Shown here piece after piece: positions 1 to 64,000 of a stretch of DNA of 64,000 nucleotides. Source of the DNA: Roseobacter fucihabitans (GTDB taxonomy: Bacteria > Pseudomonadota > Alphaproteobacteria > Rhodobacterales > Rhodobacteraceae); assembly GCF_014337925.2 (NCBI RefSeq), contig NZ_CP143423.1, positions 1,084,501 through 1,148,500 of the forward strand, read 5' to 3'. Below the pieces are notes generated by a model that searched no databases, was not told the DNA's origin, and saw only the letters and a list, made by a program, of their open reading frames with translations. The number at the start of each line of letters is the position of its first letter. Position 1 is the stretch's first letter. Both the position numbers and the translations under genes were made by a program.

Positions 1-998
1 TAACTGCGCCGGGTTGCGTCAAAATTGGCCCAGTTATGCGCCAGCATCAGATAGGCACCAAAGCCTCCGTTGCTCTGTTTCCACAGCCGGTCGATCTGGG
101 CGCGGCACATCTCGGGCGTACCGATCGCACCAAAGCCGCTGTCGTTGATGAAATCGATCATCTCCTTGGCGTTCTGGCCGGGCATGGACATCTGCGGAAA
201 GGCCGCGATTTCCTGGAAATAATTGAACCAATGCTCAATGCCATATTCAACATCGCGCCGTGCCTGCTCCATGGTTTCGGCGATATGGCACAGCCCGACA
301 AGGCGCCATTTGGAACGGTCCGGCGTGTGGCCGTAATGTTTGGATTCCTCCTCGATCACATCCCAATGCAGCGCCAGCGCATCAAAGCCCGCAGCCGTGG
401 TCGCGCCAATCGAAATCATGCCGGTGCCATATTTACCGGCTAATTTCGGCCCGGTCGGCGAGGCCACAGCGGCGGTGGCCAGATCAAAGTTCGAATAGGG
501 CCGCAGGTGCAGGCGCGCGTCCTTGAGGGTCCAGCGGTCGTTTTCGAAATTCACCGGCTCCTCAGAGCGCAACAGCCGCGTGATCACATCAAGCCCATCC
601 GCCAGCAACCCGCGCGTGTCCTTTTGCGACAGCCCGATCATGGCCGCATCCGTGGGCAGCGAGCCCGGCCCCAGCCCCAACATCACGCGGCCGCGCGTCA
701 GATGATCAAGCTGCACGATCTTTTCGGCGACCCAGAGCGGGTTGTGATAGCTGACCGACACCACCCCGGTGCCCAGCTTGATGCGCCGCGTGCGAGGTGC
801 GGAGGTCGCGATCATGATCTCCGGGCTGGCCGAAATTTCCGAGCCCGCAGAGTGGTGTTCGCCAAACCAAACCTCGTCATAATCGCACCGGTCCAGCCAT
901 TCGACCAGTTCGAGGTCCTGTTCAAGTGCCAGTGTCGGATTGATGCCCGGTTTATGAAACGGGGCTAAAAATATGCCAAAACGCATACGGTCTGTCAT
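1..998 (-). CDS. LLM-class flavin-dependent oxidoreductase (luciferase-like), 3' end outside window
   Basis: The reading frame is open from an ATG at 998 to the window edge, giving about 332 residues beginning MTDRMRFGIFLAPFHKPG. The N-terminus FGIFLAPFH, the WFGEHHSAG segment at about residue 45 and the GTGVVSVSYHNPLWVAEK segment are typical of the bacterial luciferase-like TIM-barrel family, which uses reduced flavin to oxidise a small substrate. The substrate cannot be told from sequence. A strong AGGGAGG ribosome site lies just upstream of the start. The gene is divergent from the DMT transporter at 1225. The C-terminus is missing only because the window starts here. Confidence 0.88.
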   Translation of the reverse strand, partial: MTDRMRFGIFLAPFHKPGINPTLALEQDLELVEWLDRCDYDEVWFGEHHSAGSEISASPEIMIATSAPRTRRIKLGTGVVSVSYHNPLWVAEKIVQLDHLTRGRVMLGLGPGSLPTDAAMIGLSQKDTRGLLADGLDVITRLLRSEEPVNFENDRWTLKDARLHLRPYSNFDLATAAVASPTGPKLAGKYGTGMISIGATTAAGFDALALHWDVIEEESKHYGHTPDRSKWRLVGLCHIAETMEQARRDVEYGIEHWFNYFQEIAAFPQMSMPGQNAKEMIDFINDSGFGAIGTPEMCRAQIDRLWKQSNGGFGAYLMLAHNWANFDATRRS

Positions 999-1224
999 CT
1001 GATAAATCCTCCCTTGGCCAAGGCACAGCGCGCTTGGCTTTGGCCAGCCTAACCCAAGCGTGTATTTCGACCAATTCAAATCTACGCGCAGGGGGCCGCC
1101 TCTCTGGGCGCACAGGAGAAAGGCGCGTTGCCGCTTGCGGCGCAGACGCGATGCGTGTTGACGGTATTGCCGCAATCGGTCATTCGAGCGCATAAGCCAG
1201 CCCGGATCGCCACGCGGAGACACC

Positions 1225-2121
1225 ATGCAGATCGACATCGCGACCGATACCCGTACCAATACCCTCGGGAGCCTGTGGATGGTCGGTGCGATGGCGGCCT
1301 TCGCGCTTGAAGATTCGCTGATCAAACTGGCGGCGCAAACCCTTGAAGTCGGACAGATACTGGTCCTCTTCGGTCTGGGGGGCGCACTTATCTTTGCGGG
1401 AATCGCGCGGATGCAACGGGATCGGCTGTGCACGGCGGATGCGATCTCTCCTGCGATGCGCCTGCGCGTGGGGTTCGAAATCACCGGGCGGTTGTTCTTT
1501 GCGCTGGCGATCACGCTGACGCCGCTGTCCTCGGCCACCGTTATTTTACAGGCCACGCCGCTGGTTGTGGTTGCCGGGGCGGCGATGGTTTTTGGCGAGA
1601 AAGTGGGCCCGCGCCGTTGGATCGCAATCGGTATCGGACTTTTGGGGGTCCTGGTGATTGTGCAGCCGGGCTCGGACAGCTTTTCCTTACTCTCGCTTCT
1701 GGCTGTGATCGCCATGTTTGGCTTTGCCGGGCGGGATCTGGCCAGTCGGGCGGCACCGCGCGCGCTGAGCGCGTCGGTTCTGGGGTTTTACGGGTTTTTG
1801 TCGGTCGTTATGGCGGGCGTTTTCTATACGCTATGGGCGGGGCAGACATTCGAGCCCCTGAGCGGCGGCGCGGCGCTCTATCTTATGGGCGCGACCTTTG
1901 CGGGGGTGCTCGCCTATACCAGCCTGATGAAAGCGATGCGGATGGGGCAGGTCTCAGCGGTAACGCCGTTTCGCTACACGCGACTGCTCTTCGGCATTGG
2001 ATTCGGGGTTATGCTCTTTGGGGAGCAACTGAGTTGGTCGGTGCTTGCGGGATGCGCGCTGATTGTGGTTTCGGGCCTCTTTACGCTGTGGCGCGGGCAA
2101 AAAGCATCCGCTCCGGTTTAG
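1225..2121 (+). CDS. DMT/EamA family transporter
   Basis: This 298-residue protein is almost wholly hydrophobic, with about ten predicted membrane segments in two repeated halves, as in the EamA drug/metabolite transporter fold. Segments such as SLWMVGAMAAFALEDSLIK at the N-terminus and FRYTRLLFGIGFGVMLFGEQ near the C-terminus fit the family. A GGAGA ribosome site sits six bases before the ATG. The substrate is unknown. It stands alone between the divergent oxidoreductase and the cobalamin riboswitch, and nothing ties it to cobalamin metabolism. Confidence 0.85.
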   Translation: MQIDIATDTRTNTLGSLWMVGAMAAFALEDSLIKLAAQTLEVGQILVLFGLGGALIFAGIARMQRDRLCTADAISPAMRLRVGFEITGRLFFALAITLTPLSSATVILQATPLVVVAGAAMVFGEKVGPRRWIAIGIGLLGVLVIVQPGSDSFSLLSLLAVIAMFGFAGRDLASRAAPRALSASVLGFYGFLSVVMAGVFYTLWAGQTFEPLSGGAALYLMGATFAGVLAYTSLMKAMRMGQVSAVTPFRYTRLLFGIGFGVMLFGEQLSWSVLAGCALIVVSGLFTLWRGQKASAPV

Positions 2122-2189
2122 CGCGACGGGCAAAACACGCGCCCACGCCCCGTTATGCTTGACAATGCTATGGGTTCAGAGACATTGGA

Positions 2190-2375
2190 GCCTGCTGGTG
2201 CTTGGCTTGGCCAAGTGAAAAGGGAATGTGTGCTCAAAGCGATTTGATAAACACAGCCGCCCCCGCGACCGTGAACGGAAAGCTTCGGCCATGCCACTGG
2301 ATATATGTCCGGGAAGGGGCCCCAAAGCACAGGCAGAAACCCTGCCGGGATCCGTGAGCCGGGAGACCTGCCAGC
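2190..2375 (+). promoter_or_regulatory. Cobalamin (AdoCbl) riboswitch 1
   Basis: The stretch has the conserved blocks of the B12 riboswitch in order: GGTGC near 2198, AAAAGGGAA near 2220, GCCGCCCCCGCGACCGTGA near 2257, CCACTGG near 2293, CGGGAAGG near 2310 and the B12 box GAGCCGGGAGACCTGCC near 2356. It lies about 110 bases upstream of the DUF1636 gene, so it most likely represses the long cob operon when AdoCbl is abundant. The GC-rich stretch 2376-2465 is probably the expression platform, but no clear terminator with a T-tract is seen there, so control of translation is more likely. Confidence 0.93.
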
Positions 2376-2483
2376 GTGACGTGAAGAAACCGGGCGGGGT
2401 GCTCCGGTGTCGGGACATGCTCCGCGCGACGGGGCTCTTCTCGCCATCAGACCCACGTTCCATGGACAATGGGACAGGATATT

Positions 2484-2894
2484 ATGACGACACAGGCCAA
2501 AGTACAGATCACGGTGCCCGAAACCCAGACCACGGAATTGCTTGTCTGCGTCAAATGCAGGCGCGGTCTGGAAATCCCCGAGGACGAACGCCGTCCTGGC
2601 CAGCGCCTGTTTGATACGCTGAGGGCGCAGGATATGCCCGCAGGGGTGAGTGTGAAACCGGTCGAATGTCTGCAAAACTGTGATCACGGTTGCACCATCG
2701 CGCTGCGCGGGGGGGACCGGTGGACCTATATTTACGGAAACATCGACGAAGTGTCGCATCCTGACATCCTTCTCGACGGGGCTGCGCGCTACAACGCCAC
2801 GAGCGATGGGTTGATCCCGTGGCGCGAACGGCCCGACCATTTCAAACGCAACTGTATCGCGCGCATACCGCCGCTGGAGATTGAAAATGACTGA
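2484..2894 (+). CDS. DUF1636 family metal-binding protein
   Basis: This small protein of about 136 residues has a ferredoxin-like cysteine pattern: a LLVCVKCRRG segment near the N-terminus and VECLQNCDHGC in the middle. This matches the DUF1636 family, which is often next to cobW in cobalamin loci. The role is not established; metal or electron handling for the CobW/CobN step is an inference. The ATG at 2484 is preferred to the in-frame ATG at 2469 because AGGA sits just before it. The gene overlaps the cobW start by eight bases, so the two are probably translationally coupled. Confidence 0.8.
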   Translation: MTTQAKVQITVPETQTTELLVCVKCRRGLEIPEDERRPGQRLFDTLRAQDMPAGVSVKPVECLQNCDHGCTIALRGGDRWTYIYGNIDEVSHPDILLDGAARYNATSDGLIPWRERPDHFKRNCIARIPPLEIEND

Positions 2895-3945
2895 TCTTGC
2901 AAAACTCCCCGTTACCGTCATCACCGGCTTTCTGGGGTCGGGTAAAACCACGCTGATCCGGAACCTCATGCAAAATCCGGGTGGCAAACGTCTGGCCATT
3001 GTCGTCAATGAATTCGGTGATGTGGGCGTGGATGGGGATATCCTCAAAAGCTGCGCGATCCCCGATTGCCCGGCGGAAAACATCATGGAACTGGCGAATG
3101 GCTGTATTTGCTGTACCGTAGCGGATGATTTCATTCCGACTATTGAGGCTCTGATGGCCTTGGAGCCGCGCCCCGATCACATCTTGATCGAAACGTCTGG
3201 GTTGGCCTTGCCCAAGCCGCTGTTGAAGGCGTTTGATTGGCCCGATATCCGGTCGAAAATTACAGTGGATGGTGTCATTGCTCTGGCGGATGCAGAGGCC
3301 GTGGCGGCGGGGCGTTTTGCGTCCAACGTCGCGGCGGTCGATGCGCAACGCGCGGCGGATGAGAGCATTGATCACGAGACGCCTTTGTCGGAAGTGTTCG
3401 AGGATCAGATTTCTTGTGCCGATATTATCCTGCTGACCAAACCTGATCTGGCCGGTCCTGAGGGTGTCGCGAAGGCCAAGGCGTTTATCGCCACCCATGC
3501 GCCGCGCCCCTTGCCGGTGGTTGAGGTCGCCGAGGGTATGGTCGATCCGCGCATCATTCTGGGTCTGGAAGCGGCGGCAGAGGATGACATGAATGCCCGC
3601 CCCAGCCATCACGATGGTCCGCATGATCACGATCACGAAGATTTCGAGAGCATTGTTGTGGACATCCCGGAGGTTGCGGACCCAGAGGACCTGGTGCGGG
3701 CGGTTCAGGTCTTGGCCAATGAGCACAACATTCTGCGCATCAAGGGCTATGCCGCCGTGGCGGGCAAGCCGATGCGCCTTTTGGTGCAGGCGGTGGGCGC
3801 GCGGGTGCGCCATCAATATGATCGCCCTTGGGTCGCGGGTGAGGCGCGTCAGGGCCGTTTGGTGGTGATTGCAGAACATGATGACATCAAGAGCGATACG
3901 ATCAAATCGGTACTGGGTGTGCGGGCCGTCGAGGCGGCGGAGTAA
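2887..3945 (+). CDS. cobW: CobW, G3E GTPase metallochaperone
   Basis: The 352-residue protein has the G3E GTPase features: Walker A GFLGSGKTT at residues 14-22, the metal-binding CICC motif at residues 73-76, the switch segment ETSGLALP and a guanine-specificity LLTKPD motif. A histidine-rich run of alternating His and Asp lies near residues 238-250, between the GTPase and the CobW C-terminal domain. CobW is thought to deliver Co(II) to the CobNST chelatase. The ATG at 2887 is chosen over an upstream TTG. The gene is first-in-line before cobN, with a six-base gap. Confidence 0.95.
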   Translation: MTDLAKLPVTVITGFLGSGKTTLIRNLMQNPGGKRLAIVVNEFGDVGVDGDILKSCAIPDCPAENIMELANGCICCTVADDFIPTIEALMALEPRPDHILIETSGLALPKPLLKAFDWPDIRSKITVDGVIALADAEAVAAGRFASNVAAVDAQRAADESIDHETPLSEVFEDQISCADIILLTKPDLAGPEGVAKAKAFIATHAPRPLPVVEVAEGMVDPRIILGLEAAAEDDMNARPSHHDGPHDHDHEDFESIVVDIPEVADPEDLVRAVQVLANEHNILRIKGYAAVAGKPMRLLVQAVGARVRHQYDRPWVAGEARQGRLVVIAEHDDIKSDTIKSVLGVRAVEAAE

Positions 3946-3951
3946 GCCCAC

Positions 3952-6900
3952 ATGCACGTCGTTTTCCGCGAAAGCCACGGGTTGGAGGAGACAGAGACAC
4001 CGATGGATCTGGGGCAAAGCCCTGCCGATCTGGTGGTGTTGTCGTTTTCAGACAGCGACCTTGGGGCCTTTGCGGAAGGCTGGCGACGCGGTGGCGGAGC
4101 GGTGGCCCAAAGGCCCACCCTACGGCTCGCCAATCTGGTGGCGCTCAAACATCCCCTGTCGGTGGATACCTATGTTGAACAGACATTGGCAGGGGCCAAG
4201 GGCATTTTGATCCGGCTGATCGGGGGTGTGCCTTATTGGGCTTATGGATTGCAGCAGGTCCGCGCTTTGGCACAGGTCAACGGGATCGCCTTGGCGGTGC
4301 TGCCCGCGGATGGGCGGGTGGATACGCGGCTTGATGAATATTCGACGCTGCCGGTGTCAACGCTGCGCCGTCTTTCGCATCTGTGCGATACCGGGGGTGC
4401 GATTGCGGCGCAGGCGGCATTGGCGCAGCTTTCGCTGGCGGCGGGGCTCTACGCGGGACCCGTTACCGGATCAAAGGCCTTGCCCAGCGTCGGGGCCTGG
4501 ACGCCGGAGCAGGGGGTAAGCTGCCCGGTTCTGGCGCAAACGGCGCAGCTGCGGCCGCGCATTGTTATCATGTTTTACCGTTCCTATCTGGTGGCCGCAG
4601 ATCTGGCCCCGATCACAGCGCTTTTCGAGGCATTTCGGTCGCGCGGGTATGATGTGATCGGCCTCTTTGCGCCCTCGCTGAAGGCTCCGGAGGCCGCCGG
4701 CTGGTTACAGCGGCAGATTGCGTTTCTGGCCCCGGCGGCCATCGTGAATGCCACGGCTTTCAGCGGCAAAGGCAAAGACGGCACATCGCCGCTGGACGCA
4801 GGCAACGTCCCGGTGTTTCAGGTTGCATTGGCCACCTCGACCCGCAAGGCCTGGGGACAGGCGGAACGCGGGCTGTCCCCGTCTGATCTGGCCATGCATG
4901 TGGTTTTGCCCGAAGTCGACGGGCGGATCATGGGCGGAGTGGTTTCCTTCAAGGAGCCGGGTGTGCGCGACGTTGATCTGGAATATGCGCGTTTTGCGCA
5001 TCGTCCCATGCCTGACCGGGTTCAGGCCGTCGCGGATCGCGTCCATGGCTGGCTGACGCTGGCGCAAAAACCCGCCCATGCCCGCCGTGTGGCGCTGGTG
5101 CTTTCCACATATCCGGGCAAAGATTGGAACATGGGCCATGCGGTCGGCCTTGATGCTCCAGCCTCGGCGCAAGCGATCCTGCAAGACCTGCAAGCGGCGG
5201 GATATGACACGCAAGCGCTGGGCGCGGATTTGCCGCAACGGTTGTTGGCGCGTGCGACCTCCTGGTCCGTTGAGGAGTACAAAACGGCATTGTTCAAGCT
5301 TCCGGCCGCCTTGCGGGATGATCTTTGCGCGGCGTGGGGTGCGCCCGAAAACGATCCCGATTTTGAAGAAGGCGCGTTCCATTTCGCGGCGCTGGCATGC
5401 GGCAAGGTGCTGATCGCGCTGCAACCCGAACGCGGCACGCCCAAGCATCGCGGGGATGACTATCACGACCTGTCGCGGGTGCCGCGCCACGCCTATGTGG
5501 CATTTTATCTCTGGTTACAGGGTTGCTTGGATGCGTTGGTGCATATCGGCGCGCATGGCACGCTGGAATGGCTGCCGGGTAAATCCGTGGCCCTTTCCGA
5601 TACCTGCTGGCCCGAAGCGCTGACCGGGGCTTTGCCGGTCATATACCCCTTCGTCGTGAATGACCCCGGTGAGGCGGCGCAGGCCAAGCGGCGCATCGGG
5701 GCGATCACGCTGGGCCATATCCCGCCACCGCTGCGCGAAAGCGGGACGCCGGATCGGCTGGTGCGGCTTGAGTCGCTGCTCGATGAGTTTTCCAATGCCG
5801 ATGGGTTGGATCCCCGGCGCCGCGACCGCTTGCAGGAGGACATCCGCGCAGAAGCGCAGGCGCTCGGCGTGGAGGAGGACCTTGGACTGGCGCGCGCGGC
5901 GTGTAGTGCGGAGGCGATCACGCGCATTGACCGCTTTGTTTGTGACATCAAGGAAAGCCAGTTTGGCGAGGGTCTGCACATCTGGGGCCGGGTGCGCGAC
6001 ACGCCGGGGGCCTTTGACACTACCTCTTCGGCTAGGGCCGAACAACAATCGCTGCTGGATGCGCTGGCCGGGCGGCGCATTGCGCCGGGCCCTTCCGGCT
6101 CGCCCTATCGCGGGCGCACGGATGTGCTGCCGACGGGGCGCAACCTGTTTACCACCGATCCGCGGAGCGTTCCGACGCGGGCGGCCTATGCGCAGGGCGT
6201 CAGGCTGGCGGATGAACTGGTGCGCCGCCATCTGCAAGACGCAGGCGATTACCCGCGCGGGTTGATCGTGGACCTCTGGGGCTCGGCGACGATGCGCACG
6301 GCGGGCGAGGATTTTGCCATGGCGCTGCACCTTCTGGGCGTGCGGCCGCTGTGGGACAAGGGATCAGAACGTGTTTCCGGCATTGAAGTATTGCCGATCA
6401 CCGAGCTGGAGCGCCCGCGCATTGATGTGACGCTGCGGGTCTCGGGACTTTTCCGGGATGTGTTCCCGACGCTCTCGGCGTTTTTTGCGCAGGCCGTGCG
6501 GGCGCTGGCGGCGCGTGATGAGGCCCCCGATTGGAACCCCTATGCGGGGGGGGCGGATCTGGCGCGCGTCTACGGCCCGGCACCGGGCAGCTTTGGCGTT
6601 GGTCTGGGTGATGCGGCGCAGACCTTCACCCCGGAAGGGCGCCGTGCGGCGGGAGAGGCCTGGCTCAAGGCCAGCGCCTGGGCTCTGGACGGTGACAATG
6701 TTGCACGGGACGAAGCCGGTATCCGAAACCGTGTGGCGCAGGCCGATACATTCGTGCACGCACAGGATTTGCCCGAAACCGATCTGCTGCTGGCGGCGGA
6801 TTATGCCGCCCATGAGGCCGGATTTGCCGCAGCACAGGCGATCACCGGCGGGCAGGCGTCGCTTTATCATCTGGACAATACCGACCCAAACCGCCCCCGT

Positions 6901-7245
6901 GCACGCGCCCTGCCAGAGGAAATCGCCCGCGTAGTGCAGGCCCGTGCGGCCAATCCTGCCTGGATCGCGGGCATGCGCGCCCATGGGTTTCGCGGTGCCG
7001 CCGAGATTGCCGCGACGCTGGATCACATGGCGGCCTTTGCGCATCTGGCCGGGGCGGTCGCACCGCATCTGTTTGACCTTTTCTATGATGAAACACTGGG
7101 CGAGGCGGAAACCGATCAATTCCTGCAGGACGCCAATCCCGAAGCACGCGAGGCTATGGTGCAACGTTTCGGTGAATTGCATGCCGCCGGGCTTTGGGAA
7201 ACGCGGCGCAATTCCATCCTCGCCACACTTGAGGCCGCGCAATGA
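3952..7245 (+). CDS. cobN: Cobaltochelatase large subunit CobN
   Basis: The 1097-residue protein belongs to the CobN/magnesium chelatase H family. Segments such as GAHGTLEWLPGKSVALSD and the following PVIYPFVVNDPGEAAQAKRR stretch are strongly conserved in the family. CobN binds hydrogenobyrinic acid a,c-diamide and, with CobS and CobT, inserts cobalt using ATP in the aerobic pathway. The protein is somewhat shorter than the longest CobN proteins, but both ends look complete. GGAG lies about ten bases before the ATG. Its TGA overlaps the cobG start as ATGA. cobS and cobT are not in the window. Confidence 0.95.
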   Translation: MHVVFRESHGLEETETPMDLGQSPADLVVLSFSDSDLGAFAEGWRRGGGAVAQRPTLRLANLVALKHPLSVDTYVEQTLAGAKGILIRLIGGVPYWAYGLQQVRALAQVNGIALAVLPADGRVDTRLDEYSTLPVSTLRRLSHLCDTGGAIAAQAALAQLSLAAGLYAGPVTGSKALPSVGAWTPEQGVSCPVLAQTAQLRPRIVIMFYRSYLVAADLAPITALFEAFRSRGYDVIGLFAPSLKAPEAAGWLQRQIAFLAPAAIVNATAFSGKGKDGTSPLDAGNVPVFQVALATSTRKAWGQAERGLSPSDLAMHVVLPEVDGRIMGGVVSFKEPGVRDVDLEYARFAHRPMPDRVQAVADRVHGWLTLAQKPAHARRVALVLSTYPGKDWNMGHAVGLDAPASAQAILQDLQAAGYDTQALGADLPQRLLARATSWSVEEYKTALFKLPAALRDDLCAAWGAPENDPDFEEGAFHFAALACGKVLIALQPERGTPKHRGDDYHDLSRVPRHAYVAFYLWLQGCLDALVHIGAHGTLEWLPGKSVALSDTCWPEALTGALPVIYPFVVNDPGEAAQAKRRIGAITLGHIPPPLRESGTPDRLVRLESLLDEFSNADGLDPRRRDRLQEDIRAEAQALGVEEDLGLARAACSAEAITRIDRFVCDIKESQFGEGLHIWGRVRDTPGAFDTTSSARAEQQSLLDALAGRRIAPGPSGSPYRGRTDVLPTGRNLFTTDPRSVPTRAAYAQGVRLADELVRRHLQDAGDYPRGLIVDLWGSATMRTAGEDFAMALHLLGVRPLWDKGSERVSGIEVLPITELERPRIDVTLRVSGLFRDVFPTLSAFFAQAVRALAARDEAPDWNPYAGGADLARVYGPAPGSFGVGLGDAAQTFTPEGRRAAGEAWLKASAWALDGDNVARDEAGIRNRVAQADTFVHAQDLPETDLLLAADYAAHEAGFAAAQAITGGQASLYHLDNTDPNRPRARALPEEIARVVQARAANPAWIAGMRAHGFRGAAEIAATLDHMAAFAHLAGAVAPHLFDLFYDETLGEAETDQFLQDANPEAREAMVQRFGELHAAGLWETRRNSILATLEAAQ

Positions 7246-8363
7246 CCGCCCAGCCCACAATCAAGGGATGGTGCCCAGGCGCCTACCGGCCCATGATGTC
7301 GGGCGATGGGCTGATCATGCGGATACGCCCGTTTTTCGCCCGTCTAGAGGCGGCGCAGGTGCTGGGGCTTTGTGCCTTGGCGCAGGTGCATGGCAACGGT
7401 TTTCTGGACCTGACGAACCGCGCAAACATCCAGATCCGGGGCGTGCAGCCGAATGGGCTGGATGATCTTCTGGCGGGTTTGGGTGATTTGGATCTATTGG
7501 ATCACACCCCCACGCTGGAAACCCGGCGCAACATTATCCTGACGCCATTCTGGAGGGCAGGGGATGACAGCCATTTCCTCTATAATGCCCTAACTGGGTC
7601 GCTCTGTGACCTGCCGGAATTGCCTGCGAAATTCGGCTTCGTCATTGATGCCGGTGAGGTGCCGGTATTGGGCGGTGCTTCGGGGGATATCCGCATTGAA
7701 CGCGGCGCGGATGGCCTGATCCTGCGCGCAGACGGTGCCGCATATGGGCATCCCATGACGCGGGGCACAGCCGTGGCGGCGATACACCACATGGCGCAGG
7801 AGTTCGCGCGGCAACGTCGCCCGGAGCAGCGCAGGATGGCGGCATTCGTATCAGGGGACGATGCGCCGGGCGCAGAGGTACAGGCCGCGCCGCCCGTGGT
7901 GCCGGGGCCGCATCCGTTGGGCGTGATGCTCGGGGCCGCCTTCGGACAGCTGGACGCTGCGGCTGTGTCGCGGCTGATGCAAGAAACCGGCGCACGGGCC
8001 TTGCGCGTCACGCCCTGGCGGTTGTTTCTGCTGGAAGGCGTTTCAGTGCCAGAAACGCGTGATTTCATCACCTGCGCCGATGATCCGCTGTTGCATGTCG
8101 ATGCCTGTCCCGGTGCGCCTCATTGCGCCAGCGCTACGGTAAGTACCCGCGATCTGGCGCGCCGTCTGGCCGCCTGTTGCACGGGGAGCCTTCACGTTTC
8201 GGGATGCGCGAAGGGATGCGCGCGCAAATCCTGCGCCGATATCACCTTTGTCGGTAATCAGGGGCGTTTTGATCTTGTCCGGAACGGTCATGCATGGGAT
8301 GCCCCTGAAAAATCAGGGCTGTTGCCCGATAGCCTTATGGCGGAACTGACAGGCCGAAAATGA
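7242..8363 (+). CDS. cobG: Precorrin-3B synthase CobG
   Basis: The 373-residue protein is a member of the nitrite/sulfite reductase ferredoxin-like family. It carries the iron-sulfur cysteines in the motifs CPGAPHC and HVSGCAKGCARKSC towards the C-terminus and the NRANIQIRG segment near residue 60. CobG is the oxygen-dependent mono-oxygenase that forms the C20-hydroxy gamma-lactone precorrin-3B, so its presence marks the aerobic route. It overlaps cobN and cobH by four bases at each end, which indicates tight translational coupling. Confidence 0.94.
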   Translation: MTAQPTIKGWCPGAYRPMMSGDGLIMRIRPFFARLEAAQVLGLCALAQVHGNGFLDLTNRANIQIRGVQPNGLDDLLAGLGDLDLLDHTPTLETRRNIILTPFWRAGDDSHFLYNALTGSLCDLPELPAKFGFVIDAGEVPVLGGASGDIRIERGADGLILRADGAAYGHPMTRGTAVAAIHHMAQEFARQRRPEQRRMAAFVSGDDAPGAEVQAAPPVVPGPHPLGVMLGAAFGQLDAAAVSRLMQETGARALRVTPWRLFLLEGVSVPETRDFITCADDPLLHVDACPGAPHCASATVSTRDLARRLAACCTGSLHVSGCAKGCARKSCADITFVGNQGRFDLVRNGHAWDAPEKSGLLPDSLMAELTGRK

Positions 8364-8989
8364 CCTATACCTACGAAACGAATGGCGCGGCGATTTACAA
8401 ACAATCCTTTGCGATGATCCGCGCGGAGGCCGATCTTGCCGCTTTTGCGGCGGATGAGGAACAAATCGCCGTGCGCATGATCCACGCCGCCGGGCTGGTG
8501 GGTCTTGAACAACACATCCGGTTTTCGCCCGGCTTTGCGGTCAGCGCGCGCGGCGCGTTGGAGGCGGGCGCGCCGATCCTATGCGATGCGCGCATGGTGA
8601 GCGAAGGTGTGACGCGCACCCGTTTGTCCGCGCACAATGAGGTGATCTGTACGCTGCACCATGACGACGTGCGCGCCATGGCCGCCGAGATGCAAAACAC
8701 CCGCTCGGCGGCGGCGCTGGAGCTGTGGCGACCCCATCTGGCGGGCGCGCTGGTGGCCATCGGGAATGCACCCACGGCGCTGTTTCACCTGCTCAATATG
8801 TTGCAGGACCCAGACTGCCCCCGCCCCGCCGCGATCATCGGATGCCCGGTGGGTTTCGTGGGCGCGGTCGAGAGCAAGGACGCGCTTTGGGCCGATCAAC
8901 CCGTACCTTGCTGCATCGTACAGGGCCGCCTGGGCGGCAGCGCGATCACGGTTGCGGCCATCAACGCCGTCGCGAGCCGCGCAGAATGA
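8360..8989 (+). CDS. cobH: Precorrin-8X methylmutase CobH
   Basis: The 209-residue product matches CobH/CbiC. It has RMIHAAG containing the presumed catalytic histidine, the GAPILCDARMV segment and the C-terminal IIGCPVGFVGAVESK block that shapes the active site. It moves the methyl group from C11 to C12, yielding hydrogenobyrinic acid. The length is normal for the family. It overlaps cobG and cobI by four bases on each side. Confidence 0.95.
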   Translation: MTYTYETNGAAIYKQSFAMIRAEADLAAFAADEEQIAVRMIHAAGLVGLEQHIRFSPGFAVSARGALEAGAPILCDARMVSEGVTRTRLSAHNEVICTLHHDDVRAMAAEMQNTRSAAALELWRPHLAGALVAIGNAPTALFHLLNMLQDPDCPRPAAIIGCPVGFVGAVESKDALWADQPVPCCIVQGRLGGSAITVAAINAVASRAE

Positions 8990-9714
8990 AGCCCGGTACG
9001 CTTTACGGGCTCGGGCTGGGGCCGGGGGATCCCGACCTGATGAGCGTGCGCGCGGACCGGTTGCTGCGCGCCGCGCGTCACGTTGCGTTTTTCCGCAAGG
9101 CAGGACGCTCGGGGCAGGCGCGCCGGATTGTGAATGGCATGTTGCACGCGGATGCCATTGAATTTCCGATGGAATACCCGGTAACAACCGAAATCCCGGT
9201 CAGTGATCCGGGCTATAACGCGGCGCTTTCGGCGTTTTACACCGACTGCGTGGCGCATCTGCGGGCCTTGATCGAGAGCGGGGAGGATGTGGTGGTCCTC
9301 TGTGAGGGCGATCCGTTCTTTTTCGGCTCTTTCATGCATATCTACACACGCCTGCGCGATCATGTCCCGGTTGAAGTCGTGCCCGCGATCACCGGCATGT
9401 CGGGGGCCTGGACGGCGACGGGTCATCCGGTCACATGGGGCGATGACATCCTGACGGTGATGATGGGGACCTTGCCCGAAGAGACGCTTGCCACGCAGAT
9501 GTCAAGCAGCGACGCCATCGTGGTGATGAAAATCGGACGCCACATCGAAAAGGTCAAATCCGCGCTGAAACAGGCCGGAAAATTTGACGCCGCATGGCTG
9601 ATCGAATTCGCCAGTATGCCCAACCAGACGGTGCAGAAGCTTGCTGATGCCGGTGACAAGATCACGCCCTATTTCTCGATCATCGTGGTGCATGGGCAGG
9701 GTCGACGCCCATGA
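8986..9714 (+). CDS. cobI: Precorrin-2 C20-methyltransferase CobI
   Basis: The 242-residue protein starts MKPGTLYGLGLGPGDPDLMS, the typical GxGxGDP motif of the SAM-dependent tetrapyrrole methylases. The second SAM motif is VVVLCEGDPFFFGS. The frame is open further upstream inside cobH, but the ATG at 8986 is right because it overlaps the cobH stop by four bases and gives the normal family N-terminus. It methylates precorrin-2 at C20 to give precorrin-3A. Confidence 0.95.
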   Translation: MKPGTLYGLGLGPGDPDLMSVRADRLLRAARHVAFFRKAGRSGQARRIVNGMLHADAIEFPMEYPVTTEIPVSDPGYNAALSAFYTDCVAHLRALIESGEDVVVLCEGDPFFFGSFMHIYTRLRDHVPVEVVPAITGMSGAWTATGHPVTWGDDILTVMMGTLPEETLATQMSSSDAIVVMKIGRHIEKVKSALKQAGKFDAAWLIEFASMPNQTVQKLADAGDKITPYFSIIVVHGQGRRP

Positions 9715-10463
9715 GCGGATCGCTGGTCATCGCGGGCCTGGGGCCGGGGGCAGAACATCTGGTCACGCCTGAAGTCCAGGCAGCGCTTGACCTGGCCACG
9801 GATGTGGTCGGCTATATCCCCTATGTGGCGCGGATCCCGACGCGCGCGGGGCTTACGCTCCACGCCAGCGATAATCGCGTGGAAATTGACCGCTCCCGGC
9901 ATGCGCTGGAGATGGCCGCGAACGGTGCGCGCGTCGTGGTGGTGTCCTCGGGCGACCCCGGTGTCTTTGCCATGGCGGCGGCAGTTTTCGAGGCGGTGGA
10001 GGCGGGGCCTGCGCTATGGCGCGATCTCGACATTCGCGTGGCCCCCGGTATCACGGCGATGCTGGCGGCGGCGGCGGCGGTGGGCGCGCCTTTGGGCCAT
10101 GATTTCTGCGCGATCAACCTCAGTGACAATCTCAAACCCTGGGCGGTCATCGAAAAGCGCCTGCGTCTGGCGGCGGAGGCCGATTTCGCCATGGCGTTTT
10201 ACAATCCCCGCTCTAAATCGCGCCCTGAGGGCTTCGTCAAGACACTCGACATCCTGAACGACGCCTGCGGCGACAGCCGCCCGGTGATTTTCGCGCGCGC
10301 GGTCTCCACGCCGGAGCAGCACATCCGCGTTGTACCGCTGCCTCAGGCGCGCCCGGAGATGGCGGATATGCGCACCATGGTGATCGTCGGCTCCTCCACC
10401 ACGCGGTTGATTGAACGCGACGGCGCGCCGATTGTCTATACGCCAAGGTCGCTGGGGGCATGA
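9711..10463 (+). CDS. cobJ: Precorrin-3B C17-methyltransferase CobJ
   Basis: The 250-residue protein begins MSGSLVIAGLGPGAEHLVTP and carries SSGDPGVFAMAA, AINLSDNLKPWAVIEKR and FYNPRSKSR, all hallmarks of CobJ/CbiH. It methylates C17 and drives ring contraction to precorrin-4. Its start overlaps the cobI stop by four bases. Its 3' end overlaps the 3' end of the oppositely transcribed cobK by 28 bases, so convergent transcripts would be complementary there. Confidence 0.95.
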   Translation: MSGSLVIAGLGPGAEHLVTPEVQAALDLATDVVGYIPYVARIPTRAGLTLHASDNRVEIDRSRHALEMAANGARVVVVSSGDPGVFAMAAAVFEAVEAGPALWRDLDIRVAPGITAMLAAAAAVGAPLGHDFCAINLSDNLKPWAVIEKRLRLAAEADFAMAFYNPRSKSRPEGFVKTLDILNDACGDSRPVIFARAVSTPEQHIRVVPLPQARPEMADMRTMVIVGSSTTRLIERDGAPIVYTPRSLGA

Positions 10464-11191
10464 GCGATCCAGTCCAGAACCGCCTGTACCGAATGGACCT
10501 CGCACCGTTCCGGCAGAGTGGGGCGGTCGATCATGATCACCGGCACCCCAACCGCGCGCGCCGCCAGAAGCTTGGCATAGGCTCCAGTCCCGCCCGAATT
10601 CTTGGACACCACCAGCGAGATGCGGTGGTCGCGCATCAGGGCCAGATCGCTCTGCATGCTGAACGGGCCACGATCCACCACGACATGTGTGTCGGGCAGG
10701 GGCGGTGCGATCTCGGGCGGATCAACAAGGCGCAGCAGGTAGAAATGTTGCGGATGGGGCGCGAATTCGGCCAGATGCATCCGGCCAATGGCCAGCATGA
10801 CGCGTTCAGCGGGCCGGTCGAGGGCTGCCACCGCACCGTCCATATCCGCAACCTGGCTCCAGTGATCGCCAGCCTCCGCCATCCAGGGCGCACGGCTCAA
10901 CGCGACCAGCGGCACGCCCGTCTGCGCGCAGGCGGCCACGGCGTTGCGGCTCATCTGGGCGGCAAAGGGATGCGTGGCATCCACCACATGGGTGATGTTT
11001 TGCGCGCGCAGATAGGCACAGAGCCCCGCCACGCCGCCAAACCCGCCGACACGCTGGGGCAGGGGTTGGCGCACCGGGCGGGCCACCCGTCCGGCAAAGG
11101 ATATTGTGCCGTTCAGGCCGGTTTCAGCCAGCGCGCGACAAAGCGCCGTGGCTTCGGTGGTGCCGCCAAGCACAAGCAGGTTTGGTGCCAT
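10436..11191 (-). CDS. cobK: Precorrin-6A reductase CobK, on the opposite strand
   Basis: The 251-residue protein begins MAPNLLVLGGTTEATALC and has the DATHPFAAQMSRNA motif and the C-terminal VSKNSGGTGAYAKLLAAR motif of CobK/CbiJ NADPH-dependent reductases. It reduces precorrin-6A to precorrin-6B. The ORF is open upstream, but the ATG at 11191 gives the family N-terminus. It is embedded antisense between cobJ and cobL. Its start codon shares two bases with the cobL start and its 3' end overlaps cobJ, so it must use a promoter inside cobL or further downstream of it. Confidence 0.94.
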   Translation of the reverse strand: MAPNLLVLGGTTEATALCRALAETGLNGTISFAGRVARPVRQPLPQRVGGFGGVAGLCAYLRAQNITHVVDATHPFAAQMSRNAVAACAQTGVPLVALSRAPWMAEAGDHWSQVADMDGAVAALDRPAERVMLAIGRMHLAEFAPHPQHFYLLRLVDPPEIAPPLPDTHVVVDRGPFSMQSDLALMRDHRISLVVSKNSGGTGAYAKLLAARAVGVPVIMIDRPTLPERCEVHSVQAVLDWIAHAPSDLGV

Positions 11192-12389
11192 GTCTGAGAC
11201 CCCTTGGTTGAGCATCATCGGTTTGGGCGAAGATGGCCTCAAAGGGTTGAGCTGTGCAAGCCGTTCCGCGCTGGAGGCGGCGGAAATCGTGATGGGTCCG
11301 GCGCGCCACATTGGCCTGCTGGAGGGGCTTGCCTGTGAAACCCTCACCTGGCCGGTGCCTTTTGCCGACGGCATCGCGCAATTGATGGGTCTGCGCGGGC
11401 GGCGCGTGGCGGTTTTGGTCTCGGGCGATCCGTTCTGGTACGGGGCCGGGGCCACGCTGGCGCGTCATTTCGCGCCAGGTGAATGGCAGAGCTTTCCGGT
11501 GCCATCTACCTTTGCGCGGGTGGCGAACCATTTGGGCTGGTCGCTGGAAAATACCCGGTGCATCGGGCTGCATGCGGCCCCGCTTGCCCGCTTGCGCCCC
11601 GATCTGGCACCGGGGGTGCGGGTGATCGTCCTGCTGCGCGAAGGGGGGGGCGTGCGTGATCTGGCGACATACCTCGATGCGCAGGGCTACGCTGAAACAA
11701 CACTTACCATTTTCGAAGCCCTAGGCGGGCCGCGCCAACGGATCACCCAAACGCCCGCGCAGGAATTGCCCGATCTGGACTACCAGCATCCCGTCTGTGT
11801 CGCCTGTGATATCGCCGGGCCGGGGCGGGCGATGTCGTGCGCGCGCGGGCAGGCCGATGATTGGTTCGAAAGTGATGGGCAGATCACCAAACGCCCGATC
11901 CGCGCCATGACGCTTTCCGCGCTGGCCCCGGTGCCCTTCGAACACCTCTGGGACATCGGCGGCGGGTCGGGGTCTATCGGGATTGAATGGTTGCTGTGCC
12001 ATCCCAGCCTGCGCGCGAGCACAGTCGAGCCGCGCCCGGAGCGCGCCGCGCGGATTGCCGAGAACGCCGCGCGTCTGGGGGTGGATCATTTGCGCGTGGT
12101 GACAGGGATTGCACCTGATGCCTTGGCCGGACTGGATCGGCCCGATGTGGTGTTCATTGGCGGAGGGTTGTGCGATGATCTACTGCACTGGATTGAGGAA
12201 AACCTCGCCTCCGGCACGCGGCTGGTGGCCAATGCGGTGACGCTGGAAAGCGAAGCCGTGTTGTCAGGCGCGCATGGCCGGCTTGGCGGGGATCTGATGC
12301 GGGTCGCGGTTTCGCGGTCGCACCCTCTGGGAGCGGCGCGCGGCTGGAAAGCCAGCTATCCCATCGTGCAATGGAGTGTGACCCTATGA
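11190..12389 (+). CDS. cobL: Precorrin-6Y C5,15-methyltransferase (decarboxylating) CobL
   Basis: The 399-residue protein has two domains. The N-terminal tetrapyrrole methylase domain (MSETPWLSIIGLGEDGL, VLVSGDPFWYGAG) corresponds to CbiE. The C-terminal Rossmann SAM domain (LWDIGGGSGSIGIEW, VFIGGG) corresponds to CbiT. It methylates C5 and C15 and decarboxylates the C12 acetate. The upstream frame is open into antisense cobK, but the ATG at 11190 matches the family start. Its ribosome site would lie inside cobK. It overlaps cobE as ATGA. Confidence 0.95.
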   Translation: MSETPWLSIIGLGEDGLKGLSCASRSALEAAEIVMGPARHIGLLEGLACETLTWPVPFADGIAQLMGLRGRRVAVLVSGDPFWYGAGATLARHFAPGEWQSFPVPSTFARVANHLGWSLENTRCIGLHAAPLARLRPDLAPGVRVIVLLREGGGVRDLATYLDAQGYAETTLTIFEALGGPRQRITQTPAQELPDLDYQHPVCVACDIAGPGRAMSCARGQADDWFESDGQITKRPIRAMTLSALAPVPFEHLWDIGGGSGSIGIEWLLCHPSLRASTVEPRPERAARIAENAARLGVDHLRVVTGIAPDALAGLDRPDVVFIGGGLCDDLLHWIEENLASGTRLVANAVTLESEAVLSGAHGRLGGDLMRVAVSRSHPLGAARGWKASYPIVQWSVTL

Positions 12390-12754
12390 TCGTCGCGGGT
12401 TTCGGATTTCGCAAAAGCGCAAGTGTTGCCAGCCTGCAGAACGCTTTCGAGCGCGCCTGCGTGGCAGTCGAGCCCGACTATCTGGCAGCGCCCGAGGATA
12501 AAGCCACCGCAGAGGCTTTTCGCCTGTTCGCGGAGGAAATCGGCGTGCCGATCAAAGCAATCCCGCCGGATGTTCTGGCGCGTCAAAACACGCTCACACA
12601 GTCGCAGGTAACGCTAAAGGAACGCGGTATCGGCTCGGTTGCGGAGGCCGCGGCACTGGCCGGAGCGGGGCAGGGCGCGCGTCTGATAACTGAGCGCCAT
12701 ATTTCCGCAGACCGGCTGGCCACCTGCGCGCTTGCCAAAGGGGAAACATCATGA
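12386..12754 (+). CDS. cobE: CobE / CbiG C-terminal domain protein
   Basis: This 122-residue protein matches the CobE family, a free-standing version of the CbiG C-terminal domain. It begins [18 protein letters not shown] and holds the [15 protein letters not shown] motif. Its role in the aerobic pathway is poorly defined; a structural or intermediate-handling role is an inference from its fixed place between cobL and cobM. It overlaps both neighbours by four bases. Confidence 0.87.
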
Positions 12755-13545
12755 CCGTCCATTTCATCGGCGCAGGCCCCGGCGCGCCGGACCTCTTGAC
12801 CCTGCGCGGGCGCGATCTGATCGCCGCTTGTCCTGTGTGCCTTTATGCGGGCTCGCTGGTGCCCGAAGCGATCCTCGCGCATTGCCCGGAGGGTGCGGAA
12901 ATCGTTAATACCGCCGCAATGGCGCTTGATGACATCATCGAGGCGATCCGATTGGCCCATGGTGCGGGCAAGGATATCGCGCGGCTGCACTCTGGTGATC
13001 TGTCGGTCTGGTCGGCCATGGGCGAACAAATGCGCCGCCTGCGCGCCTTGGGAATTCCGGTTTCGGTGACGCCGGGTGTGCCGTCTTTTGCCGCCGCCGC
13101 CGCTACGCTTGGGGCGGAATTGACGCTGCCGGGGCTGGCGCAATCGGTTGTGTTGACGCGGACACAGGGGCGCGCCTCCTCCATGCCACCGGGTGAAACG
13201 CTGGTGAATTTTGCCGCCACCGGGGCCACGCTGGCGATCCACCTGTCTATCCAAAATATCAACGGCGTCGTGGCCGAGCTCTCGCCTGCCTATGGTCCGG
13301 ACTGCCCGGTGGCTGTGGTTTACCGCGCCAGCTGGCCGGATGAACGCATCATTCGCGCCACCCTGGGCGACATCGCGGGTCGTTTGGACGCGGGCATCAC
13401 CCGCACGGCCTTGATCCTGGTCGGCCCGGCGCTGGCGGGCGAAGGGTTTGACGAAAGCTGCCTTTACGCTGCCGATTATGACCGCCGATACCGCCCACAA
13501 AGCGCTGAAAGCCCCTGGGCAAGCTGGAGCCACAACGATGACTGA
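12751..13545 (+). CDS. cobM: Precorrin-4 C11-methyltransferase CobM
   Basis: The 264-residue protein shows [20 protein letters not shown], the [14 protein letters not shown] segment that is diagnostic for CobM/CbiF, and [16 protein letters not shown]. It methylates precorrin-4 at C11 to form precorrin-5. The last residues (WSHNDD) overlap the cobB start by eight bases. Confidence 0.95.
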
Positions 13546-14857
13546 TATGCCGGGGATCATGATATCCGCACCCTCCTCGGGGACGGGGAAAACCACTGTG
13601 ATGCTGGGGCTTTTACGCGCTTTGGCAGATGACGGGCTGCATGTGCAGGCGTTTAAATCCGGGCCTGATTACATTGACCCGGCCTTTCATCATGCGGCCA
13701 GCGGGCGTGCGTCGTTTAATCTGGATACATGGGCGATGGGGCCTGATTTGCTGGCCGGGATATCGCAACAGGCGGTGGGTGCACAGATCTGCGTCGCCGA
13801 AGGTTCGATGGGCCTGTATGACGGGGTCGCCACGCGCGGACAAAGCGGCTTTGGCAGCAGTGCCGAAACCGCACAGCGCATGGGGTGGCCGGTGGTTCTG
13901 GTGGTCGATGTCAGCGGTCAGGCGCAATCGGCCGCCGCCACCGCCATGGGGTTTCGCGCCTATAACCCGGATGTGCCCTTTGCCGGGGTGATCCTGAACC
14001 GCTGTGCCTCGCCGCGCCATGAACGGCTGGCGCGTCTGGGTATGGATAAGGCGGGCATGAAGGTGCTGGGCGTGTTGCCACGGCGCGGTGATCTGACCCT
14101 GCCGGAGCGACATTTGGGCCTTATTCAAGCGGTCGAACACCCCGATCTGGAGGCGGCGATTGCCGGATATGCCAAGTTCTTGCGCGAGCATGTGGATATC
14201 GACGCGATCCGCGCCGCGACCCGCGGGTCCATTCCGGATCATGCCACCGCAAAGCTGCCCACTCCCCCGGCACAGCGTATTGCCCTGGCGCGGGATGCGG
14301 CGTTTTCCTTTACCTATCCGCATGTGCTGGCGGGCTGGCGCGCGGCGGGGGCTGAAATCCTGCCGTTCTCGCCGCTGGCCAATGAGGCCCCGGACGCGTC
14401 GGCTGATCTCGTCTGGCTGCCGGGTGGGTATCCCGAATTACACGGTGGTACATTAGCTGCGGCGGGTAACTTCCTGTCATCGCTTAAGAAACATGCCAAA
14501 ACGAAACCCGTGCACGGCGAATGTGGGGGCTACATGGCGCTGGGTCAAACGCTGATCGACAAGGAGGGCGTGGCCCACCGGATGGCCGGGCTGCTTGGCC
14601 TCGTCACCAGCTATGAAAAGCGCAAATTCCACCTTGGCTATCGTCGCGCCCTGCCGGATGCCCCGCTGCCCGGATATGGCGTCGGTGCGGCGCTGCGGGG
14701 TCATGAGTTCCACTACTCCACCATTCTCGAACAGCCCGACGCACCCTTGGCAAAGGTCGCGGATGCCGATGGCAATGCGGTGCCGGAAACCGGGTCCTAC
14801 CGGGGCAATGTGACGGGGACGTTCTTCCATCTGATCACGGCGGAAGAGGGCGCATGA
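13538..14857 (+). CDS. cobB: Hydrogenobyrinic/cobyrinic acid a,c-diamide synthase CobB (CbiA type)
   Basis: The 439-residue protein combines an ATP-binding N-terminal domain ([36 protein letters not shown]) and a C-terminal class I glutamine amidotransferase domain with the nucleophile in [11 protein letters not shown]. It amidates the a and c side chains with glutamine and ATP, making the substrate for CobN. The ATG at 13538 is used because GGAG precedes it and [15 protein letters not shown] is the family start; upstream methionines lie inside cobM. Confidence 0.94.
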
Positions 14858-15573
14858 GTGGCTTTGTCAGCTTTGTCGGCTCCGGGCCGGGGGATCCTGA
14901 ACTGCTGACCCTCAAGGCCGTGGATCGTCTGAAACGCGCGGATGCGGTGCTTTTTGATGACCTTTCTTCGGGTCCCATCCTGGCGCATGCGCGCAGCGGT
15001 GCGGACCTCGTCGGGGTCGGTAAACGCGCCGGGCGGCCTTCGCCAAACCAGCGTCACGTCAGCCGGTTGCTGGTTGAATATGCACAATTGGATCAAAGGG
15101 TTGTGCGCCTTAAGTCAGGTGATTCCGGGCTGTTTGGCCGGCTGGAAGAGGAGCTGGTCGCGCTCAAGGAGGCCGGCATCCCTTATGAGATCATCCCCGG
15201 TGTCCCTTCGGCCTTTGCGGCGGCGGCGGCGGTGGGCATTCCGCTGACGCGGCGCATGACCGCGCGGCGCGTGCAATTTGTGACCGGTCATGACGTGACC
15301 GGCGCATTGCCGCAGGACCTTAATCTTGACGCTTTGGCGGACCCTTTCGCCTCCACGGTCGTGTTCATGGGCAAGCGCACGTTTCCGGGTCTGGCGCGCG
15401 CGCTTATCGCCAAGGGCCTGCCCCAGGATACGCCCGCGATTCTGGCCGAAGCCGTCAGCAGCCCTGATCAAACCCTGACGCGCAGTACGATCGCCGAACT
15501 GGCCAGAACACTGGAACAGGAAATCGGTGAAAAACCGGCTTTGATCCTCTATGGGCCGTTTGCGCAAAGTTGA
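14854..15573 (+). CDS. cobA: Uroporphyrinogen-III C-methyltransferase CobA (SUMT)
   Basis: The 239-residue enzyme starts [19 protein letters not shown] and has VLFDDLSSGPIL, GKRAGRPSPNQ, RLKSGDSGLFGRLEEE and PGVPSAFAAAA, the usual SUMT signature with one domain only. It methylates uroporphyrinogen III at C2 and C7 to precorrin-2. Here it carries no CysG oxidase/chelatase part. It overlaps cobB by four bases and ends the first cob operon segment; the second riboswitch starts about 50 bases downstream. Confidence 0.93.
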   Translation: MSGFVSFVGSGPGDPELLTLKAVDRLKRADAVLFDDLSSGPILAHARSGADLVGVGKRAGRPSPNQRHVSRLLVEYAQLDQRVVRLKSGDSGLFGRLEEELVALKEAGIPYEIIPGVPSAFAAAAAVGIPLTRRMTARRVQFVTGHDVTGALPQDLNLDALADPFASTVVFMGKRTFPGLARALIAKGLPQDTPAILAEAVSSPDQTLTRSTIAELARTLEQEIGEKPALILYGPFAQS

Positions 15574-15621
15574 GAGTCGTTTTTTTCTTGTTCGCGCGGG
15601 CCGAACAGAGATAACAATAAG

Positions 15622-15776
15622 ACACGGTGCCATATTCTGTGGCTGAAAAGGGAACCGGGTGTGAGCCCCGGACTGCCCCCGCAACTGTAAGCGGCGAGCG
15701 CAACGGTAAGACCACTGGCCATACGGCTGGGAAGGACCCGCGCGCTGCGACCCGCAAGTCAGGAGACCTGCCGTAC
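15622..15776 (+). promoter_or_regulatory. Cobalamin (AdoCbl) riboswitch 2
   Basis: This is a near-textbook B12 riboswitch. The blocks are ACGGTGCCAT near 15623, CTGAAAAGGGAA near 15642, GCCCCCGCAACTGTAAGCGG near 15675, CCACTGG near 15711, GGGAAGG near 15729 and the B12 box GTCAGGAGACCTGCC near 15758. It sits 65 bases before the CbiM-like gene. It should give that gene its own AdoCbl-dependent control, separate from the upstream operon. Confidence 0.96.
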
Positions 15777-15841
15777 CAAATCATAGCCCGCGATATCGCG
15801 GATCATTCGCTGCCGGAGGGGCAGCTCAGAAAGGAACACAC

Positions 15842-16519
15842 ATGCACATCGAACCAGGGATCGTAGACGGGGCCAAAATGGCATTGGCCTATACCACTGC
15901 CGCGGGTGCCGCAGGTTATACCGCCAAACTGGCGTGGGATGATCTCGCCAAGAGCAACATGGGTTCATTTGCGCTGCGCACGGCGATCGCGACCATCGGT
16001 ACATTCATTTTCTTCGAAATCCTGCCGCATTTCCCGGTTGGCGTGTCTGAGGTGCACTTCATTCTCGGGACCACGCTGTTCCTGTTGATGGGGGCCGCTC
16101 CGGCTGCTTTGGGTCTGGCGCTTGGTCTGTTGGTGCAGGGGACCTTCTTTGCGCCCAGCGACATGCCGATGTTCTTCGTCAATGTGACCACCTTGCTGGT
16201 GCCGCTCTTTGCGATGCACGCTGTGGCCAGCCGCTTCATCCCTGAGGACAAGGCCTATGTTGATCTGGCCTATTCGGATGTGCTGAAACTCTCCGCGCTC
16301 TATCAGGGTGGTGTCGTTGCCTGGGTCGCTTTCTGGGTGTTTTATGGCCAGGGCGTCAGCGTCGATGCCTTCCAGTCGGTCGCAACCTTCGGTGCCGCTT
16401 ACATGCTGGTCCTGCTGATCGAACCGATTGCTGATCTGGGTGCGCTTGCCGGTGCCAAGGCGATCCGGTCGGGCAAGCTCAAGGGCCTCTTCACGCAGCG
16501 CCTTTACAACGCCGCGTAA
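15842..16519 (+). CDS. CbiM-like cobalt-uptake membrane protein
   Basis: The 225-residue protein has about six hydrophobic segments. Its extreme N-terminus MHIEPGIVDGAK resembles the MHI-x-(E/D)G start of CbiM, where the second-position histidine helps bind Co(II). The position just after a B12 riboswitch and among cob genes fits cobalt or corrinoid uptake. The typical CbiN, CbiQ and CbiO partners are not in the window, so whether it acts alone or with distant partners is unknown. The ribosome site AAAGGAA precedes the ATG. A terminator follows it. Confidence 0.72.
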   Translation: MHIEPGIVDGAKMALAYTTAAGAAGYTAKLAWDDLAKSNMGSFALRTAIATIGTFIFFEILPHFPVGVSEVHFILGTTLFLLMGAAPAALGLALGLLVQGTFFAPSDMPMFFVNVTTLLVPLFAMHAVASRFIPEDKAYVDLAYSDVLKLSALYQGGVVAWVAFWVFYGQGVSVDAFQSVATFGAAYMLVLLIEPIADLGALAGAKAIRSGKLKGLFTQRLYNAA

Positions 16520-16535
16520 GCCATTGAAAAAAAAT

Positions 16536-16569
16536 AATCCTGGGTCCCTCGCGGGGTCCGGGATTTTTT
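16536..16569 (+). terminator. Rho-independent terminator after the CbiM-like gene
   Basis: A 13-bp stem (including G-T pairs) runs from 16536-16548 to 16553-16565 around a four-base loop and ends in a run of T. It separates the riboswitch-controlled gene from cobF, so cobF probably depends on read-through or a promoter of its own. Confidence 0.85.
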
Positions 16570-16583
16570 GTGAGGTTTTGCCT

Positions 16584-17345
16584 GTGATTGATACGCTCTG
16601 GCTTGTTGGCATTGGCACCGGCGCACCGGATCATGTCACCGGACAAGGCATGGCGGCGCTGCGCGAGGCTGCGGTTATTCTGGTGCCGCATAAGGGCGCG
16701 GGCAAGGATGATCTGGCCGAGATCCGCCACCGCATCATTGCCGCCAGCGGATCACAGGCAGAAGTCATCGCGTTTGAATACCCGGTGCGCGACCCGGCTT
16801 TGCCATACCTTGAACGGGTGGCGCGCTGGCATGATGAAATTGCGCGGCGTTGGCAGGGTGCGGCCAGCACGCGGCACGCGGCGGGGCCTGTCGCGCTTCT
16901 GGTTTGGGGCGATCCATCGCTTTATGACAGCACGTTGCGCATCGCGGAGCGTCTTGAGCCGAAACCCGCCATGCGCGTCGTGCCGGGGATCACGGCCATT
17001 CAGGCGCTGACGGCGGCCCATGCCATTCCGCTCAATGGCCTCAACGCGCCGGTTCTGATCACGACGGGCCGACAGTTGCGCGATCACGGCTGGCCAGAAG
17101 GCGCGCGGCGCGTGGTTGTCATGCTGGACGCCGAGGCGAGTTTTCAGGCGGTTGGTATGGAAGACCTCACAATCTGGTGGGGGGCTTACCTGGGGATGGC
17201 CGAAGAGATACTCGATCACGGTCTTGTGCGTGATGTCGGCGCGCGGATCCTGGAAAAACGGCATAGGGCCAGAAGCCGCCACGGCTGGATCATGGATACG
17301 TATCTGTTGAGTATCGAGGAGGAGCGGTCGGTCAAAGGCAGCTGA
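16584..17345 (+). CDS. cobF: Precorrin-6A synthase (deacetylating) CobF
   Basis: The 253-residue protein begins with GTG and reads MIDTLWLVGIGTGAPDHVTGQG; it then has PHKGAGKDDLAEIR and LLVWGDPSLYDSTLR, which match CobF. It methylates C1 and removes acetate, forming precorrin-6A. The frame is open upstream through the terminator, so the GTG at 16584 with GAGG eight bases before it is the likely start. It is the last recognisable gene of the cobalamin block; the region beyond is eroded. Confidence 0.92.
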   Translation: MIDTLWLVGIGTGAPDHVTGQGMAALREAAVILVPHKGAGKDDLAEIRHRIIAASGSQAEVIAFEYPVRDPALPYLERVARWHDEIARRWQGAASTRHAAGPVALLVWGDPSLYDSTLRIAERLEPKPAMRVVPGITAIQALTAAHAIPLNGLNAPVLITTGRQLRDHGWPEGARRVVVMLDAEASFQAVGMEDLTIWWGAYLGMAEEILDHGLVRDVGARILEKRHRARSRHGWIMDTYLLSIEEERSVKGS

Positions 17346-17482
17346 AGGGGTGCATCGCCGGTACGACGCCTGGTTGAATGCCGTCGTTAATGTCATTTGG
17401 GCCATCTCGAAAGTTAAACGTGACCTGATCCGTGAACGTCCTCAACCTGGCTTGGACAGGCGGCACGAAACCGCGACAGGTC
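17346..17482. other. Unassigned junction sequence between cobF and the OLD relic
   Basis: No gene is recognisable here. The reading frame of the OLD-like relic stops resembling the family at about 17482, so this stretch lies beyond a rearrangement breakpoint. The last 18 or so residues of the chimeric frame ending at 17442 are encoded here and look like chance sequence. Confidence 0.4.
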
Positions 17483-17754
17483 CAAACAGCCTCTTGACGG
17501 AGCCCTCTACAAGAATGACGGCATCCGCGAAGAACAGATCGCAGTGGGTTAACTTTAGATACTTTTGTAGGAAGGTGATGACCTCAGTCGGGTCAACCGC
17601 ATTGCCTTCATCGTCGGTTTCCTCCGGCGAAAAGTCCCTGAGGCTATGAATAGTCGTAAGGTCTAGCTTCGCTGGTTCGTCATCTGGGGAAGCCTCTTCA
17701 GAGCAACGCCGGAAATACCGAACTTTCGCGAAATCCACAGTGTCAAGAATGTGA

Positions 17755-17762
17755 GACGAGTC
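17755..17762. repeat. Left copy of the 8-bp target-site duplication of the IS66-family element
   Basis: GACGAGTC directly abuts the left inverted repeat; the identical octamer is at 19149-19156 on the other side. Eight bases is the normal duplication length for IS66 elements. Removing the element and one copy restores the OLD-family reading frame. Confidence 0.88.
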
Positions 17763-18365
17763 GTAAGCGGTGCTTTGTCCCCACGTTGACCAGTTGATCG
17801 TCTTTTTGGGCTTCCAGCGTTTTGCCAGCTTGAGCGCTTGGAAGCGCAGTTCGTCTTCTTGGGGCGTGTCTGGGTCGAACACGCCGCCGTACCATTCTGT
17901 GAGATTTGCGTGCTCGGGGTGTTTGGGGTCAGCCATCGCCTCGAGGAACTCTTCGTATCCGGGGAAGCCGCCCACATCTTCTGGCGGGCATCGACCTGAG
18001 ATGTCAGTCAGGCGGGGATACAGATCGCCCGGTTTGGCGTCGGTGAACGCCCCGATTTGCAGCCTGTGTTCCCAGCTGTCACTGAAGTCATAGATATAGC
18101 GAATGCTGCGCGCGCCGCTGTCCTCGAGCACCTCGGTCAATGTGGTTTTGTTGGCAGGCAGATCATCGCCACCAAAGTCCGGATCGGGCAGCCCCTAGGT
18201 CGCGCCCTCTGCCTCGAACATATAAAGATGGGAGCTGGTCCAGCCCATGGCGGCCTGCAGCGTCAGGTGCAGGCGGTCGAGGCGGATGTCAGTGGGCACC
18301 TGCAGTGTGCGGGTGACGGCGGGCTCGATATACTCAAGCGCGACCTTGATTTCGATGATGCTCAC
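17763..18365 (-). pseudogene. Passenger gene, plasmid pRiA4b ORF-3-like, with an in-frame amber codon
   Basis: From a GTG at 18365 the product starts MSIIEIKVALEYIEPAVTR and matches the pRiA4b ORF-3 family (WTSSHLYMFEAEG, IRYIYDFSDSWEHRLQI, PPEDVGGFPGYEEF). A TAG at codon 57 (18195-18197) interrupts it in the frame, just before LPDPDFGGDD, where the family often has a tyrosine. The remainder has no stop of its own: it reads through the inverted repeat and into the OLD-family fragment, forming a chimeric frame that ends at 17442. The molecular function of the family is unknown. Confidence 0.75.
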
Positions 18366-18590
18366 GGCTGCTCCCCTTCCGACATGACCCGTTGTAGTTC
18401 CATGGCAGCAGTGCGTCGATATCGGATTGTTTATGTCCGTTGACGATCGCTGAGAGCGTGTCGGTCAGATAGGCATACGGATCGACGTCGTTGAGCTTAC
18501 AGGTCTCGATCAGGGAGGCAATGACGCCCCAGTTTGCGGCCCCTGCATCGTGACCCGCAAAGAGCGCATTCTTGCGGTTCAGGGCGATAA
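18366..18590 (-). pseudogene. C-terminal remnant of IS66 TnpC transposase
   Basis: The frame reads ALNRKNALFAGHDAGAAN and then WGVIASLIETCKLNDVDPYAY, which is the conserved C-terminal end of IS66 TnpC. The DDE catalytic domain upstream is missing. The junction with the tnpB start at about 18590 marks a large internal deletion. Confidence 0.8.
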
Positions 18591-18665
18591 CCCCTCATGC
18601 CCCTTGCGGAAGTCCACAGGTTTGGTCGCCACCATGATCCGCACACGATTTGATATTAGTATCAT
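18590..18665 (-). pseudogene. N-terminal remnant of IS66 TnpB
   Basis: The ATG at 18665 overlaps the tnpA stop, as in intact IS66 elements. The frame reads MILISNRVRIMVATKPVDFRK and then meets the deletion junction after about 25 codons. Confidence 0.7.
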
Positions 18666-19021
18666 GGGGTTGCGGACAGCGCGCGGGCAATCTCGGCAAT
18701 CCGGTCAGGCTGAGTTGCTGCATCCAAACGGATGGTGACGGCACCATGAATGATCTCAACAGCATGATCTAGCGTCGATTCCGAAAGTGTCATCTTCGGT
18801 TCCAGCACCACCGGCGCAAATGCTGCACCCGCCAAATCCAGCGTAAGCGGTGCGCCGTCCTTCGCCAGCCGTCGCCATGATGAAAGGTGATTGGGCCGCA
18901 GATTATGCCGCCGGGCCACTTCATCGACCGTAACACCGGGTACCAGCGTCTCTGCCACAACACGCCCTTTGAAAGCATCTGACCAGTTCCGTTTCCCGGA
19001 AGGGCCAACCATGACCTCCAT
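18662..19021 (-). CDS. tnpA: IS66-family TnpA, helix-turn-helix accessory protein
   Basis: The product has SGKRNWSDAFKGRVVAETL and VTVDEVARRHNLRPNHLSSW, the helix-turn-helix of IS66 TnpA. It lacks obvious internal stops. The start is uncertain: the methionine at 19021 is typical, but the frame is open to 19090. In IS66 elements TnpA is one of three proteins needed with TnpB and the DDE protein TnpC, which are truncated here, so this one is probably not useful alone. Confidence 0.75.
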   Translation of the reverse strand: MEVMVGPSGKRNWSDAFKGRVVAETLVPGVTVDEVARRHNLRPNHLSSWRRLAKDGAPLTLDLAGAAFAPVVLEPKMTLSESTLDHAVEIIHGAVTIRLDAATQPDRIAEIARALSATP

Positions 19022-19566
19022 CCGGCTAATGTCCTTCATATGGTGCTCTATATGTCCTACCAACTCCGTCTCTATTCCAAGTCTACACATGGAAACGGAA
19101 CCGCAGATCAGGTAGCCATCAGGAAGGTGGGGTCAGTACAACGCCTACGACGAGTCGGTCGTGATCGCAAGTTGTGGTGACTTCACGCCTTCTGGAGACG
19201 CGGCGTTGAGCAATCCCCATATTTTCCTGATAAACGTTTGTTGTGCTTGAACATGTAAATGTACTTCCGGTTCTTCTACAAAGATCACATTACAAAGCGG
19301 CCGGTTCTCTGCAGTTGCAAGCCGTTGCCTGTTGTAGTGGTCAATTTGGACAGTCCTAAAGACTAGGTTTTTGAAGCCGAGTCCGTTGTATGCTTCGGCA
19401 AGCGAGTGGTCGCTGTCTGGGTCATTGTAGAATAGCTCTGTATTGCCTTTAAGCGCATCTTGTGGGCTTAGGGAAGAAACGACCCGTAACCGCCGGTCGT
19501 TAACTTGCGGAACGCCTAGACCTTGAGACGTCTGAAATTCTTTATGCCAATTCTAGCAACCTCCAT

Positions 19567-19864
19567 CGAAATTGCCTTGATTAAAATTCGTTTGTTGGCG
19601 TTGCGTAGATAAGCACGCTTACAACTCTGAGTATAGTAAAAACCTATCGGCGCAGCGCCCTTTTGCACAACACACCGCGATAGTTGTTATATCAAAAGTT
19701 GAGCAAGTCCGTCCGTCTCAGATTGGTGCTCGCAACAAATGTCTCATAAAGGGGGCCGCAACACAGCATTGTTTACGAAAAGTAAACGGCAGTTATGGGC
19801 CGTTCGTGTCGACTTTGCTCGGGCTGATCCGCTTGGATGCTGCGAAGCGGAGAAAGCCCGCATT
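19567..19864. other. Non-coding stretch between OLD relic and IS1182 mini-element
   Basis: No credible reading frame is seen. The part just beyond the OLD relic start (19567-19700) is AT-rich and could hold its former promoter. No repeat or RNA was recognised. Confidence 0.4.
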
Positions 19865-20055
19865 GGCTGATTCTGTGGAAAAACAACGTGTTGCTGGCGC
19901 AGAAATTCGCGTCCTGAACAGGGCGCGAGCGCTTTTTCTATCAGGCCTTGTGCTTCTTGCTTTGGTCCCAGCATCGAAATCACCCCCGTTGCTAAGGAAA
20001 ATTGAATCAGCGAATAGGCACCCGATCAAGCAAGAGTTTTTCAACAGAATTGGCC
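19865..20055 (-). mobile_element. 191-bp mini-element derived from an IS1182-family insertion sequence
   Basis: The left end GGCTGATTCTGTGGAAAAAC (19865) and the right end GAGTTTTTCAACAGAATTGG (ending near 20055) match, in inverted orientation, the ends of the larger neighbouring copy. Next to the right end the minus strand reads MLGPKQEAQ, the same N-terminus as the full transposase (MMGPKQEAQ). Nearly the whole gene is missing, leaving a MITE-like unit. Its right end overlaps the left end of the larger copy by about four bases. Confidence 0.65.
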
Positions 20056-20143
20056 GATTCTGTTAAAAAAGTTGTTGGTTTCGGAGCGTTGGAACGGGCT
20101 ACTGCATTGATTTATAATGGATGTCCGATGCTCGCCCACCCTG

Positions 20144-21602
20144 TTATCCTGTGGCGGGCACCAACGGCTTGAGCTTTGCCAATTTGCGGAGATTTTGGGC
20201 GTTGGCGGCGAGTGTAAATTCGTCTTGGACACCACATGGTCCTCGTAATCGGAACCTGCCCAGGCCGAAGATGCGTTTGAGATGTGCAAACAACATCTCG
20301 ACCTTCTTTCGACGTTTCTGGGCTGCCGTGTTGAACTCGGATGAAGTGCATTGCCGGGCGAAGTCTCTGACGATTTCGTATTTCTCGGGGCTGATGCTGC
20401 ATGTGGGGGTATTGGGGCAGCACTTGGCTTTTGAAGGGCAGACCTGACACTCGAGTTTGAGGCTGCGGTATTGGCGACGTCCAGTTTGGCCGCGCGCCAC
20501 GCAGGATCGGAATGGTTCCGTAGAGTGTGGCGGAGTTCTTTACCCTCAGGACAGATGTAGCGGTCATTGTCTTCGTCCCATGTGAAATCAGCCCGTGACC
20601 ATGTGCCGTCCTTGCGTTTTGAATTGTCCCCTCTCGGGACATTACTGCGCAATGCCCTGCCGGGCAGTGAAAGACCGGGATGAAGGGGAGGCTTTGCCGC
20701 TTTAGCGTCAGCCAAACAAGATTGTCAGAAGACCCGTACGCCGTATCCGCGGCCACCCAATCTGGCGTGATGCCGAAGCGGTCTTTGGTGCGATCAATCA
20801 CCTTGCGTATTGCGCCCACTTCCGCCTGTAGGATTGCTCGTATGGCATCCACATCCACAATGATCGCATGATCAGTGTCGATGAGGTAATTGTCAGAATA
20901 TGCAAAGAATGCTGGGCCTTTGCGGGCAGCAGTCCATTGACTGGCTGGGTCAGCATGAGCGATAAATTTGGGCGTGACCTCACTTGCTCTGCCAAAGGCC
21001 TCATCATCAAGAGTGCTGAGATACTCACGCACCGCGCGCGGCGCATCTTGAGAATCAGCATCTTGGGCCGCCCAGTCGTCGGGATTGCTGGAGTTCTGTT
21101 TCTGAACATCCACAGAAATTAAGCTAGCATCCATGGCAAAGCCCTGACCGCCAACCCACCCTTCTTTCATACAGCGCACAACCGTCGTCTCAAAAACATG
21201 GCGCAGCAGTTCACTCTCACGGAAACGCCCGTGCATTGCCCGGCAGGCGATTGCAAAGCAATCTGCCGAGAGGGGCGGTTCTTTGAAACGGTAGAATGAT
21301 CGGGGATGCGGTCCGCCAAATCCAGGCGACAAAACCATCTGTATGCCAGGTTCAGATACACCTCTTCGCACAGCTGTTGTTCGGACCGAATACCACAGCA
21401 GTAGCCCACGGACCAGCAGTTCTGCGTCGATGGACGGGCGGCCAGTGTGGCTGTAGAAATCAGCCAGATGCGCGCAAACGCTGTTCAGATCTACGAACCG
21501 ATCAATGGACCGCAGCAGGTGATCTTGCGGAATATGATCCTCAAGCGAGAACTCGTAAAACAGCGCCGCTTGCGCTTCCTGCTTGGGCCCCATCATCACC
21601 AA
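20144..21602 (-). pseudogene. IS1182-family DDE transposase, frameshifted
   Basis: The N-terminal two thirds read in one frame from MMGPKQEAQAALFYEFSL through DAELLVRGLLLWYSVR and AMDASLISVDVQKQN to VAADTAYGSSDNLVWL. A roughly 41-bp insertion near 20630-20672 shifts the frame within the IPVF segment; the next frame reads SKRKDGTWSRADFTWDEDN. A second shift near 20500 is needed to reach the true C-terminus ECQVCPSKAKCCPNTP and KKVEMLFAHLKRIFGLGR, which ends at 20144. As it stands no complete transposase can be made without two frameshifts. Confidence 0.82.
20628..20672. repeat. Short palindromic insert in the IS1182 transposase
   Basis: The plus strand contains GGGACATTACTGCGCAAT followed by GCCCTGCC. 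Its removal restores the transposase frame (VF then DNSKRKDG), so it looks inserted. Nearly the same sequence occurs at 32525-32552 within the IS630 relic. Confidence 0.5.
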
Positions 21603-21676
21603 ATCTCCCCGTTCAATAAACAGATTGAATCACCACAGGCCCTCAAATCAACAGGAGTTTTTCAACAAAATCAGCC

Positions 21677-22324
21677 CAAGCTGCCTTGGAGATGCGCGGT
21701 ATGAGCGTGTCCACCATCACGCGGCCCCCTGTTTTGGTGGCGATCTGTTTAGGGATCTGGCACAGATCGCCAAAAAGTGCCGACCCCGGTCGTCAGGGCG
21801 GCATCTTGGGGGATGAGGTGTTTTGCTGCGGCATCAATGTCACGGGGGGCGGGCGTGTCAAGGCGCGCGGTGCAGGTTTGGCTTGGGTCCCGTGCCGTAT
21901 TTGCCAGTTGTACCGGTGTCGTGATTTATCCGCTGTTGGCGCGTGCTGCGCGTATGGCTGCGGTGCTGTCCTGGGCGGCCTGGCTGATACAAGTGATATC
22001 GCCCTTAAGCGGGGATTTTTGACGCAGATGATGCGTCGCGTGACCCCAGAACATGAAGGTTGCCCGAGCCCAATTTGCGGGCATTATGCAAATTTGCAAA
22101 GGTGGCCCAAAAGCCCGGCGTGAGGCGAAAAGCGCGCCTGAAATATCGCGTTTCATGCGGAAATACCCAGCCGTCGTACAAGAGGTCCCCCTCGAACACG
22201 CAGAGCATATAGTCATTTCGGGATTCGTATCCAGCGCCGCCGCAAAGTGCCTTTATGATATCCTGAAATTTGCAAAGAGCTTATGGAGGCCATTTGCAAA
22301 AGTGTTTTGATGAGAGAGTCTGCG
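21677..22324. other. Degraded sequence with no recognisable gene
   Basis: Short open frames exist on both strands, such as 22005-22208 (minus), whose product includes a MLCVFEGDLLYDGW segment, but none resembles a family known to me. Given the ruined transporter next door, this is most likely pseudogene debris. Confidence 0.4.
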
Positions 22325-22794
22325 CCGTTCATCCAGCAGCAGCACTTTGGGTTTCATGATCAGCGTGTGGACTATTGCAAGCTGTTTTTGTTGACCGGTC
22401 GACAGGTCGCCCCCTCTCGTCGCCAATGCATATCGCGCAGCACCGGAAAGAGGTCAAGGACTGAGTCCGGGATGGCATGTTCTGCTCTTTGCAAATGCGC
22501 AAATCCTATTTGCAAATTCTCCAGCGCGCTCATCCTTGGAAAGGCTTCGCACCCTTGTGGCACATAGGCGATACCGATGATCACAGCGGGGATATTACCC
22601 TATGATTGAATCCCCATTGCAATCTTGCCACTGTTGCCAGGTTGCCGCCCGAAGATGACCTTGAGAAGGCTGGGTTTGCCGACGCCAGCCTTGCCCATCA
22701 GCGCGATGATTTGGCCCCGCCCGACCTCCAACGAGATATCATAGAGAAGCAGGTTTTGGCCGTAATGCAGATCAAGATTATCGACTCTAGGCAT
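22325..22794 (-). pseudogene. urtE: UrtE-like urea ABC transporter ATPase, remnant
   Basis: From an ATG at 22794 the frame reads MPRVDNLDLHYGQNLLLYDI and GKAGVGKPSLLKVIFG, a degenerate Walker A (usual: GxNGVGKTTLLK). After a TAG at about 22605 it continues as IGIAYVPQGCEAFPRMSALE, then IPDSVLDLFPVLRDM, and shifts frame into a segment like GQQKQLAIVHTLIMKPKVLLLDE. Middle and C-terminal parts are missing or frame-broken. The match is to UrtE/LivF-type branched-chain/urea transporters. Confidence 0.75.
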
Positions 22795-23458
22795 GGCCCC
22801 GTCCGCGATAGACATCAATCACCTTCTGTTTGGAGGTCACGTGATCAAGGCTGCCTTCGGCCAGCACCACCACCTCATGCGGCAAGGTGACCTTGCACGC
22901 GCGGCGGCGCACGCGTTCCATTTTGTACTCCACGACAACAACCGCGCTGGTTTGGTGGCTTTCTTCGGAATGTCGGTGGTGTTCTCCCGCTCCACAACGG
23001 TTATTCCCGCGGCTGAGCTCCTCCGCGATGCACGTGAGGCTGTCGGTCAGGCCGAATTCTTCCGCATTTTCTTCAATCTGCGCCGCGTTCTGTGCGCTGC
23101 TATTATACATCAACACAGCGAAGCGGCCGCGCGGGGTCTTGAGCGCCACGGCGAGGCTTTCACGAACCATCTGCGTCTTGCAAACGGTTGGCTTCTGGAA
23201 TTTGCGCCCGATGCCTTCCATCGCAATTTCGCTTTCGGACATGCCCGGAAAGGAGATGTCACGCTCGCCCCAGATCACGTTCTCCGGGTCCGGTTTGGTC
23301 TTGTCGATATCGATTTCCATCACCGTCGTCTTACCCGTCCCATTGGGTCCGATGATGGCGCTTCATTCGGCCTCGGCGAATTGGATGGACAGGCTACTGA
23401 TCGCGCGGAACCCGTTGAAGCTGACGGTGACACCGTCGACCTCCGGCAGTGCGCTCAT
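22790..23458 (-). pseudogene. urtD: UrtD-like urea ABC transporter ATPase, remnant
   Basis: The frame starts MSALPEVDGVTVSFNGFRAI at 23458, meets an in-frame TGA before [17 protein letters not shown] (Walker A), and then reads KTKPDPENVIWGE, IGRKFQKPTVCKTQMVRESL and FGLTDSL. The signature and Walker B part is deleted, and the tail resumes as SAVVVVEYKMERVRR to SLDHVTSKQKVIDVYRGR. GIGRKFQKPTV is typical of UrtD. The gene cannot make a working ATPase. Confidence 0.8.
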
Positions 23459-23469
23459 GACGGTTTCCT

Positions 23470-24162
23470 TACGGGATAATCAAACACTCCGCCGGTGCCT
23501 CGTTAAAATCAATGCAATGCGATTGCATCGGGTCATGTGTCGCGCGTTCGCGCGTTTGCGAAATCCTTTCAGGCGGCGTTGAATTCTGCTTTTGTTTCCG
23601 TTTCAGTTTCAGCGGATTGGAAGCCATTCCATGCCGCCAGAAGCCCGACCAGATTGGATGTGTCCAGCCCGTAAAAGGTCTTCCTTTCTCGCCCAAAACG
23701 ATCATATCCGCGACGATTGTGGCCCAGTCAGAATGGCCAAAAGGCGTGCAGTTGAGGAAAAGGCAATTCGCTGCGATACCGTTGTTTGTGGTGCGCAGTT
23801 AAGCGTATTCCGTGGCCAAAAGGGGAATATCTCGACACCGATCTCTGCAAGTGCTGAATTGATGGCTGAGATCGTCTGTTGGTTGGTTGGGGCTCCTGTT
23901 CCTGTTTAGCAGGCGTTCTTGGAACTTTGTTAACTTCGTTGATCAAGGGCAAGACGGATTTGCGGCTCACGCTGGTCCAGTTGCCAAAGATCACTCCGAC
24001 CTCCCGCACGGTCAGCAATTCGCGCGTTTTTTCGGCAAACAGCGACCAGTCAGAGACCGGATTCACCACGACGGCTTCGATCTGGCATCCCAGGTCATCG
24101 CCCGCAGTATTTTGTTTTGAGATCAGAATCGTGGCTTTGAGCGTGGTTTCGGAAATTGCCAT
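23470..24162 (-). pseudogene. urtA: UrtA-like urea-binding protein, remnant
   Basis: The longest piece reads MAISETTLKATILISKQN, DWSLFAEKTRELLTVREVG and VIFGNWTSVSRKSVLPLI, a close match to the middle of UrtA. Beyond about 23920 the similarity continues in other frames as NCTPFGHSDWATIVADM, LVGLLAAWNGFQSAETETET and a tail THDPMQSHCIDFN. The signal-peptide end is missing, and several deletions and stops are present. urtB and urtC, normally between urtA and urtD, are absent. Confidence 0.75.
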
Positions 24163-24874
24163 GCGGCCTCAGAGCCAATGCAGCCCCCGACCTTTATGAG
24201 ATCGCCGCTTTCGGCACAGGCCAGTGAGGCGCGGCCCCTCAGGGCGGCAGCGGTGAGTGCGGTAAATTTTAGCTCGCTAGTTTTACCTTATATCATCCCT
24301 GTTGGCGTCGCGCGGCGGGAGGTATCTGTATGGACAGCCCCTCAGGCGGCATTCATTGACATGTTCGGCCCGCTTGGGGTGTTGCGCACGTCGGGGATTT
24401 GCCGAAAATGCGGGGATGTATCGGTGGTAAAGTAATTTTCTTCAAAAGGTTGGAATGAAAACAGACCTTTGCGTAAATCATGGGCACTTCTGTGCGTGAC
24501 TGTTTTCTGTCGTGACATCTGTGTTCGGTCCGGGCGCGCGGTTCATGCTCCTTTACGAACTAATGCGAATTGCCTCGTAGCCATGCCTTCTTTTTGCTGC
24601 TGCGGCTTTGAGTATTTCAAAACGGATTTTAAGTCGATGTTGGGCACCGTCGATGCCATTGCTTTGCCTTTTTCGGGCGCGTGCGCAACCCAAGGCTGCA
24701 CAGCGGGTCCGCCCAACGATAATTTTACCAATCAGTAAGTTTGAATTTCAATATAGCGTGCTAAACTGACGATATTAACGCCAGTGAAACCGTTTTTTGG
24801 CAAAACCCAGATTGAGATGGGTTACATTTGAGTGAAGCGCGCCGGGGTGGCCGCGAAGTTTTGGGGGAAGTGCG
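24163..24874. other. Region without a credible gene
   Basis: Short open frames on both strands show no family resemblance and have poor codon use. The AT-rich part 24735-24790 is a plausible promoter area for the L,D-transpeptidase that follows. The rest is probably debris of the urea transporter region. Confidence 0.4.
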
Positions 24875-25465
24875 ATGAGACGTCGTGAATTTATAATTGG
24901 TACGGGTTCGGCTGCAATCATGATCGGGGCAGGGGCCGCGGGGGCCGCCGTTCCGGCGCAGCTGCCTGATTACAACATGCCGGAAGAGTTTTTGCCGCGT
25001 GAAGTGCGGATCAAGAATGATTTTGCGCCCTTTGAGATCCACGTCGATCCCGGACAATATGCTCTCTACTGGACCTTGCCGAAAAAGAAAGCGATCCGTT
25101 ACTCGGTCGGTATTGGTCGCACGGCGCTTTACGAGGCAGGCGAGTTTTATGTCGGGGCCAAGAAAGAATGGCCCAGTTGGACGCCGACGCCCGAAATGAT
25201 TGAACGCGATCCTGAAAGCTATGCGAAGTATAAGGACGGCCTGCCCGGCGGGTTGAATAACCCGCTTGGCTCGCGCGGCTTGTATCTGTTCCAGCCTGGA
25301 CGCGGGGATACGTTCCTGCGCGTGCATGGCACCAATGAGCCCAAGACCATCGGCCGTCGTGTCTCAAACGGCTGTGCGCGGCTGGTCAACGATCAGATGA
25401 TCGAACTTTACGACCGCGTGCCGATGAATTCGCGCGTTGTACTGCATCCGATCCTGACCGCCTGA
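24875..25465 (+). CDS. L,D-transpeptidase (YkuD domain), Tat-type signal
   Basis: The 196-residue protein begins MRRREFIIGTGSAAIMIGAG, a twin-arginine-like signal followed by a hydrophobic stretch, so export to the periplasm is likely. The YkuD catalytic motif is present: His at about 151 in LRVHGTNEP and SNGCAR with Cys at about 167. These enzymes make 3-3 cross-links in peptidoglycan or attach proteins to it. GGGGGAAG lies before the ATG. It stands alone at the edge of the degraded region, and its codon use is normal for this genome. Confidence 0.9.
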   Translation: MRRREFIIGTGSAAIMIGAGAAGAAVPAQLPDYNMPEEFLPREVRIKNDFAPFEIHVDPGQYALYWTLPKKKAIRYSVGIGRTALYEAGEFYVGAKKEWPSWTPTPEMIERDPESYAKYKDGLPGGLNNPLGSRGLYLFQPGRGDTFLRVHGTNEPKTIGRRVSNGCARLVNDQMIELYDRVPMNSRVVLHPILTA

Positions 25466-25580
25466 TCAAACCTCTGGACTTGCTGCCCGCTGCGTGCAAA
25501 TTGCGCGGTGGGCATGTCCTGATGATCGCCGATCACCACGACAGGGCCTCTATCAAGGGTCATAAAAGGCATCTGCAAAG

Positions 25581-26486
25581 GTGAATGATACGGATCACCC
25601 ACGCGGGTTTGGATTTGCGATATCGGCTTATGTGCTTTGGGGATTTTTGCCCATTTACATGAAGGCGATGTCGCATCTTGCACCGCTTGAGGTTCTTGCG
25701 CATCGTGTTTTATGGTCCTTGCCCATTGCCGCTATCGTGTTGCTTTTATTGAGACGGACAGCTGAATTGCGCGCCGCGTTGCGCTCTCCCCGGACCTTGG
25801 CGATGGCGGGGGTGACGGCGACGCTGATCTCGGTGAATTGGGCGATTTACATCTGGGCCATCATGTCCGGACATGCGCTTGATGCGGCGTTGGGGTATTA
25901 CATCAATCCAATTTTCAGCGTTCTGCTGGGCGCCGTGTTGCTGGGTGAAAAGCTCAACCGCATGAAATGGTGCGCGATTGCATTGGCCACGGCAGCCGTG
26001 GGGTTCCTGACTGTTGAAAACGGCGAACTGCCTCTGGTGGCTGTTGCGCTGACGGTCTCATGGGGATTTTACGCCTATTTCAAAAAATCTTTGGCGATTG
26101 GCCCCAATCAGGGATTTCTGCTCGAAGTTTTGCTGCTGGCCCCGCCTGCTGCGGGCTATGTGATCTATCAGGCGTTTTTGGGTGAGAGCCACTTTCTTGC
26201 GGGGACGCCCCAGGACACCTGGTTGCTGCTTGGATGTGGCGTGGTGACAGCGGTCCCTCTGATGCTTTATGCAAACGGGGCGAAACTCCTGCGTCTTTCG
26301 ACTATCGGAATGTTGCAATATATTGCGCCAACCATGATCTTCCTGGTTGCTGTCTTTGTGTTTCAAGAGCCGTTTGGCGAGGCGCGCCGGATTGCGTTTC
26401 CGATCATTTGGTTGGCGCTCTGCCTCTATTCGGTGTCGCTTTTTCAGGACTCCCGAGCGCGGCGAATCACCGCGCGTATGCAATGA
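25581..26486 (+). CDS. rarD: RarD-like EamA family transporter
   Basis: The 301-residue membrane protein starts with GTG and has about ten membrane segments. GFAISAYVLWGFLPIYMKAM, LEVLAHRVLWSLP and LISVNWAIYIWAI are the signature of the RarD subgroup of EamA transporters. The substrate is not known. The gene converges on the MltB-like gene with a 36-base gap. Confidence 0.88.
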   Translation: MNDTDHPRGFGFAISAYVLWGFLPIYMKAMSHLAPLEVLAHRVLWSLPIAAIVLLLLRRTAELRAALRSPRTLAMAGVTATLISVNWAIYIWAIMSGHALDAALGYYINPIFSVLLGAVLLGEKLNRMKWCAIALATAAVGFLTVENGELPLVAVALTVSWGFYAYFKKSLAIGPNQGFLLEVLLLAPPAAGYVIYQAFLGESHFLAGTPQDTWLLLGCGVVTAVPLMLYANGAKLLRLSTIGMLQYIAPTMIFLVAVFVFQEPFGEARRIAFPIIWLALCLYSVSLFQDSRARRITARMQ

Positions 26487-26522
26487 CGTAACAAACGTCG
26501 GACGTGATCCGAAGGGAGGCGG

Positions 26523-27671
26523 TTAGCGTAACCCAGCCAAAAGCGCCAACGACGGCTCACCTGTCACATTCAGACCCCGGCTTGCCTGATAGGCGCTGAT
26601 GGCTTTGCGCGTGTTGGGGCCGATGACGCCATCGCTGCCCTGCGTATCGAACCCCCGCGCGCTCAAGGCTTTCTGAAGCGCCGTGCGGTCCGCTTTTGTC
26701 ATCCCGTTTTCATCGGGCGGAAAGCTCGAAATCAAAGGTCCGGCCCCGCCGATGCGATCCGCCAGATGGCCGACCCCGATGGCATAGGAATCCGAATTAT
26801 TATACCTTTTGATGGCGTTAAAATTGCGCGTCACCGAAAACCGCGGCCCTTCTGCCTGTGGTTGGATGGTCTTACCGGCGGGCGCGTTATTGCCCACCTC
26901 GCCGCCCCATTTCAGCCCCGCGACCCAACCGTTGCGCGCAAGATAAGCGGCGGTGGAGGCCAGCGCATCGCTTGGATCTTCCGACCAGATGTCGCGCCGC
27001 CCGTCCCCGGTGAAATCAACGGCAAAGGCCTGATAAGAGGTCGGTATGAATTGCGTGTGACCCATCGCACCCGCCCAGCTGCCGACAAGACGGTCCGCAG
27101 AAATATCACCGCTTTGCAGGATCGCCAGCGCCGCGAGCAGTTGCTTTTCGAAAAACGCACCACGCCGCCCATCATAGGCGAGCGTCGAGGTCGCCGAAAT
27201 AACAGGGACATCGCCGCGCCGCGCACCGTAAAAACTCTCCAGCCCCCAAATCGCCGTGATGATCTCGGCCTCCACGCCGTAGGTATTTTCCAGCGCCCTG
27301 AGCGTCCGGTTATGCGTGGCAAAGGCCGCGCGCCCTTGCGTGACCCTTTCGTCAGAAACGGCAATGGCGAGGTAATCTTCCAGGCTGCGCTTGAATTCGG
27401 TCTGGTTGCGGTCGCGTTTGATCACACCGGGCAAATACCCTGTGCCCCTGAACGCGGCTGAAAGGGTCGCATCGGATATGCCCTGCGCACGCGCACGCGC
27501 GCGGAAATTTGTGACCCACGTGGCATATCCCGAATTCGCAACAGGGCGCAGGTCATCCGGCAACCCCGATTTGCCCGTGCCGCGGGCGGTATTGGAAGAC
27601 GTGGCATTGACGCAACCGGTAAGCGCGAATGCGCCCAGCATCATTACAAACTGTCGTTTCGTGATCGCCAT
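26523..27671 (-). CDS. MltB-like lytic murein transglycosylase with peptidoglycan-binding domain
   Basis: The 382-residue protein has a lipoprotein-type signal (FVMMLGAFALTGC), then an SLT_2 domain with the catalytic glutamate in IWGLESFYGARRGD and the conserved AGAMGHTQFIPTSYQAFAVD segment. A C-terminal PG_binding_1 domain follows (GSDGVIGPNTRKAISAYQAS). It should cleave glycan strands in the periplasm with anhydro product formation. The frame is open to 27917, but AAAGGAG precedes the ATG at 27671, and the signal peptide begins there. Confidence 0.92.
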   Translation of the reverse strand: MAITKRQFVMMLGAFALTGCVNATSSNTARGTGKSGLPDDLRPVANSGYATWVTNFRARARAQGISDATLSAAFRGTGYLPGVIKRDRNQTEFKRSLEDYLAIAVSDERVTQGRAAFATHNRTLRALENTYGVEAEIITAIWGLESFYGARRGDVPVISATSTLAYDGRRGAFFEKQLLAALAILQSGDISADRLVGSWAGAMGHTQFIPTSYQAFAVDFTGDGRRDIWSEDPSDALASTAAYLARNGWVAGLKWGGEVGNNAPAGKTIQPQAEGPRFSVTRNFNAIKRYNNSDSYAIGVGHLADRIGGAGPLISSFPPDENGMTKADRTALQKALSARGFDTQGSDGVIGPNTRKAISAYQASRGLNVTGEPSLALLAGLR

Positions 27672-27808
27672 ATCAAAAACGCTCCTTTGGGCCTGCGTAG
27701 GGTTTAACGGATACAGCCGCGACAATACAGGAGGTGTTGGCGCGCATCTCGCGTCACAATAACGCCGTCGTATGGCGCTGAGCCGTTGTTGGTCCCGAGG
27801 CGCGCCAG

Positions 27809-28807
27809 CTATCCGGCGTCGCTCATGGGGTGGGGTGAAAATCCGCCGATGACCTGGGCAAGCCAGTCGCGCGCCTCCGGCATGATTTCTTCCAACTGCG
27901 GCAGGTCGTTGACGCATAAAAATTTGATCTCGCTACCCGGCAGGCCGAGCAGGAGATCAACGGTTTGCGCAGCGGTATGATCATTTCCCTGTCCACTTTT
28001 GATGTGCAGATGATCGTTTTCTTCATGCAAAACGGCGACACCTGAGAGGATGCAGGCATGATTGTGCAGCCCCTGCGGGAGGAACTGTTCAAGGTCGCGA
28101 AACCGGTGCCTGATGTTATTTGCAAAGACCTGCGGATGCGCGTCAAACAAATGCAACATGACGCTGCGGCGCAGCGGGTGCACGACATGTGCCGCCGCGA
28201 AAAGCCGCGTGGCATCAAAACCCATCAGGGTGGCAGCGTTGATCTGCATGAAATGATTGAATTTCGCGGGATCATCGCGCGCCCCGGTGTTCGCCAGCAG
28301 ATCTCGATAATCCACCCATTTGCCCCGCAGGACCGGCATGGCACCGCGAAACATATCCGTTGGCAGCAAGGGGGATGTCAAAAACACATCGTCGTTGAAA
28401 TACATGAAACACTCGCTCAACCCTTCGATGCGCCAGATCAGGCTTTCAATCGCCAGCGAGTTGAAGGTTGGCAAGGCTTCCTCGAAGTCGCGAAAGAGGT
28501 CGCGATGAAATGCAAATTCGATTTTCGCGCGCAGCTCAAGGGGCAAGCTGGAAAGGTCGGGCGTCTCCTCGTCAACCACAATCCATATTTTGCGCGTCCA
28601 GGGCGCGTGATTGTGAATGGATTGCAAACAAAACAGGATTTCATTGTTGCAAAGCCACCGATGCGGATTGATCGCGTTTTCGTGCAACACCTCGCCTGCA
28701 TCAGCCATATAGCTACGGCGTTTGACGCGGTGATTGTTAGAATTCCCGTTGACCCAGGTGATCACTGCGTCGATGGGCTCTGCTCTATTTGCCGGAAATT
28801 GGGTCAT
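27809..28807 (-). CDS. Stealth-family capsular polysaccharide phosphotransferase
   Basis: The 332-residue protein has the Stealth conserved regions in order: CR1 IDAVITWVNGNSN at the N-terminus, then CR2 RKIWIVVDEETPDL, FNSLAIESLIWRI and CFMYFNDDVFL, and later CR3/CR4-like stretches. Such enzymes transfer sugar-1-phosphates to build surface polysaccharides. No other polysaccharide gene is adjacent, so the role is inferred from the family. It lies 137 bases upstream of the MltB-like gene on the same strand. Confidence 0.88.
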   Translation of the reverse strand: MTQFPANRAEPIDAVITWVNGNSNNHRVKRRSYMADAGEVLHENAINPHRWLCNNEILFCLQSIHNHAPWTRKIWIVVDEETPDLSSLPLELRAKIEFAFHRDLFRDFEEALPTFNSLAIESLIWRIEGLSECFMYFNDDVFLTSPLLPTDMFRGAMPVLRGKWVDYRDLLANTGARDDPAKFNHFMQINAATLMGFDATRLFAAAHVVHPLRRSVMLHLFDAHPQVFANNIRHRFRDLEQFLPQGLHNHACILSGVAVLHEENDHLHIKSGQGNDHTAAQTVDLLLGLPGSEIKFLCVNDLPQLEEIMPEARDWLAQVIGGFSPHPMSDAG

Positions 28808-29204
28808 TTTTCTCGATTTAACACTGTTGTGACGCCGTAAACTAGGCCGGTTGCCTCAGGTTGGTAGGCGGATCCGTATTTGACCCATCAGACGCGCGCA
28901 ATTGAAGACGAACCGCTGGAGGGCGAGGGCGCGGTTTTTTGCTATTTTTGCTGCCGATGGCGGTCCCTCCCAGCCTTCCCTGCAATGGAATGCTGCGTGT
29001 CGCATGTGCCAAACGGGTAGGGCTGTTTTCTTTCGCTGGCGAGAACCATGAATACGCCAACCGTTGCACAAAACCAGAAACGGTCTAGGATTACCTTATT
29101 AAGAACGTGGTCGCGCAACCCGAGGGATCGGATGGCTTTTCGACCAAACATATTTTTTTTGACGACTGCCGATTTTCTTGACCCCTTAGGATGCCAAGAT
29201 TGTA
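28808..29204. other. Intergenic region between Stealth gene and histidine kinase
   Basis: No gene is seen. The region separates two divergent genes and must hold both promoters. The segment 29090-29180 is AT-rich, including a long T run at 29152-29160, and is the likeliest promoter area for the kinase. Confidence 0.4.
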
Positions 29205-31928
29205 ATGATGAAATTGCATTTTCCAGATGAAAAAAACGCCGAAGTTTTCGGTGTCTTGGCGACGCCTGTCTGGATATTTGACGTGGACAGGTATGAAATC
29301 TGGTGGGGAAATTCAGCCGCTCTTAACTTTTGGAAGGCGGACAGCCTGGATGCGCTGAAAGCGCGCGACTTTTCTTCCGACACTGCAATGGTGTACCAGC
29401 GTTTGCGCCAGATCATGCTGGAGACGCAGGCGTCATCGAAATTTGAAGATACCTGGACGCTTTATCCGGCGGAAACACCCGTTACGGTGACGCTATCCTG
29501 TCAGCCTGTGCAAATCGAGCAGGGCCGTGATGCGGTATTGATCGAGCTTGTCAGTGGCATTCTGGAACAAGACACCCGGAGGGCGCGGCTGGAGGAGGCC
29601 GTTCGCTATTCTGGCGGAATGCTCAGCATGTTTTCGCAATCGGGTGTTTTGTTGGCGCAGAATGCCGCGGCGTTTGAGTGTTACGGTGCGGCAAAGAACG
29701 CGGGATGCGAATTAGACCGCAGATTGGGCAGCATTCCCGTCAGAAAAAGCCTGCTCGAGGCGGTTGCGCGCGGCACCCCATTTGATGCGGAGTTGGAGGT
29801 TCAGTGTCTCGCCGGGCATGCTATGCACCGGGTCAAGGCCAGCGCGGGAAGAGATCCTGCAACCGGTGATGCGGTTGTGGTGCTGAGTGAAGATGATATT
29901 TCCGACCTTGTCAGGCTGCGCCAGGAGCTCTTTGAGCTGAACGCGCATCTCGAAGAGCGTGTGGCCGAGCGCAGTGAAAGCCTGAGGGTCAGCGAAGAGC
30001 GTTTTTCCCTTGCAATGCAGGGGGCCAATGACGGGCTTTGGGATCGCAACATTGAGACCGGTGAGATCTACTTTTCGCCACGTTGGCTTGAAATGCTGGG
30101 CTACAGCGCGCAGATGCCGCCGCCTGATCTGGAAACGATCCTGGCTGCGATCCACCCTCAGGATCGCGCGGATGTCACGGCATCAATGGTTGACCCGGAA
30201 CCGCAGGAAGGCAGTGCGCCGGAGGTGGAGTTTCGTATCCAACATAAAAGCGGGCATTGGGTCGATATTCTGTCGCGCGATTTCAAGATACTGCGGGACG
30301 GCAAGGTGGCACGCATTGTCGGCACCTATGTTGATATATCGGACCGCAAAAGGCAGGAAAGGTCCCTGCGCCGCCTCAAGGAAATCCTGTTTGCAGGCAG
30401 CGAAGCCTTGCCGCTTGGCGTGGCCTATTACGATCAGGATGTGAGGCTGGTGATGCATAATTCGGTTTATGCCGACATGCTCCCGCGCAGCGCGCATCTG
30501 CTGGAGCGCGGCGTTCTCTTTGAAGAGCTTATCCGTAATTCTGCCGATATCATGGCACCTCAGTTCGGGTATGATGATCGCGAAACCTATGTGCGCAATC
30601 GCGTTGCCTCCGTTTTGGTAAAGCCGAAAAAATCGGTTCATGAACAGTCGAGCGGGCGTATCATCATCGCCTCAGAGTTTCCGACAAGCGGTGGCGGGAT
30701 GATTTCGATCATCGAGGATGTGACCGAAGATCGGTTGCGCCAGAAACAACTGCATCAGGCGCAGAAAATGGAGGCCATCGGGCAGCTGACGGGCGGCGTT
30801 GCACATGATTTCAACAATCTGCTTGCGGTCATCATGGGCAATCTGGAATTGTTGCAAAGCGAGACGGAAGCGGGGAGCCTGGATCAGCAGGAACAAAATG
30901 CGCTGATTGATGCGGCAATTGACGCCGTCAAACACGGTGCTGATTTGACCAGTAGCATGTTGGCCTATGCACGCAAGGCGCGTCTGGAGCCGACGGTATT
31001 GGACATCAATCAAACGGTGCGTGACACCGAACGTTGGATGCGACGGACAATTGCGGCAAACATCCAGATCGAAACCGTGTTGCAGGCCGGAATCTGGTCG
31101 ATCAAAGTCGACCAAACCTCGCTCCAGAGTGCCCTTGTGAACTTGATCCTGAATGCCTGTGACGCGCTGGCGGGTGGTGGGAAATTGACGATTGAGACTG
31201 CCAATCTTCGCATTGACGACACATATCTTGAGGCGCGCAGCGAGCAAATCCCGGCGGGGCGCTATGTGATGATCGCGGTGAGCGATACCGGAGAGGGTAT
31301 CGCACCTGATGTCATCGACCAGATATATGATCCGTTTTTTACCACCAAACCTGTGGGGAAAGGCTCCGGGCTTGGTCTGTCCATGGTGGAGGGCTTTGTC
31401 CGTCAATCGGGTGGCACCGTTCGCGTCTATTCCGAGCCGGGCGAGGGGACCAGTTTCAAGCTCTATTTCAGAGCTGTAATGCAAGGCAGTCCCGTCGCTC
31501 CAAAACCCCAGAGCCGCCCGCAACCCGATACTCCCCTCCAGAGCCCACGCCCGCGCATATTGCTGGCAGAGGACAGGCTCGAAGTCATGGCGGTTCTTGA
31601 AAAAACCCTCGTGCTGGCGGGCTATGATGTCACCACGGCGATCACGGGCGATATCGCCTTTGCAGTGTTCAAGGCTGATCCCAGTTTTGATGTGGTGCTG
31701 ACAGACATCGTTATGCCGGGCCGGTTACAAGGGCCTGAATTCGCGCGTGAATGCCGTGCATTGAGCCCGCAAACGCCTTTCATCTTTTTGTCTGGATATG
31801 CATCCGAGGCCACGGTGCACGGCAATGGTCTGTTGCCCGAAGACATCCGCCTGATGAAGCCCGTATCGCGTGATGATCTCCTGCGTGCCGTTGAAGAATG
31901 CCTCAAACGCAGGCGGGATGAGGCGTGA
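29205..31928 (+). CDS. Multi-PAS hybrid sensor histidine kinase with receiver domain
   Basis: The 907-residue protein has no clear membrane segment, so it is probably cytosolic. An N-terminal PAS-like part (FGVLATPVWIFDVDRYEIWW) and further PAS regions come first, including one with YFSPRWLEMLGYSA and VGTYVDISDRKRQ. A coiled coil (LFELNAHLEERVAERSESL) lies near residues 240-265. Then follow HisKA with phospho-acceptor His at about 534 (GGVAHDFNNLLA), HATPase_c (DTGEGIAPDVIDQIYDPFF, GKGSGLGLSMVEGF) and a C-terminal receiver with Asp at about 834 (LTDIVMPG). The signal and output are unknown. In the receiver, the acidic pocket reads AEDRLEV, slightly unusual. Confidence 0.9.
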   Translation: MMKLHFPDEKNAEVFGVLATPVWIFDVDRYEIWWGNSAALNFWKADSLDALKARDFSSDTAMVYQRLRQIMLETQASSKFEDTWTLYPAETPVTVTLSCQPVQIEQGRDAVLIELVSGILEQDTRRARLEEAVRYSGGMLSMFSQSGVLLAQNAAAFECYGAAKNAGCELDRRLGSIPVRKSLLEAVARGTPFDAELEVQCLAGHAMHRVKASAGRDPATGDAVVVLSEDDISDLVRLRQELFELNAHLEERVAERSESLRVSEERFSLAMQGANDGLWDRNIETGEIYFSPRWLEMLGYSAQMPPPDLETILAAIHPQDRADVTASMVDPEPQEGSAPEVEFRIQHKSGHWVDILSRDFKILRDGKVARIVGTYVDISDRKRQERSLRRLKEILFAGSEALPLGVAYYDQDVRLVMHNSVYADMLPRSAHLLERGVLFEELIRNSADIMAPQFGYDDRETYVRNRVASVLVKPKKSVHEQSSGRIIIASEFPTSGGGMISIIEDVTEDRLRQKQLHQAQKMEAIGQLTGGVAHDFNNLLAVIMGNLELLQSETEAGSLDQQEQNALIDAAIDAVKHGADLTSSMLAYARKARLEPTVLDINQTVRDTERWMRRTIAANIQIETVLQAGIWSIKVDQTSLQSALVNLILNACDALAGGGKLTIETANLRIDDTYLEARSEQIPAGRYVMIAVSDTGEGIAPDVIDQIYDPFFTTKPVGKGSGLGLSMVEGFVRQSGGTVRVYSEPGEGTSFKLYFRAVMQGSPVAPKPQSRPQPDTPLQSPRPRILLAEDRLEVMAVLEKTLVLAGYDVTTAITGDIAFAVFKADPSFDVVLTDIVMPGRLQGPEFARECRALSPQTPFIFLSGYASEATVHGNGLLPEDIRLMKPVSRDDLLRAVEECLKRRRDEA

Positions 31929-32220
31929 AATCACAGCTAAAGCGGTTTGCGTTTAATCTGAATTGATTTGTGTTTCCCAAAGGAGTCTTTGTCTGCTTCA
32001 TTTTCAGTGTGGAGGTGGATGACGGGCAAACCTCTTTCTTTAGATTTTCGGCACCGGATTTGCGGGTATGTTGCTGCTGGGAACTCTTGTCATGCAGCAG
32101 GGCGCATTTTTGGTGTCAGTGCGGCAACGGTGGCGCGTTATGCTGCGGACAAACGAGAGCGGCGCGACATCACGCCCAGACCACAGGGCAGGCCCGTGGG
32201 CCGGATTTGGCCAGCTGGCA

Positions 32221-32258
32221 CCGTATAAGGATTTCTTAACCGTATAAGGATTTCTTAA
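32221..32258. repeat. 19-bp perfect tandem duplication in the IS630 relic
   Basis: CCGTATAAGGATTTCTTAA is present twice in a row. One copy encodes the expected PYKDFL stretch; the second copy shifts the frame. Confidence 0.9.
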
Positions 32259-32476
32259 TCGGGATTATCCGTATCGAACCAGACATAACATTGCATGCAC
32301 TATCCGGCGCGCTGGAAGACGCATACGGCGTATCCGTTCACCTCTGATCAATTCACCGCGCCTTGGCACGCGCCGGGTTCTCATATGAAAAAAGGACTTA
32401 TCGCACAGGAACGTAATCGGCCTGCGCTGCGCAGGGCAAGGCGGGGGTGGATCAACCACCGCCAGCCGCGCATGCG

Positions 32477-32497
32477 CCAGGAGCCAGGAGCCAGGAG
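32477..32497. repeat. Triplicated 7-bp unit in the IS630 relic
   Basis: CCAGGAG occurs three times in tandem. Removal of two units restores the expected RQEPHRLVFI reading of IS630 transposases, so this is a slippage-type expansion. Confidence 0.85.
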
Positions 32498-32524
32498 CCA
32501 CACAGACTGGTCTTTATTGCTTCT

Positions 32525-32552
32525 GGGGACATTGCTGCGCAATACCCTGCCA
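32525..32552. repeat. Second copy of the short palindromic sequence
   Basis: GGGGACATTGCTGCGCAATA followed by CCCTGCC lies at the deletion point of the IS630 relic. It differs by only a few bases from the insert at 20635-20662 in the IS1182 relic and contains an imperfect palindrome around ATTGC-TGC-GCAAT. Confidence 0.5.
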
Positions 32553-32783
32553 GCCAGCGGATGAGATGGCTTTCTCAAAGCTCAAAGCCCATCTGAGACG
32601 GATCGGACCAAAAACGTTTGATACAAACTTCCAGGTCCTCGGCGACATTTGTGATCTGTTTGATCCAAACGAATGCCGGAACCTCCTCAAAGCTGCCGGA
32701 TATGCCTCAGATTAAATGCAAAATGTTTTATCCCATTCGTCTGGACCTGATTGGTAAGCTGCGGAAGCGCACCCGCCTCTGTA

Positions 32784-32823
32784 GTGTTACCAATTAATCT
32801 GGAGTGATACCTTTTAATCTGGA
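32784..32823. repeat. Two abutting 20-bp repeats beside the Mu-like transposase
   Basis: GTGTTACCAATTAATCTGGA (32784-32803) is followed directly by GTGATACCTTTTAATCTGGA (32804-32823). A third copy, GTGATACCTTTTAATCCGGA, lies at 34582-34601 beyond the other end of the transposase gene. Repeats of about this length often serve as transposase binding sites in Tn7/TniA-type elements. Confidence 0.65.
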
Positions 32824-32885
32824 GGACCCTCGGTGACCACGGGCTATTCAGGATGGGATTTGGGGGGGCTGGATTGCTTTTGCCA

Positions 32886-34330
32886 TCACTGGTGAATGGC
32901 GTTCTTGCCGACGCGGCGTTTGGGCGGGAACTTCTTTGCGACCGCCTTTTCCAGCGCCGGGAAAGTCGTCGTTTCGATACGCGCGTTGATGAACGCATGC
33001 AGCTCCGGATCGCTGTCGATCTTGGAGGGCCGGCCGGGGCGGTGTTCGCGCAGGTGGCGCGCGGCGCGCGCAGCGCTTTTGCAACGGCGCGGATAAGCAT
33101 AGCCCAGCATGTCGCGGTTGCGGACAACCGCCACACCCTCGGCGGAGCTGCGCAGTGGAACCCTGATTTCCAACCGTTCGCCATGGCCCAGCTGGGCGAT
33201 CTGATCAGAATAGAACCGCTCGCCCAAGCACTGAAAAGCACCTTGTGACACCATTGCACTGGTCTGTTTGCAGAACACGAAATCAAAGGTCTGATCATCC
33301 ATGCGGCTGGCTTGCCATCCATTCTCGACCGCGCGCGCCAAGGCCTGTCTGGGCGAAAGACCCTGCAAACGGCCGCGACCTCTTCAAGCTGGGTAAGCAG
33401 GTCGCCATAGGTGCCACTGTAGGGTGCTGGCGGCTTGCCGACAGATTGCGTTTTCTTGTTGGTTCTGTCGCCGCCGATGTATCCGGGTAAGTGCTTGATA
33501 AACTGGCGTTCAATTGACCCAAACGCCCCTTCGATCAGACCCTTCGCAGGCCCATTGTAGGGCTTTGCCTTGATCACACCGCGCTCTGGCACAATCATGC
33601 TTAGGTCCGGGAAGCTTTGGAATGATCCAAAGAGCGATCCATACTCGCCGCCGTTGTCCAAATACAAGGTGCCGGGCAGTCCGAACTGCGGATCACACGA
33701 CAGATCATAGAAGCTGTCGATAATATCGCTCTGACGCACGCCACGGCCTTTCAGGAACAAAACCGGCGTCACATGCATCATATGTGTGCAGTCGTCATGC
33801 CATGCGATCAGGCGCACCCGGACTTGCTCGCGCGTTCCTTCTTTGAGGACCCAAATATCGACCGGGTGCACGTCGCCAAATACAACCTGACCCGGCAGGG
33901 CAGAGCCGTGGCGTGCGATACGAGGTTGATCCTTGTCAAAATGTAACTTGGCGTCGCGATCCTTGCGCGCAACCCGCTTGAATGCCGTGAAACGGCTGGT
34001 CCATTTGGCGTTGAGCTTGCAGAGCTGTGACAGAACCGGTGCCGCAATGTCAGAGCCTTCGCTTTGGCAGAGTTCTACCAGCTTGCGGGATCCGATATGC
34101 GCCAGCTTGCGCAGACTGCCATCGCTGCGGATAAAGGCCTTGGCATAGCTTTCCATCGCCTCGGACACACGCTCTTTCGCGTCGTCATCAAGGTCGATGT
34201 TCCCATCCCAGTTTCGGGATATCAGAACACGCCGCTTGCCCCGATCTGCGCGTGCCTCTGAGGCGAGCGTGCCAAATCCGCCCTGTATCGGATCATCCGC
34301 GAGAAAGAGGGCACTTTGACATAATACCCT
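32886..34330 (-). pseudogene. Mu/TniA-like DDE transposase with a frameshift
   Basis: The upstream part reads in one frame: GALAD-like N-terminal debris, then RVLISRNWDGNIDLDDDAKE, the rve core GQVVFGDVHPVDIWV (first Asp), LYLDNGGEYGSLFG (second Asp) and GLIEGAFGSIERQFI (Glu), then GDRTNKKTQSVGKPPAPYSG. Near 33370-33400 the frame shifts and continues as LSPRQALARAVENGW, CLGERFYSDQIAQLGHGERL and VVRNRDMLGYAYP to a stop at 32886. The three catalytic acids are present, so the lesion is a single shift. The exact start is not clear; the frame is open past 34318. Confidence 0.75.
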
Positions 34331-34378
34331 GAGTTCTTGAGCTACTCTGGTTTACTCTGGGCCAAGTTCACGATTTTA

Positions 34379-34492
34379 TTGGAGCGTTCTTTTTTGGACG
34401 TGGTTGCTCACATGGAAGAACGTGGAATTGAAGACCCAGCAGAATGCGTCAACTTGGTGGTTTACGAAGAGGTCTTCGAGACCAAACAGTAA
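34379..34492 (+). CDS. Possible small protein of unknown function
   Basis: A short frame encodes a hydrophilic peptide ending HMEERGIEDPAECVNLVVYE, then EVFETKQ and a stop, from a TTG at 34379 or ATG at 34412. It looks like an amphipathic helical peptide with normal codon use and could be a real small gene or the end of a truncated one. I do not recognise the family. Confidence 0.3.
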   Translation: MERSFLDVVAHMEERGIEDPAECVNLVVYEEVFETKQ

Positions 34493-34810
34493 GTTTGTTA
34501 CGATATGCCGCAATACCTTCCATAATACCTGCCGCAATCAAAAATTACCTGAATAAAATCAATAACTTAAAAATTTACCCGGTGATACCTTTTAATCCGG
34601 AATGCTAACAAATTCAAAGATCCCCAAACGACTTAAAACAATAGAAAAAGCGACATGATGTAGCCCATATAAGGGTTCCGCCGTCAAAAATCGACTTTCC
34701 GGAATAAAAAGCTTCGCCTCATTATGCGCCTTGGGGCGTGCAGCCATAAAACCAGAACGCATCAAGAACAGTTCTTTTCCTTTTGCGCATCAGGCGGTAC
34801 ATTGCGCGTT
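34493..34810. other. AT-rich gap before uvrD
   Basis: This stretch is clearly more AT-rich than its surroundings and holds the third 20-bp repeat (34582-34601). The part 34660-34800 should contain the uvrD promoter, but no clear consensus was found. Confidence 0.4.
34582..34601. repeat. Third copy of the 20-bp repeat
   Basis: GTGATACCTTTTAATCCGGA differs by one base from the copy at 32804-32823 and lies in the same orientation. Confidence 0.65.
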
Positions 34811-37366
34811 ATGAGCAATTTTGATGAAATGGATGCCTTCGATGGCGCATCCCTATCCCGGCGCGCGATGGCCGCGCGGCCACAACCCTATCTGGATGGG
34901 CTGAACCCGGCGCAACGCACGGCCGTTGAAACGCTGGACGGGCCTGTTTTGATGCTGGCCGGGGCGGGGACGGGCAAGACCCGCGCTCTGACGGCGCGCA
35001 TCGTCCATTTGTTGAATACCGGGCGGGCGCGGCCCAATGAGGTGCTGGCCGTGACCTTTACCAATAAGGCCGCACGGGAGATGAAGAATCGCGTAGGTGC
35101 GATGATGGGGCAACAGATCGAGGGGATGCCCTGGCTCGGGACCTTCCATGCGATCTGTGTGAAACTATTGCGCCGTCACGCCGAATTGGTTGGGCTGAAA
35201 TCCAATTTCACCATTCTGGATACCGATGATCAATTGCGCCTGCTGAAACAATTGGTGCGCGCGGAAGGGATCGACGACAAGCGCTGGCCTGCGCGGCAAT
35301 TGGCCGGGATCATCGACGGGTGGAAAAACCGCGCGCTGACGCCCGACAAGGTGCCCAGCAGTGACGCTGGGGCTTATAACCATCGCGGCACCGAGATTTA
35401 TGCGCAATACCAGACCCGTCTGCGAGAACTGAACGCCACGGATTTCGGCGATCTGCTAATGCATATGGTCACGATCTTCCAGAACCACCCGGATATTCTG
35501 GCGCAATATCAACGCTGGTTTGCCTATATTCTGGTGGATGAATATCAGGACACCAACGTTGCGCAATACCTCTGGCTGCGCCTGCTCGCGGGGGGGCATA
35601 AGAACATCTGCTGCGTGGGCGATGATGATCAGTCGATTTATGGCTGGCGCGGGGCCGAAGTGGGCAATATCCTGCGGTTTGAAAAGGATTTTCCCGGCGC
35701 GCATGTGGTGCGGCTGGAACAGAACTACCGCTCGACCCCGCATATTCTGGCCGCTGCATCAGGTGTGATTGAGGGCAATGAGGGACGTCTGGGCAAGACG
35801 CTTTGGACTGCGGCCGAAGAAGGTGAAAAAATTCGACTAATCGGTCACTGGGACGGCGAGGAAGAGGCGCGCTGGATTGGAGACGAGATCGAGGCGCTGA
35901 ATGATGGAAGTTCAATCCTGGCCAAGAGAAGGCAAAATTCTCGATCTGAACAGATGATCCGCGAATTTAAGCGGCTTGCTGAATTGGATGCTTTGCGAGG
36001 ATTGAACAGTCGAGATCAATTATTCGATCGTTTGAAAACGCAAAAGAGCTTTTTGGCGGATGAAAGCAGGCGGGATTTGGTGTGGGAGTTGGCAACCAGG
36101 CAGAGTGAGGGGCATTCTCTTGAACCTGCGTTCCTAAGATATGGTCGCGATGAGTTGGCCATTCTGGTGCGTGCCAGCCATCAGATGCGCGCCTTTGAGG
36201 ATCGTTTCCTGACCATCGGCCTGCCGTACCGCGTGATCGGTGGCCCACGGTTTTACGAGCGCATGGAGATCCGGGATGCCATGGCCTATTTCCGCATCGT
36301 GACCAGCCCCGATGATGATCTGGCCTTCGAGCGGATCGTGAACACGCCCAAACGCGGCCTTGGTGACAAGGCGCAACAAACGATCCAGCGCGTCGCGCGC
36401 GAGAATGGGGTGAGCCTTGTGGAGGGCGCGCGGCTGGTCGTGCAGGCCAAGGGCATCGGCGGCAAAGGGGGCAAGGAGTTGGCCACATTGGTCACCGGAA
36501 TTGATCGATGGGGGCGGATGGCGGGGTCGAGCGATCTGAGCCACATGGAGCTCGCCGAAATCATTCTGGACGAAAGCGGGTACACAACCCATTGGCAGAA
36601 CGACAAAACGCCCGAAGCGCCGGGGCGTTTGGAGAATCTCAAGGAGTTGGTCAAGGCGCTGGAGCAGTTCGAAAACCTGCAGGGGTTTCTGGAGCACGTC
36701 AGCCTGATCATGGACAATGAGAGCGAGGAGGGCGGCGAAAAGGTGTCGATCATGACGCTGCACGCGGCCAAGGGGCTGGAATTCCCGATGGTGTTTTTGC
36801 CAGGGTGGGAGGACGGGTTGTTCCCCTCGCAACGCTCGATGGATGAAAGCGGCGTTAAGGGCCTCGAAGAAGAACGACGTCTGGCCTATGTCGGGATCAC
36901 GCGCGCCGAAGAGGTCTGCACGATTTCCTTTGCCGCCAATCGACGCGTGTTCGGCCAATGGCAAAGCGCGCTGCCCTCGCGCTTCATCGATGAATTGCCA
37001 CCTGAACATGTCGATGTGCTGACCCCGCCCGGCCTTTATGGCGGTGGTTACGGTGCCGCCGCGCCGACATCCAACCTGCATGAGGCCGCGGCAGAGGCGA
37101 ATGTCTATAACTCACCTGGCTGGCGTCGTTTGCAGGCGCGTAGCCAGGAGCGGGGCATGAGCCAGCCGCGCGAAACTAAGAATACCGTGATCGACATGAC
37201 CGCCGTGTCGAGTTTCACCGTGGGCGAGCGGGTGTTTCATCAGAAGTTCGGCTATGGTGCCATTCAGGGGATCGAGGGCGACAAGCTGGAGATTGCCTTT
37301 GAGAAGGCGGGCATCAAGAAGGTCGTGGCGAAATTCATTACCGGATGTGACGACATCCCATTTTGA
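34811..37366 (+). CDS. uvrD: UvrD/PcrA-type DNA helicase with an unusual internal insertion
   Basis: The 851-residue protein carries all the SF1A helicase motifs: Q motif LNPAQRTAVE, motif I AGAGTGKTRALTARI, DEYQDTN (II), GDDDQSIYGWRGA (III), LEQNYRST (IV), VSIMTLHAAKGLEF (V) and EERRLAYVGITRAEE (VI), plus a C-terminal Tudor-like SFTVGERVFHQKFGYG. It unwinds DNA in excision and mismatch repair. The frame is open to 34724, but MSNFDEMDAF at 34811 is the family-like start. Residues of about 366-444 (nt 35906-36143), between WIGDEIEALN and DELAILVRASHQMRAFEDRF, are an insertion relative to the family, with visibly lower GC. Confidence 0.93.
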   Translation: MSNFDEMDAFDGASLSRRAMAARPQPYLDGLNPAQRTAVETLDGPVLMLAGAGTGKTRALTARIVHLLNTGRARPNEVLAVTFTNKAAREMKNRVGAMMGQQIEGMPWLGTFHAICVKLLRRHAELVGLKSNFTILDTDDQLRLLKQLVRAEGIDDKRWPARQLAGIIDGWKNRALTPDKVPSSDAGAYNHRGTEIYAQYQTRLRELNATDFGDLLMHMVTIFQNHPDILAQYQRWFAYILVDEYQDTNVAQYLWLRLLAGGHKNICCVGDDDQSIYGWRGAEVGNILRFEKDFPGAHVVRLEQNYRSTPHILAAASGVIEGNEGRLGKTLWTAAEEGEKIRLIGHWDGEEEARWIGDEIEALNDGSSILAKRRQNSRSEQMIREFKRLAELDALRGLNSRDQLFDRLKTQKSFLADESRRDLVWELATRQSEGHSLEPAFLRYGRDELAILVRASHQMRAFEDRFLTIGLPYRVIGGPRFYERMEIRDAMAYFRIVTSPDDDLAFERIVNTPKRGLGDKAQQTIQRVARENGVSLVEGARLVVQAKGIGGKGGKELATLVTGIDRWGRMAGSSDLSHMELAEIILDESGYTTHWQNDKTPEAPGRLENLKELVKALEQFENLQGFLEHVSLIMDNESEEGGEKVSIMTLHAAKGLEFPMVFLPGWEDGLFPSQRSMDESGVKGLEEERRLAYVGITRAEEVCTISFAANRRVFGQWQSALPSRFIDELPPEHVDVLTPPGLYGGGYGAAAPTSNLHEAAAEANVYNSPGWRRLQARSQERGMSQPRETKNTVIDMTAVSSFTVGERVFHQKFGYGAIQGIEGDKLEIAFEKAGIKKVVAKFITGCDDIPF

Positions 37367-37469
37367 CGGGGTCCGCCCTGGACCTGCGCTGACGACAGCA
37401 CCCGTTCCTCTTGTCACGTAGGGGCATTGCGGCCTCAATCGGCAAGAACCGCGAAAACCTCAGGAAACG

Positions 37470-37540
37470 AAAAAGGCGACCCCGGGAGGAGGGGCCGCCT
37501 TTCGTGTCCATATCGCATGACCGGGAGGAGGTGGTCGGCG
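37470..37540 (-). ncRNA. CcsR/Cuckoo-type sRNA, copy 3 (last), with terminator
   Basis: Two hairpins with CCTCCTCCC in the loop (minus strand) are centred on 37527 and 37488, 39 bases apart. The first has a stem of ATATCGC and GACC pairing with GGTC and GCGATAT. The second has an 11-bp stem (one mismatch) followed on the minus strand by TTTTT, so it doubles as the rho-independent terminator of the whole array. The motif resembles the anti-Shine-Dalgarno sequence of 16S rRNA. The identity rests on the motif, the paired hairpins and the DUF1127 gene upstream. Confidence 0.8.
37473..37501 (-). terminator. Terminator of the sRNA array
   Basis: On the minus strand, AAGGCGGCCCC pairs with GGGGTCGCCTT around a TCCTCCC loop and is followed by a T run (37470-37474). 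It ends the transcript that begins with the DUF1127 gene. Confidence 0.8.
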
Positions 37541-37579
37541 ATATATATGACTACAGACCCTTCTGGATCTGACGTAATA

Positions 37580-37655
37580 GCGACGGCGGCATCCGGGAGG
37601 AGGATGAATGCCGCAGCCTCGTTACAGACACACCAGGGAGGAGGATTGGTATGCC
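37580..37655 (-). ncRNA. CcsR/Cuckoo-type sRNA, copy 2
   Basis: Two CCTCCTCCC loops lie at 37636-37644 and 37595-37603, 41 bases apart. The hairpin stems are CACACCA with TGGTATG (one mismatch) and GCGGCAT with ATGCCGC, in addition to an inner CC/GG pair. It lies between copies 1 and 3 and is probably processed out of one long transcript. Confidence 0.78.
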
Positions 37656-37721
37656 TGATCTTGTGACCCGCTGGCGAGGCAAACCCCGATGGCAGGCGCG
37701 CACTTGGGCGCTTTATTCCTG

Positions 37722-37796
37722 GCGGCGGTATCGGGGAGGAATGATACCGCCGCTGTGGTATAGGTGTCCTGGGGAGGAGACGGACACCCGATCTTG
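37722..37796 (-). ncRNA. CcsR/Cuckoo-type sRNA, copy 1 (first downstream of the DUF1127 gene)
   Basis: Two hairpins have TCCTCCCC-type loops at 37772-37779 and 37734-37740, 38 bases apart. The stems are GGTGTCC/GGACACC and an 11-bp perfect GCGGCGGTATC/GATACCGCCGC. The stem sequences differ between copies while the loops are kept, which shows selection for structure and loop motif. It starts about 12 bases after the DUF1127 stop codon. Confidence 0.8.
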
Positions 37797-37807
37797 TGCC
37801 AGGCCGT

Positions 37808-38041
37808 TCAGCCTGCGTATTGCTCTGCTGCGTCCAGCGCGATTGCGCGGATCATGGAACGTGACATTCCCAGATCATTCAATTCTCGCTCGCCCAGCTT
37901 GGACAGTTCCGCATAGGTTTCGCGGAATACTCTATTTCGTGCGTAACGCTCGGATGCGGCCTGCAACAGGTTGGCCGCCGTGATAAGCGTCCGTTCGATC
38001 ACGCTCTCGGAGCGCGTATTGATTTGTGTGTAATAGGCCAT
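37808..38041 (-). CDS. ccaF1: DUF1127 small protein heading the sRNA array (CcaF1-like)
   Basis: The 77-residue protein begins MAYYTQINTRSESVIERTL and ends with the DUF1127 motif ELSKLGERELNDLGMSRSMI. In Rhodobacter a DUF1127 protein (CcaF1) is encoded directly upstream of the CcsR sRNAs, is stress-induced and has been linked to RNA binding and sRNA maturation. The arrangement here is the same. The frame is open to 38149, but the ATG at 38041 with GAGG upstream is the likely start. Confidence 0.85.
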   Translation of the reverse strand: MAYYTQINTRSESVIERTLITAANLLQAASERYARNRVFRETYAELSKLGERELNDLGMSRSMIRAIALDAAEQYAG

Positions 38042-38084
38042 GTGCCTGTCCTCGTTATTCCATACGTTCGTTTGTTGTGCTCCA

Positions 38085-38112
38085 TATTTAAGAGATTGCT
38101 GCACGTGCACAA
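38085..38112 (-). promoter_or_regulatory. Candidate promoter of the DUF1127-sRNA transcript
   Basis: On the minus strand, TTGTGC (38112-38107) and TAAATA (38090-38085) are spaced by 16 bases, about 45 bases before the ATG. A heat-shock/stress sigma factor is expected from the Rhodobacter counterpart, but the sequence alone does not decide this. Confidence 0.3.
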
Positions 38113-38265
38113 TACCCAGATTATCAATGCTGCTATGCAGCAATTGCATAGGCGACCTAGCGTAAATTTATGCGTAGTGCTATAGGGTTAAGCATAAAGA
38201 AGCCCTATATAATGTTAGCGGAAACAGGCGCTTAACAAACAAGCGCCCCTGAGGAGAATTTGAGC

Positions 38266-39339
38266 ATGTCGATAACCAAAGCCGAAATCGAGGCAGCGCT
38301 GGCCCGTGTCGTCCTGCCGGACGGAAAGAGCCTTATGGCGCATGATTTGATTCGGGCCTTGAACATCGATGGGGGATCCGTGCGCTTCGTGATCGAAGCG
38401 CCCAGCCCGGAAGTGGCGCGCCAGATGGCCCCCTTGCGCGATGCCGCAGAGAAGGTCGTGGCCGACCTGCCGGGTGTGGACACTGTGACCGTGGCCTTGA
38501 CCGCACATGGCCCGGCGGAAAAGAAACCCGCCCCCCCCAGCCTCAAGATAGGCGGCCATCCCAAACCGCAGGAGGGGCCGACCAAGCCCAGCGGGGTGAA
38601 ACGCATTCTGGCCATTGGCTCGGGCAAGGGCGGTGTGGGTAAATCCACTGTCTCCTCCAATCTCACGGTGGCCCTGGCGCGGGCAGGGCGCAAGGTGGGG
38701 TTGCTGGACGCCGATATATATGGTCCCAGCCAGCCGCGGATGATGGGGGTGAACAAACGGCCCGCTTCGCCTGACGGCAAGACGATCATCCCGCTGCACG
38801 CGCATGGTGTGACGCTGATGTCGATTGGGTTCATGCTGGAAGAGGGCAAGGCCGTGGTCTGGCGTGGTCCGATGTTGATGGGTGCGCTGCAACAGATGTT
38901 GGGGCAGGTTGAGTGGGGCGAGTTGGACGTGTTGCTGGTCGATTTGCCGCCCGGCACCGGGGATGTGCAGCTGACATTATGTACCAAGTCCGAATTGACC
39001 GGCGCGATTGTGGTTAGCACCCCGCAGGATGTAGCCCTGATTGATGCGCGCAAGGCGCTCGATATGTTCGATACCTTGAAGACACCCGTTTTGGGGCTGA
39101 TTGAAAATATGTCGATGTTTGTTTGCCCCGATTGCGGATCCGAGCATCAGATCTTCGGGCAGGGTGGCGTTGCGGCGGAGGCTGAGAGGCTCGGCGTGCC
39201 GCTGTTGGGCACATTGCCTATTGATCTGGACACGCGGCTGGCGGGGGATGGCGGCACACCAATTGCGGTGGGCGACAGCCCGATGGCGCAAGCCTATGGC
39301 CGCATCGCCGAAGGGTTAATCCGGGGTGGTATGGCCTAG
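38266..39339 (+). CDS. mrp: Mrp/ApbC-family P-loop ATPase (Fe-S cluster carrier)
   Basis: The 357-residue protein has an N-terminal MIP18-like domain, a proline-rich linker near residues 85-100, and a deviant Walker A GSGKGGVGKSTVSSN. DADIYGPSQPRMMG and the C-terminal CPDCGSEH cysteine pair, which binds a bridging Fe-S cluster in this family, follow. GAGGAG lies nine bases before the ATG at 38266; a TTG six bases upstream is less likely. It probably carries Fe-S clusters to target proteins. Confidence 0.93.
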   Translation: MSITKAEIEAALARVVLPDGKSLMAHDLIRALNIDGGSVRFVIEAPSPEVARQMAPLRDAAEKVVADLPGVDTVTVALTAHGPAEKKPAPPSLKIGGHPKPQEGPTKPSGVKRILAIGSGKGGVGKSTVSSNLTVALARAGRKVGLLDADIYGPSQPRMMGVNKRPASPDGKTIIPLHAHGVTLMSIGFMLEEGKAVVWRGPMLMGALQQMLGQVEWGELDVLLVDLPPGTGDVQLTLCTKSELTGAIVVSTPQDVALIDARKALDMFDTLKTPVLGLIENMSMFVCPDCGSEHQIFGQGGVAAEAERLGVPLLGTLPIDLDTRLAGDGGTPIAVGDSPMAQAYGRIAEGLIRGGMA

Positions 39340-40085
39340 GTTAAAGGGCGGTGCTGCACCAGATGGCCGTAAAGGGTGCTGAGAACGCTGATGGACACGA
39401 TGATCTGGAAGTAGCTCAGCACCAGCTGCCCGACAACCGCAGCGGCGAGGGACGCCGCCGCCAGAGAGGTGATCACACCTGCCAACATGGTGTTCATGAC
39501 CGCAAGGATCACGGCAACCCGAAGAATTGCACCTGACAGCGGTTTTGTCGCCTGCAGGCTGTCGACGATCGCGAGCCGTGTGCCTAAAGCGGCGGCGGGC
39601 AGCGTCAGACTGATCCGCATGGCGATCCACGAAAACAATATACCGATCCCAACGCCCACCACGATTACGAGAGTGGCGGAGCCGCCGCTCAAGATGAGCG
39701 TGGTGCCAAAAATCAATAGAATTGCCGGAATGGCAGCAATTAAGAGAACCAGAAAGACCACAATCAGCTTACCGAGATACTGCGCCAAAACGCCAACTCC
39801 GGGTCGCATGATCTGATCCCGCGCGTCACCCTCCAGCAATGCATACCTATGCCAGTATACGGCAATGAGCAGCACACCCACTCCCCCGATGATCGCCTGC
39901 ACTATCGCGGGGCCGGGATCGAGCGCGACGCGCTGTTCTGCGGCGGTAATCATGGGCTGCGCGTCAAAGAGCAGGCCCGCACCAATAAGAAAAGCCAATC
40001 CCGGCGACGTCACTTTCAAGGTTTTCAAGGGGTCTGCGAACATCAATCTGAAAGAACGTTGCAGGATCGCGATATCAGTCTTCAT
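39336..40085 (-). CDS. Multi-spanning membrane protein of unknown function
   Basis: The 249-residue protein has about six hydrophobic segments after a short cytosolic N-terminus (MKTDIAILQRSFRLMFADP). I do not recognise a named family; it broadly resembles the YIP1-like or glycerophosphoryl diester membrane domain proteins. It converges on mrp with a four-base overlap of the 3' ends and is divergent from the dcw cluster. Confidence 0.7.
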   Translation of the reverse strand: MKTDIAILQRSFRLMFADPLKTLKVTSPGLAFLIGAGLLFDAQPMITAAEQRVALDPGPAIVQAIIGGVGVLLIAVYWHRYALLEGDARDQIMRPGVGVLAQYLGKLIVVFLVLLIAAIPAILLIFGTTLILSGGSATLVIVVGVGIGILFSWIAMRISLTLPAAALGTRLAIVDSLQATKPLSGAILRVAVILAVMNTMLAGVITSLAAASLAAAVVGQLVLSYFQIIVSISVLSTLYGHLVQHRPLT

Positions 40086-40518
40086 GGAAAATTCCCCGAA
40101 TAAAATCTCAAAAGCGGGGTAGTGCAGCCATAGGAGACCCGCAAGCGGCCATTTCGACTATGGTTTATGGCACATGGGAAGTTATGGGACGGATGCGGGG
40201 AGTGTTGGGGCTGTCGGGGTAATTGGTCAATTTTCCTGCTTCGAATCAAAAGAAGCTGGAATTTTGGCTTTTGACCGAAGAGATTTTATGACTTGCGACG
40301 AGAACGTTTATAGAACATGATGATAGTTATCTACATTCTAGAAAAAAGTGGGATTTTGTGGGAAATTTTTGAATATTTGCAATTTTCCCATATGTGGTGT
40401 GATAGTTTCCTTCAGCCGCAATTTATAGAGAGAGGTCTTGCAAAATATACAGGATTTTTACCTAATTGTTAAAAAAATCCCTTATAAGTAAGGTTTTGGT
40501 AACTAAAAACACCTTGCC
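40086..40518. other. AT-rich regulatory region upstream of the dcw cluster
   Basis: No gene is present. The stretch is much more AT-rich than the rest of the window. It has a pair of TGGGA units 10 bases apart at 40349 and 40359, and several possible promoters near 40430-40510. Confidence 0.5.
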
Positions 40519-40543
40519 ACCCATAATTTCCCATTGTATCCCT
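40519..40543 (+). promoter_or_regulatory. Putative MraZ-box operator (three units, 10-bp period)
   Basis: CCCA at 40520, CCCA at 40530 and CCCT at 40540 read on the other strand as AGGGA, TGGGA and TGGGT at exact 10-base spacing. Known MraZ operators are TGGGN units with 5-bp spacers. The site lies just upstream of the leader RNA of mraZ, as expected for autoregulation. Confidence 0.55.
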
Positions 40544-40544
40544 G

Positions 40545-40765
40545 TTGCATCAGATGAGAACGAGACCGGGGCGCTAAACGACCCCATCTAAATAAAAACT
40601 CTAGCAGGTTCATACAGGCCCTCGCTTTCAACTGACCAAGAGATCCGGCGCGCGAGCGAGCAGACATCCCCCCAGATGGCGCGCGTGACTGGACTTCCCC
40701 GCGAAGCGGGACGAGGGCGGCGAGTTGATCAGTGGCAGCAGATCAACTCGCCGTTTCCATTTCAA
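40545..40765 (+). ncRNA. upsM: UpsM-like sRNA from the mraZ leader
   Basis: A GC-rich, structured stretch of about 220 bases fills the space between the AT-rich promoter region and mraZ. It ends in a strong hairpin, a perfect 12-bp stem GGCGAGTTGATC/GATCAACTCGCC at 40719-40730 and 40741-40752, followed by a weak T-rich segment. In Rhodobacter the sRNA UpsM arises at this same position by premature termination of the dcw transcript. Position, size and terminal hairpin match; the 5' end is only estimated. Confidence 0.6.
40719..40762 (+). terminator. Terminator-like hairpin in the mraZ leader
   Basis: A perfect 12-bp stem with a 10-base loop is followed by GTTTCCATTT. It should stop a share of transcripts before mraZ, yielding the leader sRNA and limiting dcw expression. 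Confidence 0.65.
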
Positions 40766-40818
40766 AATAGGGGGATACGCGTCGAACTTTAAGTGACGCA
40801 TGAAGTTGGGATAAGGCA

Positions 40819-41322
40819 GTGAGCCGCAGGTTCAGAGGCGAAAGCCATCACAAGGTCGATGCCAAGGGGCGGGTTTCTATCCCTGCCTCTTTTCGCCGTG
40901 TGATCGAGGCCTCTGACCCGAACTGGACCTCTGGCGAAAACCCGGAACTGGTTATCGTTTACGGCGATCACCGGCGCAATTTTCTGGAATGCTACACGAT
41001 GCAAGCCATTGAAGAGGTGGATGAGCAGATCGACACCTTGCCGCGTGGCTCACGGGAGCGCAAACTGCTGCAAACCCTGTTTCAGGGGCAATCCTTCGCC
41101 ACCTCCATCGACGAAACAGGCCGTCTGGTGCTGCCCGCCAAGCTGCGCCAGAAAATCGGGCTGGCCAATGAAGCCTTTTTCCTCGCGGCAGGGGACACGT
41201 TCCAGATTTGGAACCCTGACACCTATGTAACGGATGAGGTCGCCAAGACCGAAGCCTATCTGGACGACATGCCAGATGATTTTGACCCGCTGGTCTTGTT
41301 GCCTCCCAAGACGAGGGAGTAA
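40819..41322 (+). CDS. mraZ: MraZ, dcw cluster transcription regulator
   Basis: The 167-residue protein starts with GTG and contains two MraZ/AbrB-like repeats: FRGESHHKVDAKGRVSIPASFR near the N-terminus and FATSIDETGRLVLPAKLRQKIG in the middle. It is a ring-forming DNA-binding protein that usually represses its own operon. The likely operator is the 10-bp-period repeat around 40519-40543. It is the first protein gene of the division cluster. Confidence 0.94.
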   Translation: MSRRFRGESHHKVDAKGRVSIPASFRRVIEASDPNWTSGENPELVIVYGDHRRNFLECYTMQAIEEVDEQIDTLPRGSRERKLLQTLFQGQSFATSIDETGRLVLPAKLRQKIGLANEAFFLAAGDTFQIWNPDTYVTDEVAKTEAYLDDMPDDFDPLVLLPPKTRE

Positions 41323-41325
41323 GCC

Positions 41326-42315
41326 ATGGCTGCTGCGGCCCCGTCTGACACGCCCCCCCATATTCCCGTCCTTTTGCCGGCTATTCTGGACGCGGTGGCC
41401 CCGGTGCAAGGCGTGTGGCTGGATGGCACGTTTGGCGCGGGCGGTTATACACGCGGGCTGCTGGAGGCGGGCGCCGAGAGGGTCATTGCCGTGGATCGCG
41501 ACCCGCTGGCCTTTGATCTGGCGGCCGAATGGTCAGGTGGATATGGCGCACGTCTGGTTCAGCAACAGGGTGTTTTTTCCAAGATGGACACTTATGGCAC
41601 CGACCTGGATGGGGTGGTGCTCGATCTTGGGGTCTCCTCCATGCAACTTGATCTGGCCGAGCGCGGGTTTTCCTTCATGCGGGATGGGCCGCTGGACATG
41701 CGCATGAGCCAATCGGGGACTTCTGCGGCGGATATCGTCAACGGCGCCGAAGAAGAAACCCTCGCCAATATCCTGTTCCTTTATGGGGAAGAGCGCGCCA
41801 GCCGCCGTATCGCCAAATCGATCCTGCGCGAACGGGCGCTTGAGCGGATCACGACCACCTTGCGCCTTGCCGGTATCATTGAGGGTTGTTTGCCGCGCAG
41901 CAAACCGGGGCAATCCCACCCTGCCACGCGCAGTTTTCAGGCGCTGCGGATCGCGGTGAACAACGAATATGGTGAGCTTTTTGAAGGACTTATGGCGGCG
42001 GAGCGGGCGTTGAAGCCGGGCGGCCAACTGGCCGTGGTGACGTTCCATTCGGTCGAGGACCGCATGGTCAAACGCTTCCTGACGGCACGGGCTGGGACGG
42101 GCGGTAATGCAAACCGCTACGCCCCTGAGATCGCGCGTGCTGCCCCCGGTTTCACGGTGAAATCACGCAAGGCCATTGCCGCCACAGCGGATGAAATCGC
42201 CGCTAACCCCCGTGCGCGCTCTGCCAGGTTGCGCCTCGCCACGCGCACGGATGCCCCTTTTGAGGCCGTGGATGCCAAGGCCATCGGCATGCCCCTGCTG
42301 AAGGAGACGCTCTAG
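41326..42315 (+). CDS. rsmH: 16S rRNA m4C1402 methyltransferase RsmH
   Basis: The 329-residue protein has [13 protein letters not shown], the SAM motif [33 protein letters not shown] and AIRIAVNNE-type RsmH motifs, with [13 protein letters not shown] near the C-terminus. It methylates N4 of C1402 in the ribosomal P site. It starts three bases after mraZ ends. Confidence 0.95.
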
Positions 42316-42678
42316 ATGCGCACCATTTTCTATATCCTGACAACATTGGCGGTGATCGGTCTGGCCTTTTGGGCCTACCGCGAGAATTACGCCACGCAGG
42401 CCGCGCTCAGCGACACTAGAAAGCTGCGCCAGGATATCAGGCATTCCTATGATCGCCTGGCCGTGTTGCGCGCCGAATGGGCCTATCTGAACCGCCCCGA
42501 CCGGTTGCGGGATCTGGCGGAAATCAATTTTGACCGGCTCGGGCTCTTGCCGCTGCATCCTGATCAATTCGGCTATCTCGATCAGGTCGCCTACCCTGTG
42601 CCGCCTGCCTTGCCGGAGCTTGTTGAGACCAACGCCGATACCGCACCCACGGATGCGCCACAGGAGTCCCGCCCATGA
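42316..42678 (+). CDS. ftsL: Cell division protein FtsL
   Basis: The 120-residue protein has one N-terminal membrane segment (FYILTTLAVIGLAFWAY) and a short periplasmic coiled coil (LRQDIRHSYDRLAVLRAEW) followed by LNRPDRLRDLA, as in FtsL. It starts directly after the rsmH stop and overlaps ftsI by four bases. FtsL works with FtsB and FtsQ to activate FtsWI at the septum. Confidence 0.88.
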   Translation: MRTIFYILTTLAVIGLAFWAYRENYATQAALSDTRKLRQDIRHSYDRLAVLRAEWAYLNRPDRLRDLAEINFDRLGLLPLHPDQFGYLDQVAYPVPPALPELVETNADTAPTDAPQESRP

Positions 42679-44456
42679 TCCGTACCCCCCTGCGTCCTTT
42701 GGCCCGCATTCTGGAAGCCCGCGCGAAGGGCGAAAACCCCGATACGATCGAGCGCGAAAACATCCGCATCCGGCATGAGCAGATGCGCGATCATGCGCGC
42801 CAGCGTGCCGAGGGGCGGCTTTTGGTGTTGGGGCTGTTTTTCGTGATCGCCTTTGGGATTGTGGGCGCGCGTATGGGGCTTTTGGCCACCTCCGAGCCGA
42901 TGGAGCCACGCGCCGAGGCCCCCGGCGCGCGCATCCACGCCAGCCGCGCGGATATCGTTGACCGGCAGGGGCGGCTTCTGGCGACCAATTTCGAAACCCA
43001 CTCGCTTTATGCGCAACCCCCGCAGATGATCGACCCGGTCCAGGCCGCGCAAGGCCTCGCCCGGATTTTCCCCGATCTGGAGGCCGAGGATTTGCTGGAG
43101 GATTTCACCAGCAAACGCAAATTCATCTGGATCAAGCGCAAGATCAGCCCCGAGCAGATGCAGGCCGTGCATGACATCGGCGATCCCGGTTTGTTGTTTG
43201 GGTCCCGCGACATGCGGCTTTACCCCAACGGGCGTCTGGCCGCTCATATCATGGGCGGTGCCAGCTATGGGCGCGAAGGCGTGCATGCCGCCGAGGTGAT
43301 CGGCGTGGCGGGCGTGGAGAAATATTTCGACGATTACCTGCGCGATCCGGCGAATGGCAATGCGCCGCTGGAGCTTTCGCTCGACCTGACCGTGCAGGCG
43401 GCGGCCGAGCGTGTGCTGCAAGGCGGTATGAAGCTGATGAATGCCAAGGGCGCGACGTCCATCCTGATGGACATCTATACGGGCGAAGTGCTCAGCGTGG
43501 TGTCCTTGCCCAGTTTTGATCCCAACAACCGACCCCGTCCGGCCACCAAAGGGGATGCCTCTGACAGCCCGCTGTTCAACCGCTCGGTTCAGGGCGTGTA
43601 TGAATTGGGCTCGACCTTCAAGATATTCACCGTAGCCCAGGCGATGGACCTGGGGTTGGCCAATCCGGGTACCTTGGTCGACACCAAAGGCCCGCTGCGT
43701 TGGGGTAAATTCCGTATCCGGGATTTTCGCAACTACGGCGACAGGCTGACGGTCTCCAAGATCATCGAGAAAAGCTCCAACATCGGTACGGCGCGGCTGG
43801 CCCAACAAATCGGCACTGACCGCCAGCGCGCCTTCCTGAAAAAGCTGGGCATGCTGGAAGCCACGGATTTCGAAATCGTTGAGGCGGGCACCGGCAAGCC
43901 GCTCCTGCCGAAAAACTGGTCTGAATTGAGCACGATGACCATCTCCTATGGTCACGGGCTATCGACCTCGCCGATGCATCTGGCCGCTGGCTATGCCGCG
44001 ATTGCAAATGGGGGGCTCAAGGTCCAGCCGACCATTCTGAAACAGGACGGTCCCCGGTTGGGCGAGCGGGTCTTTTCTGAGGCAACAACGGCGGCGGCGC
44101 GCAAGATGCTGCGCCGGGTGGTGACGGATGGCACGGCCAGTTTTGGCGATGTGGCCGGATATGCGGTGGGCGGCAAGACCGGCACTGCGGATAAGCCGCG
44201 CCCGCAGGGGGGGTATTACGAGGATAAGGTGATCGCGACATTTGCCTCGATTTTCCCCTCGCATGACCCGCGTTATGTGTTGATCGTTACGCTGGATGAA
44301 CCGGTGGATACGATCAGCGATGAGCCGCGCCGCACGGCGGGTTGGACGGCGGTCCCCGTTGCCGCCGAGATGATCAAACGCGTTGCACCCTTGTTGGGGC
44401 TACGACCGAGCGTTGAACCTGTGGAATTGACCGATATAAGTCTGGAACAGAATTAA
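42675..44456 (+). CDS. ftsI: Septal peptidoglycan transpeptidase FtsI (PBP3)
   Basis: The 593-residue class B penicillin-binding protein has a cytosolic N-terminus, one membrane segment (LLVLGLFFVIAFGIVGARM), a pedestal domain and a transpeptidase domain. The active-site motifs are STFK with Ser at about 313 (YELGSTFKIF), SSN (IIEKSSNIGTARL) and KTG at about 500 (VGGKTGTADKP). It makes 4-3 cross-links at the division site together with FtsW. Confidence 0.95.
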   Translation: MIRTPLRPLARILEARAKGENPDTIERENIRIRHEQMRDHARQRAEGRLLVLGLFFVIAFGIVGARMGLLATSEPMEPRAEAPGARIHASRADIVDRQGRLLATNFETHSLYAQPPQMIDPVQAAQGLARIFPDLEAEDLLEDFTSKRKFIWIKRKISPEQMQAVHDIGDPGLLFGSRDMRLYPNGRLAAHIMGGASYGREGVHAAEVIGVAGVEKYFDDYLRDPANGNAPLELSLDLTVQAAAERVLQGGMKLMNAKGATSILMDIYTGEVLSVVSLPSFDPNNRPRPATKGDASDSPLFNRSVQGVYELGSTFKIFTVAQAMDLGLANPGTLVDTKGPLRWGKFRIRDFRNYGDRLTVSKIIEKSSNIGTARLAQQIGTDRQRAFLKKLGMLEATDFEIVEAGTGKPLLPKNWSELSTMTISYGHGLSTSPMHLAAGYAAIANGGLKVQPTILKQDGPRLGERVFSEATTAAARKMLRRVVTDGTASFGDVAGYAVGGKTGTADKPRPQGGYYEDKVIATFASIFPSHDPRYVLIVTLDEPVDTISDEPRRTAGWTAVPVAAEMIKRVAPLLGLRPSVEPVELTDISLEQN

Positions 44457-44475
44457 GCCAAAGAGGCCCCGGGAC

Positions 44476-45957
44476 ATGAGCGGACACGTCAAGACACTTT
44501 CTTCCCTGGGCCTGACCGCGAAGGGCGGGCGCAACCCCGAAATCACCGGTCTGGCCGTGGACAGCCGCGATGTAGAAGACGGTTTTCTGTTCGCGGCCAT
44601 GCCGGGCGTCAAAATACATGGCGGGGAGTTCATCCAATACGCTCTGCGCATGGGGGCGGCGGCGATCCTGACGGACGATGAGGGCGCGAGGATTGCGGCG
44701 GATGTCTTGGCGCAAACGGATGTGGCCGTGGTGATCACATCTGAGCCGCGCGAGGCTCTGGCGCGCACCGCCTCGCTGTGGTTTGAACGCCAACCCCCAG
44801 TTGTGGTGGCCGTGACCGGGACCAATGGCAAAACCTCCGTTGCCACATTTACCCGCCAGATCTGGAGCCTGCTGGGGCATGAAGCCATCAACCTTGGCAC
44901 GACCGGCGTGGAGGGCGCATGGTCCGCCCCCTTGATGCACACCACGCCGGAGCCGATCACATTGCACCGCGCCTTGGCGCAAGCGGCGGAAAACGGCGTG
45001 ACCCATGCGGCGATGGAGGCCTCCAGCCACGGGCTGGATCAGCGCCGCCTGGACGGGGTGACGCTCAAGGCCGCCGGTTTCACCAATTTCACACAGGACC
45101 ATCTGGATTATCACGAGAGTTTCGAGGCCTATTTTGACGCCAAGGCCGGGTTGTTTGCCCGCGTTCTGCCCGAAGAGGCCAAGGCCGTGATCAACATCGA
45201 AGAGGAGCGCGGCGTGGATATGGCGGCCATCGCCAATGCGCGCGGGTGTCCGGTTATTTCGGTTGGGCGCAACATCGGGGATTTCCATATCGGCAAGGTG
45301 CAGGTCGACGCCACGGGGCAAACGGTCCAATTCATGCATCTGGGCAAATCTTATGTGCGCCGGTTGAACCTGATCGGCGATTTTCAGGCGGAAAATGTGA
45401 TGCTGGCGGCGGCTTTGGTGGTGGCTTGCGGGGAAAAACCCAACCATGTGTTTGACACCTTTGAGGATCTGAGCACGGTGCGGGGCCGCATGCAGCTGGC
45501 CGGGACGCGCGACAATGGGGCCACGGTTTTCGTCGATTACGCGCATACACCGGATGCTGTGGCCACAGCGCTCACGGCGTTGCGTCCGCATGTGATGGGG
45601 CGGCTTATTGCCATCGTCGGGGCAGGCGGGGACCGCGATGCGACCAAACGCCCCCTGATGGGGCAGGCGGCGGCGGAAAACGCCGATCTGGTGATTGTGA
45701 GTGATGATAATCCGCGTTCCGAGGACCCCGCAGCCATCCGTGCTGCAGTTCTTTTGGGGGCACCCGAGGCGCAGGAGGTCGGCGATCGGGCTGAGGCGAT
45801 CCTGCGCGGGGTGGACGCTTTGGGGCCGGGCGATGCCTTGCTGATCGCGGGCAAGGGGCATGAGACGGGGCAAACGGTGGGCGATGACATCCTGCCTTTT
45901 GACGATGTCGAACAGGCCAGCGTCGCCGTGGCAGCACTTGATGGGAGGATGGCATGA
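44476..45957 (+). CDS. murE: UDP-MurNAc-L-Ala-D-Glu:meso-DAP ligase MurE
   Basis: The 493-residue ligase shows the P-loop VAVTGTNGKTSVATF, MEASSHGLDQRRL and the DDNPRSEDP motif near residue 410, whose DNPR form marks meso-diaminopimelate specificity. It adds the third residue of the stem peptide in the cytosol. It overlaps murF by four bases. Confidence 0.96.
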   Translation: MSGHVKTLSSLGLTAKGGRNPEITGLAVDSRDVEDGFLFAAMPGVKIHGGEFIQYALRMGAAAILTDDEGARIAADVLAQTDVAVVITSEPREALARTASLWFERQPPVVVAVTGTNGKTSVATFTRQIWSLLGHEAINLGTTGVEGAWSAPLMHTTPEPITLHRALAQAAENGVTHAAMEASSHGLDQRRLDGVTLKAAGFTNFTQDHLDYHESFEAYFDAKAGLFARVLPEEAKAVINIEEERGVDMAAIANARGCPVISVGRNIGDFHIGKVQVDATGQTVQFMHLGKSYVRRLNLIGDFQAENVMLAAALVVACGEKPNHVFDTFEDLSTVRGRMQLAGTRDNGATVFVDYAHTPDAVATALTALRPHVMGRLIAIVGAGGDRDATKRPLMGQAAAENADLVIVSDDNPRSEDPAAIRAAVLLGAPEAQEVGDRAEAILRGVDALGPGDALLIAGKGHETGQTVGDDILPFDDVEQASVAVAALDGRMA

Positions 45958-47390
45958 GCCTTTGGACATCCAAGGAAGCCGCCGCCGCAACGGCTGGGCG
46001 CGCACAAGGGGATTGGGTCGCAACCGGCGTGTCGATTGATACCCGCACGCTTGCGCCCGGCGATCTGTTTGTCGCGCTGAAAGACCAGCGCGACGGGCAT
46101 GAATTCGTCGCGCAGGCACTGGAAAAAGGGGCTGCGGCGGCGCTGGTGGATCACGTGCCTGAGGGTGTGGCCGAGGATGCGCCTCTGCTGATCGTGCCTG
46201 ATGTATTGGCCGGGCTGGAGGCTCTGGGCCGGGCCGGGCGCGCGCGTATGAGCGGCATGGTCGTCGCCGTGACGGGCAGCGTCGGGAAGACCTCCACCAA
46301 GGAGATGTTGCTGGAAATGCTCGCAGCACAGGGACGCACCCACGCTTCCGTGGCCAGCTACAACAACCACTGGGGTGTGCCGCTGACGCTGGCGCGCATG
46401 CCACAGGACACGGAATTCGCCGTGATAGAGATCGGCATGAACCACCCCGGCGAAATCGCCCCGCTGGCAAAAATGGCGCGTCCGCATGTGGCGCTGGTCA
46501 CGACGGTGGCGGCGGCGCATCTGGAGGCTTTTGAGGATATCACCGGCATCGCCGTGGAAAAGGCCGCGATCTTTGAGGGGGTCGAACCCGGCGGCATCGC
46601 GATCCTGAACGCGGATGTCGAAACCGCTGCGATCCTGATGGCAAAGGCGCTGGATTGCAAACTGCGCGACATCAGCTTTGGCGCGGAAGGCCATGATTTC
46701 AAACTCATCCGCGCCGATTTGCGCGATGATACCACGGTGGTGCAGGCCCAGATGGGCGCGGAGCCCTTGCTGTTCAAAATTGCCTCACCGGGGCGTCATT
46801 TTGCGATGAACGGATTGGGGGCGCTTGCCGTCATGGCGGCGCTGCGCACGGATATGGCGCTGGCGGTGGGCGCGCTGGGGCGCTGGCGACCCTATAAGGG
46901 GCGCGGTCAACGCGAACGCATTTATCTGGATGTGGTTGATACCAGCCTGACGCTCGATTTGATTGATGACAGTTATAACGCCAATCCCACTTCCATGGCG
47001 GCAGCACTTGAGGTGCTGGCGGCGGCTCCCGTCATGAATGATATGGGGCGCGTCTCCAAGGGGCGACGCATCGCGTTTCTGGGCGATATGAAAGAACTCG
47101 GCTCGGATGAAATTGCCCTTCATGCAGGCCTCGCACATCTGCCGAGCCTGCAAAGCCTTGATAAGGTGCATTGCATCGGGCCGCTGATGCGCGCGCTTTA
47201 TGATCTGTTGCCCGAGGTGCAGCGCGGCGAGTGGTTCGCGACCGCCCAAGAGGCCCTGCCCAAACTCAAGCGCGCGCTGGACAGTGGTGATGTGGTTCTG
47301 GCCAAAGGCTCCTTGAGCATGAAACTTGGTCTGATCGTTGACGCGATCCGCAAAATGGGACATGCCCCGCTCAATATCGAAGAAGGATAA
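45954..47390 (+). CDS. murF: UDP-MurNAc-tripeptide:D-Ala-D-Ala ligase MurF
   Basis: The 478-residue ligase has GVSIDTRTLAPGDLFVAL, the P-loop VAVTGSVGKTSTKEMLL, FAVIEIGMNHPGEI and DDSYNANPTSMAAAL, which are typical of MurF. It adds D-Ala-D-Ala (made by Ddl) to complete the pentapeptide. It overlaps murE and is followed by mraY after three bases. Confidence 0.96.
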   Translation: MSLWTSKEAAAATAGRAQGDWVATGVSIDTRTLAPGDLFVALKDQRDGHEFVAQALEKGAAAALVDHVPEGVAEDAPLLIVPDVLAGLEALGRAGRARMSGMVVAVTGSVGKTSTKEMLLEMLAAQGRTHASVASYNNHWGVPLTLARMPQDTEFAVIEIGMNHPGEIAPLAKMARPHVALVTTVAAAHLEAFEDITGIAVEKAAIFEGVEPGGIAILNADVETAAILMAKALDCKLRDISFGAEGHDFKLIRADLRDDTTVVQAQMGAEPLLFKIASPGRHFAMNGLGALAVMAALRTDMALAVGALGRWRPYKGRGQRERIYLDVVDTSLTLDLIDDSYNANPTSMAAALEVLAAAPVMNDMGRVSKGRRIAFLGDMKELGSDEIALHAGLAHLPSLQSLDKVHCIGPLMRALYDLLPEVQRGEWFATAQEALPKLKRALDSGDVVLAKGSLSMKLGLIVDAIRKMGHAPLNIEEG

Positions 47391-47393
47391 CGG

Positions 47394-48476
47394 ATGCTCT
47401 ATTGGCTCACGCTGCTGTCGGACGGGGGGGATTTCTTCAATCTCTTTCGCTACATTACGTTCCGCGCAGGCGGGGCGTTTTTGACGGCATTGGTGTTCGG
47501 GTTTCTGTTTGGCAAACCGCTGATTGCAGTGTTGCGCCGCCGGCAGGGCAAGGGCCAACCCATCCGCGGGGACGGTCCCGAAAGCCATTTCGTCAAGGCG
47601 GGCACCCCGACCATGGGCGGGCTGTTGATCGTGGGGGCGCTTTTGACCTCAACCCTGCTCTGGGCGCGGCTGGACAACCCCTTCATCTGGATCGTGCTTT
47701 TTGTGACCATGTCCTTTGCCGCCATCGGCTTCATGGATGATTACGCAAAGGTCTCCAAACAAACCACGGCGGGGGTGCCAGGGCGCGTGCGCTTGCTGCT
47801 GGGCCTGATCATCGCGGCAATTGCGGGTTTCTGGGCCGCGCAATACCATCCCGAAGCGCTGCACAACCGGCTCGCCCTGCCGGTCTTCAAGGACACGCTG
47901 ATCAATTTGGGTTATCTTTTTGTCCCCTTCTCGATCATCGTGATCGTCGGATCGGCCAATGCGGTGAACCTCACGGACGGCCTTGATGGGCTTGCGATTA
48001 TGCCGGTGATGATTGCCGCCGGAACGCTCGGCGTGATCGCCTATGCGGTCGGTCGTGTGGATTTCACCGAATATCTGGATGTGCATTACGTGCCGGGGAC
48101 GGGCGAAATCCTGATCTTCACCGCCGGGATATTTGGCGGGGGGCTGGGATTCCTGTGGTATAACGCGCCCCCTGCGGCGGTTTTCATGGGCGATACCGGG
48201 TCCTTGGCCCTGGGCGGTGCCCTGGGTGCGATCGCGGTCAGCACCAAGCACGAGATCGTCCTGGCCATTGTCGGCGGGCTGTTCGTGGTCGAGGCATTGA
48301 GTGTCATTATTCAGGTGCTTTATTTCAAAAAGACCGGCAAACGGGTGTTTCTGATGGCCCCGATACACCATCACTACGAGAAAAAGGGCTGGGCGGAGAG
48401 CACCATCGTCATCCGTTTCTGGATCATCTCGCTGATCCTGGCGATGATCGGGCTGGCGACCTTGAAGGTGCGCTGA
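47394..48476 (+). CDS. mraY: Phospho-MurNAc-pentapeptide translocase MraY
   Basis: The 360-residue membrane protein has about ten membrane segments and the conserved [31 protein letters not shown] and [12 protein letters not shown] stretches with the catalytic Asp residues. It transfers phospho-MurNAc-pentapeptide to undecaprenyl phosphate, making lipid I. A 224-base gap follows before murD. Confidence 0.96.
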
Positions 48477-48700
48477 GGGCCACCATCGGCCCATCATCCC
48501 AACGCGGTCTGCTTTTGGTCCCGCAGACGTTTTGAGGTCGGCTGCATCCATTGGCCGGTGATAAAACGCACCCGCCGCCCATAAGCACCATGCCTTTCAC
48601 TCCGGTTTACGGCCTTCATAGGGGGGTGCGCGTCGGAACCACCTTGCCCCCGACGGGCCGGGGCGGCACTGTCCGCCCTGCGATAAGAAGGAGAGCCCGC
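48477..48700 (+). other. Gap between mraY and murD with GC-rich stem-loops
   Basis: No gene is seen. A GTCTGC/GCAGAC stem-loop lies near 48507-48529 and a GGGCGG/CCGCCC stem-loop lies near 48660-48677. The gap is unusually long for this otherwise compact cluster and may carry a promoter or attenuator for murD. Confidence 0.35.
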
Positions 48701-50092
48701 GTGATTCCGGTTAGAGGTTTGCAAGGTCAAAAAATCGCTGTTCTGGGCCTGGGTCGCTCGGGTCTGAGTGCGGCGCGTGCTTTGGTGGCGGGGGATGCGA
48801 CGCCCATCTGCTGGGATGATACCCCTGCCGCGCGCGAAAAGGCCGAGGCCGAAGGGTTTACCTGTCTGGCCCTGCGCGACCCGCATGATTTTGACGATAT
48901 TGCCCGGCTGATCGTCAGCCCCGGCATTGCGCATCTTTATCCCACGCCCAACCCAATGGTGGACGCCGCCCTGCGCGCGGGCGTGCCGGTGGACAATGAC
49001 ATCGGCCTGTTTTTTCAGTCCTTTGCCACGCAGGAATGGGATAATTTTGACACCGCGCCGCGAGTCATTGCTGTGACCGGATCGAATGGGAAATCGACGA
49101 CCTCCGCGCTGATCCACCACATTTTGACAACGGTGAACAGACCGTGCCAACTTGCGGGGAACATCGGGCGCGGTGTTCTGGATATTGATCCGGCCATCGA
49201 CGGCGAGGTCGTGGTGTTGGAGCTGTCGAGTTATCAGACGGACCTTGCGCGCAGCCTGACGCCGGATATTGCCGTTTTCACCAACCTTTCGCCGGATCAT
49301 CTGGACCGCCATGCCGGGATCGGGGGGTATTTTGCCGCCAAAAGACGGCTGTTTGCCGAAGGTGGGCCGGACCGGGCGATCATTGGTGTGGATGAACCCG
49401 AAGGGCGCTATTTGGCCGGGCAATTGGCGGAAGGGCGCGCAGATGACCGGGTGATCCGGATCTCGGTTGCCGAAAAGCTCGCCGGGCCGGGGTGGCAGGT
49501 CTTTGCACGCAAGGGGTTTCTGTCCGAATACCGCAAGGGGAAACAGGCCGCGTCCATCGATTTACGCGCGGTGCCGGGGTTGCCGGGGGCGCATAATCAT
49601 CAAAACGCCTGCGCCGCCTATGCCGCTTGTCGCGCGCTTGGTCTTGCCCCCCGCGTCATTGAGGCCGCGTTTCACAGCTTCGCAGGTCTGCCCCATCGCA
49701 GCCAGCTGGTGGGCGAAAAGGACGGCGTGCGGTTTGTGAACGACAGCAAGGCGACCAATGTGGATGCGGCGGCAAAGGCTCTGTCGGCGTTTCAGCACGT
49801 GCGTTGGATTTGCGGTGGCTTGGAGAAGGAAGGCGGGTTGGCGGAGCTTGGCGCGGCATCAAGCGTGCGCAAGGCCTATGTGATCGGGCGCGAGGCCGCG
49901 CATTTCGCGATGCAACTGCCTGTGGAGGCGGAGATTTGTACCACCATGGAGGCGGCCGTCGCGCAGGCGGTGGCACAGGCCGAACCGGGGGATGTGATCC
50001 TTTTGGCCCCTGCCGCGGCGAGCTTTGATCAATATGACAATTTCGAAAAACGCGGGGATGATTTCGTCGCACAGGTGCAGAAATACCTCTGA
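48701..50092 (+). CDS. murD: UDP-MurNAc-L-Ala:D-Glu ligase MurD
   Basis: The 463-residue ligase begins with GTG preceded by AAGGAGAG. It has [18 protein letters not shown], the P-loop [36 protein letters not shown] and FVNDSKATN. It adds D-glutamate to UDP-MurNAc-L-Ala. The frame is open to 48551, but the GTG at 48701 has the best ribosome site and gives the family start. Downstream the gene converges on the minus-strand flavoprotein. Confidence 0.95.
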
Positions 50093-50104
50093 GGGGCGTC
50101 GTCC

Positions 50105-51280
50105 TTATTGGGTCAGTGCCGCCGCCGCCGCCATGGCCGAGGACCACGCCCATTGGAAATTATACCCGCCAAGCCAGCCCGTGACATCCACCGCTTCGCC
50201 GATGAAATAGAGCCCCGGCACTGCCGTCACCTGCATGGTTTTTGCCGAGAGCGCATTGGTATCAATGCCGCCCAATGTGACTTCGGCTGTGCGGTAGCCT
50301 TCGGTGCCGGTCGGGGTCAGCGACCAGGCCGACAGGCTCTTGCAGATTTCAGCCAATCTGGTGTCAGACTGATCCGCCAGATTGCCCTTGAGGTCGGTTT
50401 GTGTCGCCAGAAAATCCACCAATCGCCCGGGCAGATGGTGCGATAATTCGGTGGTCAGGTTGCGCCGCCCCGACGTCGCGCGCTGGCTGCGCAAAGCGTC
50501 ATAGAGATTTTGATGCGGTGCAAGGTTCACGCTGATCGCCTCGCCCTCGCGCCAATAGGAGGAGGCTTGCAGCACCGCCGGTCCCGACAGGCCGCGATGC
50601 GTGAACAATAGCGCCTCGTCAAAACTCGTCTGCCCGGCAGTGATACGCGCATCCGTGGCAACCCCTGCAAGCCCAGCAAAGCGTTCCTTGTCAAAGGTAA
50701 ATGGGACCAGCGCGGGGCGCGTCGCTGTCACAGGCACCCTGAATTGCGCTGCCAGATCATAAGCAAGCCCGCTCGCGCCCATCTTGGGAATGGATTTGCC
50801 CCCCGTGGCCACGACCAGATTGCGCGCCGTGACCCTGGTGTCCGCGCCATCACCTGCAAGGGTAAAAGTAAACCCATCGGGTGCCTTTGCAAAGTCGCGC
50901 GCAGTCGTTTGCAAATGCAAATCGACGTTATTTGCCTGCATCAAGCCGCGTAGCATCGCGATGATCTTCTTGGCAGAGGTATCACAGAAAAGCTGGCCCA
51001 ATGTCTTTTCATGCCAGGCAATGCCATGGCGATCCACCAGATCAATAAAATCCCACTGCGTGTACCGGGCCAGCGCGGATTTGGCGAAATGCGGGTTCGC
51101 GGACAGAAATGCATGTGCATCCGTATGCAGGTTGGTGAAATTGCACCGCCCGCCACCGGAGATGCGGATTTTCTCGCCCGGCGCGCGGGCATGATCGACA
51201 ATCAACACGCGCCCGCTGGCATGGGCCGCACACATCATACCGGCGGCCCCGGCCCCAATAATTGCTGTATCAACTTTCAT
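50105..51280 (-). CDS. HI0933-type FAD-dependent oxidoreductase
   Basis: The 391-residue flavoprotein starts MKVDTAIIGAGAAGMMCAAH (FAD-binding GxGxxG), has GEKIRISGGGRCNFTN, the GGKSIPKMGASGLAYDLA segment and the C-terminal GGYNFQWAWSSAMAAA. These are typical of the HI0933/YhiN family, whose substrate is not known. The frame is open nine codons further to 51307. It sits on the opposite strand inside the dcw cluster, between murD and ftsW, dividing that operon. Confidence 0.92.
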   Translation of the reverse strand: MKVDTAIIGAGAAGMMCAAHASGRVLIVDHARAPGEKIRISGGGRCNFTNLHTDAHAFLSANPHFAKSALARYTQWDFIDLVDRHGIAWHEKTLGQLFCDTSAKKIIAMLRGLMQANNVDLHLQTTARDFAKAPDGFTFTLAGDGADTRVTARNLVVATGGKSIPKMGASGLAYDLAAQFRVPVTATRPALVPFTFDKERFAGLAGVATDARITAGQTSFDEALLFTHRGLSGPAVLQASSYWREGEAISVNLAPHQNLYDALRSQRATSGRRNLTTELSHHLPGRLVDFLATQTDLKGNLADQSDTRLAEICKSLSAWSLTPTGTEGYRTAEVTLGGIDTNALSAKTMQVTAVPGLYFIGEAVDVTGWLGGYNFQWAWSSAMAAAAALTQ

Positions 51281-51415
51281 CGCGTTCCACTGGCGCGAAT
51301 TGCACAAAATGGCAAGTCTCAGGCTGGCGTTATGGATGTTTTCGCGCTACTATATCCTCGGCAGACCCCGAAAAGGGGCGCATCGAGGCAGTGTAGTTAT
51401 CCAAGGCAGGCACCC

Positions 51416-52585
51416 ATGACAGAAATGGTCTATGGCGCAGTTCCGGTTCGCGATGGTGAACCGATCCTCCCCAAATGGTGGCGGACCATCGACAAATGGG
51501 CGATGTCCTGCATCTTGATCTTATTTGCGATCGGCCTTTTACTCGGGCTTGCGGCTTCGCCACCGCTTGCCGCCAAGAATGGGTTTGAGCCCTTCCACTA
51601 CGTCCAGCGACAGGCGCTATTTGGCAGCCTGGCGCTCATCGCGATGATCCTGACCTCGATGATGTCGCCCGTGCTCGTACGGCGTCTGGCGGTTCTGGGG
51701 TTTATCGTGGCTTTTATTGCGCTGGCGCTTTTGCCTTTCTTCGGGACGGATTTCGGCAAGGGGGCGGTGCGGTGGTATGGTCTGGGGTTTGCCTCAATCC
51801 AGCCGTCGGAGTTCCTCAAGCCGGGGTTCGTGATTGTCGCGGCCTGGATGATGGCGGCGTCCTCGGAATTGAACGGACCACCGGGCAAGACATGGTCCTT
51901 TGCGCTTTGCATGGCGATTGTGATGATGTTGATCCTGCAACCGGATTTTGGTCAGGCCTGTCTGGTTCTGTTCTCCTGGGGGGTGATGTATTTCGTGGCG
52001 GGTGCACCGTTGATCCTCTTGGTGGGCATGGCCGCTCTGGTGGTTTTTGGCGGCACTATCGCCTATTCAAACTCGGAACATTTCGCGCGCCGCATTGACG
52101 GATTTCTGAGCCCGGATATCGACCCGCGCACGCAGCTTGGATATGCGACAAACGCCATTCAGGAGGGCGGTTTTTTTGGCGTTGGGGTCGGCGAGGGACA
52201 GGTCAAATGGTCCCTGCCGGATGCGCATACGGATTTCATCATCGCTGTGGCCGCCGAGGAATACGGGCTGATCCTCGTGCTGGTCATCATCGCGCTTTAT
52301 GGCACCATCGTGGTGCGCTCGCTGTTGCGGCTGATGCGTGAACGCGACCCGTTTATCCGGCTGGCGGGCACCGGTTTGGTGTGCACCCTTGGCGTGCAGG
52401 CCATGATCAATATGGGCGTGGCGGTGCGGCTGCTGCCGGCCAAAGGCATGACGCTGCCGTTTGTCAGCTATGGCGGCTCCTCGATCATCGCCAGCGGGAT
52501 CGCAGTGGGCATGTTGCTTGCGTTTTCGCGCACTCGCCCTCAGGGTGAAATCAGTGATCTTCTGGCGCGTGGACGGGTGAAATGA
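51416..52585 (+). CDS. ftsW: Septal peptidoglycan glycosyltransferase FtsW
   Basis: The 389-residue SEDS protein has about ten membrane segments. It contains [45 protein letters not shown] and [10 protein letters not shown], including the conserved Asp used in polymerisation. The frame is open to 51011, but [14 protein letters not shown] at 51416 is the family-like start. Since the upstream neighbour is divergent, ftsW must have its own promoter in the 135-base gap. It overlaps murG by four bases. Confidence 0.95.
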
Positions 52586-53685
52586 GCAAACAACCGCTTC
52601 TTTTGATCGCAGCGGGGGGGACGGGCGGTCATATGTTTCCGGCCCAGGCGCTGGCGGAGATGATGATCGCGCGCGGCTGGCGCGTGAAGCTGTCCACCGA
52701 CGCGCGCGGCGCGCGCTACACGCAGGGCTTTCCCGAAACCACCGAGATCGCGCAGATCAGCAGCGCAACCTTTGCGCGCGGCGGTATTCTGGCCAAAGCC
52801 ATCGTGGCACCCAAAATCCTCGCCGGTACAGTCAGCGCGCTTTGGGTATTCTTGCGGCACAAGCCGGACGTCGTGATCGGTTTTGGCGGTTATCCCACCA
52901 TTCCGGCGCTTTGTGCGGCTTATCTGTTGAAGCTGCCGCGCATGATTCACGAACAAAACGGCGTTTTGGGGCGTGTGAACAAGGCGTTTGTCGGTAAGGT
53001 CGATGCCATCGCCTGTGGGACATGGCCCACCGATCTGCCTGAGGGGGTTGAAGGCCACCACACCGGCAACCCCGTGCGCCGCGCCATTCTGGACCGCGCG
53101 GAGGCGGGGTATATTTCGCCAGGCGATTATCCGATGGAACTGTTGGTGATCGGCGGCAGTCAGGGGGCCAGTATCCTGAGCGACGTGATCCCGCCCGCGA
53201 TTGCCGGTTTGCCGATGAACATGCTGCGTAACATCCGTGTGAGCCATCAGGCGCGCGAAGAAGACCTCGAACGTGTCGCGACGTTTTATGCGGATAACGG
53301 TATCAACGCAGATGTGCAGACATTTTTTCAGGACGTCCCGCGCCGCATGACCGAAGCTCAATTGGTCATCAGCCGTGCCGGGGCCTCTTCGGTTGCTGAT
53401 CTGTCGGTGATCGGGCGCCCCTCCATTCTGATCCCCTATGCGGCTGCGACGGGGGATCATCAAACCGCCAATGCGCGCGGGTTGGTGGAGGCGGGCGGCG
53501 CGATTCTAGTGCCCGAAAGCAGGTTGAATGTAGAGGCCGTTACGCAACAGATCTTTTCCGTGCTGGACAATCCCGAAGGGGCCATGCAAATGGCCCGCTC
53601 TGCCGCGTTATTCGGCAGGCCCGATGCGACGCAGGATCTGGCGCAGATGGTCGAACAGCTGGCGAATAGGGGACAACAGGCATGA
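52582..53685 (+). CDS. murG: UDP-GlcNAc:lipid I GlcNAc-transferase MurG
   Basis: The 367-residue GT28 enzyme has [60 protein letters not shown] and [13 protein letters not shown]. It makes lipid II on the inner face of the membrane. Overlaps of four bases join it to ftsW and murC. Confidence 0.96.
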
Positions 53686-55088
53686 GTGCGGCGACAAAAC
53701 TTCCCGGCGACGTCGGGCCGATCCATTTTGTTGGGATCGGTGGCATCGGCATGTCCGGAATTGCCGAAGTGCTGCTCAATCACGGCTATACGGTGCAGGG
53801 CTCGGACCTGAAATCCACGCCCATCACCAAACGTCTGGAAGAGCTTGGCGCGCATGTGTTTGAGGGCCAGCGCGCCGAAAACATCGCCAACGCCGAAGTG
53901 GTAGTGATTTCCAGCGCGATCAAGCCGGGCAATGCGGAACTGGATGCGGCACGTCTTGGTGGCTTGCCGATCGTGCGGCGCGCGGAAATGCTGGCCGAAC
54001 TGATGCGGCTCAAATCCAACATCGCCGTGGCCGGAACCCATGGCAAGACGACAACCACGACGATGGTGGCGACCCTGCTGGATGCGGGCGATTTCGACCC
54101 CACGGTGGTGAACGGCGGCATCATCCACGCCTATGGTTCAAACGCGCGCGCGGGCGAGGGCGAGTGGATGGTGGTGGAGGCAGATGAGAGCGACGGGACG
54201 TTCAATCGTCTGCCCGCGACCATTGCCATCGTCACCAACATCGACCCCGAACATATGGAACATTGGGGCGATTTCGACAGGCTGCGCCAAGGTTTCCTCG
54301 ATTTTGTCTCCAACATCCCGTTTTACGGGGTCGCCGTGTGCAATACTGACCACGCTGAGGTGCAGGCGCTGGTGGGTAAAATCACTGACCGGCGCGTTGT
54401 GACCTACGGGTTCAATGCGCAGGCCGATGTGCGGGCGGTGAACCTGACGTATAAAAACGGTGTGGCGCATTTTGACGTGGCGTTGCAGGCCGAAGGCATC
54501 ATGATCGAGGGCTGCACCTTGCCGATGCCGGGGGATCACAATGTTTCCAACGCTTTATCGGCCATCGCCGTGGCGCGGCATCTGGGCATGAAGGGCGAGC
54601 AGATCCGGGACGCGCTGGCGAATTTCGGCGGCGTTAACCGTCGCTTTACCCGTGTGGGCGAAATTGACGGGGTGACGATCATCGATGATTACGGGCACCA
54701 TCCGGTGGAAATCGCCGCTGTGCTGAAAGCCGCGCGCCAGGCCACAGAAGGGCGCGTGATCGCCGTGCATCAGCCGCACCGTTATTCCCGCTTGTCCGAT
54801 CTGTTTGAGGATTTCTGTGGCTGTTTCAACGACGCGGATGTTGTCGGCATTGCCGAGGTTTACGCCGCGGGTGAAGACCCGATTGAGGGGGCTAGCCGGG
54901 ATGATCTGGTGGCGGGTCTGATCCGTCACGGTCACCGTCATGCGCGCGCCGTTGTGGGGGAGGACGATCTGGAGCGCCTTGTGCGCGAGCAGGCGCGCCC
55001 CGGCGATATGGTGGTCTGCCTTGGTGCCGGGACCATCAGCGCCTGGGCCAATGGCCTGCCTGATAGACTGCAAAAGGGAGCCGCGTAG
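53682..55088 (+). CDS. murC: UDP-MurNAc:L-Ala ligase MurC
   Basis: The 468-residue ligase has [40 protein letters not shown] and the C-terminal [18 protein letters not shown]. It starts the stem peptide by adding L-alanine. It overlaps murG by four bases and is followed by a 118-base gap before the DUF2484 gene. Confidence 0.96.
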
Positions 55089-55206
55089 TGGCCTTTCAAA
55101 ACCGCTATCCTTGTATTATCACGGTATTGCGAAACGGCATGAGCGGCCTCAGGGGCGCGCGTCACACCAAGATGGCGTTTGCACCGGTTGGAACGGGGGC
55201 CGCCTT

Positions 55207-55455
55207 ATGAGCCTTGCTCTGACCCTCGCGGCCCTTTGGGTGCTGGCGGCGAATATCCTGGCCATGACGCCGAGCAAGGATAATCACTGGCGCAGGGCTT
55301 ATGCGTTGATTGCACTGGGGATTCCGATTGTCGGGCTGGTGACATGGCATCACGGTCCCTGGATCGGGATGCTGGTGATGGCGGGCGGTGTGTCCGTCCT
55401 GCGCTGGCCAGTGGTTTACTTCGGCCGCTGGATCAAACGTGTGACGCTGCGATAG
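55207..55455 (+). CDS. DUF2484 small membrane protein
   Basis: The 82-residue protein has three hydrophobic segments (LALTLAALWVLAANILAM, AYALIALGIPIVGLVTW and GMLVMAGGVSVLRWPVVYF). It matches DUF2484, a family found at this spot of the dcw cluster in Rhodobacteraceae. Its role is unknown; the fixed position suggests a link to envelope synthesis. It ends nine bases before murB. Confidence 0.78.
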   Translation: MSLALTLAALWVLAANILAMTPSKDNHWRRAYALIALGIPIVGLVTWHHGPWIGMLVMAGGVSVLRWPVVYFGRWIKRVTLR

Positions 55456-55464
55456 GGGTCGGCC

Positions 55465-56382
55465 ATGCAAGACATGCCGCAGGTCCGGGGGCGTCTGACG
55501 CCAAATCGCATCTTGAGCGAGTTGACCTGGCTGCGGGTGGGCGGGCCGGCGGATTGGTTGTTACAGCCTGCGGATATTGACGACCTACGCGATTTCCTGC
55601 GTCAATTGCCGCCCGATGTGGCCGTGTTTCCGATGGGGGTCGGCTCAAACCTGATCGTGCGGGATGGCGGTTTGCGCGCCGTCGTGATCCGTCTGGGCCG
55701 GGGCTTCAACGGTATCGATATCGACGGCGCGCAAGTGCACGCAGGGGCGGCGGCATTGGACGGTCACGTTGCGAAAAAGGCCGCAGATGCGGGGCTTGAT
55801 CTGACGTTCCTGCGCACGATCCCTGGCACAATTGGCGGTGCCGTGCGGATGAACGCGGGCTGTTACGGCAGCTACACCGCGGATGTTGTGCAGGAGGTGC
55901 AGGCGGTGACGCGCGCGGGCGAGATTGTCACGCTGAGCGCACATGACATGCATTTCGCCTATCGCCAAAGTCAGCTGCCGGAAGGGTGGATCGTGACGCG
56001 CGCGACCCTCAAGGCACCCGTTGAAGCGCCCGACGTATTGCACGCGCGCATGGCCGAGCAGATCGCCAAACGCGATGCCACCCAGCCGACCAAAGAGCGC
56101 AGCGCCGGGTCGACCTTTCGCAACCCGGCGGGTTTTTCCTCCACGGGGCAGGCCGATGATGTGCATGACCTCAAGGCCTGGAAAGTGATCGAGGATGCGG
56201 GTCTGCGCGGTACGCGCCAGGGCGGGGCGCAGATGAGCGAGAAACACCCTAACTTCCTGATCAATACCGGCGGGGCCACAGCGGCGGATTTGGAGGGATT
56301 GGGCGAAGTGGTGCGAAAAAAGGTTTACGCCCAAAGCGGTATTACGCTAGACTGGGAAATCATGCGCATCGGTGAGAATTAA
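55465..56382 (+). CDS. murB: UDP-N-acetylenolpyruvoylglucosamine reductase MurB
   Basis: The 305-residue flavoenzyme is of type I/II MurB with [45 protein letters not shown] and [12 protein letters not shown] (catalytic Ser), as well as [13 protein letters not shown]. It reduces enolpyruvyl-UDP-GlcNAc to UDP-MurNAc. Its stop codon overlaps a candidate CtrA site. Confidence 0.95.
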
Positions 56383-56394
56383 GGTTCTATTAAC
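56379..56394 (+). promoter_or_regulatory. Putative CtrA-binding site upstream of ddl-ftsQA
   Basis: TTAAGGTTCTATTAAC matches the CtrA consensus TTAA-N7-TTAAC exactly. It overlaps the murB stop codon and lies about 105 bases upstream of ddl. In Caulobacter CtrA controls ftsQA; whether this holds here is inference. Confidence 0.45.
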
Positions 56395-56499
56395 CATAAT
56401 CGCGCCAAAGTGCAGATCGAATAATTGACGGTGAACCGGCATAAAGTCGGACAAAACAACAAATAATAGGGCCGAAACGGCCTGACATGAGGCACCAGA

Positions 56500-57420
56500 G
56501 TGGGTCAGTCGAGCAGGACACCCCGGCGTGTAGCGGTATTGATGGGCGGCCCTTCGGCTGAGCGCGAAGTGTCTTTGTCCAGCGGGCAAGCCTGCGCCGC
56601 CGCTTTGCGCGACGAGGGATATGACGTGATCGAGGTCGATGCGGGCCGCGATCTTTGTGCTGTGCTTGATCAGATCAAACCGGATGCGGTCCTCAACTGC
56701 CTGCATGGACGGTGGGGCGAGGATGGTTGCGTGCAGGGGCTGCTGGAGTGGCAGGGCGTGCCTTACTCACACTCCGGCGTTCTGGCCTCGGCCTTGGCGA
56801 TGGATAAACAACGCAGCAAGGAAGCCTTTGTCGCTGCCGGATTGCCCGTCGTTGAGAGCGTTCTGGCCCCCGCCGATGAGGTGCGCGCGCGTCATGTTAT
56901 GCCCCCGCCTTATGTGGTTAAACCCAACAACGAGGGCTCCTCCGTCGGGGTTTATCTGGTGCACGGTGCGGCCAATGGGCCGCCGCAACTTGCGCCGGAC
57001 ATGCCGCAAGAGGTGATGGTTGAGGCCTTCGCGCCCGGACGTGAATTGACCACCACCGTGATCGGGGATCGCGCCTTGACGGTGACAGATATCCTGACAG
57101 ATGGCTGGTATGATTATGACGCCAAATATAAACCGGGGGGGTCGCGCCATGTGATCCCCGCGCAGATTCCGACCGATATTTTTGACCTCTGCATGGAGTA
57201 TGCCCTGCGCGCGCATGCGGCATTGGGGTGCCGCGGGGTCAGTCGGACGGATTATCGCTGGGATGAAAGCCGCGGCGCTGCGGGTCTGATCCTGCTGGAA
57301 ACCAACACGCAACCGGGCATGACCGCGACCTCGCTGTCGCCTGAACAGGCACAGGCCTGCGGCATGAGTTTCGGTGCGCTTTGCGCCTGGATGGTGGAGG
57401 ACGCCTCATGCGATCGCTGA
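56500..57420 (+). CDS. ddl: D-alanine-D-alanine ligase Ddl
   Basis: The 306-residue ATP-grasp enzyme begins with GTG, with GAGG nine bases upstream. It has [52 protein letters not shown] and the C-terminal [13 protein letters not shown] metal-binding motif. It makes D-Ala-D-Ala for MurF. It overlaps ftsQ by 13 bases. Confidence 0.95.
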
Positions 57421-58283
57421 GACCGCGCAAGCCCTCCTCGCATGATCCCGCGCCGTCGCGTTGGGCGTGGCGGATGCAGCGGCTGATGCTGACGCCTGCT
57501 TTTCTGCTGATGCTGCGCGCGGGGATTCCTGTGGTGCTGATCCTGGCGGGCGCGGGGTGGTATCTGGGCGATGAAGGGCGGCGCGATGCGATCACGGATG
57601 CGGTCGCCCAGGCCCGCGCAAGTTTTGAGACCCGGCCGGAATTCATGGTGCAACTGATGGCGATCGATGGCGGCGATGACGCGCTGGCCAGTGACATCCG
57701 CGAAGTCGTCCCGCTTGATTTCCCGATCAGCTCCTTTGATCTGGATCTCGCGGAAATCCGCAGCACGATTGCCGATCTGGCCCCCGTCAAGGCGGTGAGC
57801 CTGCGCATTCGCCCCGGTGGCGTTTTGCAGGTCGATGTCACGCCGCGCATTCCTGTCGCCATCTGGCGCAGCCGCACAGGGCTGACCCTGATCGATGTGA
57901 CCGGCACCCATGTGAGCCCCTTGGCTAAACGCATAGACCGCCCCGACCTGATGGTTATCGCGGGAACGGGGGCCCCGTCCAAGGTCAAAGAGGCGCTGAA
58001 CCTTTATCGCGCGGCGGCCCCATTGGGCAACCGTTTGCGCGGGATCGTGCGGATGGGCGAGCGGCGCTGGGATGTGGTTCTGGATCGCGGCCAGCGGATT
58101 TTGTTGCCCGAAACCGATGCCGTGGAGGCCTTGGAGCGGGTGATCGCGCTGGATGGGGCGCAGGATGTTCTGACGCGCGACGTGGTGCGGGTCGATCTGC
58201 GCCTTGGCGCGCGCCCGACGGTACAGATGAGTGAACAAGCCACCGCCTTGTGGTGGGACATAAAACAGTTTTCGGGACAATAA
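57408..58283 (+). CDS. ftsQ: Cell division protein FtsQ
   Basis: The 291-residue protein has a basic cytosolic N-terminus ([14 protein letters not shown]), one membrane segment ([15 protein letters not shown]), a POTRA-like domain ([37 protein letters not shown]) and the FtsQ beta domain ([16 protein letters not shown]). It forms the FtsQLB complex with FtsL. The ATG at 57408 lies within the ddl end. It is followed by ftsA after five bases. Confidence 0.9.
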
Positions 58284-58288
58284 AGAGC

Positions 58289-59620
58289 ATGGATTTATAC
58301 GACAGCCAACGCCAGATGCGCAATATGCGCAAGGCAGCCATGCAGCGCGGCGTCATGGCGGTTCTGGACGTGGGTAGTTCCAAAATATCCTGCCTGGTGC
58401 TGCGCTTTGATGGCACTGGCACTTTGGATGACGAGGGCGAGATCGGCTCGCTGGCCGGGCAATCGGGCTTTCGTGTGATCGGGGCGGCGACAACGCGCTC
58501 GCGCGGTGTGCGTTTCGGTGAAATCTGCGCGATGCAGGAGACCGAACGCGCCATTCGCACGGCCCTTCAGGGGGCGCAGAAAATGGCCGGCATCCGGGTG
58601 GATCACGTGATCGCCTGTTTTGCCGGGGCTGAACCACGCTCTTATGGGCTTGATGCGCAAATCCCGCTCGAAGGCCAGATGGTGGACGAACAGGATGTGG
58701 CGCGGGTGCTGGCCGCCTGTGATGTGCCTGATTATGGATCGGGCCGAGATGTTCTGCATGCGCAGCCGGTGAATTTTGCCATTGATCACCGCTCCGGTCT
58801 CAGTGATCCGCGTGGGCAATTGGGCAATACGCTGTCGGTCGATATGCATATGCTGACGATTGAGGGTGATGCGGTGCAGCATCTGGCGCATTGCATCAAA
58901 CGCTGTGATCTGGAGCTGGCGGGGATTGCCTCCTCGGCCTATGTCAGCGGCATTTCTGCACTCGTGGAGGATGAGCAGGAATTGGGCGCGGCCTGTATTG
59001 ATCTTGGGGGGGGGTCGACAGGCGTGTCGATTTTCATCAAGAAACACATGATCTTTGCAGATACCGTGCGTATGGGTGGGGATCACGTGACCGGTGATAT
59101 TTCCATGGGGCTTCAGATACCGATGCCCATGGCGGAGCGGATCAAGACAATGCATGGCGGCGTGCACGCAACTGGCGTGGATGATCGTGAAATGATTGAG
59201 ATTGGCGGGGATACCGGCGATTTCGAGCATGACCGCCGCACCGCCAGCCGGGCCGAGGTCATCGGGATCATGCGCCCGCGCGTCGAAGAAATTCTCGAAG
59301 AAGTGCGCGCGCGCCTTGATGCGGCGGGCTTTGATCACCTGTCCAGCCAGCAGATTGTCTTGACCGGGGGGGGCAGCCAGATTCCCGGACTGGATGGTCT
59401 TGCCAGCAAAATTCTGGGTCAGCAGGTCCGTTTGGGGCGCCCCTTGCGGGTGCACGGGTTGCCGCAGGCGGCGACAGGTCCCGGATTTGCCTCGGTTGTC
59501 GGGTTGTCGCTTTTTGCGGCGCATCCGCAGGATGAATGGTGGGATTTTGACATCCCCGCGGATCGCTATCCGCAACGCTCCCTGAAGCGTGCGGTACGCT
59601 GGTTCCGTGACAATTGGTAA
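58289..59620 (+). CDS. ftsA: Cell division protein FtsA
   Basis: The 443-residue actin-like ATPase has VLDVGSSKISCLVLRFDG, the SHS2-type inserted domain, ACIDLGGGSTGVSIF and VLTGGGSQIPGLDGLA. The C-terminus ends LKRAVRWFRDNW, an amphipathic membrane-targeting helix that tethers FtsZ to the membrane. An N-terminal extension of about 25 residues before the first beta strand (MDLYDSQRQMRNMRKAAMQR) is normal in alphaproteobacteria. The ATG at 58289 has AAAGAG before it. Confidence 0.95.
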   Translation: MDLYDSQRQMRNMRKAAMQRGVMAVLDVGSSKISCLVLRFDGTGTLDDEGEIGSLAGQSGFRVIGAATTRSRGVRFGEICAMQETERAIRTALQGAQKMAGIRVDHVIACFAGAEPRSYGLDAQIPLEGQMVDEQDVARVLAACDVPDYGSGRDVLHAQPVNFAIDHRSGLSDPRGQLGNTLSVDMHMLTIEGDAVQHLAHCIKRCDLELAGIASSAYVSGISALVEDEQELGAACIDLGGGSTGVSIFIKKHMIFADTVRMGGDHVTGDISMGLQIPMPMAERIKTMHGGVHATGVDDREMIEIGGDTGDFEHDRRTASRAEVIGIMRPRVEEILEEVRARLDAAGFDHLSSQQIVLTGGGSQIPGLDGLASKILGQQVRLGRPLRVHGLPQAATGPGFASVVGLSLFAAHPQDEWWDFDIPADRYPQRSLKRAVRWFRDNW

Positions 59621-59983
59621 AAAGCAGGCCGCGTGAGGGTGACGAGATGCGCGGGATATGATAGTGTTTTGGAAAGGCCCATAAGAGGCTGAAAGGCGAC
59701 CGAGCAGGCGTCACGACATCGTAGGTTTTATGTCCCCCGGGTGATGCGGATACATCGTATCTTTTCGCCCCGGATGGCGGTTGTCTGGTGCTGTGTGGGG
59801 CAAATTGCGCAACATCTTGCCGACCTCCACACTCCGAAGCAGAATCAGGGTAAAAATACGCTCTATTTTGTATAAAATTTGCGTTTTTTGCGTGACCCAG
59901 GGGGACGCAGCCGCTAGGGTCAACCCTGAACAGGCATTAAAAACACTCGCGAATGCGGGGCAGCAGCACAGGCGGACTTTACC
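59621..59983 (+). other. ftsA-ftsZ intergenic region, probable ftsZ promoter
   Basis: No gene is present. The region has an AT-rich core at 59845-59895 with TATAAAAT near 59869, a reasonable -10 element, but a poor -35. The length (363 bases) is large for this cluster and fits separate control of ftsZ. Confidence 0.45.
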
Positions 59984-61615
59984 ATGACACTCACTCTTAC
60001 CATGCCCGGACAGGCGGATCTGAGACCACGTATCACCGTTTTCGGTGTCGGGGGCGCGGGGGGGAACGCGGTCAATAACATGATCGACAAGGAACTCGAT
60101 GGGGTCGAGTTTGTCGTGGCCAACACCGACGCGCAGGCGCTGCAGCAGGCGAAATCGGAAAACCGGGTGCAGCTTGGCATCAAGGTGACCGAGGGTCTGG
60201 GTGCGGGCGCGCGCGCAGCGGTTGGTGCCGCAGCAGCCGAGGAAAGCATCGAGCAAATCGTCGACCATCTGGCGGGCGCACATATGTGTTTCATCACCGC
60301 CGGTATGGGCGGTGGTACCGGGACCGGCGCGGCCCCGATCATCGCGCAGGCGGCGCGGGAATTGGGCGTATTGACGGTTGGGGTTGTGACCAAGCCGTTC
60401 CAGTTTGAGGGTGCTAAGCGGATGCGCCAGGCGGAGGACGGCGTTGAGGCGCTGCAAAAGGTCGTGGACACGCTGATCATCATTCCCAACCAGAACCTGT
60501 TCCGTCTGGCCAATGAAAAAACCACCTTCACCGAAGCCTTCTCCATGGCGGATGATGTTTTGTATCAAGGGGTTAAGGGGGTCACTGATCTGATGGTCCG
60601 CCCCGGTTTGATCAACCTCGATTTCGCCGATGTGCGCGCCGTGATGGACGAGATGGGTAAAGCGATGATGGGCACGGGCGAGGCGGATGGCGAAGATCGC
60701 GCCATCCAGGCCGCCGAGAAGGCCATCGCCAACCCGCTGCTGGACGAAATCAGCCTGCGCGGGGCGAAGGGCGTGTTGATCAACATCACCGGCGGTCACG
60801 ATCTGACCCTGTTTGAACTGGATGAGGCCGCAAACCGGATCCGCGAAGAGGTTGATCCAGAGGCCAATATCATCGTCGGTTCCACGCTGGATACGGATAT
60901 GGGCGGTCTGATGCGGGTGAGCGTTGTGGCCACGGGCATCGATGCCACGGATGTAAACACCGAAATGCCGGTGCCGCGTCGTCCCTTGTCCCAGCCGTTG
61001 AAGCCAACCGTGACAGCACAGGATATTGCGCCTGTTGCTGCGGCGGCGAGCGTCGAAATGCCGGAACCTCAGGAAAGCATCGTGGCCGAAGCCGCAGAGG
61101 AGCCGAGCCTGTTTGAGGCCATGGACGCACAGCATGTCGCCACTTCCCAGGAAACCGAAGCGGATATGTTTGACGAAGATATTTATGCCGCACCGGATGA
61201 CGGCCTGCCCGCACCGGCCTATCAGCCCAAAGTCGCTGCATTTGAACCGCGCCGGGTGGATACCGATATGGAGCCGGAGAGTTTTGTCGCACCGCGCGCG
61301 CCGACACCCGGAACGCCTTCGCCAGAAGCCATGATGCGTCTGCGCGCCGCCGCGCAAAAAGCTGCGCCGCGGGCGGATCGCAATGAGGCTCCGGCCCCGC
61401 GGGAAGGGGCACAGGGAGAGCGTCCACGGTTCGGGATCAACTCGCTGATCAACCGGATGACGGGACATGGCGAAGGGGCACCGCAGCAAGCATCGCGCCA
61501 GCAGCCCTCGGTTCAGCACCGCCCGGCGCAACCGGCCCCCATGCCACAGGAACAGGCCGACCCAGATCAGGAACGGATCGAGATTCCTGCGTTTTTGCGC
61601 CGTCAGGCAAACTGA
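59984..61615 (+). CDS. ftsZ: Cell division GTPase FtsZ
   Basis: The 543-residue tubulin homologue has [23 protein letters not shown] and the tubulin signature [11 protein letters not shown] at about residues 109-119, followed by the T7 loop [11 protein letters not shown]. After residue of about 320 comes a long, acidic and proline-rich linker (about 190 residues) and the conserved C-terminal peptide [12 protein letters not shown], which binds FtsA and other partners. It polymerises into the Z-ring. Confidence 0.97.
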
Positions 61616-61638
61616 AATCATCACGAAATCTAAAGTGG

Positions 61639-61664
61639 GGGCCGCATTTCGCGGCCCTTTATTT
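61639..61664 (+). terminator. Rho-independent terminator after ftsZ
   Basis: GGGCCGC (61639-61645) pairs with GCGGCCC (61651-61657) around a five-base loop and is followed by TTTATTTAT. It lies 24 bases after the ftsZ stop. Confidence 0.88.
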
Positions 61665-61819
61665 ATGAAAAGCAACGCGTTACGGGAATGCAAGCGTCAT
61701 TGCGCTCAAATGTAACAGATGTGTTTCAGTCGGTTGCAAAGTTTGAGTTGAGGCCCGAGGCACCAGCGCCTAATTAGGATGCAATCGGACAAAAATGTCC
61801 AAAAGACTGTGGGGCTTAA

Positions 61820-62743
61820 GTGCAGACAACGATCAAATCACCGGTGAGCTTTACGGGTCCGGGACTTCATACCGGCCGTAAATCGACCATGACGATCCGA
61901 CCGGCAATGGCCGAGCATGGCATCTGGTTCAGCCGGACAGACATCCTCATCGGGGACCGCCTGATCGCGGCGCGCTGGGACAATGTCCTACGCTCGCCGC
62001 TTTGTACGCGGATTGAAAACGCGGCAGGGGTGCAGGTATCCACGATAGAGCACATCATGGCGGCCCTCGCAGGCTGCGGTGTCCACAATGCTTTGGTCGA
62101 GATCGACGGTCCCGAAGTCCCGATCCTGGATGGGTCGGCGGCCCCTTTTGTGCGCGGCATCATGCAGCGGGGTTTGCGCGTCCTTTCCGCTCCCGTGCGT
62201 GCCTTTGAAATCTTGAAAACCGTGACCGTGACCGATGGGCTGGCCTCCGCGACATTGGCACCTGCCGATACTCTGCGGATTGATTTCGAGATCGATTTCA
62301 ACGACGAGGCCATCGGCCACCAGAAGAAATCCCTTGTCATGAACAACGGCAGTTTTGCCCGCGAACTCTGCGACAGTCGTACCTTCTGCCGCAAGGCGGA
62401 CGTTGATGCGATGCGCGCCAATGGTCTCGCCCTGGGCGGTGAGCCGGGCGAAAACGCGGTTGTGTTTGACGGGGCGGATGTGTTGAGCCCGGGTGGGTTG
62501 CGCCACAGCGACGAGCCTGTGCGCCACAAGATGTTGGACGCTTTGGGCGATCTGGCTTTGGCGGGTGCGCCGTTGATCGGACATTATACTGGTGTGCGGG
62601 CCGGTCATTCGCTCACCAATACCCTGCTGCGCAAGGTTTTCGCGACACCGGGGGCCGTGCGCATGGTTGTATGTGACAGCCGTACCGCATCCCGCCTGCC
62701 GGGCTACGGCCTGATCTGGGATGAAATTCCCGCCGTCGCATAA
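61820..62743 (+). CDS. lpxC: UDP-3-O-acyl-N-acetylglucosamine deacetylase LpxC
   Basis: The 307-residue enzyme starts with GTG and has SPVSFTGPGLHTGRKSTM, the zinc ligand motif STIEHIMAALAGCGV, the LNPADTL-like substrate groove and HKMLDALGDLALAG with the other zinc ligands. It performs the committed step of lipid A synthesis. It is transcribed separately from ftsZ because of the terminator between them. Confidence 0.95.
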   Translation: MQTTIKSPVSFTGPGLHTGRKSTMTIRPAMAEHGIWFSRTDILIGDRLIAARWDNVLRSPLCTRIENAAGVQVSTIEHIMAALAGCGVHNALVEIDGPEVPILDGSAAPFVRGIMQRGLRVLSAPVRAFEILKTVTVTDGLASATLAPADTLRIDFEIDFNDEAIGHQKKSLVMNNGSFARELCDSRTFCRKADVDAMRANGLALGGEPGENAVVFDGADVLSPGGLRHSDEPVRHKMLDALGDLALAGAPLIGHYTGVRAGHSLTNTLLRKVFATPGAVRMVVCDSRTASRLPGYGLIWDEIPAVA

Positions 62744-62910
62744 TGACGCAAGGGACCTGATGCAGGGTCATCACGCTCATTTCTGTAACCTTTATGACAA
62801 CTCTGCTCACAATGAGCGCAATGGGCGTTTTGCATGCTAAATTTCTATGCTAGGACCTGCTGGAGCGCATTTGACTTGTGGCGCAGGGTACGGAGCAGAG
62901 GTGGCAGAGC

Positions 62911-63780
62911 ATGAGTAGGCTTGGGTCGCGTAAGCGGATTGTGGTTGCGGTGTTGTTGGCAGCGACGCTTGTGGCGTGTGGGGACCGGAATTCGGGTCGC
63001 ACCACCGGCAATTTCTTCAACCCACAGGAAATCCCGCTGGAAACCTATACTGCCGAGCAGATTTTCGAGCGCGGCGAGTTCGAGCTGAACCGCAGCCGGC
63101 CTGAAGATGCGGCGTTTTATTTTGCGGAAATCGAGCGGCTCTATCCCTATTCCGACTGGGCGCGCAGAGCCTTGATTATGCAGGCGTTTTCCTATCACCG
63201 CGATCAGGATTACCCCAACAGCCGCTCCGCGGCTCAACGCTTCATTGATTTCTATCCCGAAGATGAAGACGCCGCCTATGCGCAATACATCCTCGCGCTT
63301 AGCTATTATGATCAGATCGACGAAGTAGGGCGCGATCAGGGCCTGACATTCCAGGCCTTGCAATCCCTGCGCGAAGTCATTGAGCGTTACCCTGACAGCG
63401 ATTATGCGCGCGCTGCCGTATTGAAATTCGATCTGGCCTTTGACCATCTTGCGGGCAAGGAAATGGAAATCGGGCGCTATTACCTGCGGCGCAACCATTA
63501 CACGGCGGCGATCAACCGTTTCCGTGTGGTCGTTGAGGATTTCCAGACCACAACCCACACGCCCGAAGCCCTGCACCGTTTGGTGGAGGCATATTTATCG
63601 CTCGGCCTGACGGATGAGGCGCAGACGGCTGGCGCGATCCTGGGCTTCAATTACCGCTCCACCGACTGGTATGAGGACAGCTTTGCGCTGCTCACCGGGC
63701 AGGGGCTGACGCTGGAGGCTGCGGGCGACGGATGGTTGCGCCAGGTTTACCGCCAAACGGTCAAGGGCAATTGGCTCTGA
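62911..63780 (+). CDS. bamD: Outer membrane assembly lipoprotein BamD
   Basis: The 289-residue protein has a lipoprotein signal (RIVVAVLLAATLVACGD) with Cys at about 25, then five TPR-like repeats including YTAEQIFERGEFELNRSR, IERLYPYSDWARRALIMQ and FIDFYPEDEDAAYAQYI. It is the essential partner of BamA in inserting outer-membrane beta-barrels. The frame is open to 62878, but the ATG at 62911 with AGAGG upstream starts the signal peptide. Confidence 0.93.
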   Translation: MSRLGSRKRIVVAVLLAATLVACGDRNSGRTTGNFFNPQEIPLETYTAEQIFERGEFELNRSRPEDAAFYFAEIERLYPYSDWARRALIMQAFSYHRDQDYPNSRSAAQRFIDFYPEDEDAAYAQYILALSYYDQIDEVGRDQGLTFQALQSLREVIERYPDSDYARAAVLKFDLAFDHLAGKEMEIGRYYLRRNHYTAAINRFRVVVEDFQTTTHTPEALHRLVEAYLSLGLTDEAQTAGAILGFNYRSTDWYEDSFALLTGQGLTLEAAGDGWLRQVYRQTVKGNWL

Positions 63781-63806
63781 CCCGGCGGGGGTAACGGATA
63801 GGGCGA

Positions 63807-64000
63807 ATGCTGCGCGGACTTGATATTTCGGACATGTTGATCATTGACCGGTTGGAACTCGCGTTTCAGCCGGGCTTGAACGTATTGACCGGCGAGACGG
63901 GCGCAGGGAAGTCTATCCTGTTGGATTCGCTGGGCTTTGTTCTGGGGTGGCGCGGGCGTGCGGATTTGGTCCGTCAGGGGGCGCAACAGGGCGAGGTCAC
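63807..64000 (+). CDS. recN: DNA repair protein RecN, N-terminal part, cut by the window edge
   Basis: The visible 64 residues read MLRGLDISDMLIIDRLELAF, then the Walker A GETGAGKSILLDSLGF and the segment GWRGRADLVRQGA. This matches the N-terminus of RecN, an SMC-like ATPase for double-strand break repair. It lies 26 bases downstream of bamD, the usual place in this order. Confidence 0.9.
   Translation, partial: MLRGLDISDMLIIDRLELAFQPGLNVLTGETGAGKSILLDSLGFVLGWRGRADLVRQGAQQGEV

Follow-up and report, generated by a model that had tools for sequence, protein, structure and literature searches.

The closest described relative of the locus treated here is the ccaF1-CcsR1-4 operon of Rhodobacter sphaeroides (RF02791; Cuckoo, CIN1). 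In this operon, a DUF1127 gene is cotranscribed with the CcsR RNAs, which are located in its 3′ UTR, are cleaved by RNase E, and are followed by a terminator (PMC10253847). Expression is driven by an RpoHI/RpoHII promoter (PMC10253847; PMC8307010), the DUF1127 protein CcaF1 binds RNA and matures the CcsR RNAs (PMC10253847), and the flhR mRNA is a CcsR target (PMC8307010).

Other relatives occur in the Rhizobiales. NfeR1 of Sinorhizobium meliloti (ar14; RF02344) has variable stems and anti-Shine-Dalgarno (anti-SD) loops; these motifs redundantly silence mRNAs by pairing at translation starts, while LsrB activates the RNA at a TGCA-N6-GCAT sequence in its promoter (PMC10746234). The NfeR1 literature, as far as it was available, describes a single RNA of three hairpins with its own sigma-70 promoter and additional repression by NtrC, and mentions no preceding DUF1127 gene. 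AbcR1 and AbcR2 (ar15) likewise carry an anti-SD loop, CUCCUCCC, and silence many mRNAs, although their architecture is different from that of the present locus; AbcR1 is activated by LsrB/VtlR (PMC8844928, PMC7486931). In Brucella, VtlR is described as activating DUF1127 genes as well as the small RNA AbcR2 (PMC12595884). Its targets in Agrobacterium are abcR1, vrsA, and an orthologue of one of the Brucella small-protein genes that VtlR activates. In rhizobia, Agrobacterium, and Brucella alike, stress and host interaction are regulated by LsrB/VtlR.

The locus compared with these systems is on the minus strand of a 64-kb stretch of the Roseobacter fucihabitans genome, referred to below in its entirety as the window. 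It includes a ccaF1-like gene at 37808–38041 encoding a DUF1127 protein of 77 aa (PF06568; Pfam E 3.3e-11), and this is the gene behind which an earlier note on this DNA had correctly placed six hairpins. Orthologues of the gene are present in 18 of 19 same-genus genomes, with protein identities of 57–68% in 10 genus-mates and 40–47% in seven others. The hairpin array is on the same strand, 3′ of the gene, and has a terminator at its end. A DUF1127 gene, tandem RNAs on the same strand with CCUCCUCCC loops, and an end terminator are thus features shared with R. sphaeroides. The gene order mrp - DUF1127/array - uvrD is also maintained throughout the Rhodobacteraceae, with uvrD seen where the fetched locus reaches far enough.

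Searches with the Rfam CcsR1 model (RF02791) gave three matches on the minus strand of the window, at 35.9, 33.2, and 21.7 bits (best E 5.8e-7), and even the best of these is below the gathering score of 65.3 bits. Across the 18 genus genomes, the model matches the orthologous locus every time, with best E values between 1e-6 and 1e-13, yet in none of them does it reach the gathering cut-off, itself the threshold of a narrow model and no biological defining feature. Assignment to the CcsR/Cuckoo locus type, which the earlier note had proposed and which is retained here at sub-gathering scores, is therefore made on anatomy, synteny, and covariation. The locus is read, with a probability of roughly 0.85, as a divergent yet syntenic ccaF1-CcsR/Cuckoo (CIN1) operon with three two-hairpin RNAs, and the RNA array itself is a new case within an already known RNA type. 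The ar14 model (RF02344) matches hairpins 4–6 with a 36-base insert (42 bits, E 3.1e-6); since this score is below gathering (58.8 bits), the locus is not assigned to the ar14/NfeR1 family. The ar15 model has no match in the window genome, and it matched nowhere in that search. No DNA resembling the window array was found on plasmids.

The array is defined by six minus-strand TCCTCCC cores, whose positions are 37778, 37740, 37642, 37601, 37529, and 37490. Their spacings of 38, 98, 41, 72, and 39 bases agree exactly with those given previously and resolve into three units of two hairpins each. The nonamer CCTCCTCCC is exact in four of the six loops (37644, 37603, 37531, and 37492) and has no further exact occurrence on either strand of the 64-kb window; the remaining two loops, which make up unit 1, are both shortened, to GTCTCCTCCCCA and ATTCCTCCCC. 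Expressed as RNA, the CCUCCUCCC loops are exact in units 2 and 3, are complementary to GGGAGGAGG, and include CCUCC, the core of the anti-SD in 16S rRNA.

All of the following features are on the minus strand. Unit 1 comprises hairpin A with loop GTCTCCTCCCCA (37762–37789; identified by motif position, hairpin scan, and folding) and hairpin B with loop ATTCCTCCCC (37722–37753; R1 match at 37722–37790, 48.5 bits). It is followed by a spacer at 37666–37711 in which folding predicts two stem-loops lacking an anti-SD loop. Both hairpins of unit 2 have the loop ATCCTCCTCCC; hairpin A (37625–37657) is within the CcsR1 match of 35.9 bits at 37578–37667, and hairpin B (37582–37618) is within an R1 match of 83.9 bits at 37583–37657. 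The second spacer, at 37554–37571, is predicted to fold into one stem-loop, CAGATCC-AGAA-GGGTCTG, again lacking an anti-SD loop. In unit 3, hairpin A has the loop ACCTCCTCCC and a stem with an internal loop (37508–37545), and 11 of its 12 pairs show two-sided changes across the genus. Hairpin B of this unit (37470–37502; loop TCCTCCC; R1 match at 37473–37544, 29.5 bits) combines a GC stem with a trailing T run, the form of an intrinsic terminator, as had been claimed for the last hairpin.

A strict hairpin scan detected five of the six hairpins within 350 bases. Among 2000 simulated sequences of the same dinucleotide make-up, 1962 contained no such hairpin and 38 contained one. The sixth, hairpin 5, was outside the strict scan and was recovered by folding, with a small internal loop. 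Folding of the whole array gives an energy of −148 kcal/mol (z = −7.4), and single units have z values of −3.9 to −5.9.

The earlier note had also held that stems vary but keep pairing around fixed loops, and had named an absence of covariation as grounds for abandoning its reading. Clear covariation was found in an alignment of 13 same-genus three-unit loci, covering six hairpins and 68 pairs. Standard pairs make up 93.7% of the six hairpins, falling to 37–51% when partners are slid by 1–3 columns, and two-sided changes occur in 35 of 68 pairs versus 7–12 in the slid controls. The covariation score is 0.381, compared with 0.09–0.15 when slid; derivation of the structure from one of the aligned sequences favours this result somewhat, but the gap to the controls is large. 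Loops remain constant among orthologues while stems diverge. The paired columns contain 105 G-U cells versus 15 A-C cells, an excess which shows the structured RNA to be that of the minus strand. Protein coding by this strand was considered and rejected, since the structure covaries and the orthologues differ by indels whose lengths are not divisible by three. In the second spacer, each of the 11 hand-listed stems is fully paired despite differing sequences, although their selection from predicted folds makes this pairing supportive rather than independent. The spacer stem-loops are an addition of the present analysis.

With respect to unit number, the window locus has three units, compared with four CcsR RNAs in R. 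sphaeroides (PMC10253847). It also differs in its shortened unit 1 loops and sub-gathering Rfam scores, and it has the spacer stem-loops, a feature set beside the R. sphaeroides locus from the window side only. The three-pair layout, with nearly equal spacing, is found in 14 of 19 same-genus genomes and is the commonest in the genus, so the earlier suggestion that copy number and layout are peculiar to this locus did not hold. Four other genomes have two units, and one further genome has two that look as if units 1 and 2 had fused. Across the family, a covariance model trained on units from several genera was run on 296 genomes, nearly all of different genera, and found CcsR-type units in 243, with 1 to 10 matches each. 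The median is three units per genome among the first 110 listed; such counts are a lower bound, as the same search detected two of the three window units. Larger arrays are known from R. capsulatus and its relatives (7–8 hairpins) and from Maritimibacter alkaliphilus (12). Description of the window locus as expanded, as it had been previously, was therefore dropped: typical family genomes have about three units and some up to 10, and these counts, together with the conserved flanks, mark it as a locus of ordinary size and conserved position. The survey provides a first-pass map of unit number variation across one bacterial family.

Two observations on other members of the family may be added. 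The 12 anti-SD hairpins of M. alkaliphilus (locus L005, 2631–3250) are arranged as six units; near-identity among three of these suggests that tandem duplication was recent. Two genus-mates, G011 and G004 (loci L028 and L029, respectively), each have an additional DUF1127 gene with two CTCCTCCC-type hairpins behind it, 77–79 bases apart, and with upstream sequence that differs from that of the main locus; judged from this arrangement, each is possibly a smaller, additional Cuckoo-like locus.

A single promoter about 45–70 bases upstream of the start codon probably transcribes the DUF1127 gene together with the array as its 3′ UTR, with the transcript ending at the terminator hairpin at 37470–37502. 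By analogy with R. sphaeroides, RNase E, helped by the DUF1127 protein, would then cut the precursor into RNAs of ~80–90 nt, each presenting two CCUCCUCCC or shortened loops complementary to GGGAGGAGG-type Shine-Dalgarno stretches. Going by CcsR, NfeR1, and AbcR, these RNAs would pair at mRNA start regions and lower translation, and precedent makes mRNAs with strong, purine-rich Shine-Dalgarno sites the likely targets. The several copies would supply dose and redundancy rather than separate targets, a purpose suggested by the fixation of loops while stems drift. One candidate target is within the window itself, where GGGAGGA, complementary to the hairpin loops, precedes the start of a murF-like gene near 45954.

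Several identical binding sites on one transcript could also serve as sponges or decoys that titrate SD-rich RNA or the DUF1127 protein instead of silencing mRNAs, and the binding of RNA by CcaF1, which matures the CcsR RNAs in R. sphaeroides (PMC10253847), fits such a role. This is judged quite unlikely, however, given that CcsR RNAs target the flhR mRNA (PMC8307010) and that the anti-SD motifs of NfeR1 silence mRNAs through pairing (PMC10746234).

Further evidence on the function of the RNAs comes from arrays that lack a DUF1127 gene. In one draft genome (G015, C8:172900–175400, locus L034), where assembly error is possible, the promoter element and six paired hairpins are intact while the DUF1127 frame is missing. 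The stretch from promoter to array is much shorter than in relatives, and other DUF1127 genes remain at other sites in this genome. In Sulfitobacter litoralis (locus L073, G314:C33:177800–180200), the promoter element occurs in two tandem copies, the upstream of which precedes a pair of anti-SD hairpins, and no DUF1127 gene lies there. Retention of the array after gene loss in the one case and the second copy in the other argue, at the level of sequence comparison, that the RNAs are under selection in their own right. Both cases also bear on the possibility that the hairpins act mainly in cis, by protecting the 3′ end of the DUF1127 mRNA or by terminating or attenuating it, with the repeated loop as a by-product. 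Their position in the 3′ UTR and the use of the last one as terminator agree with a cis role, but a single hairpin suffices as a terminator, stems change while loops are fixed, copy number ranges from 1 to 10, and hairpins persist in these two genomes without the gene; a mainly cis-acting function is accordingly rated as very improbable. Trans-acting RNAs under selection for themselves are the preferred reading, and G015 offers a natural test of their dependence on the DUF1127 protein.

Two conserved blocks precede the gene, both on the minus strand. The core promoter block, TTGTGCA-N3-GCAGCA...TTAAATAT at 38084–38112, is conserved in genus and family and is of sigma-70 or RpoH type. Upstream of it is the promoter element TGCAATTGCTGCATAGCAGCATTG at 38125–38148, which contains TGCA-N6-GCAT (TGCA-ATTGCT-GCAT in the window; TGCA-N6-GCATRGCWGCATTG in its conserved form) and a motif like that of Brucella VtlR. 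A block around TGCTGCATRGCAGCATTG, with TTGTGCA-N3-GCAGCA after it, is common to all 19 genus loci, two of which show two mismatches. The VtlR motif of Brucella is CAATGCAGCCATGCA (PMC12595884); against its reverse complement, TGCATGGCTGCATTG, the window element has two mismatches in 15 positions, and TGCATGGCAGCATTG, a form common in the family, has one. The window misses another published LsrB site form, GCAT-N3-TG-N3-T, by one base. Among family loci, which were collected without using promoter sequence, TGCA-N6-GCAT is exact in 40 of 54 array promoters versus 0.0007 expected per random 45-mer. Of the 18 genus genomes, 15 have a mismatch-free 15-base box at the DUF1127-array promoter, and the box occurs almost nowhere else there. 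Two extra exact boxes, in two genus-mates, are both inside coding sequence, so no wider regulon is claimed.

Counterparts of this promoter are found in the Rhizobiales. The NfeR1 promoter shares the TGCA-N6-GCAT sequence, which in S. meliloti is bound and used by LsrB, whereas the window site is a predicted one. A 15-base box much like that of the window is present in the promoters of the VtlR-regulated DUF1127 genes of Brucella and of the Agrobacterium orthologue atu1667, but no CcsR-type array behind them is mentioned in the accessible parts of their descriptions. In contrast, the published descriptions of the R. sphaeroides locus that were searched, in the portions available, do not contain an LsrB-type element. 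On these likenesses, the chances are slightly better than even that the element at 38125–38148 is an activation site for an LsrB/VtlR-type LysR regulator encoded elsewhere in the genome, through which that regulator would activate the operon.

A candidate regulator gene is present in the window genome at C1:1858356–1859258. The search that recovered it used as query a trxB-adjacent LysR protein of another alphaproteobacterium, which matches Agrobacterium tumefaciens LsrB (PDB 9HH1) at E 4e-101. The window-genome protein matches the same structure over its full length (E 6.5e-72); the next regulator among the PDB matches has an E of 1.5e-28. Each of the 18 genus genomes has exactly one strong match (E below 1e-88, 49–53% identity), and LsrB-like proteins were detected in 289 of the 296 genomes of the family, including nearly all of those without a detected array. 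LysR match medians were 1e-124.5 in the 20 array-less genomes listed versus 1e-152, a difference that phylogeny alone may explain and that is given no weight here. From these similarity searches, the Rhodobacteraceae protein is likely an LsrB orthologue. The trxB-regulator operon, an arrangement of the Rhizobiales, was not found in the window genome, where the gene after trxB (C1:718154) resembles a cytochrome P450 gene. The cysteines of the window regulator and LsrB do not align, so redox sensing cannot be transferred from one to the other.

The likeness to LsrB/VtlR sites could instead be coincidental: the element might be bound by another regulator, such as OxyR or another LysR protein, or belong to an RpoH promoter. 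This possibility, which competes with the proposal for the promoter but leaves the operon and RNA type untouched, is given somewhat less than an even chance. There are dozens of LysR genes per genome, and the R. sphaeroides ccaF1-CcsR promoter is RpoHI/RpoHII-dependent, with LsrB not named there (PMC10253847). Against coincidence are the position of the element upstream of the core hexamers, the exact TGCA-N6-GCAT in 40 of 54 array promoters, and the presence in the genome of an LsrB-like regulator with 55 of 64 DNA-binding-domain residues identical to those of a trxB-linked relative. LsrB/VtlR-type activation also has wider implications. LsrB has been described as unique to the Rhizobiales on the basis of a small tree (PMC11975290). 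The present comparison leans modestly towards an old circuit of LsrB/VtlR and anti-SD RNAs that would be common to Rhizobiales and Rhodobacteraceae, with LsrB not restricted to the former and the CcsR RNAs among its main outputs. No link between CcsR RNAs and LsrB/VtlR in the Rhodobacteraceae was found in the literature searched, outside which lie the main CcsR papers; an earlier report of such a link may exist. If LsrB drives these RNAs, two literatures would be joined, and a direct prediction for R. sphaeroides follows.

Two further features of the window may be mentioned. At Rfam gathering level, the only matches in the window are two cobalamin riboswitches (RF00174), at 2179–2389 and 15608–15789, scoring 89 and 127 bits. 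Some 2.7 kb from the DUF1127 gene, mraZ- and rsmH-like genes (40819–42315 onward) open a division and cell wall cluster. The R. sphaeroides sRNA UpsM derives from the 5′ UTR of this cluster.

Follow-up and report, generated by a model that had tools for sequence, protein, structure and literature searches.

A predicted UpsM-type leader RNA ahead of mraZ in Roseobacter, with a putative StsR pairing site at the foot of its terminator

INTRODUCTION

The described RNA closest to the locus analyzed here is UpsM (RSs0682) of Rhodobacter sphaeroides. In the published excerpts that serve as our background, the leader before mraZ in this bacterium measures 268 nt and UpsM 206 nt, which places the UpsM 3' end 62 nt before mraZ; termination is partial, with about one read-through in 100, and UpsM is cut to yield a 130-nt 3' fragment (Weber et al. 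2016, PMC5089854). StsR (RSs0827), an sRNA of 72 nt, is reported to target UpsM by opening a double-stranded region and so permitting cleavage by RNase E, and has other targets, such as the rpoE mRNA. ChIP signals of NtrX and CenR are likewise reported before mraZ in R. sphaeroides. From the species that they compared, Weber et al. claimed that such leaders occur throughout the family (PMC5089854).

Two further systems invite comparison. MraZ is described as binding repeats with a 10-bp period at dcw promoters; the Burkholderia cenocepacia promoter carries four 7-nt repeats with 3-nt spacers, and MraZ boxes are also reported for Escherichia coli and Mollicutes. SreA and SreB of Listeria, which are named in PMC5089854, are riboswitch-derived sRNAs that share with UpsM-type RNAs the property of an early-ended leader able to act in trans; no ligand is known for the leader described below.

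We analyzed a stretch of 64,000 nt (the window) from Roseobacter fucihabitans, part of a 4.52-Mb contig in a genome of 4.85 Mb. An initial annotation had proposed a terminated leader ahead of mraZ and the dcw cluster and had suggested that it is an UpsM homologue. In the literature that we searched, we found no report of UpsM or of mraZ-linked sRNAs in roseobacters.

RESULTS

Position and terminator of the leader

The first dcw gene, mraZ, is a plus-strand ORF with a GTG start (positions 40819 to 41322). It is followed on the same strand by mraW/rsmH (41326-42315) and more dcw genes, all named from translations and gene order. Positioned 5' of mraZ and in the same orientation is the predicted UpsM homologue, with a length of about 208 nt (40550 to 40757, plus strand). 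It was delimited with a covariance model (R1, see below), and its start near 40550 was placed by alignment with the R. sphaeroides start, using the published distance of 268 nt before mraZ. The whole stretch from 40545 to 40765 folds with a z score of -3.6.

At its 3' end the leader carries a hairpin (40718 to 40753, plus strand) in which 40718-40730 pair with 40741-40753, giving 13 Watson-Crick pairs around a 10-nt loop (AGTGGCAGCA), with three additional G.U pairs to the U-tract. The predicted fold has an energy of -28 kcal/mol (z = -6.8), and none of 1,000 mononucleotide shuffles contained an equally strong uninterrupted hairpin. The terminated-type leader that had been proposed from the sequence was thus borne out, with the hairpin 61-65 nt before mraZ; the stem is indeed perfect, but it has one pair more than the 12 bp originally given. 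The description of the leader as GC rich holds for the 3' part only, since the 5' 92 nt have a G+C content of 49%. The U-tract that follows (TTTCC, 40754 to 40758, plus strand) is short and poor, and a consensus terminator scan, which accepts loops of at most 8 nt, did not flag the hairpin. A strong hairpin about 60 nt before mraZ with a weak U-tract characterizes this locus. Among relatives, a hairpin of at least 10 bp follows the conserved CATACAGG in 158 of 171 leaders, compared with 5 of 171 shuffled segments. The terminator loop CAGUGGCAGC is near-invariant across leaders.

Homology to UpsM and distribution in the family

In 30 genomes, the sequence upstream of mraZ can be aligned along the entire leader. 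Alignments A1 and A2 comprised 28 of the 30 loci (L027, with a diverged leader, and L028, which has no recognizable core, were left out), and alignment A3 comprised 25 of the 28 (without L022, L025, and L030) plus the R. sphaeroides leader. The core, including GTTTCATACAGGC, GAGATCCGGCGCGCGAGCGAGCAGACATCCCCCCAGGTGG, and the terminator with loop CAGTGGCAGC, is near-invariant among relatives. R1 was built for this core on the 28 relatives of A1.

The genome designated G093 was identified as R. sphaeroides 2.4.1; its mraZ sits at the published NtrX ChIP interval, 694,110-695,200. R1 matched its UpsM locus with an E value of 3e-26 (G093:C4:694692-694841); the 3' boundary of this match is 62 nt from mraZ. 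This agrees with the published UpsM 3' end, so that homology was tested against the real UpsM locus. The two leaders share their place before mraZ, length, order and spacing of parts, a near-identical core, the distance of the terminator from mraZ (61-65 nt), and the place of the predicted RNase E site. They differ in that R. sphaeroides UpsM has GAACGGGACAGUGAA at its 5' end and lacks GGGACGAGGG, while the reverse is true of the window leader. The suggestion of an UpsM homologue was therefore upheld: the leader is a member of the published UpsM family, which was already a published feature of the Rhodobacteraceae. We consider it very probable that it is a genuine UpsM homologue in the sense of a terminated leader, with termination in this organism predicted from the hairpin. 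By analogy with R. sphaeroides, partial termination, abundance, Hfq binding, stress-dependent RNase E cleavage, and control by StsR would be expected here as well.

Of 295 family genomes, nearly all of different genera, 267 contained a match to R1, as did 241 of the 260 good assemblies. A class-wide sample gave matches in 4 of 289 genomes, all four in the window's own family. The exact core pattern occurs in at least 117 stretches of named contigs; among the matches listed, titles were those of Rhodobacteraceae/Rhodobacterales, except for "Pseudomonadota bacterium KLAP22" and "Maritalea mobilis DP3N28-3." The figure of 267 of 295 is probably an underestimate, since most R1-negative genomes that were inspected retain one or more of the elements, namely, MraZ-type repeats, CATACAGG, and a hairpin ahead of mraZ. 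One locus, L199, has neither CATACAGG nor a strong hairpin. Two other R1-negative loci, L197 (G132) and L203 (G143), show a shortened arrangement in which MraZ-box-like repeats and CATACAGG are kept and the strong hairpin ahead of mraZ is a different one.

Elsewhere in the window, the minus strand between 37480 and 38149 holds an ORF (37808-38149) that we take to be of the DUF1127 type, followed by several hairpins with CCUCCUCCC-type loops; the arrangement resembles the ccaF1-CcsR1-4 locus. R. sphaeroides has the same motif array on its minus strand, some 2.3 kb ahead of UpsM, and the ccaF1-CcsR1-4-like arrangement is therefore syntenic.

Structure of the leader and the predicted RNase E site

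A helix, P1, is predicted at the 5' end of the leader, with strands at 40550 to 40564 and 40621 to 40635 (all leader elements are on the plus strand). P1 encloses a small GGGG/CCCC hairpin (40568 to 40585) and the most deeply conserved stretch, UUCAUACAGGC (40609 to 40619); CATACAGG occurs in 171 of 184 unique upstream regions. UUCAUACAGGC is also retained in several leaders missed by R1, and no partner was found for it (40609-40619). Two hairpins follow, R2 (40640 to 40697), near-invariant in sequence with a C-rich loop, AUCCCCCCAG, and R3 (40698 to 40710; CCCGC/GCGGG). The R2 loop AUCCCCCC is near-invariant across leaders.

Pairing in P1 was counted in the 137 unique leaders in which the repeats, TTCATACAGG, and GATCC could all be recognized. 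The mean number of predicted pairs joining the 5' end to the segment that follows CATACAGG is 11.3, compared with 4.3 when that segment is shuffled, and 118 of the 137 leaders have at least 7 pairs. P1 and the terminator covary. For P1 and the small hairpin, 100 leaders in an alignment fitted to the structure gave 141 doubly changed cells, compared with 19 when columns were shuffled and no more than 24 in slid controls; an unfitted MAFFT alignment of 26 leaders gave a weaker signal in the same direction, with 5 doubly changed cells versus 0.9. R2, R3, and the terminator together had 36 such cells versus 7.7 in shuffles.

The near-invariance of the unpaired stretches is what one would also expect of a cis-acting riboswitch or attenuator, in which R2/R3 binds a ligand or protein and selects terminator or antiterminator, with the released RNA a by-product; Weber et al. 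proposed a riboswitch from the refolding of R2-R4 (PMC5089854). Yet the terminator pairs that change covary with each other, no Rfam family fits, and the published R. sphaeroides data on overexpression, Hfq, and StsR, as far as the excerpts report them, favor an sRNA. We therefore regard the cis-acting reading as unlikely and prefer that of an sRNA released from the leader. Against Rfam, the leader gave no match at the gathering score and only subthreshold matches at E values up to 10. Two cobalamin riboswitches lie elsewhere on the plus strand of the window, at 2179-2389 and 15608-15789.

A conserved leader peptide was considered and rejected: the ATG at 40554 opens 7 codons, and relatives, read by eye, are frameshifted or have no stop there. 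The sORF described by Weber et al. is restricted to R. sphaeroides according to its authors (PMC5089854).

Counting off the published fragment lengths, we placed the R. sphaeroides cut between GGCACCCGC and UUUCAUCC (GC/UUU), inside the 3' strand of P1. The 3' strand in the window is homologous to this 76/130-nt division and holds the equivalent predicted cut at 40625/40626 (GC/UUU), where the neighboring nucleotides are predicted to be paired. RNase E prefers RN/WUU, and the predicted cut fits. The site is conserved, and cleavage there would leave a 3' fragment of about 132 nt from the window leader. P1 is a natural candidate for a helix that hides the RNase E site. The genome encodes Hfq, RNase E, two RpoH-type sigma factors, and MraZ.

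MraZ-box-like repeats at the predicted promoter

Immediately before the leader we found a -35-like TTGCCA (40514 to 40519, plus strand), which aligns with a TTG block in relatives, and, 17 nt after it, a -10-like TATCCC (40537 to 40542, plus strand), which also aligns in relatives; the two form the predicted dcw/UpsM promoter. A sigma-70 scan of 39500-41800 gave no plus-strand match, neither between the terminator and mraZ nor at this presumed promoter. A triple repeat occupies 40520 to 40543, and the -10-like element overlaps its third unit. The plus strand reads CCCA-N6-CCCA-N6-CCC, corresponding to TGGG-type repeats with a 10-bp period on the minus strand; the E. coli MraZ motif is reportedly TGGGN.

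This periodicity recurs among relatives. Pairs of CCCA are spaced by 10 nt in 62 of 164 leaders (0.15 expected from shuffles) and by 20 nt in 32, while the other spacings from 5 to 25 occur in 0-4 of the 164 (shuffles, <1). A triple-repeat score of at least 10 of 11 was reached by 92 of 171 leaders and by 1 of 184 shuffles. Short repeats with a 10-bp period at the predicted dcw promoter are the feature that the window shares with the MraZ boxes of E. coli, Burkholderia, and Mollicutes. The placement differs: the window repeats lie between the -35-like element and the start, whereas those of B. cenocepacia and E. coli lie downstream of the -10 element, and they are about 270-300 nt before mraZ, unlike the boxes of E. 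coli, Burkholderia, and Mollicutes. Since the MraZ-box-like repeats overlie the leader promoter, MraZ can probably repress its own operon, with binding suggested by the repeat pattern. In the excerpts from the main text of the UpsM paper, there is no mention of repression, autoregulation, or MraZ binding (PMC5089854).

The position of this promoter also bears on a simpler explanation of the hairpin, namely, a plain terminator that insulates dcw from upstream transcription, with mraZ transcribed from a nearby promoter of its own. Such a hairpin would presumably stop any transcript arriving from upstream, but the nearest upstream ORF whose product is plausible (39336-40085) is encoded opposite to mraZ, and conservation spans the whole leader. 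Moreover, the repeats place the promoter about 300 nt before mraZ, and R. sphaeroides reporters, in the published excerpts, revealed no promoter closer to mraZ (PMC5089854). We consider mere insulation highly improbable and retain the reading of a leader that is transcribed from its own distant promoter.

An StsR-like partner RNA and its predicted pairing site

The place of StsR in R. sphaeroides was guessed from the RSs numbering, and two 20-kb stretches were scanned for terminators. One candidate emerged, an RNA of about 72-90 nt that ends near 858137, contains TTCACTGTCCC and CTCGTTCC, and is complementary to the 5' end of UpsM; we infer that it is the published StsR. An StsR-like core, ACTGTCCCTCGTTCC, is present in 238 of 295 family genomes (reversed control, 0), including all 18 Roseobacter genomes, the window's own among them. 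There the gene is single copy and lies outside the window (G000:C1:960160, in a gene region of about 960130-960220); it shares with the presumed StsR (RSs0827) the 15-nt core and a terminator. The StsR-like RNA gave no Rfam match at the gathering score. Its core was present in 227 of the 267 genomes with an R1 match to the leader and in 11 of the 28 without one (Fisher P = 3e-7, a value that ignores relatedness and fragmented assemblies). Several genera carry the StsR-like gene about 15-40 kb away from the UpsM leader (L303/L164 in G023, L287/L166 in G080, and L288/L168 in G115).

Sequences of both RNAs were collected for 69 genomes, of which 63 were tested for pairing; six with leader ends that were not delimited were left out. 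Energies from duplexfold for StsR with UpsM gave long imperfect duplexes, and they were replaced by contiguous helices: the single-stranded part of each StsR was compared with the leader of the same genome, the best uninterrupted helix was taken, and 100 dinucleotide shuffles of each leader served as controls. The partner presumed to be StsR shows complementarity to the window leader at the linker GCGGGACGAGGG (40706 to 40717, plus strand), which ends at the foot of the terminator stem and forms 12 contiguous pairs with the genome's own StsR-like RNA; a helix as good arose in 1 of 100 shuffles (P = 0.01). A weak possible site of 7 bp, GAACGAG (40558 to 40564, plus strand), lies within P1 and is the counterpart of the strong R. 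sphaeroides 5' site.

In 47 of the 63 genomes, the best helix was located in the linker zone that precedes the terminator; in 12 it was at the 5' end, and in 4 it was elsewhere. The 47 linker-zone cases are not independent, as the leaders are related. R. sphaeroides is among the 5'-end genomes, with 11 Watson-Crick pairs, and the linker is absent from its leader. The best helix reached P ≤ 0.05 in 44 of 63 genomes, and the linker-zone helices of several genomes (G193, G060, G023, and G242) were no better than shuffles.

Complementarity between StsR and the linker might also be incidental, with both sequences conserved for other reasons, StsR for its other targets and the linker as part of R3 and of the terminator foot. 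The rpoE mRNA is one such target, the linker is partly paired within the UpsM fold, and related sequences inflate the count of pairing genomes. On the other side, altered linkers still pair (GGAACGAGGG in G028, GGAGCGAGGG in G261, GGGATGAGGGACGG in G219, and a shifted CGAGGGACA in G019), and the R. sphaeroides leader, from which the linker is missing, offers the 11-bp site at its 5' end. We regard incidental complementarity as a real possibility, although short of probable. Docking of StsR on the linker at the terminator foot, which the helices suggest, is less certain than the homology to UpsM. It would differ from the predicted docking of StsR on the UpsM 5' end in R. sphaeroides. With the linker occupied, P1 and the terminator are still predicted to fold, so StsR on the linker alone would not expose the predicted RNase E site.

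DISCUSSION

We propose a scheme for the locus in which promoter activity, MraZ binding, termination, cleavage, and the binding and effect of StsR in this organism are deduced from sequence comparison and from R. sphaeroides. A single promoter about 270 nt before mraZ would start the dcw transcript, under the probable repression by MraZ described above. In most cases transcription would stop at the 13-bp hairpin, yielding a stable sRNA of about 208 nt; the remaining transcripts would continue into mraZ and the division genes. The UpsM 5' end would fold back onto the segment after UUCAUACAGG to form P1 and hide the RNase E site. Pairing of an StsR-type sRNA with the leader would occur during stress or in stationary phase. 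Given that the best site is the linker that ends at the terminator foot, the probable targets of StsR are the 3' part of UpsM and the nascent leader. The action of StsR would lower both UpsM and the dcw transcripts.

Extended to the family, this leads us to speculate that an RNA-RNA switch couples stress to cell division in most Rhodobacteraceae and that its point of contact has shifted. StsR would dock on the linker, where it could affect the nascent dcw leader, its termination or read-through, and the cleavage of UpsM, under a promoter repressed by MraZ, whereas in R. sphaeroides it would dock on the 5' end. We offer this composite tentatively and would give it somewhat less than an even chance of being right as a whole. 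In the literature searched, we found no report of MraZ-type repeats on this promoter, of covariation in P1, or of the linker site, any of which may already be known.

In the literature surveyed, UpsM and StsR have been studied in one species, and the present data predict the pair across the family. The analysis also provides P1 as the candidate helix hiding the RNase E site, the best predicted pairing site in each of 63 genomes, and MraZ-box-like repeats at the leader promoter. How stress, an sRNA, and MraZ may together set the expression of division and cell wall genes thereby becomes testable in Roseobacter.
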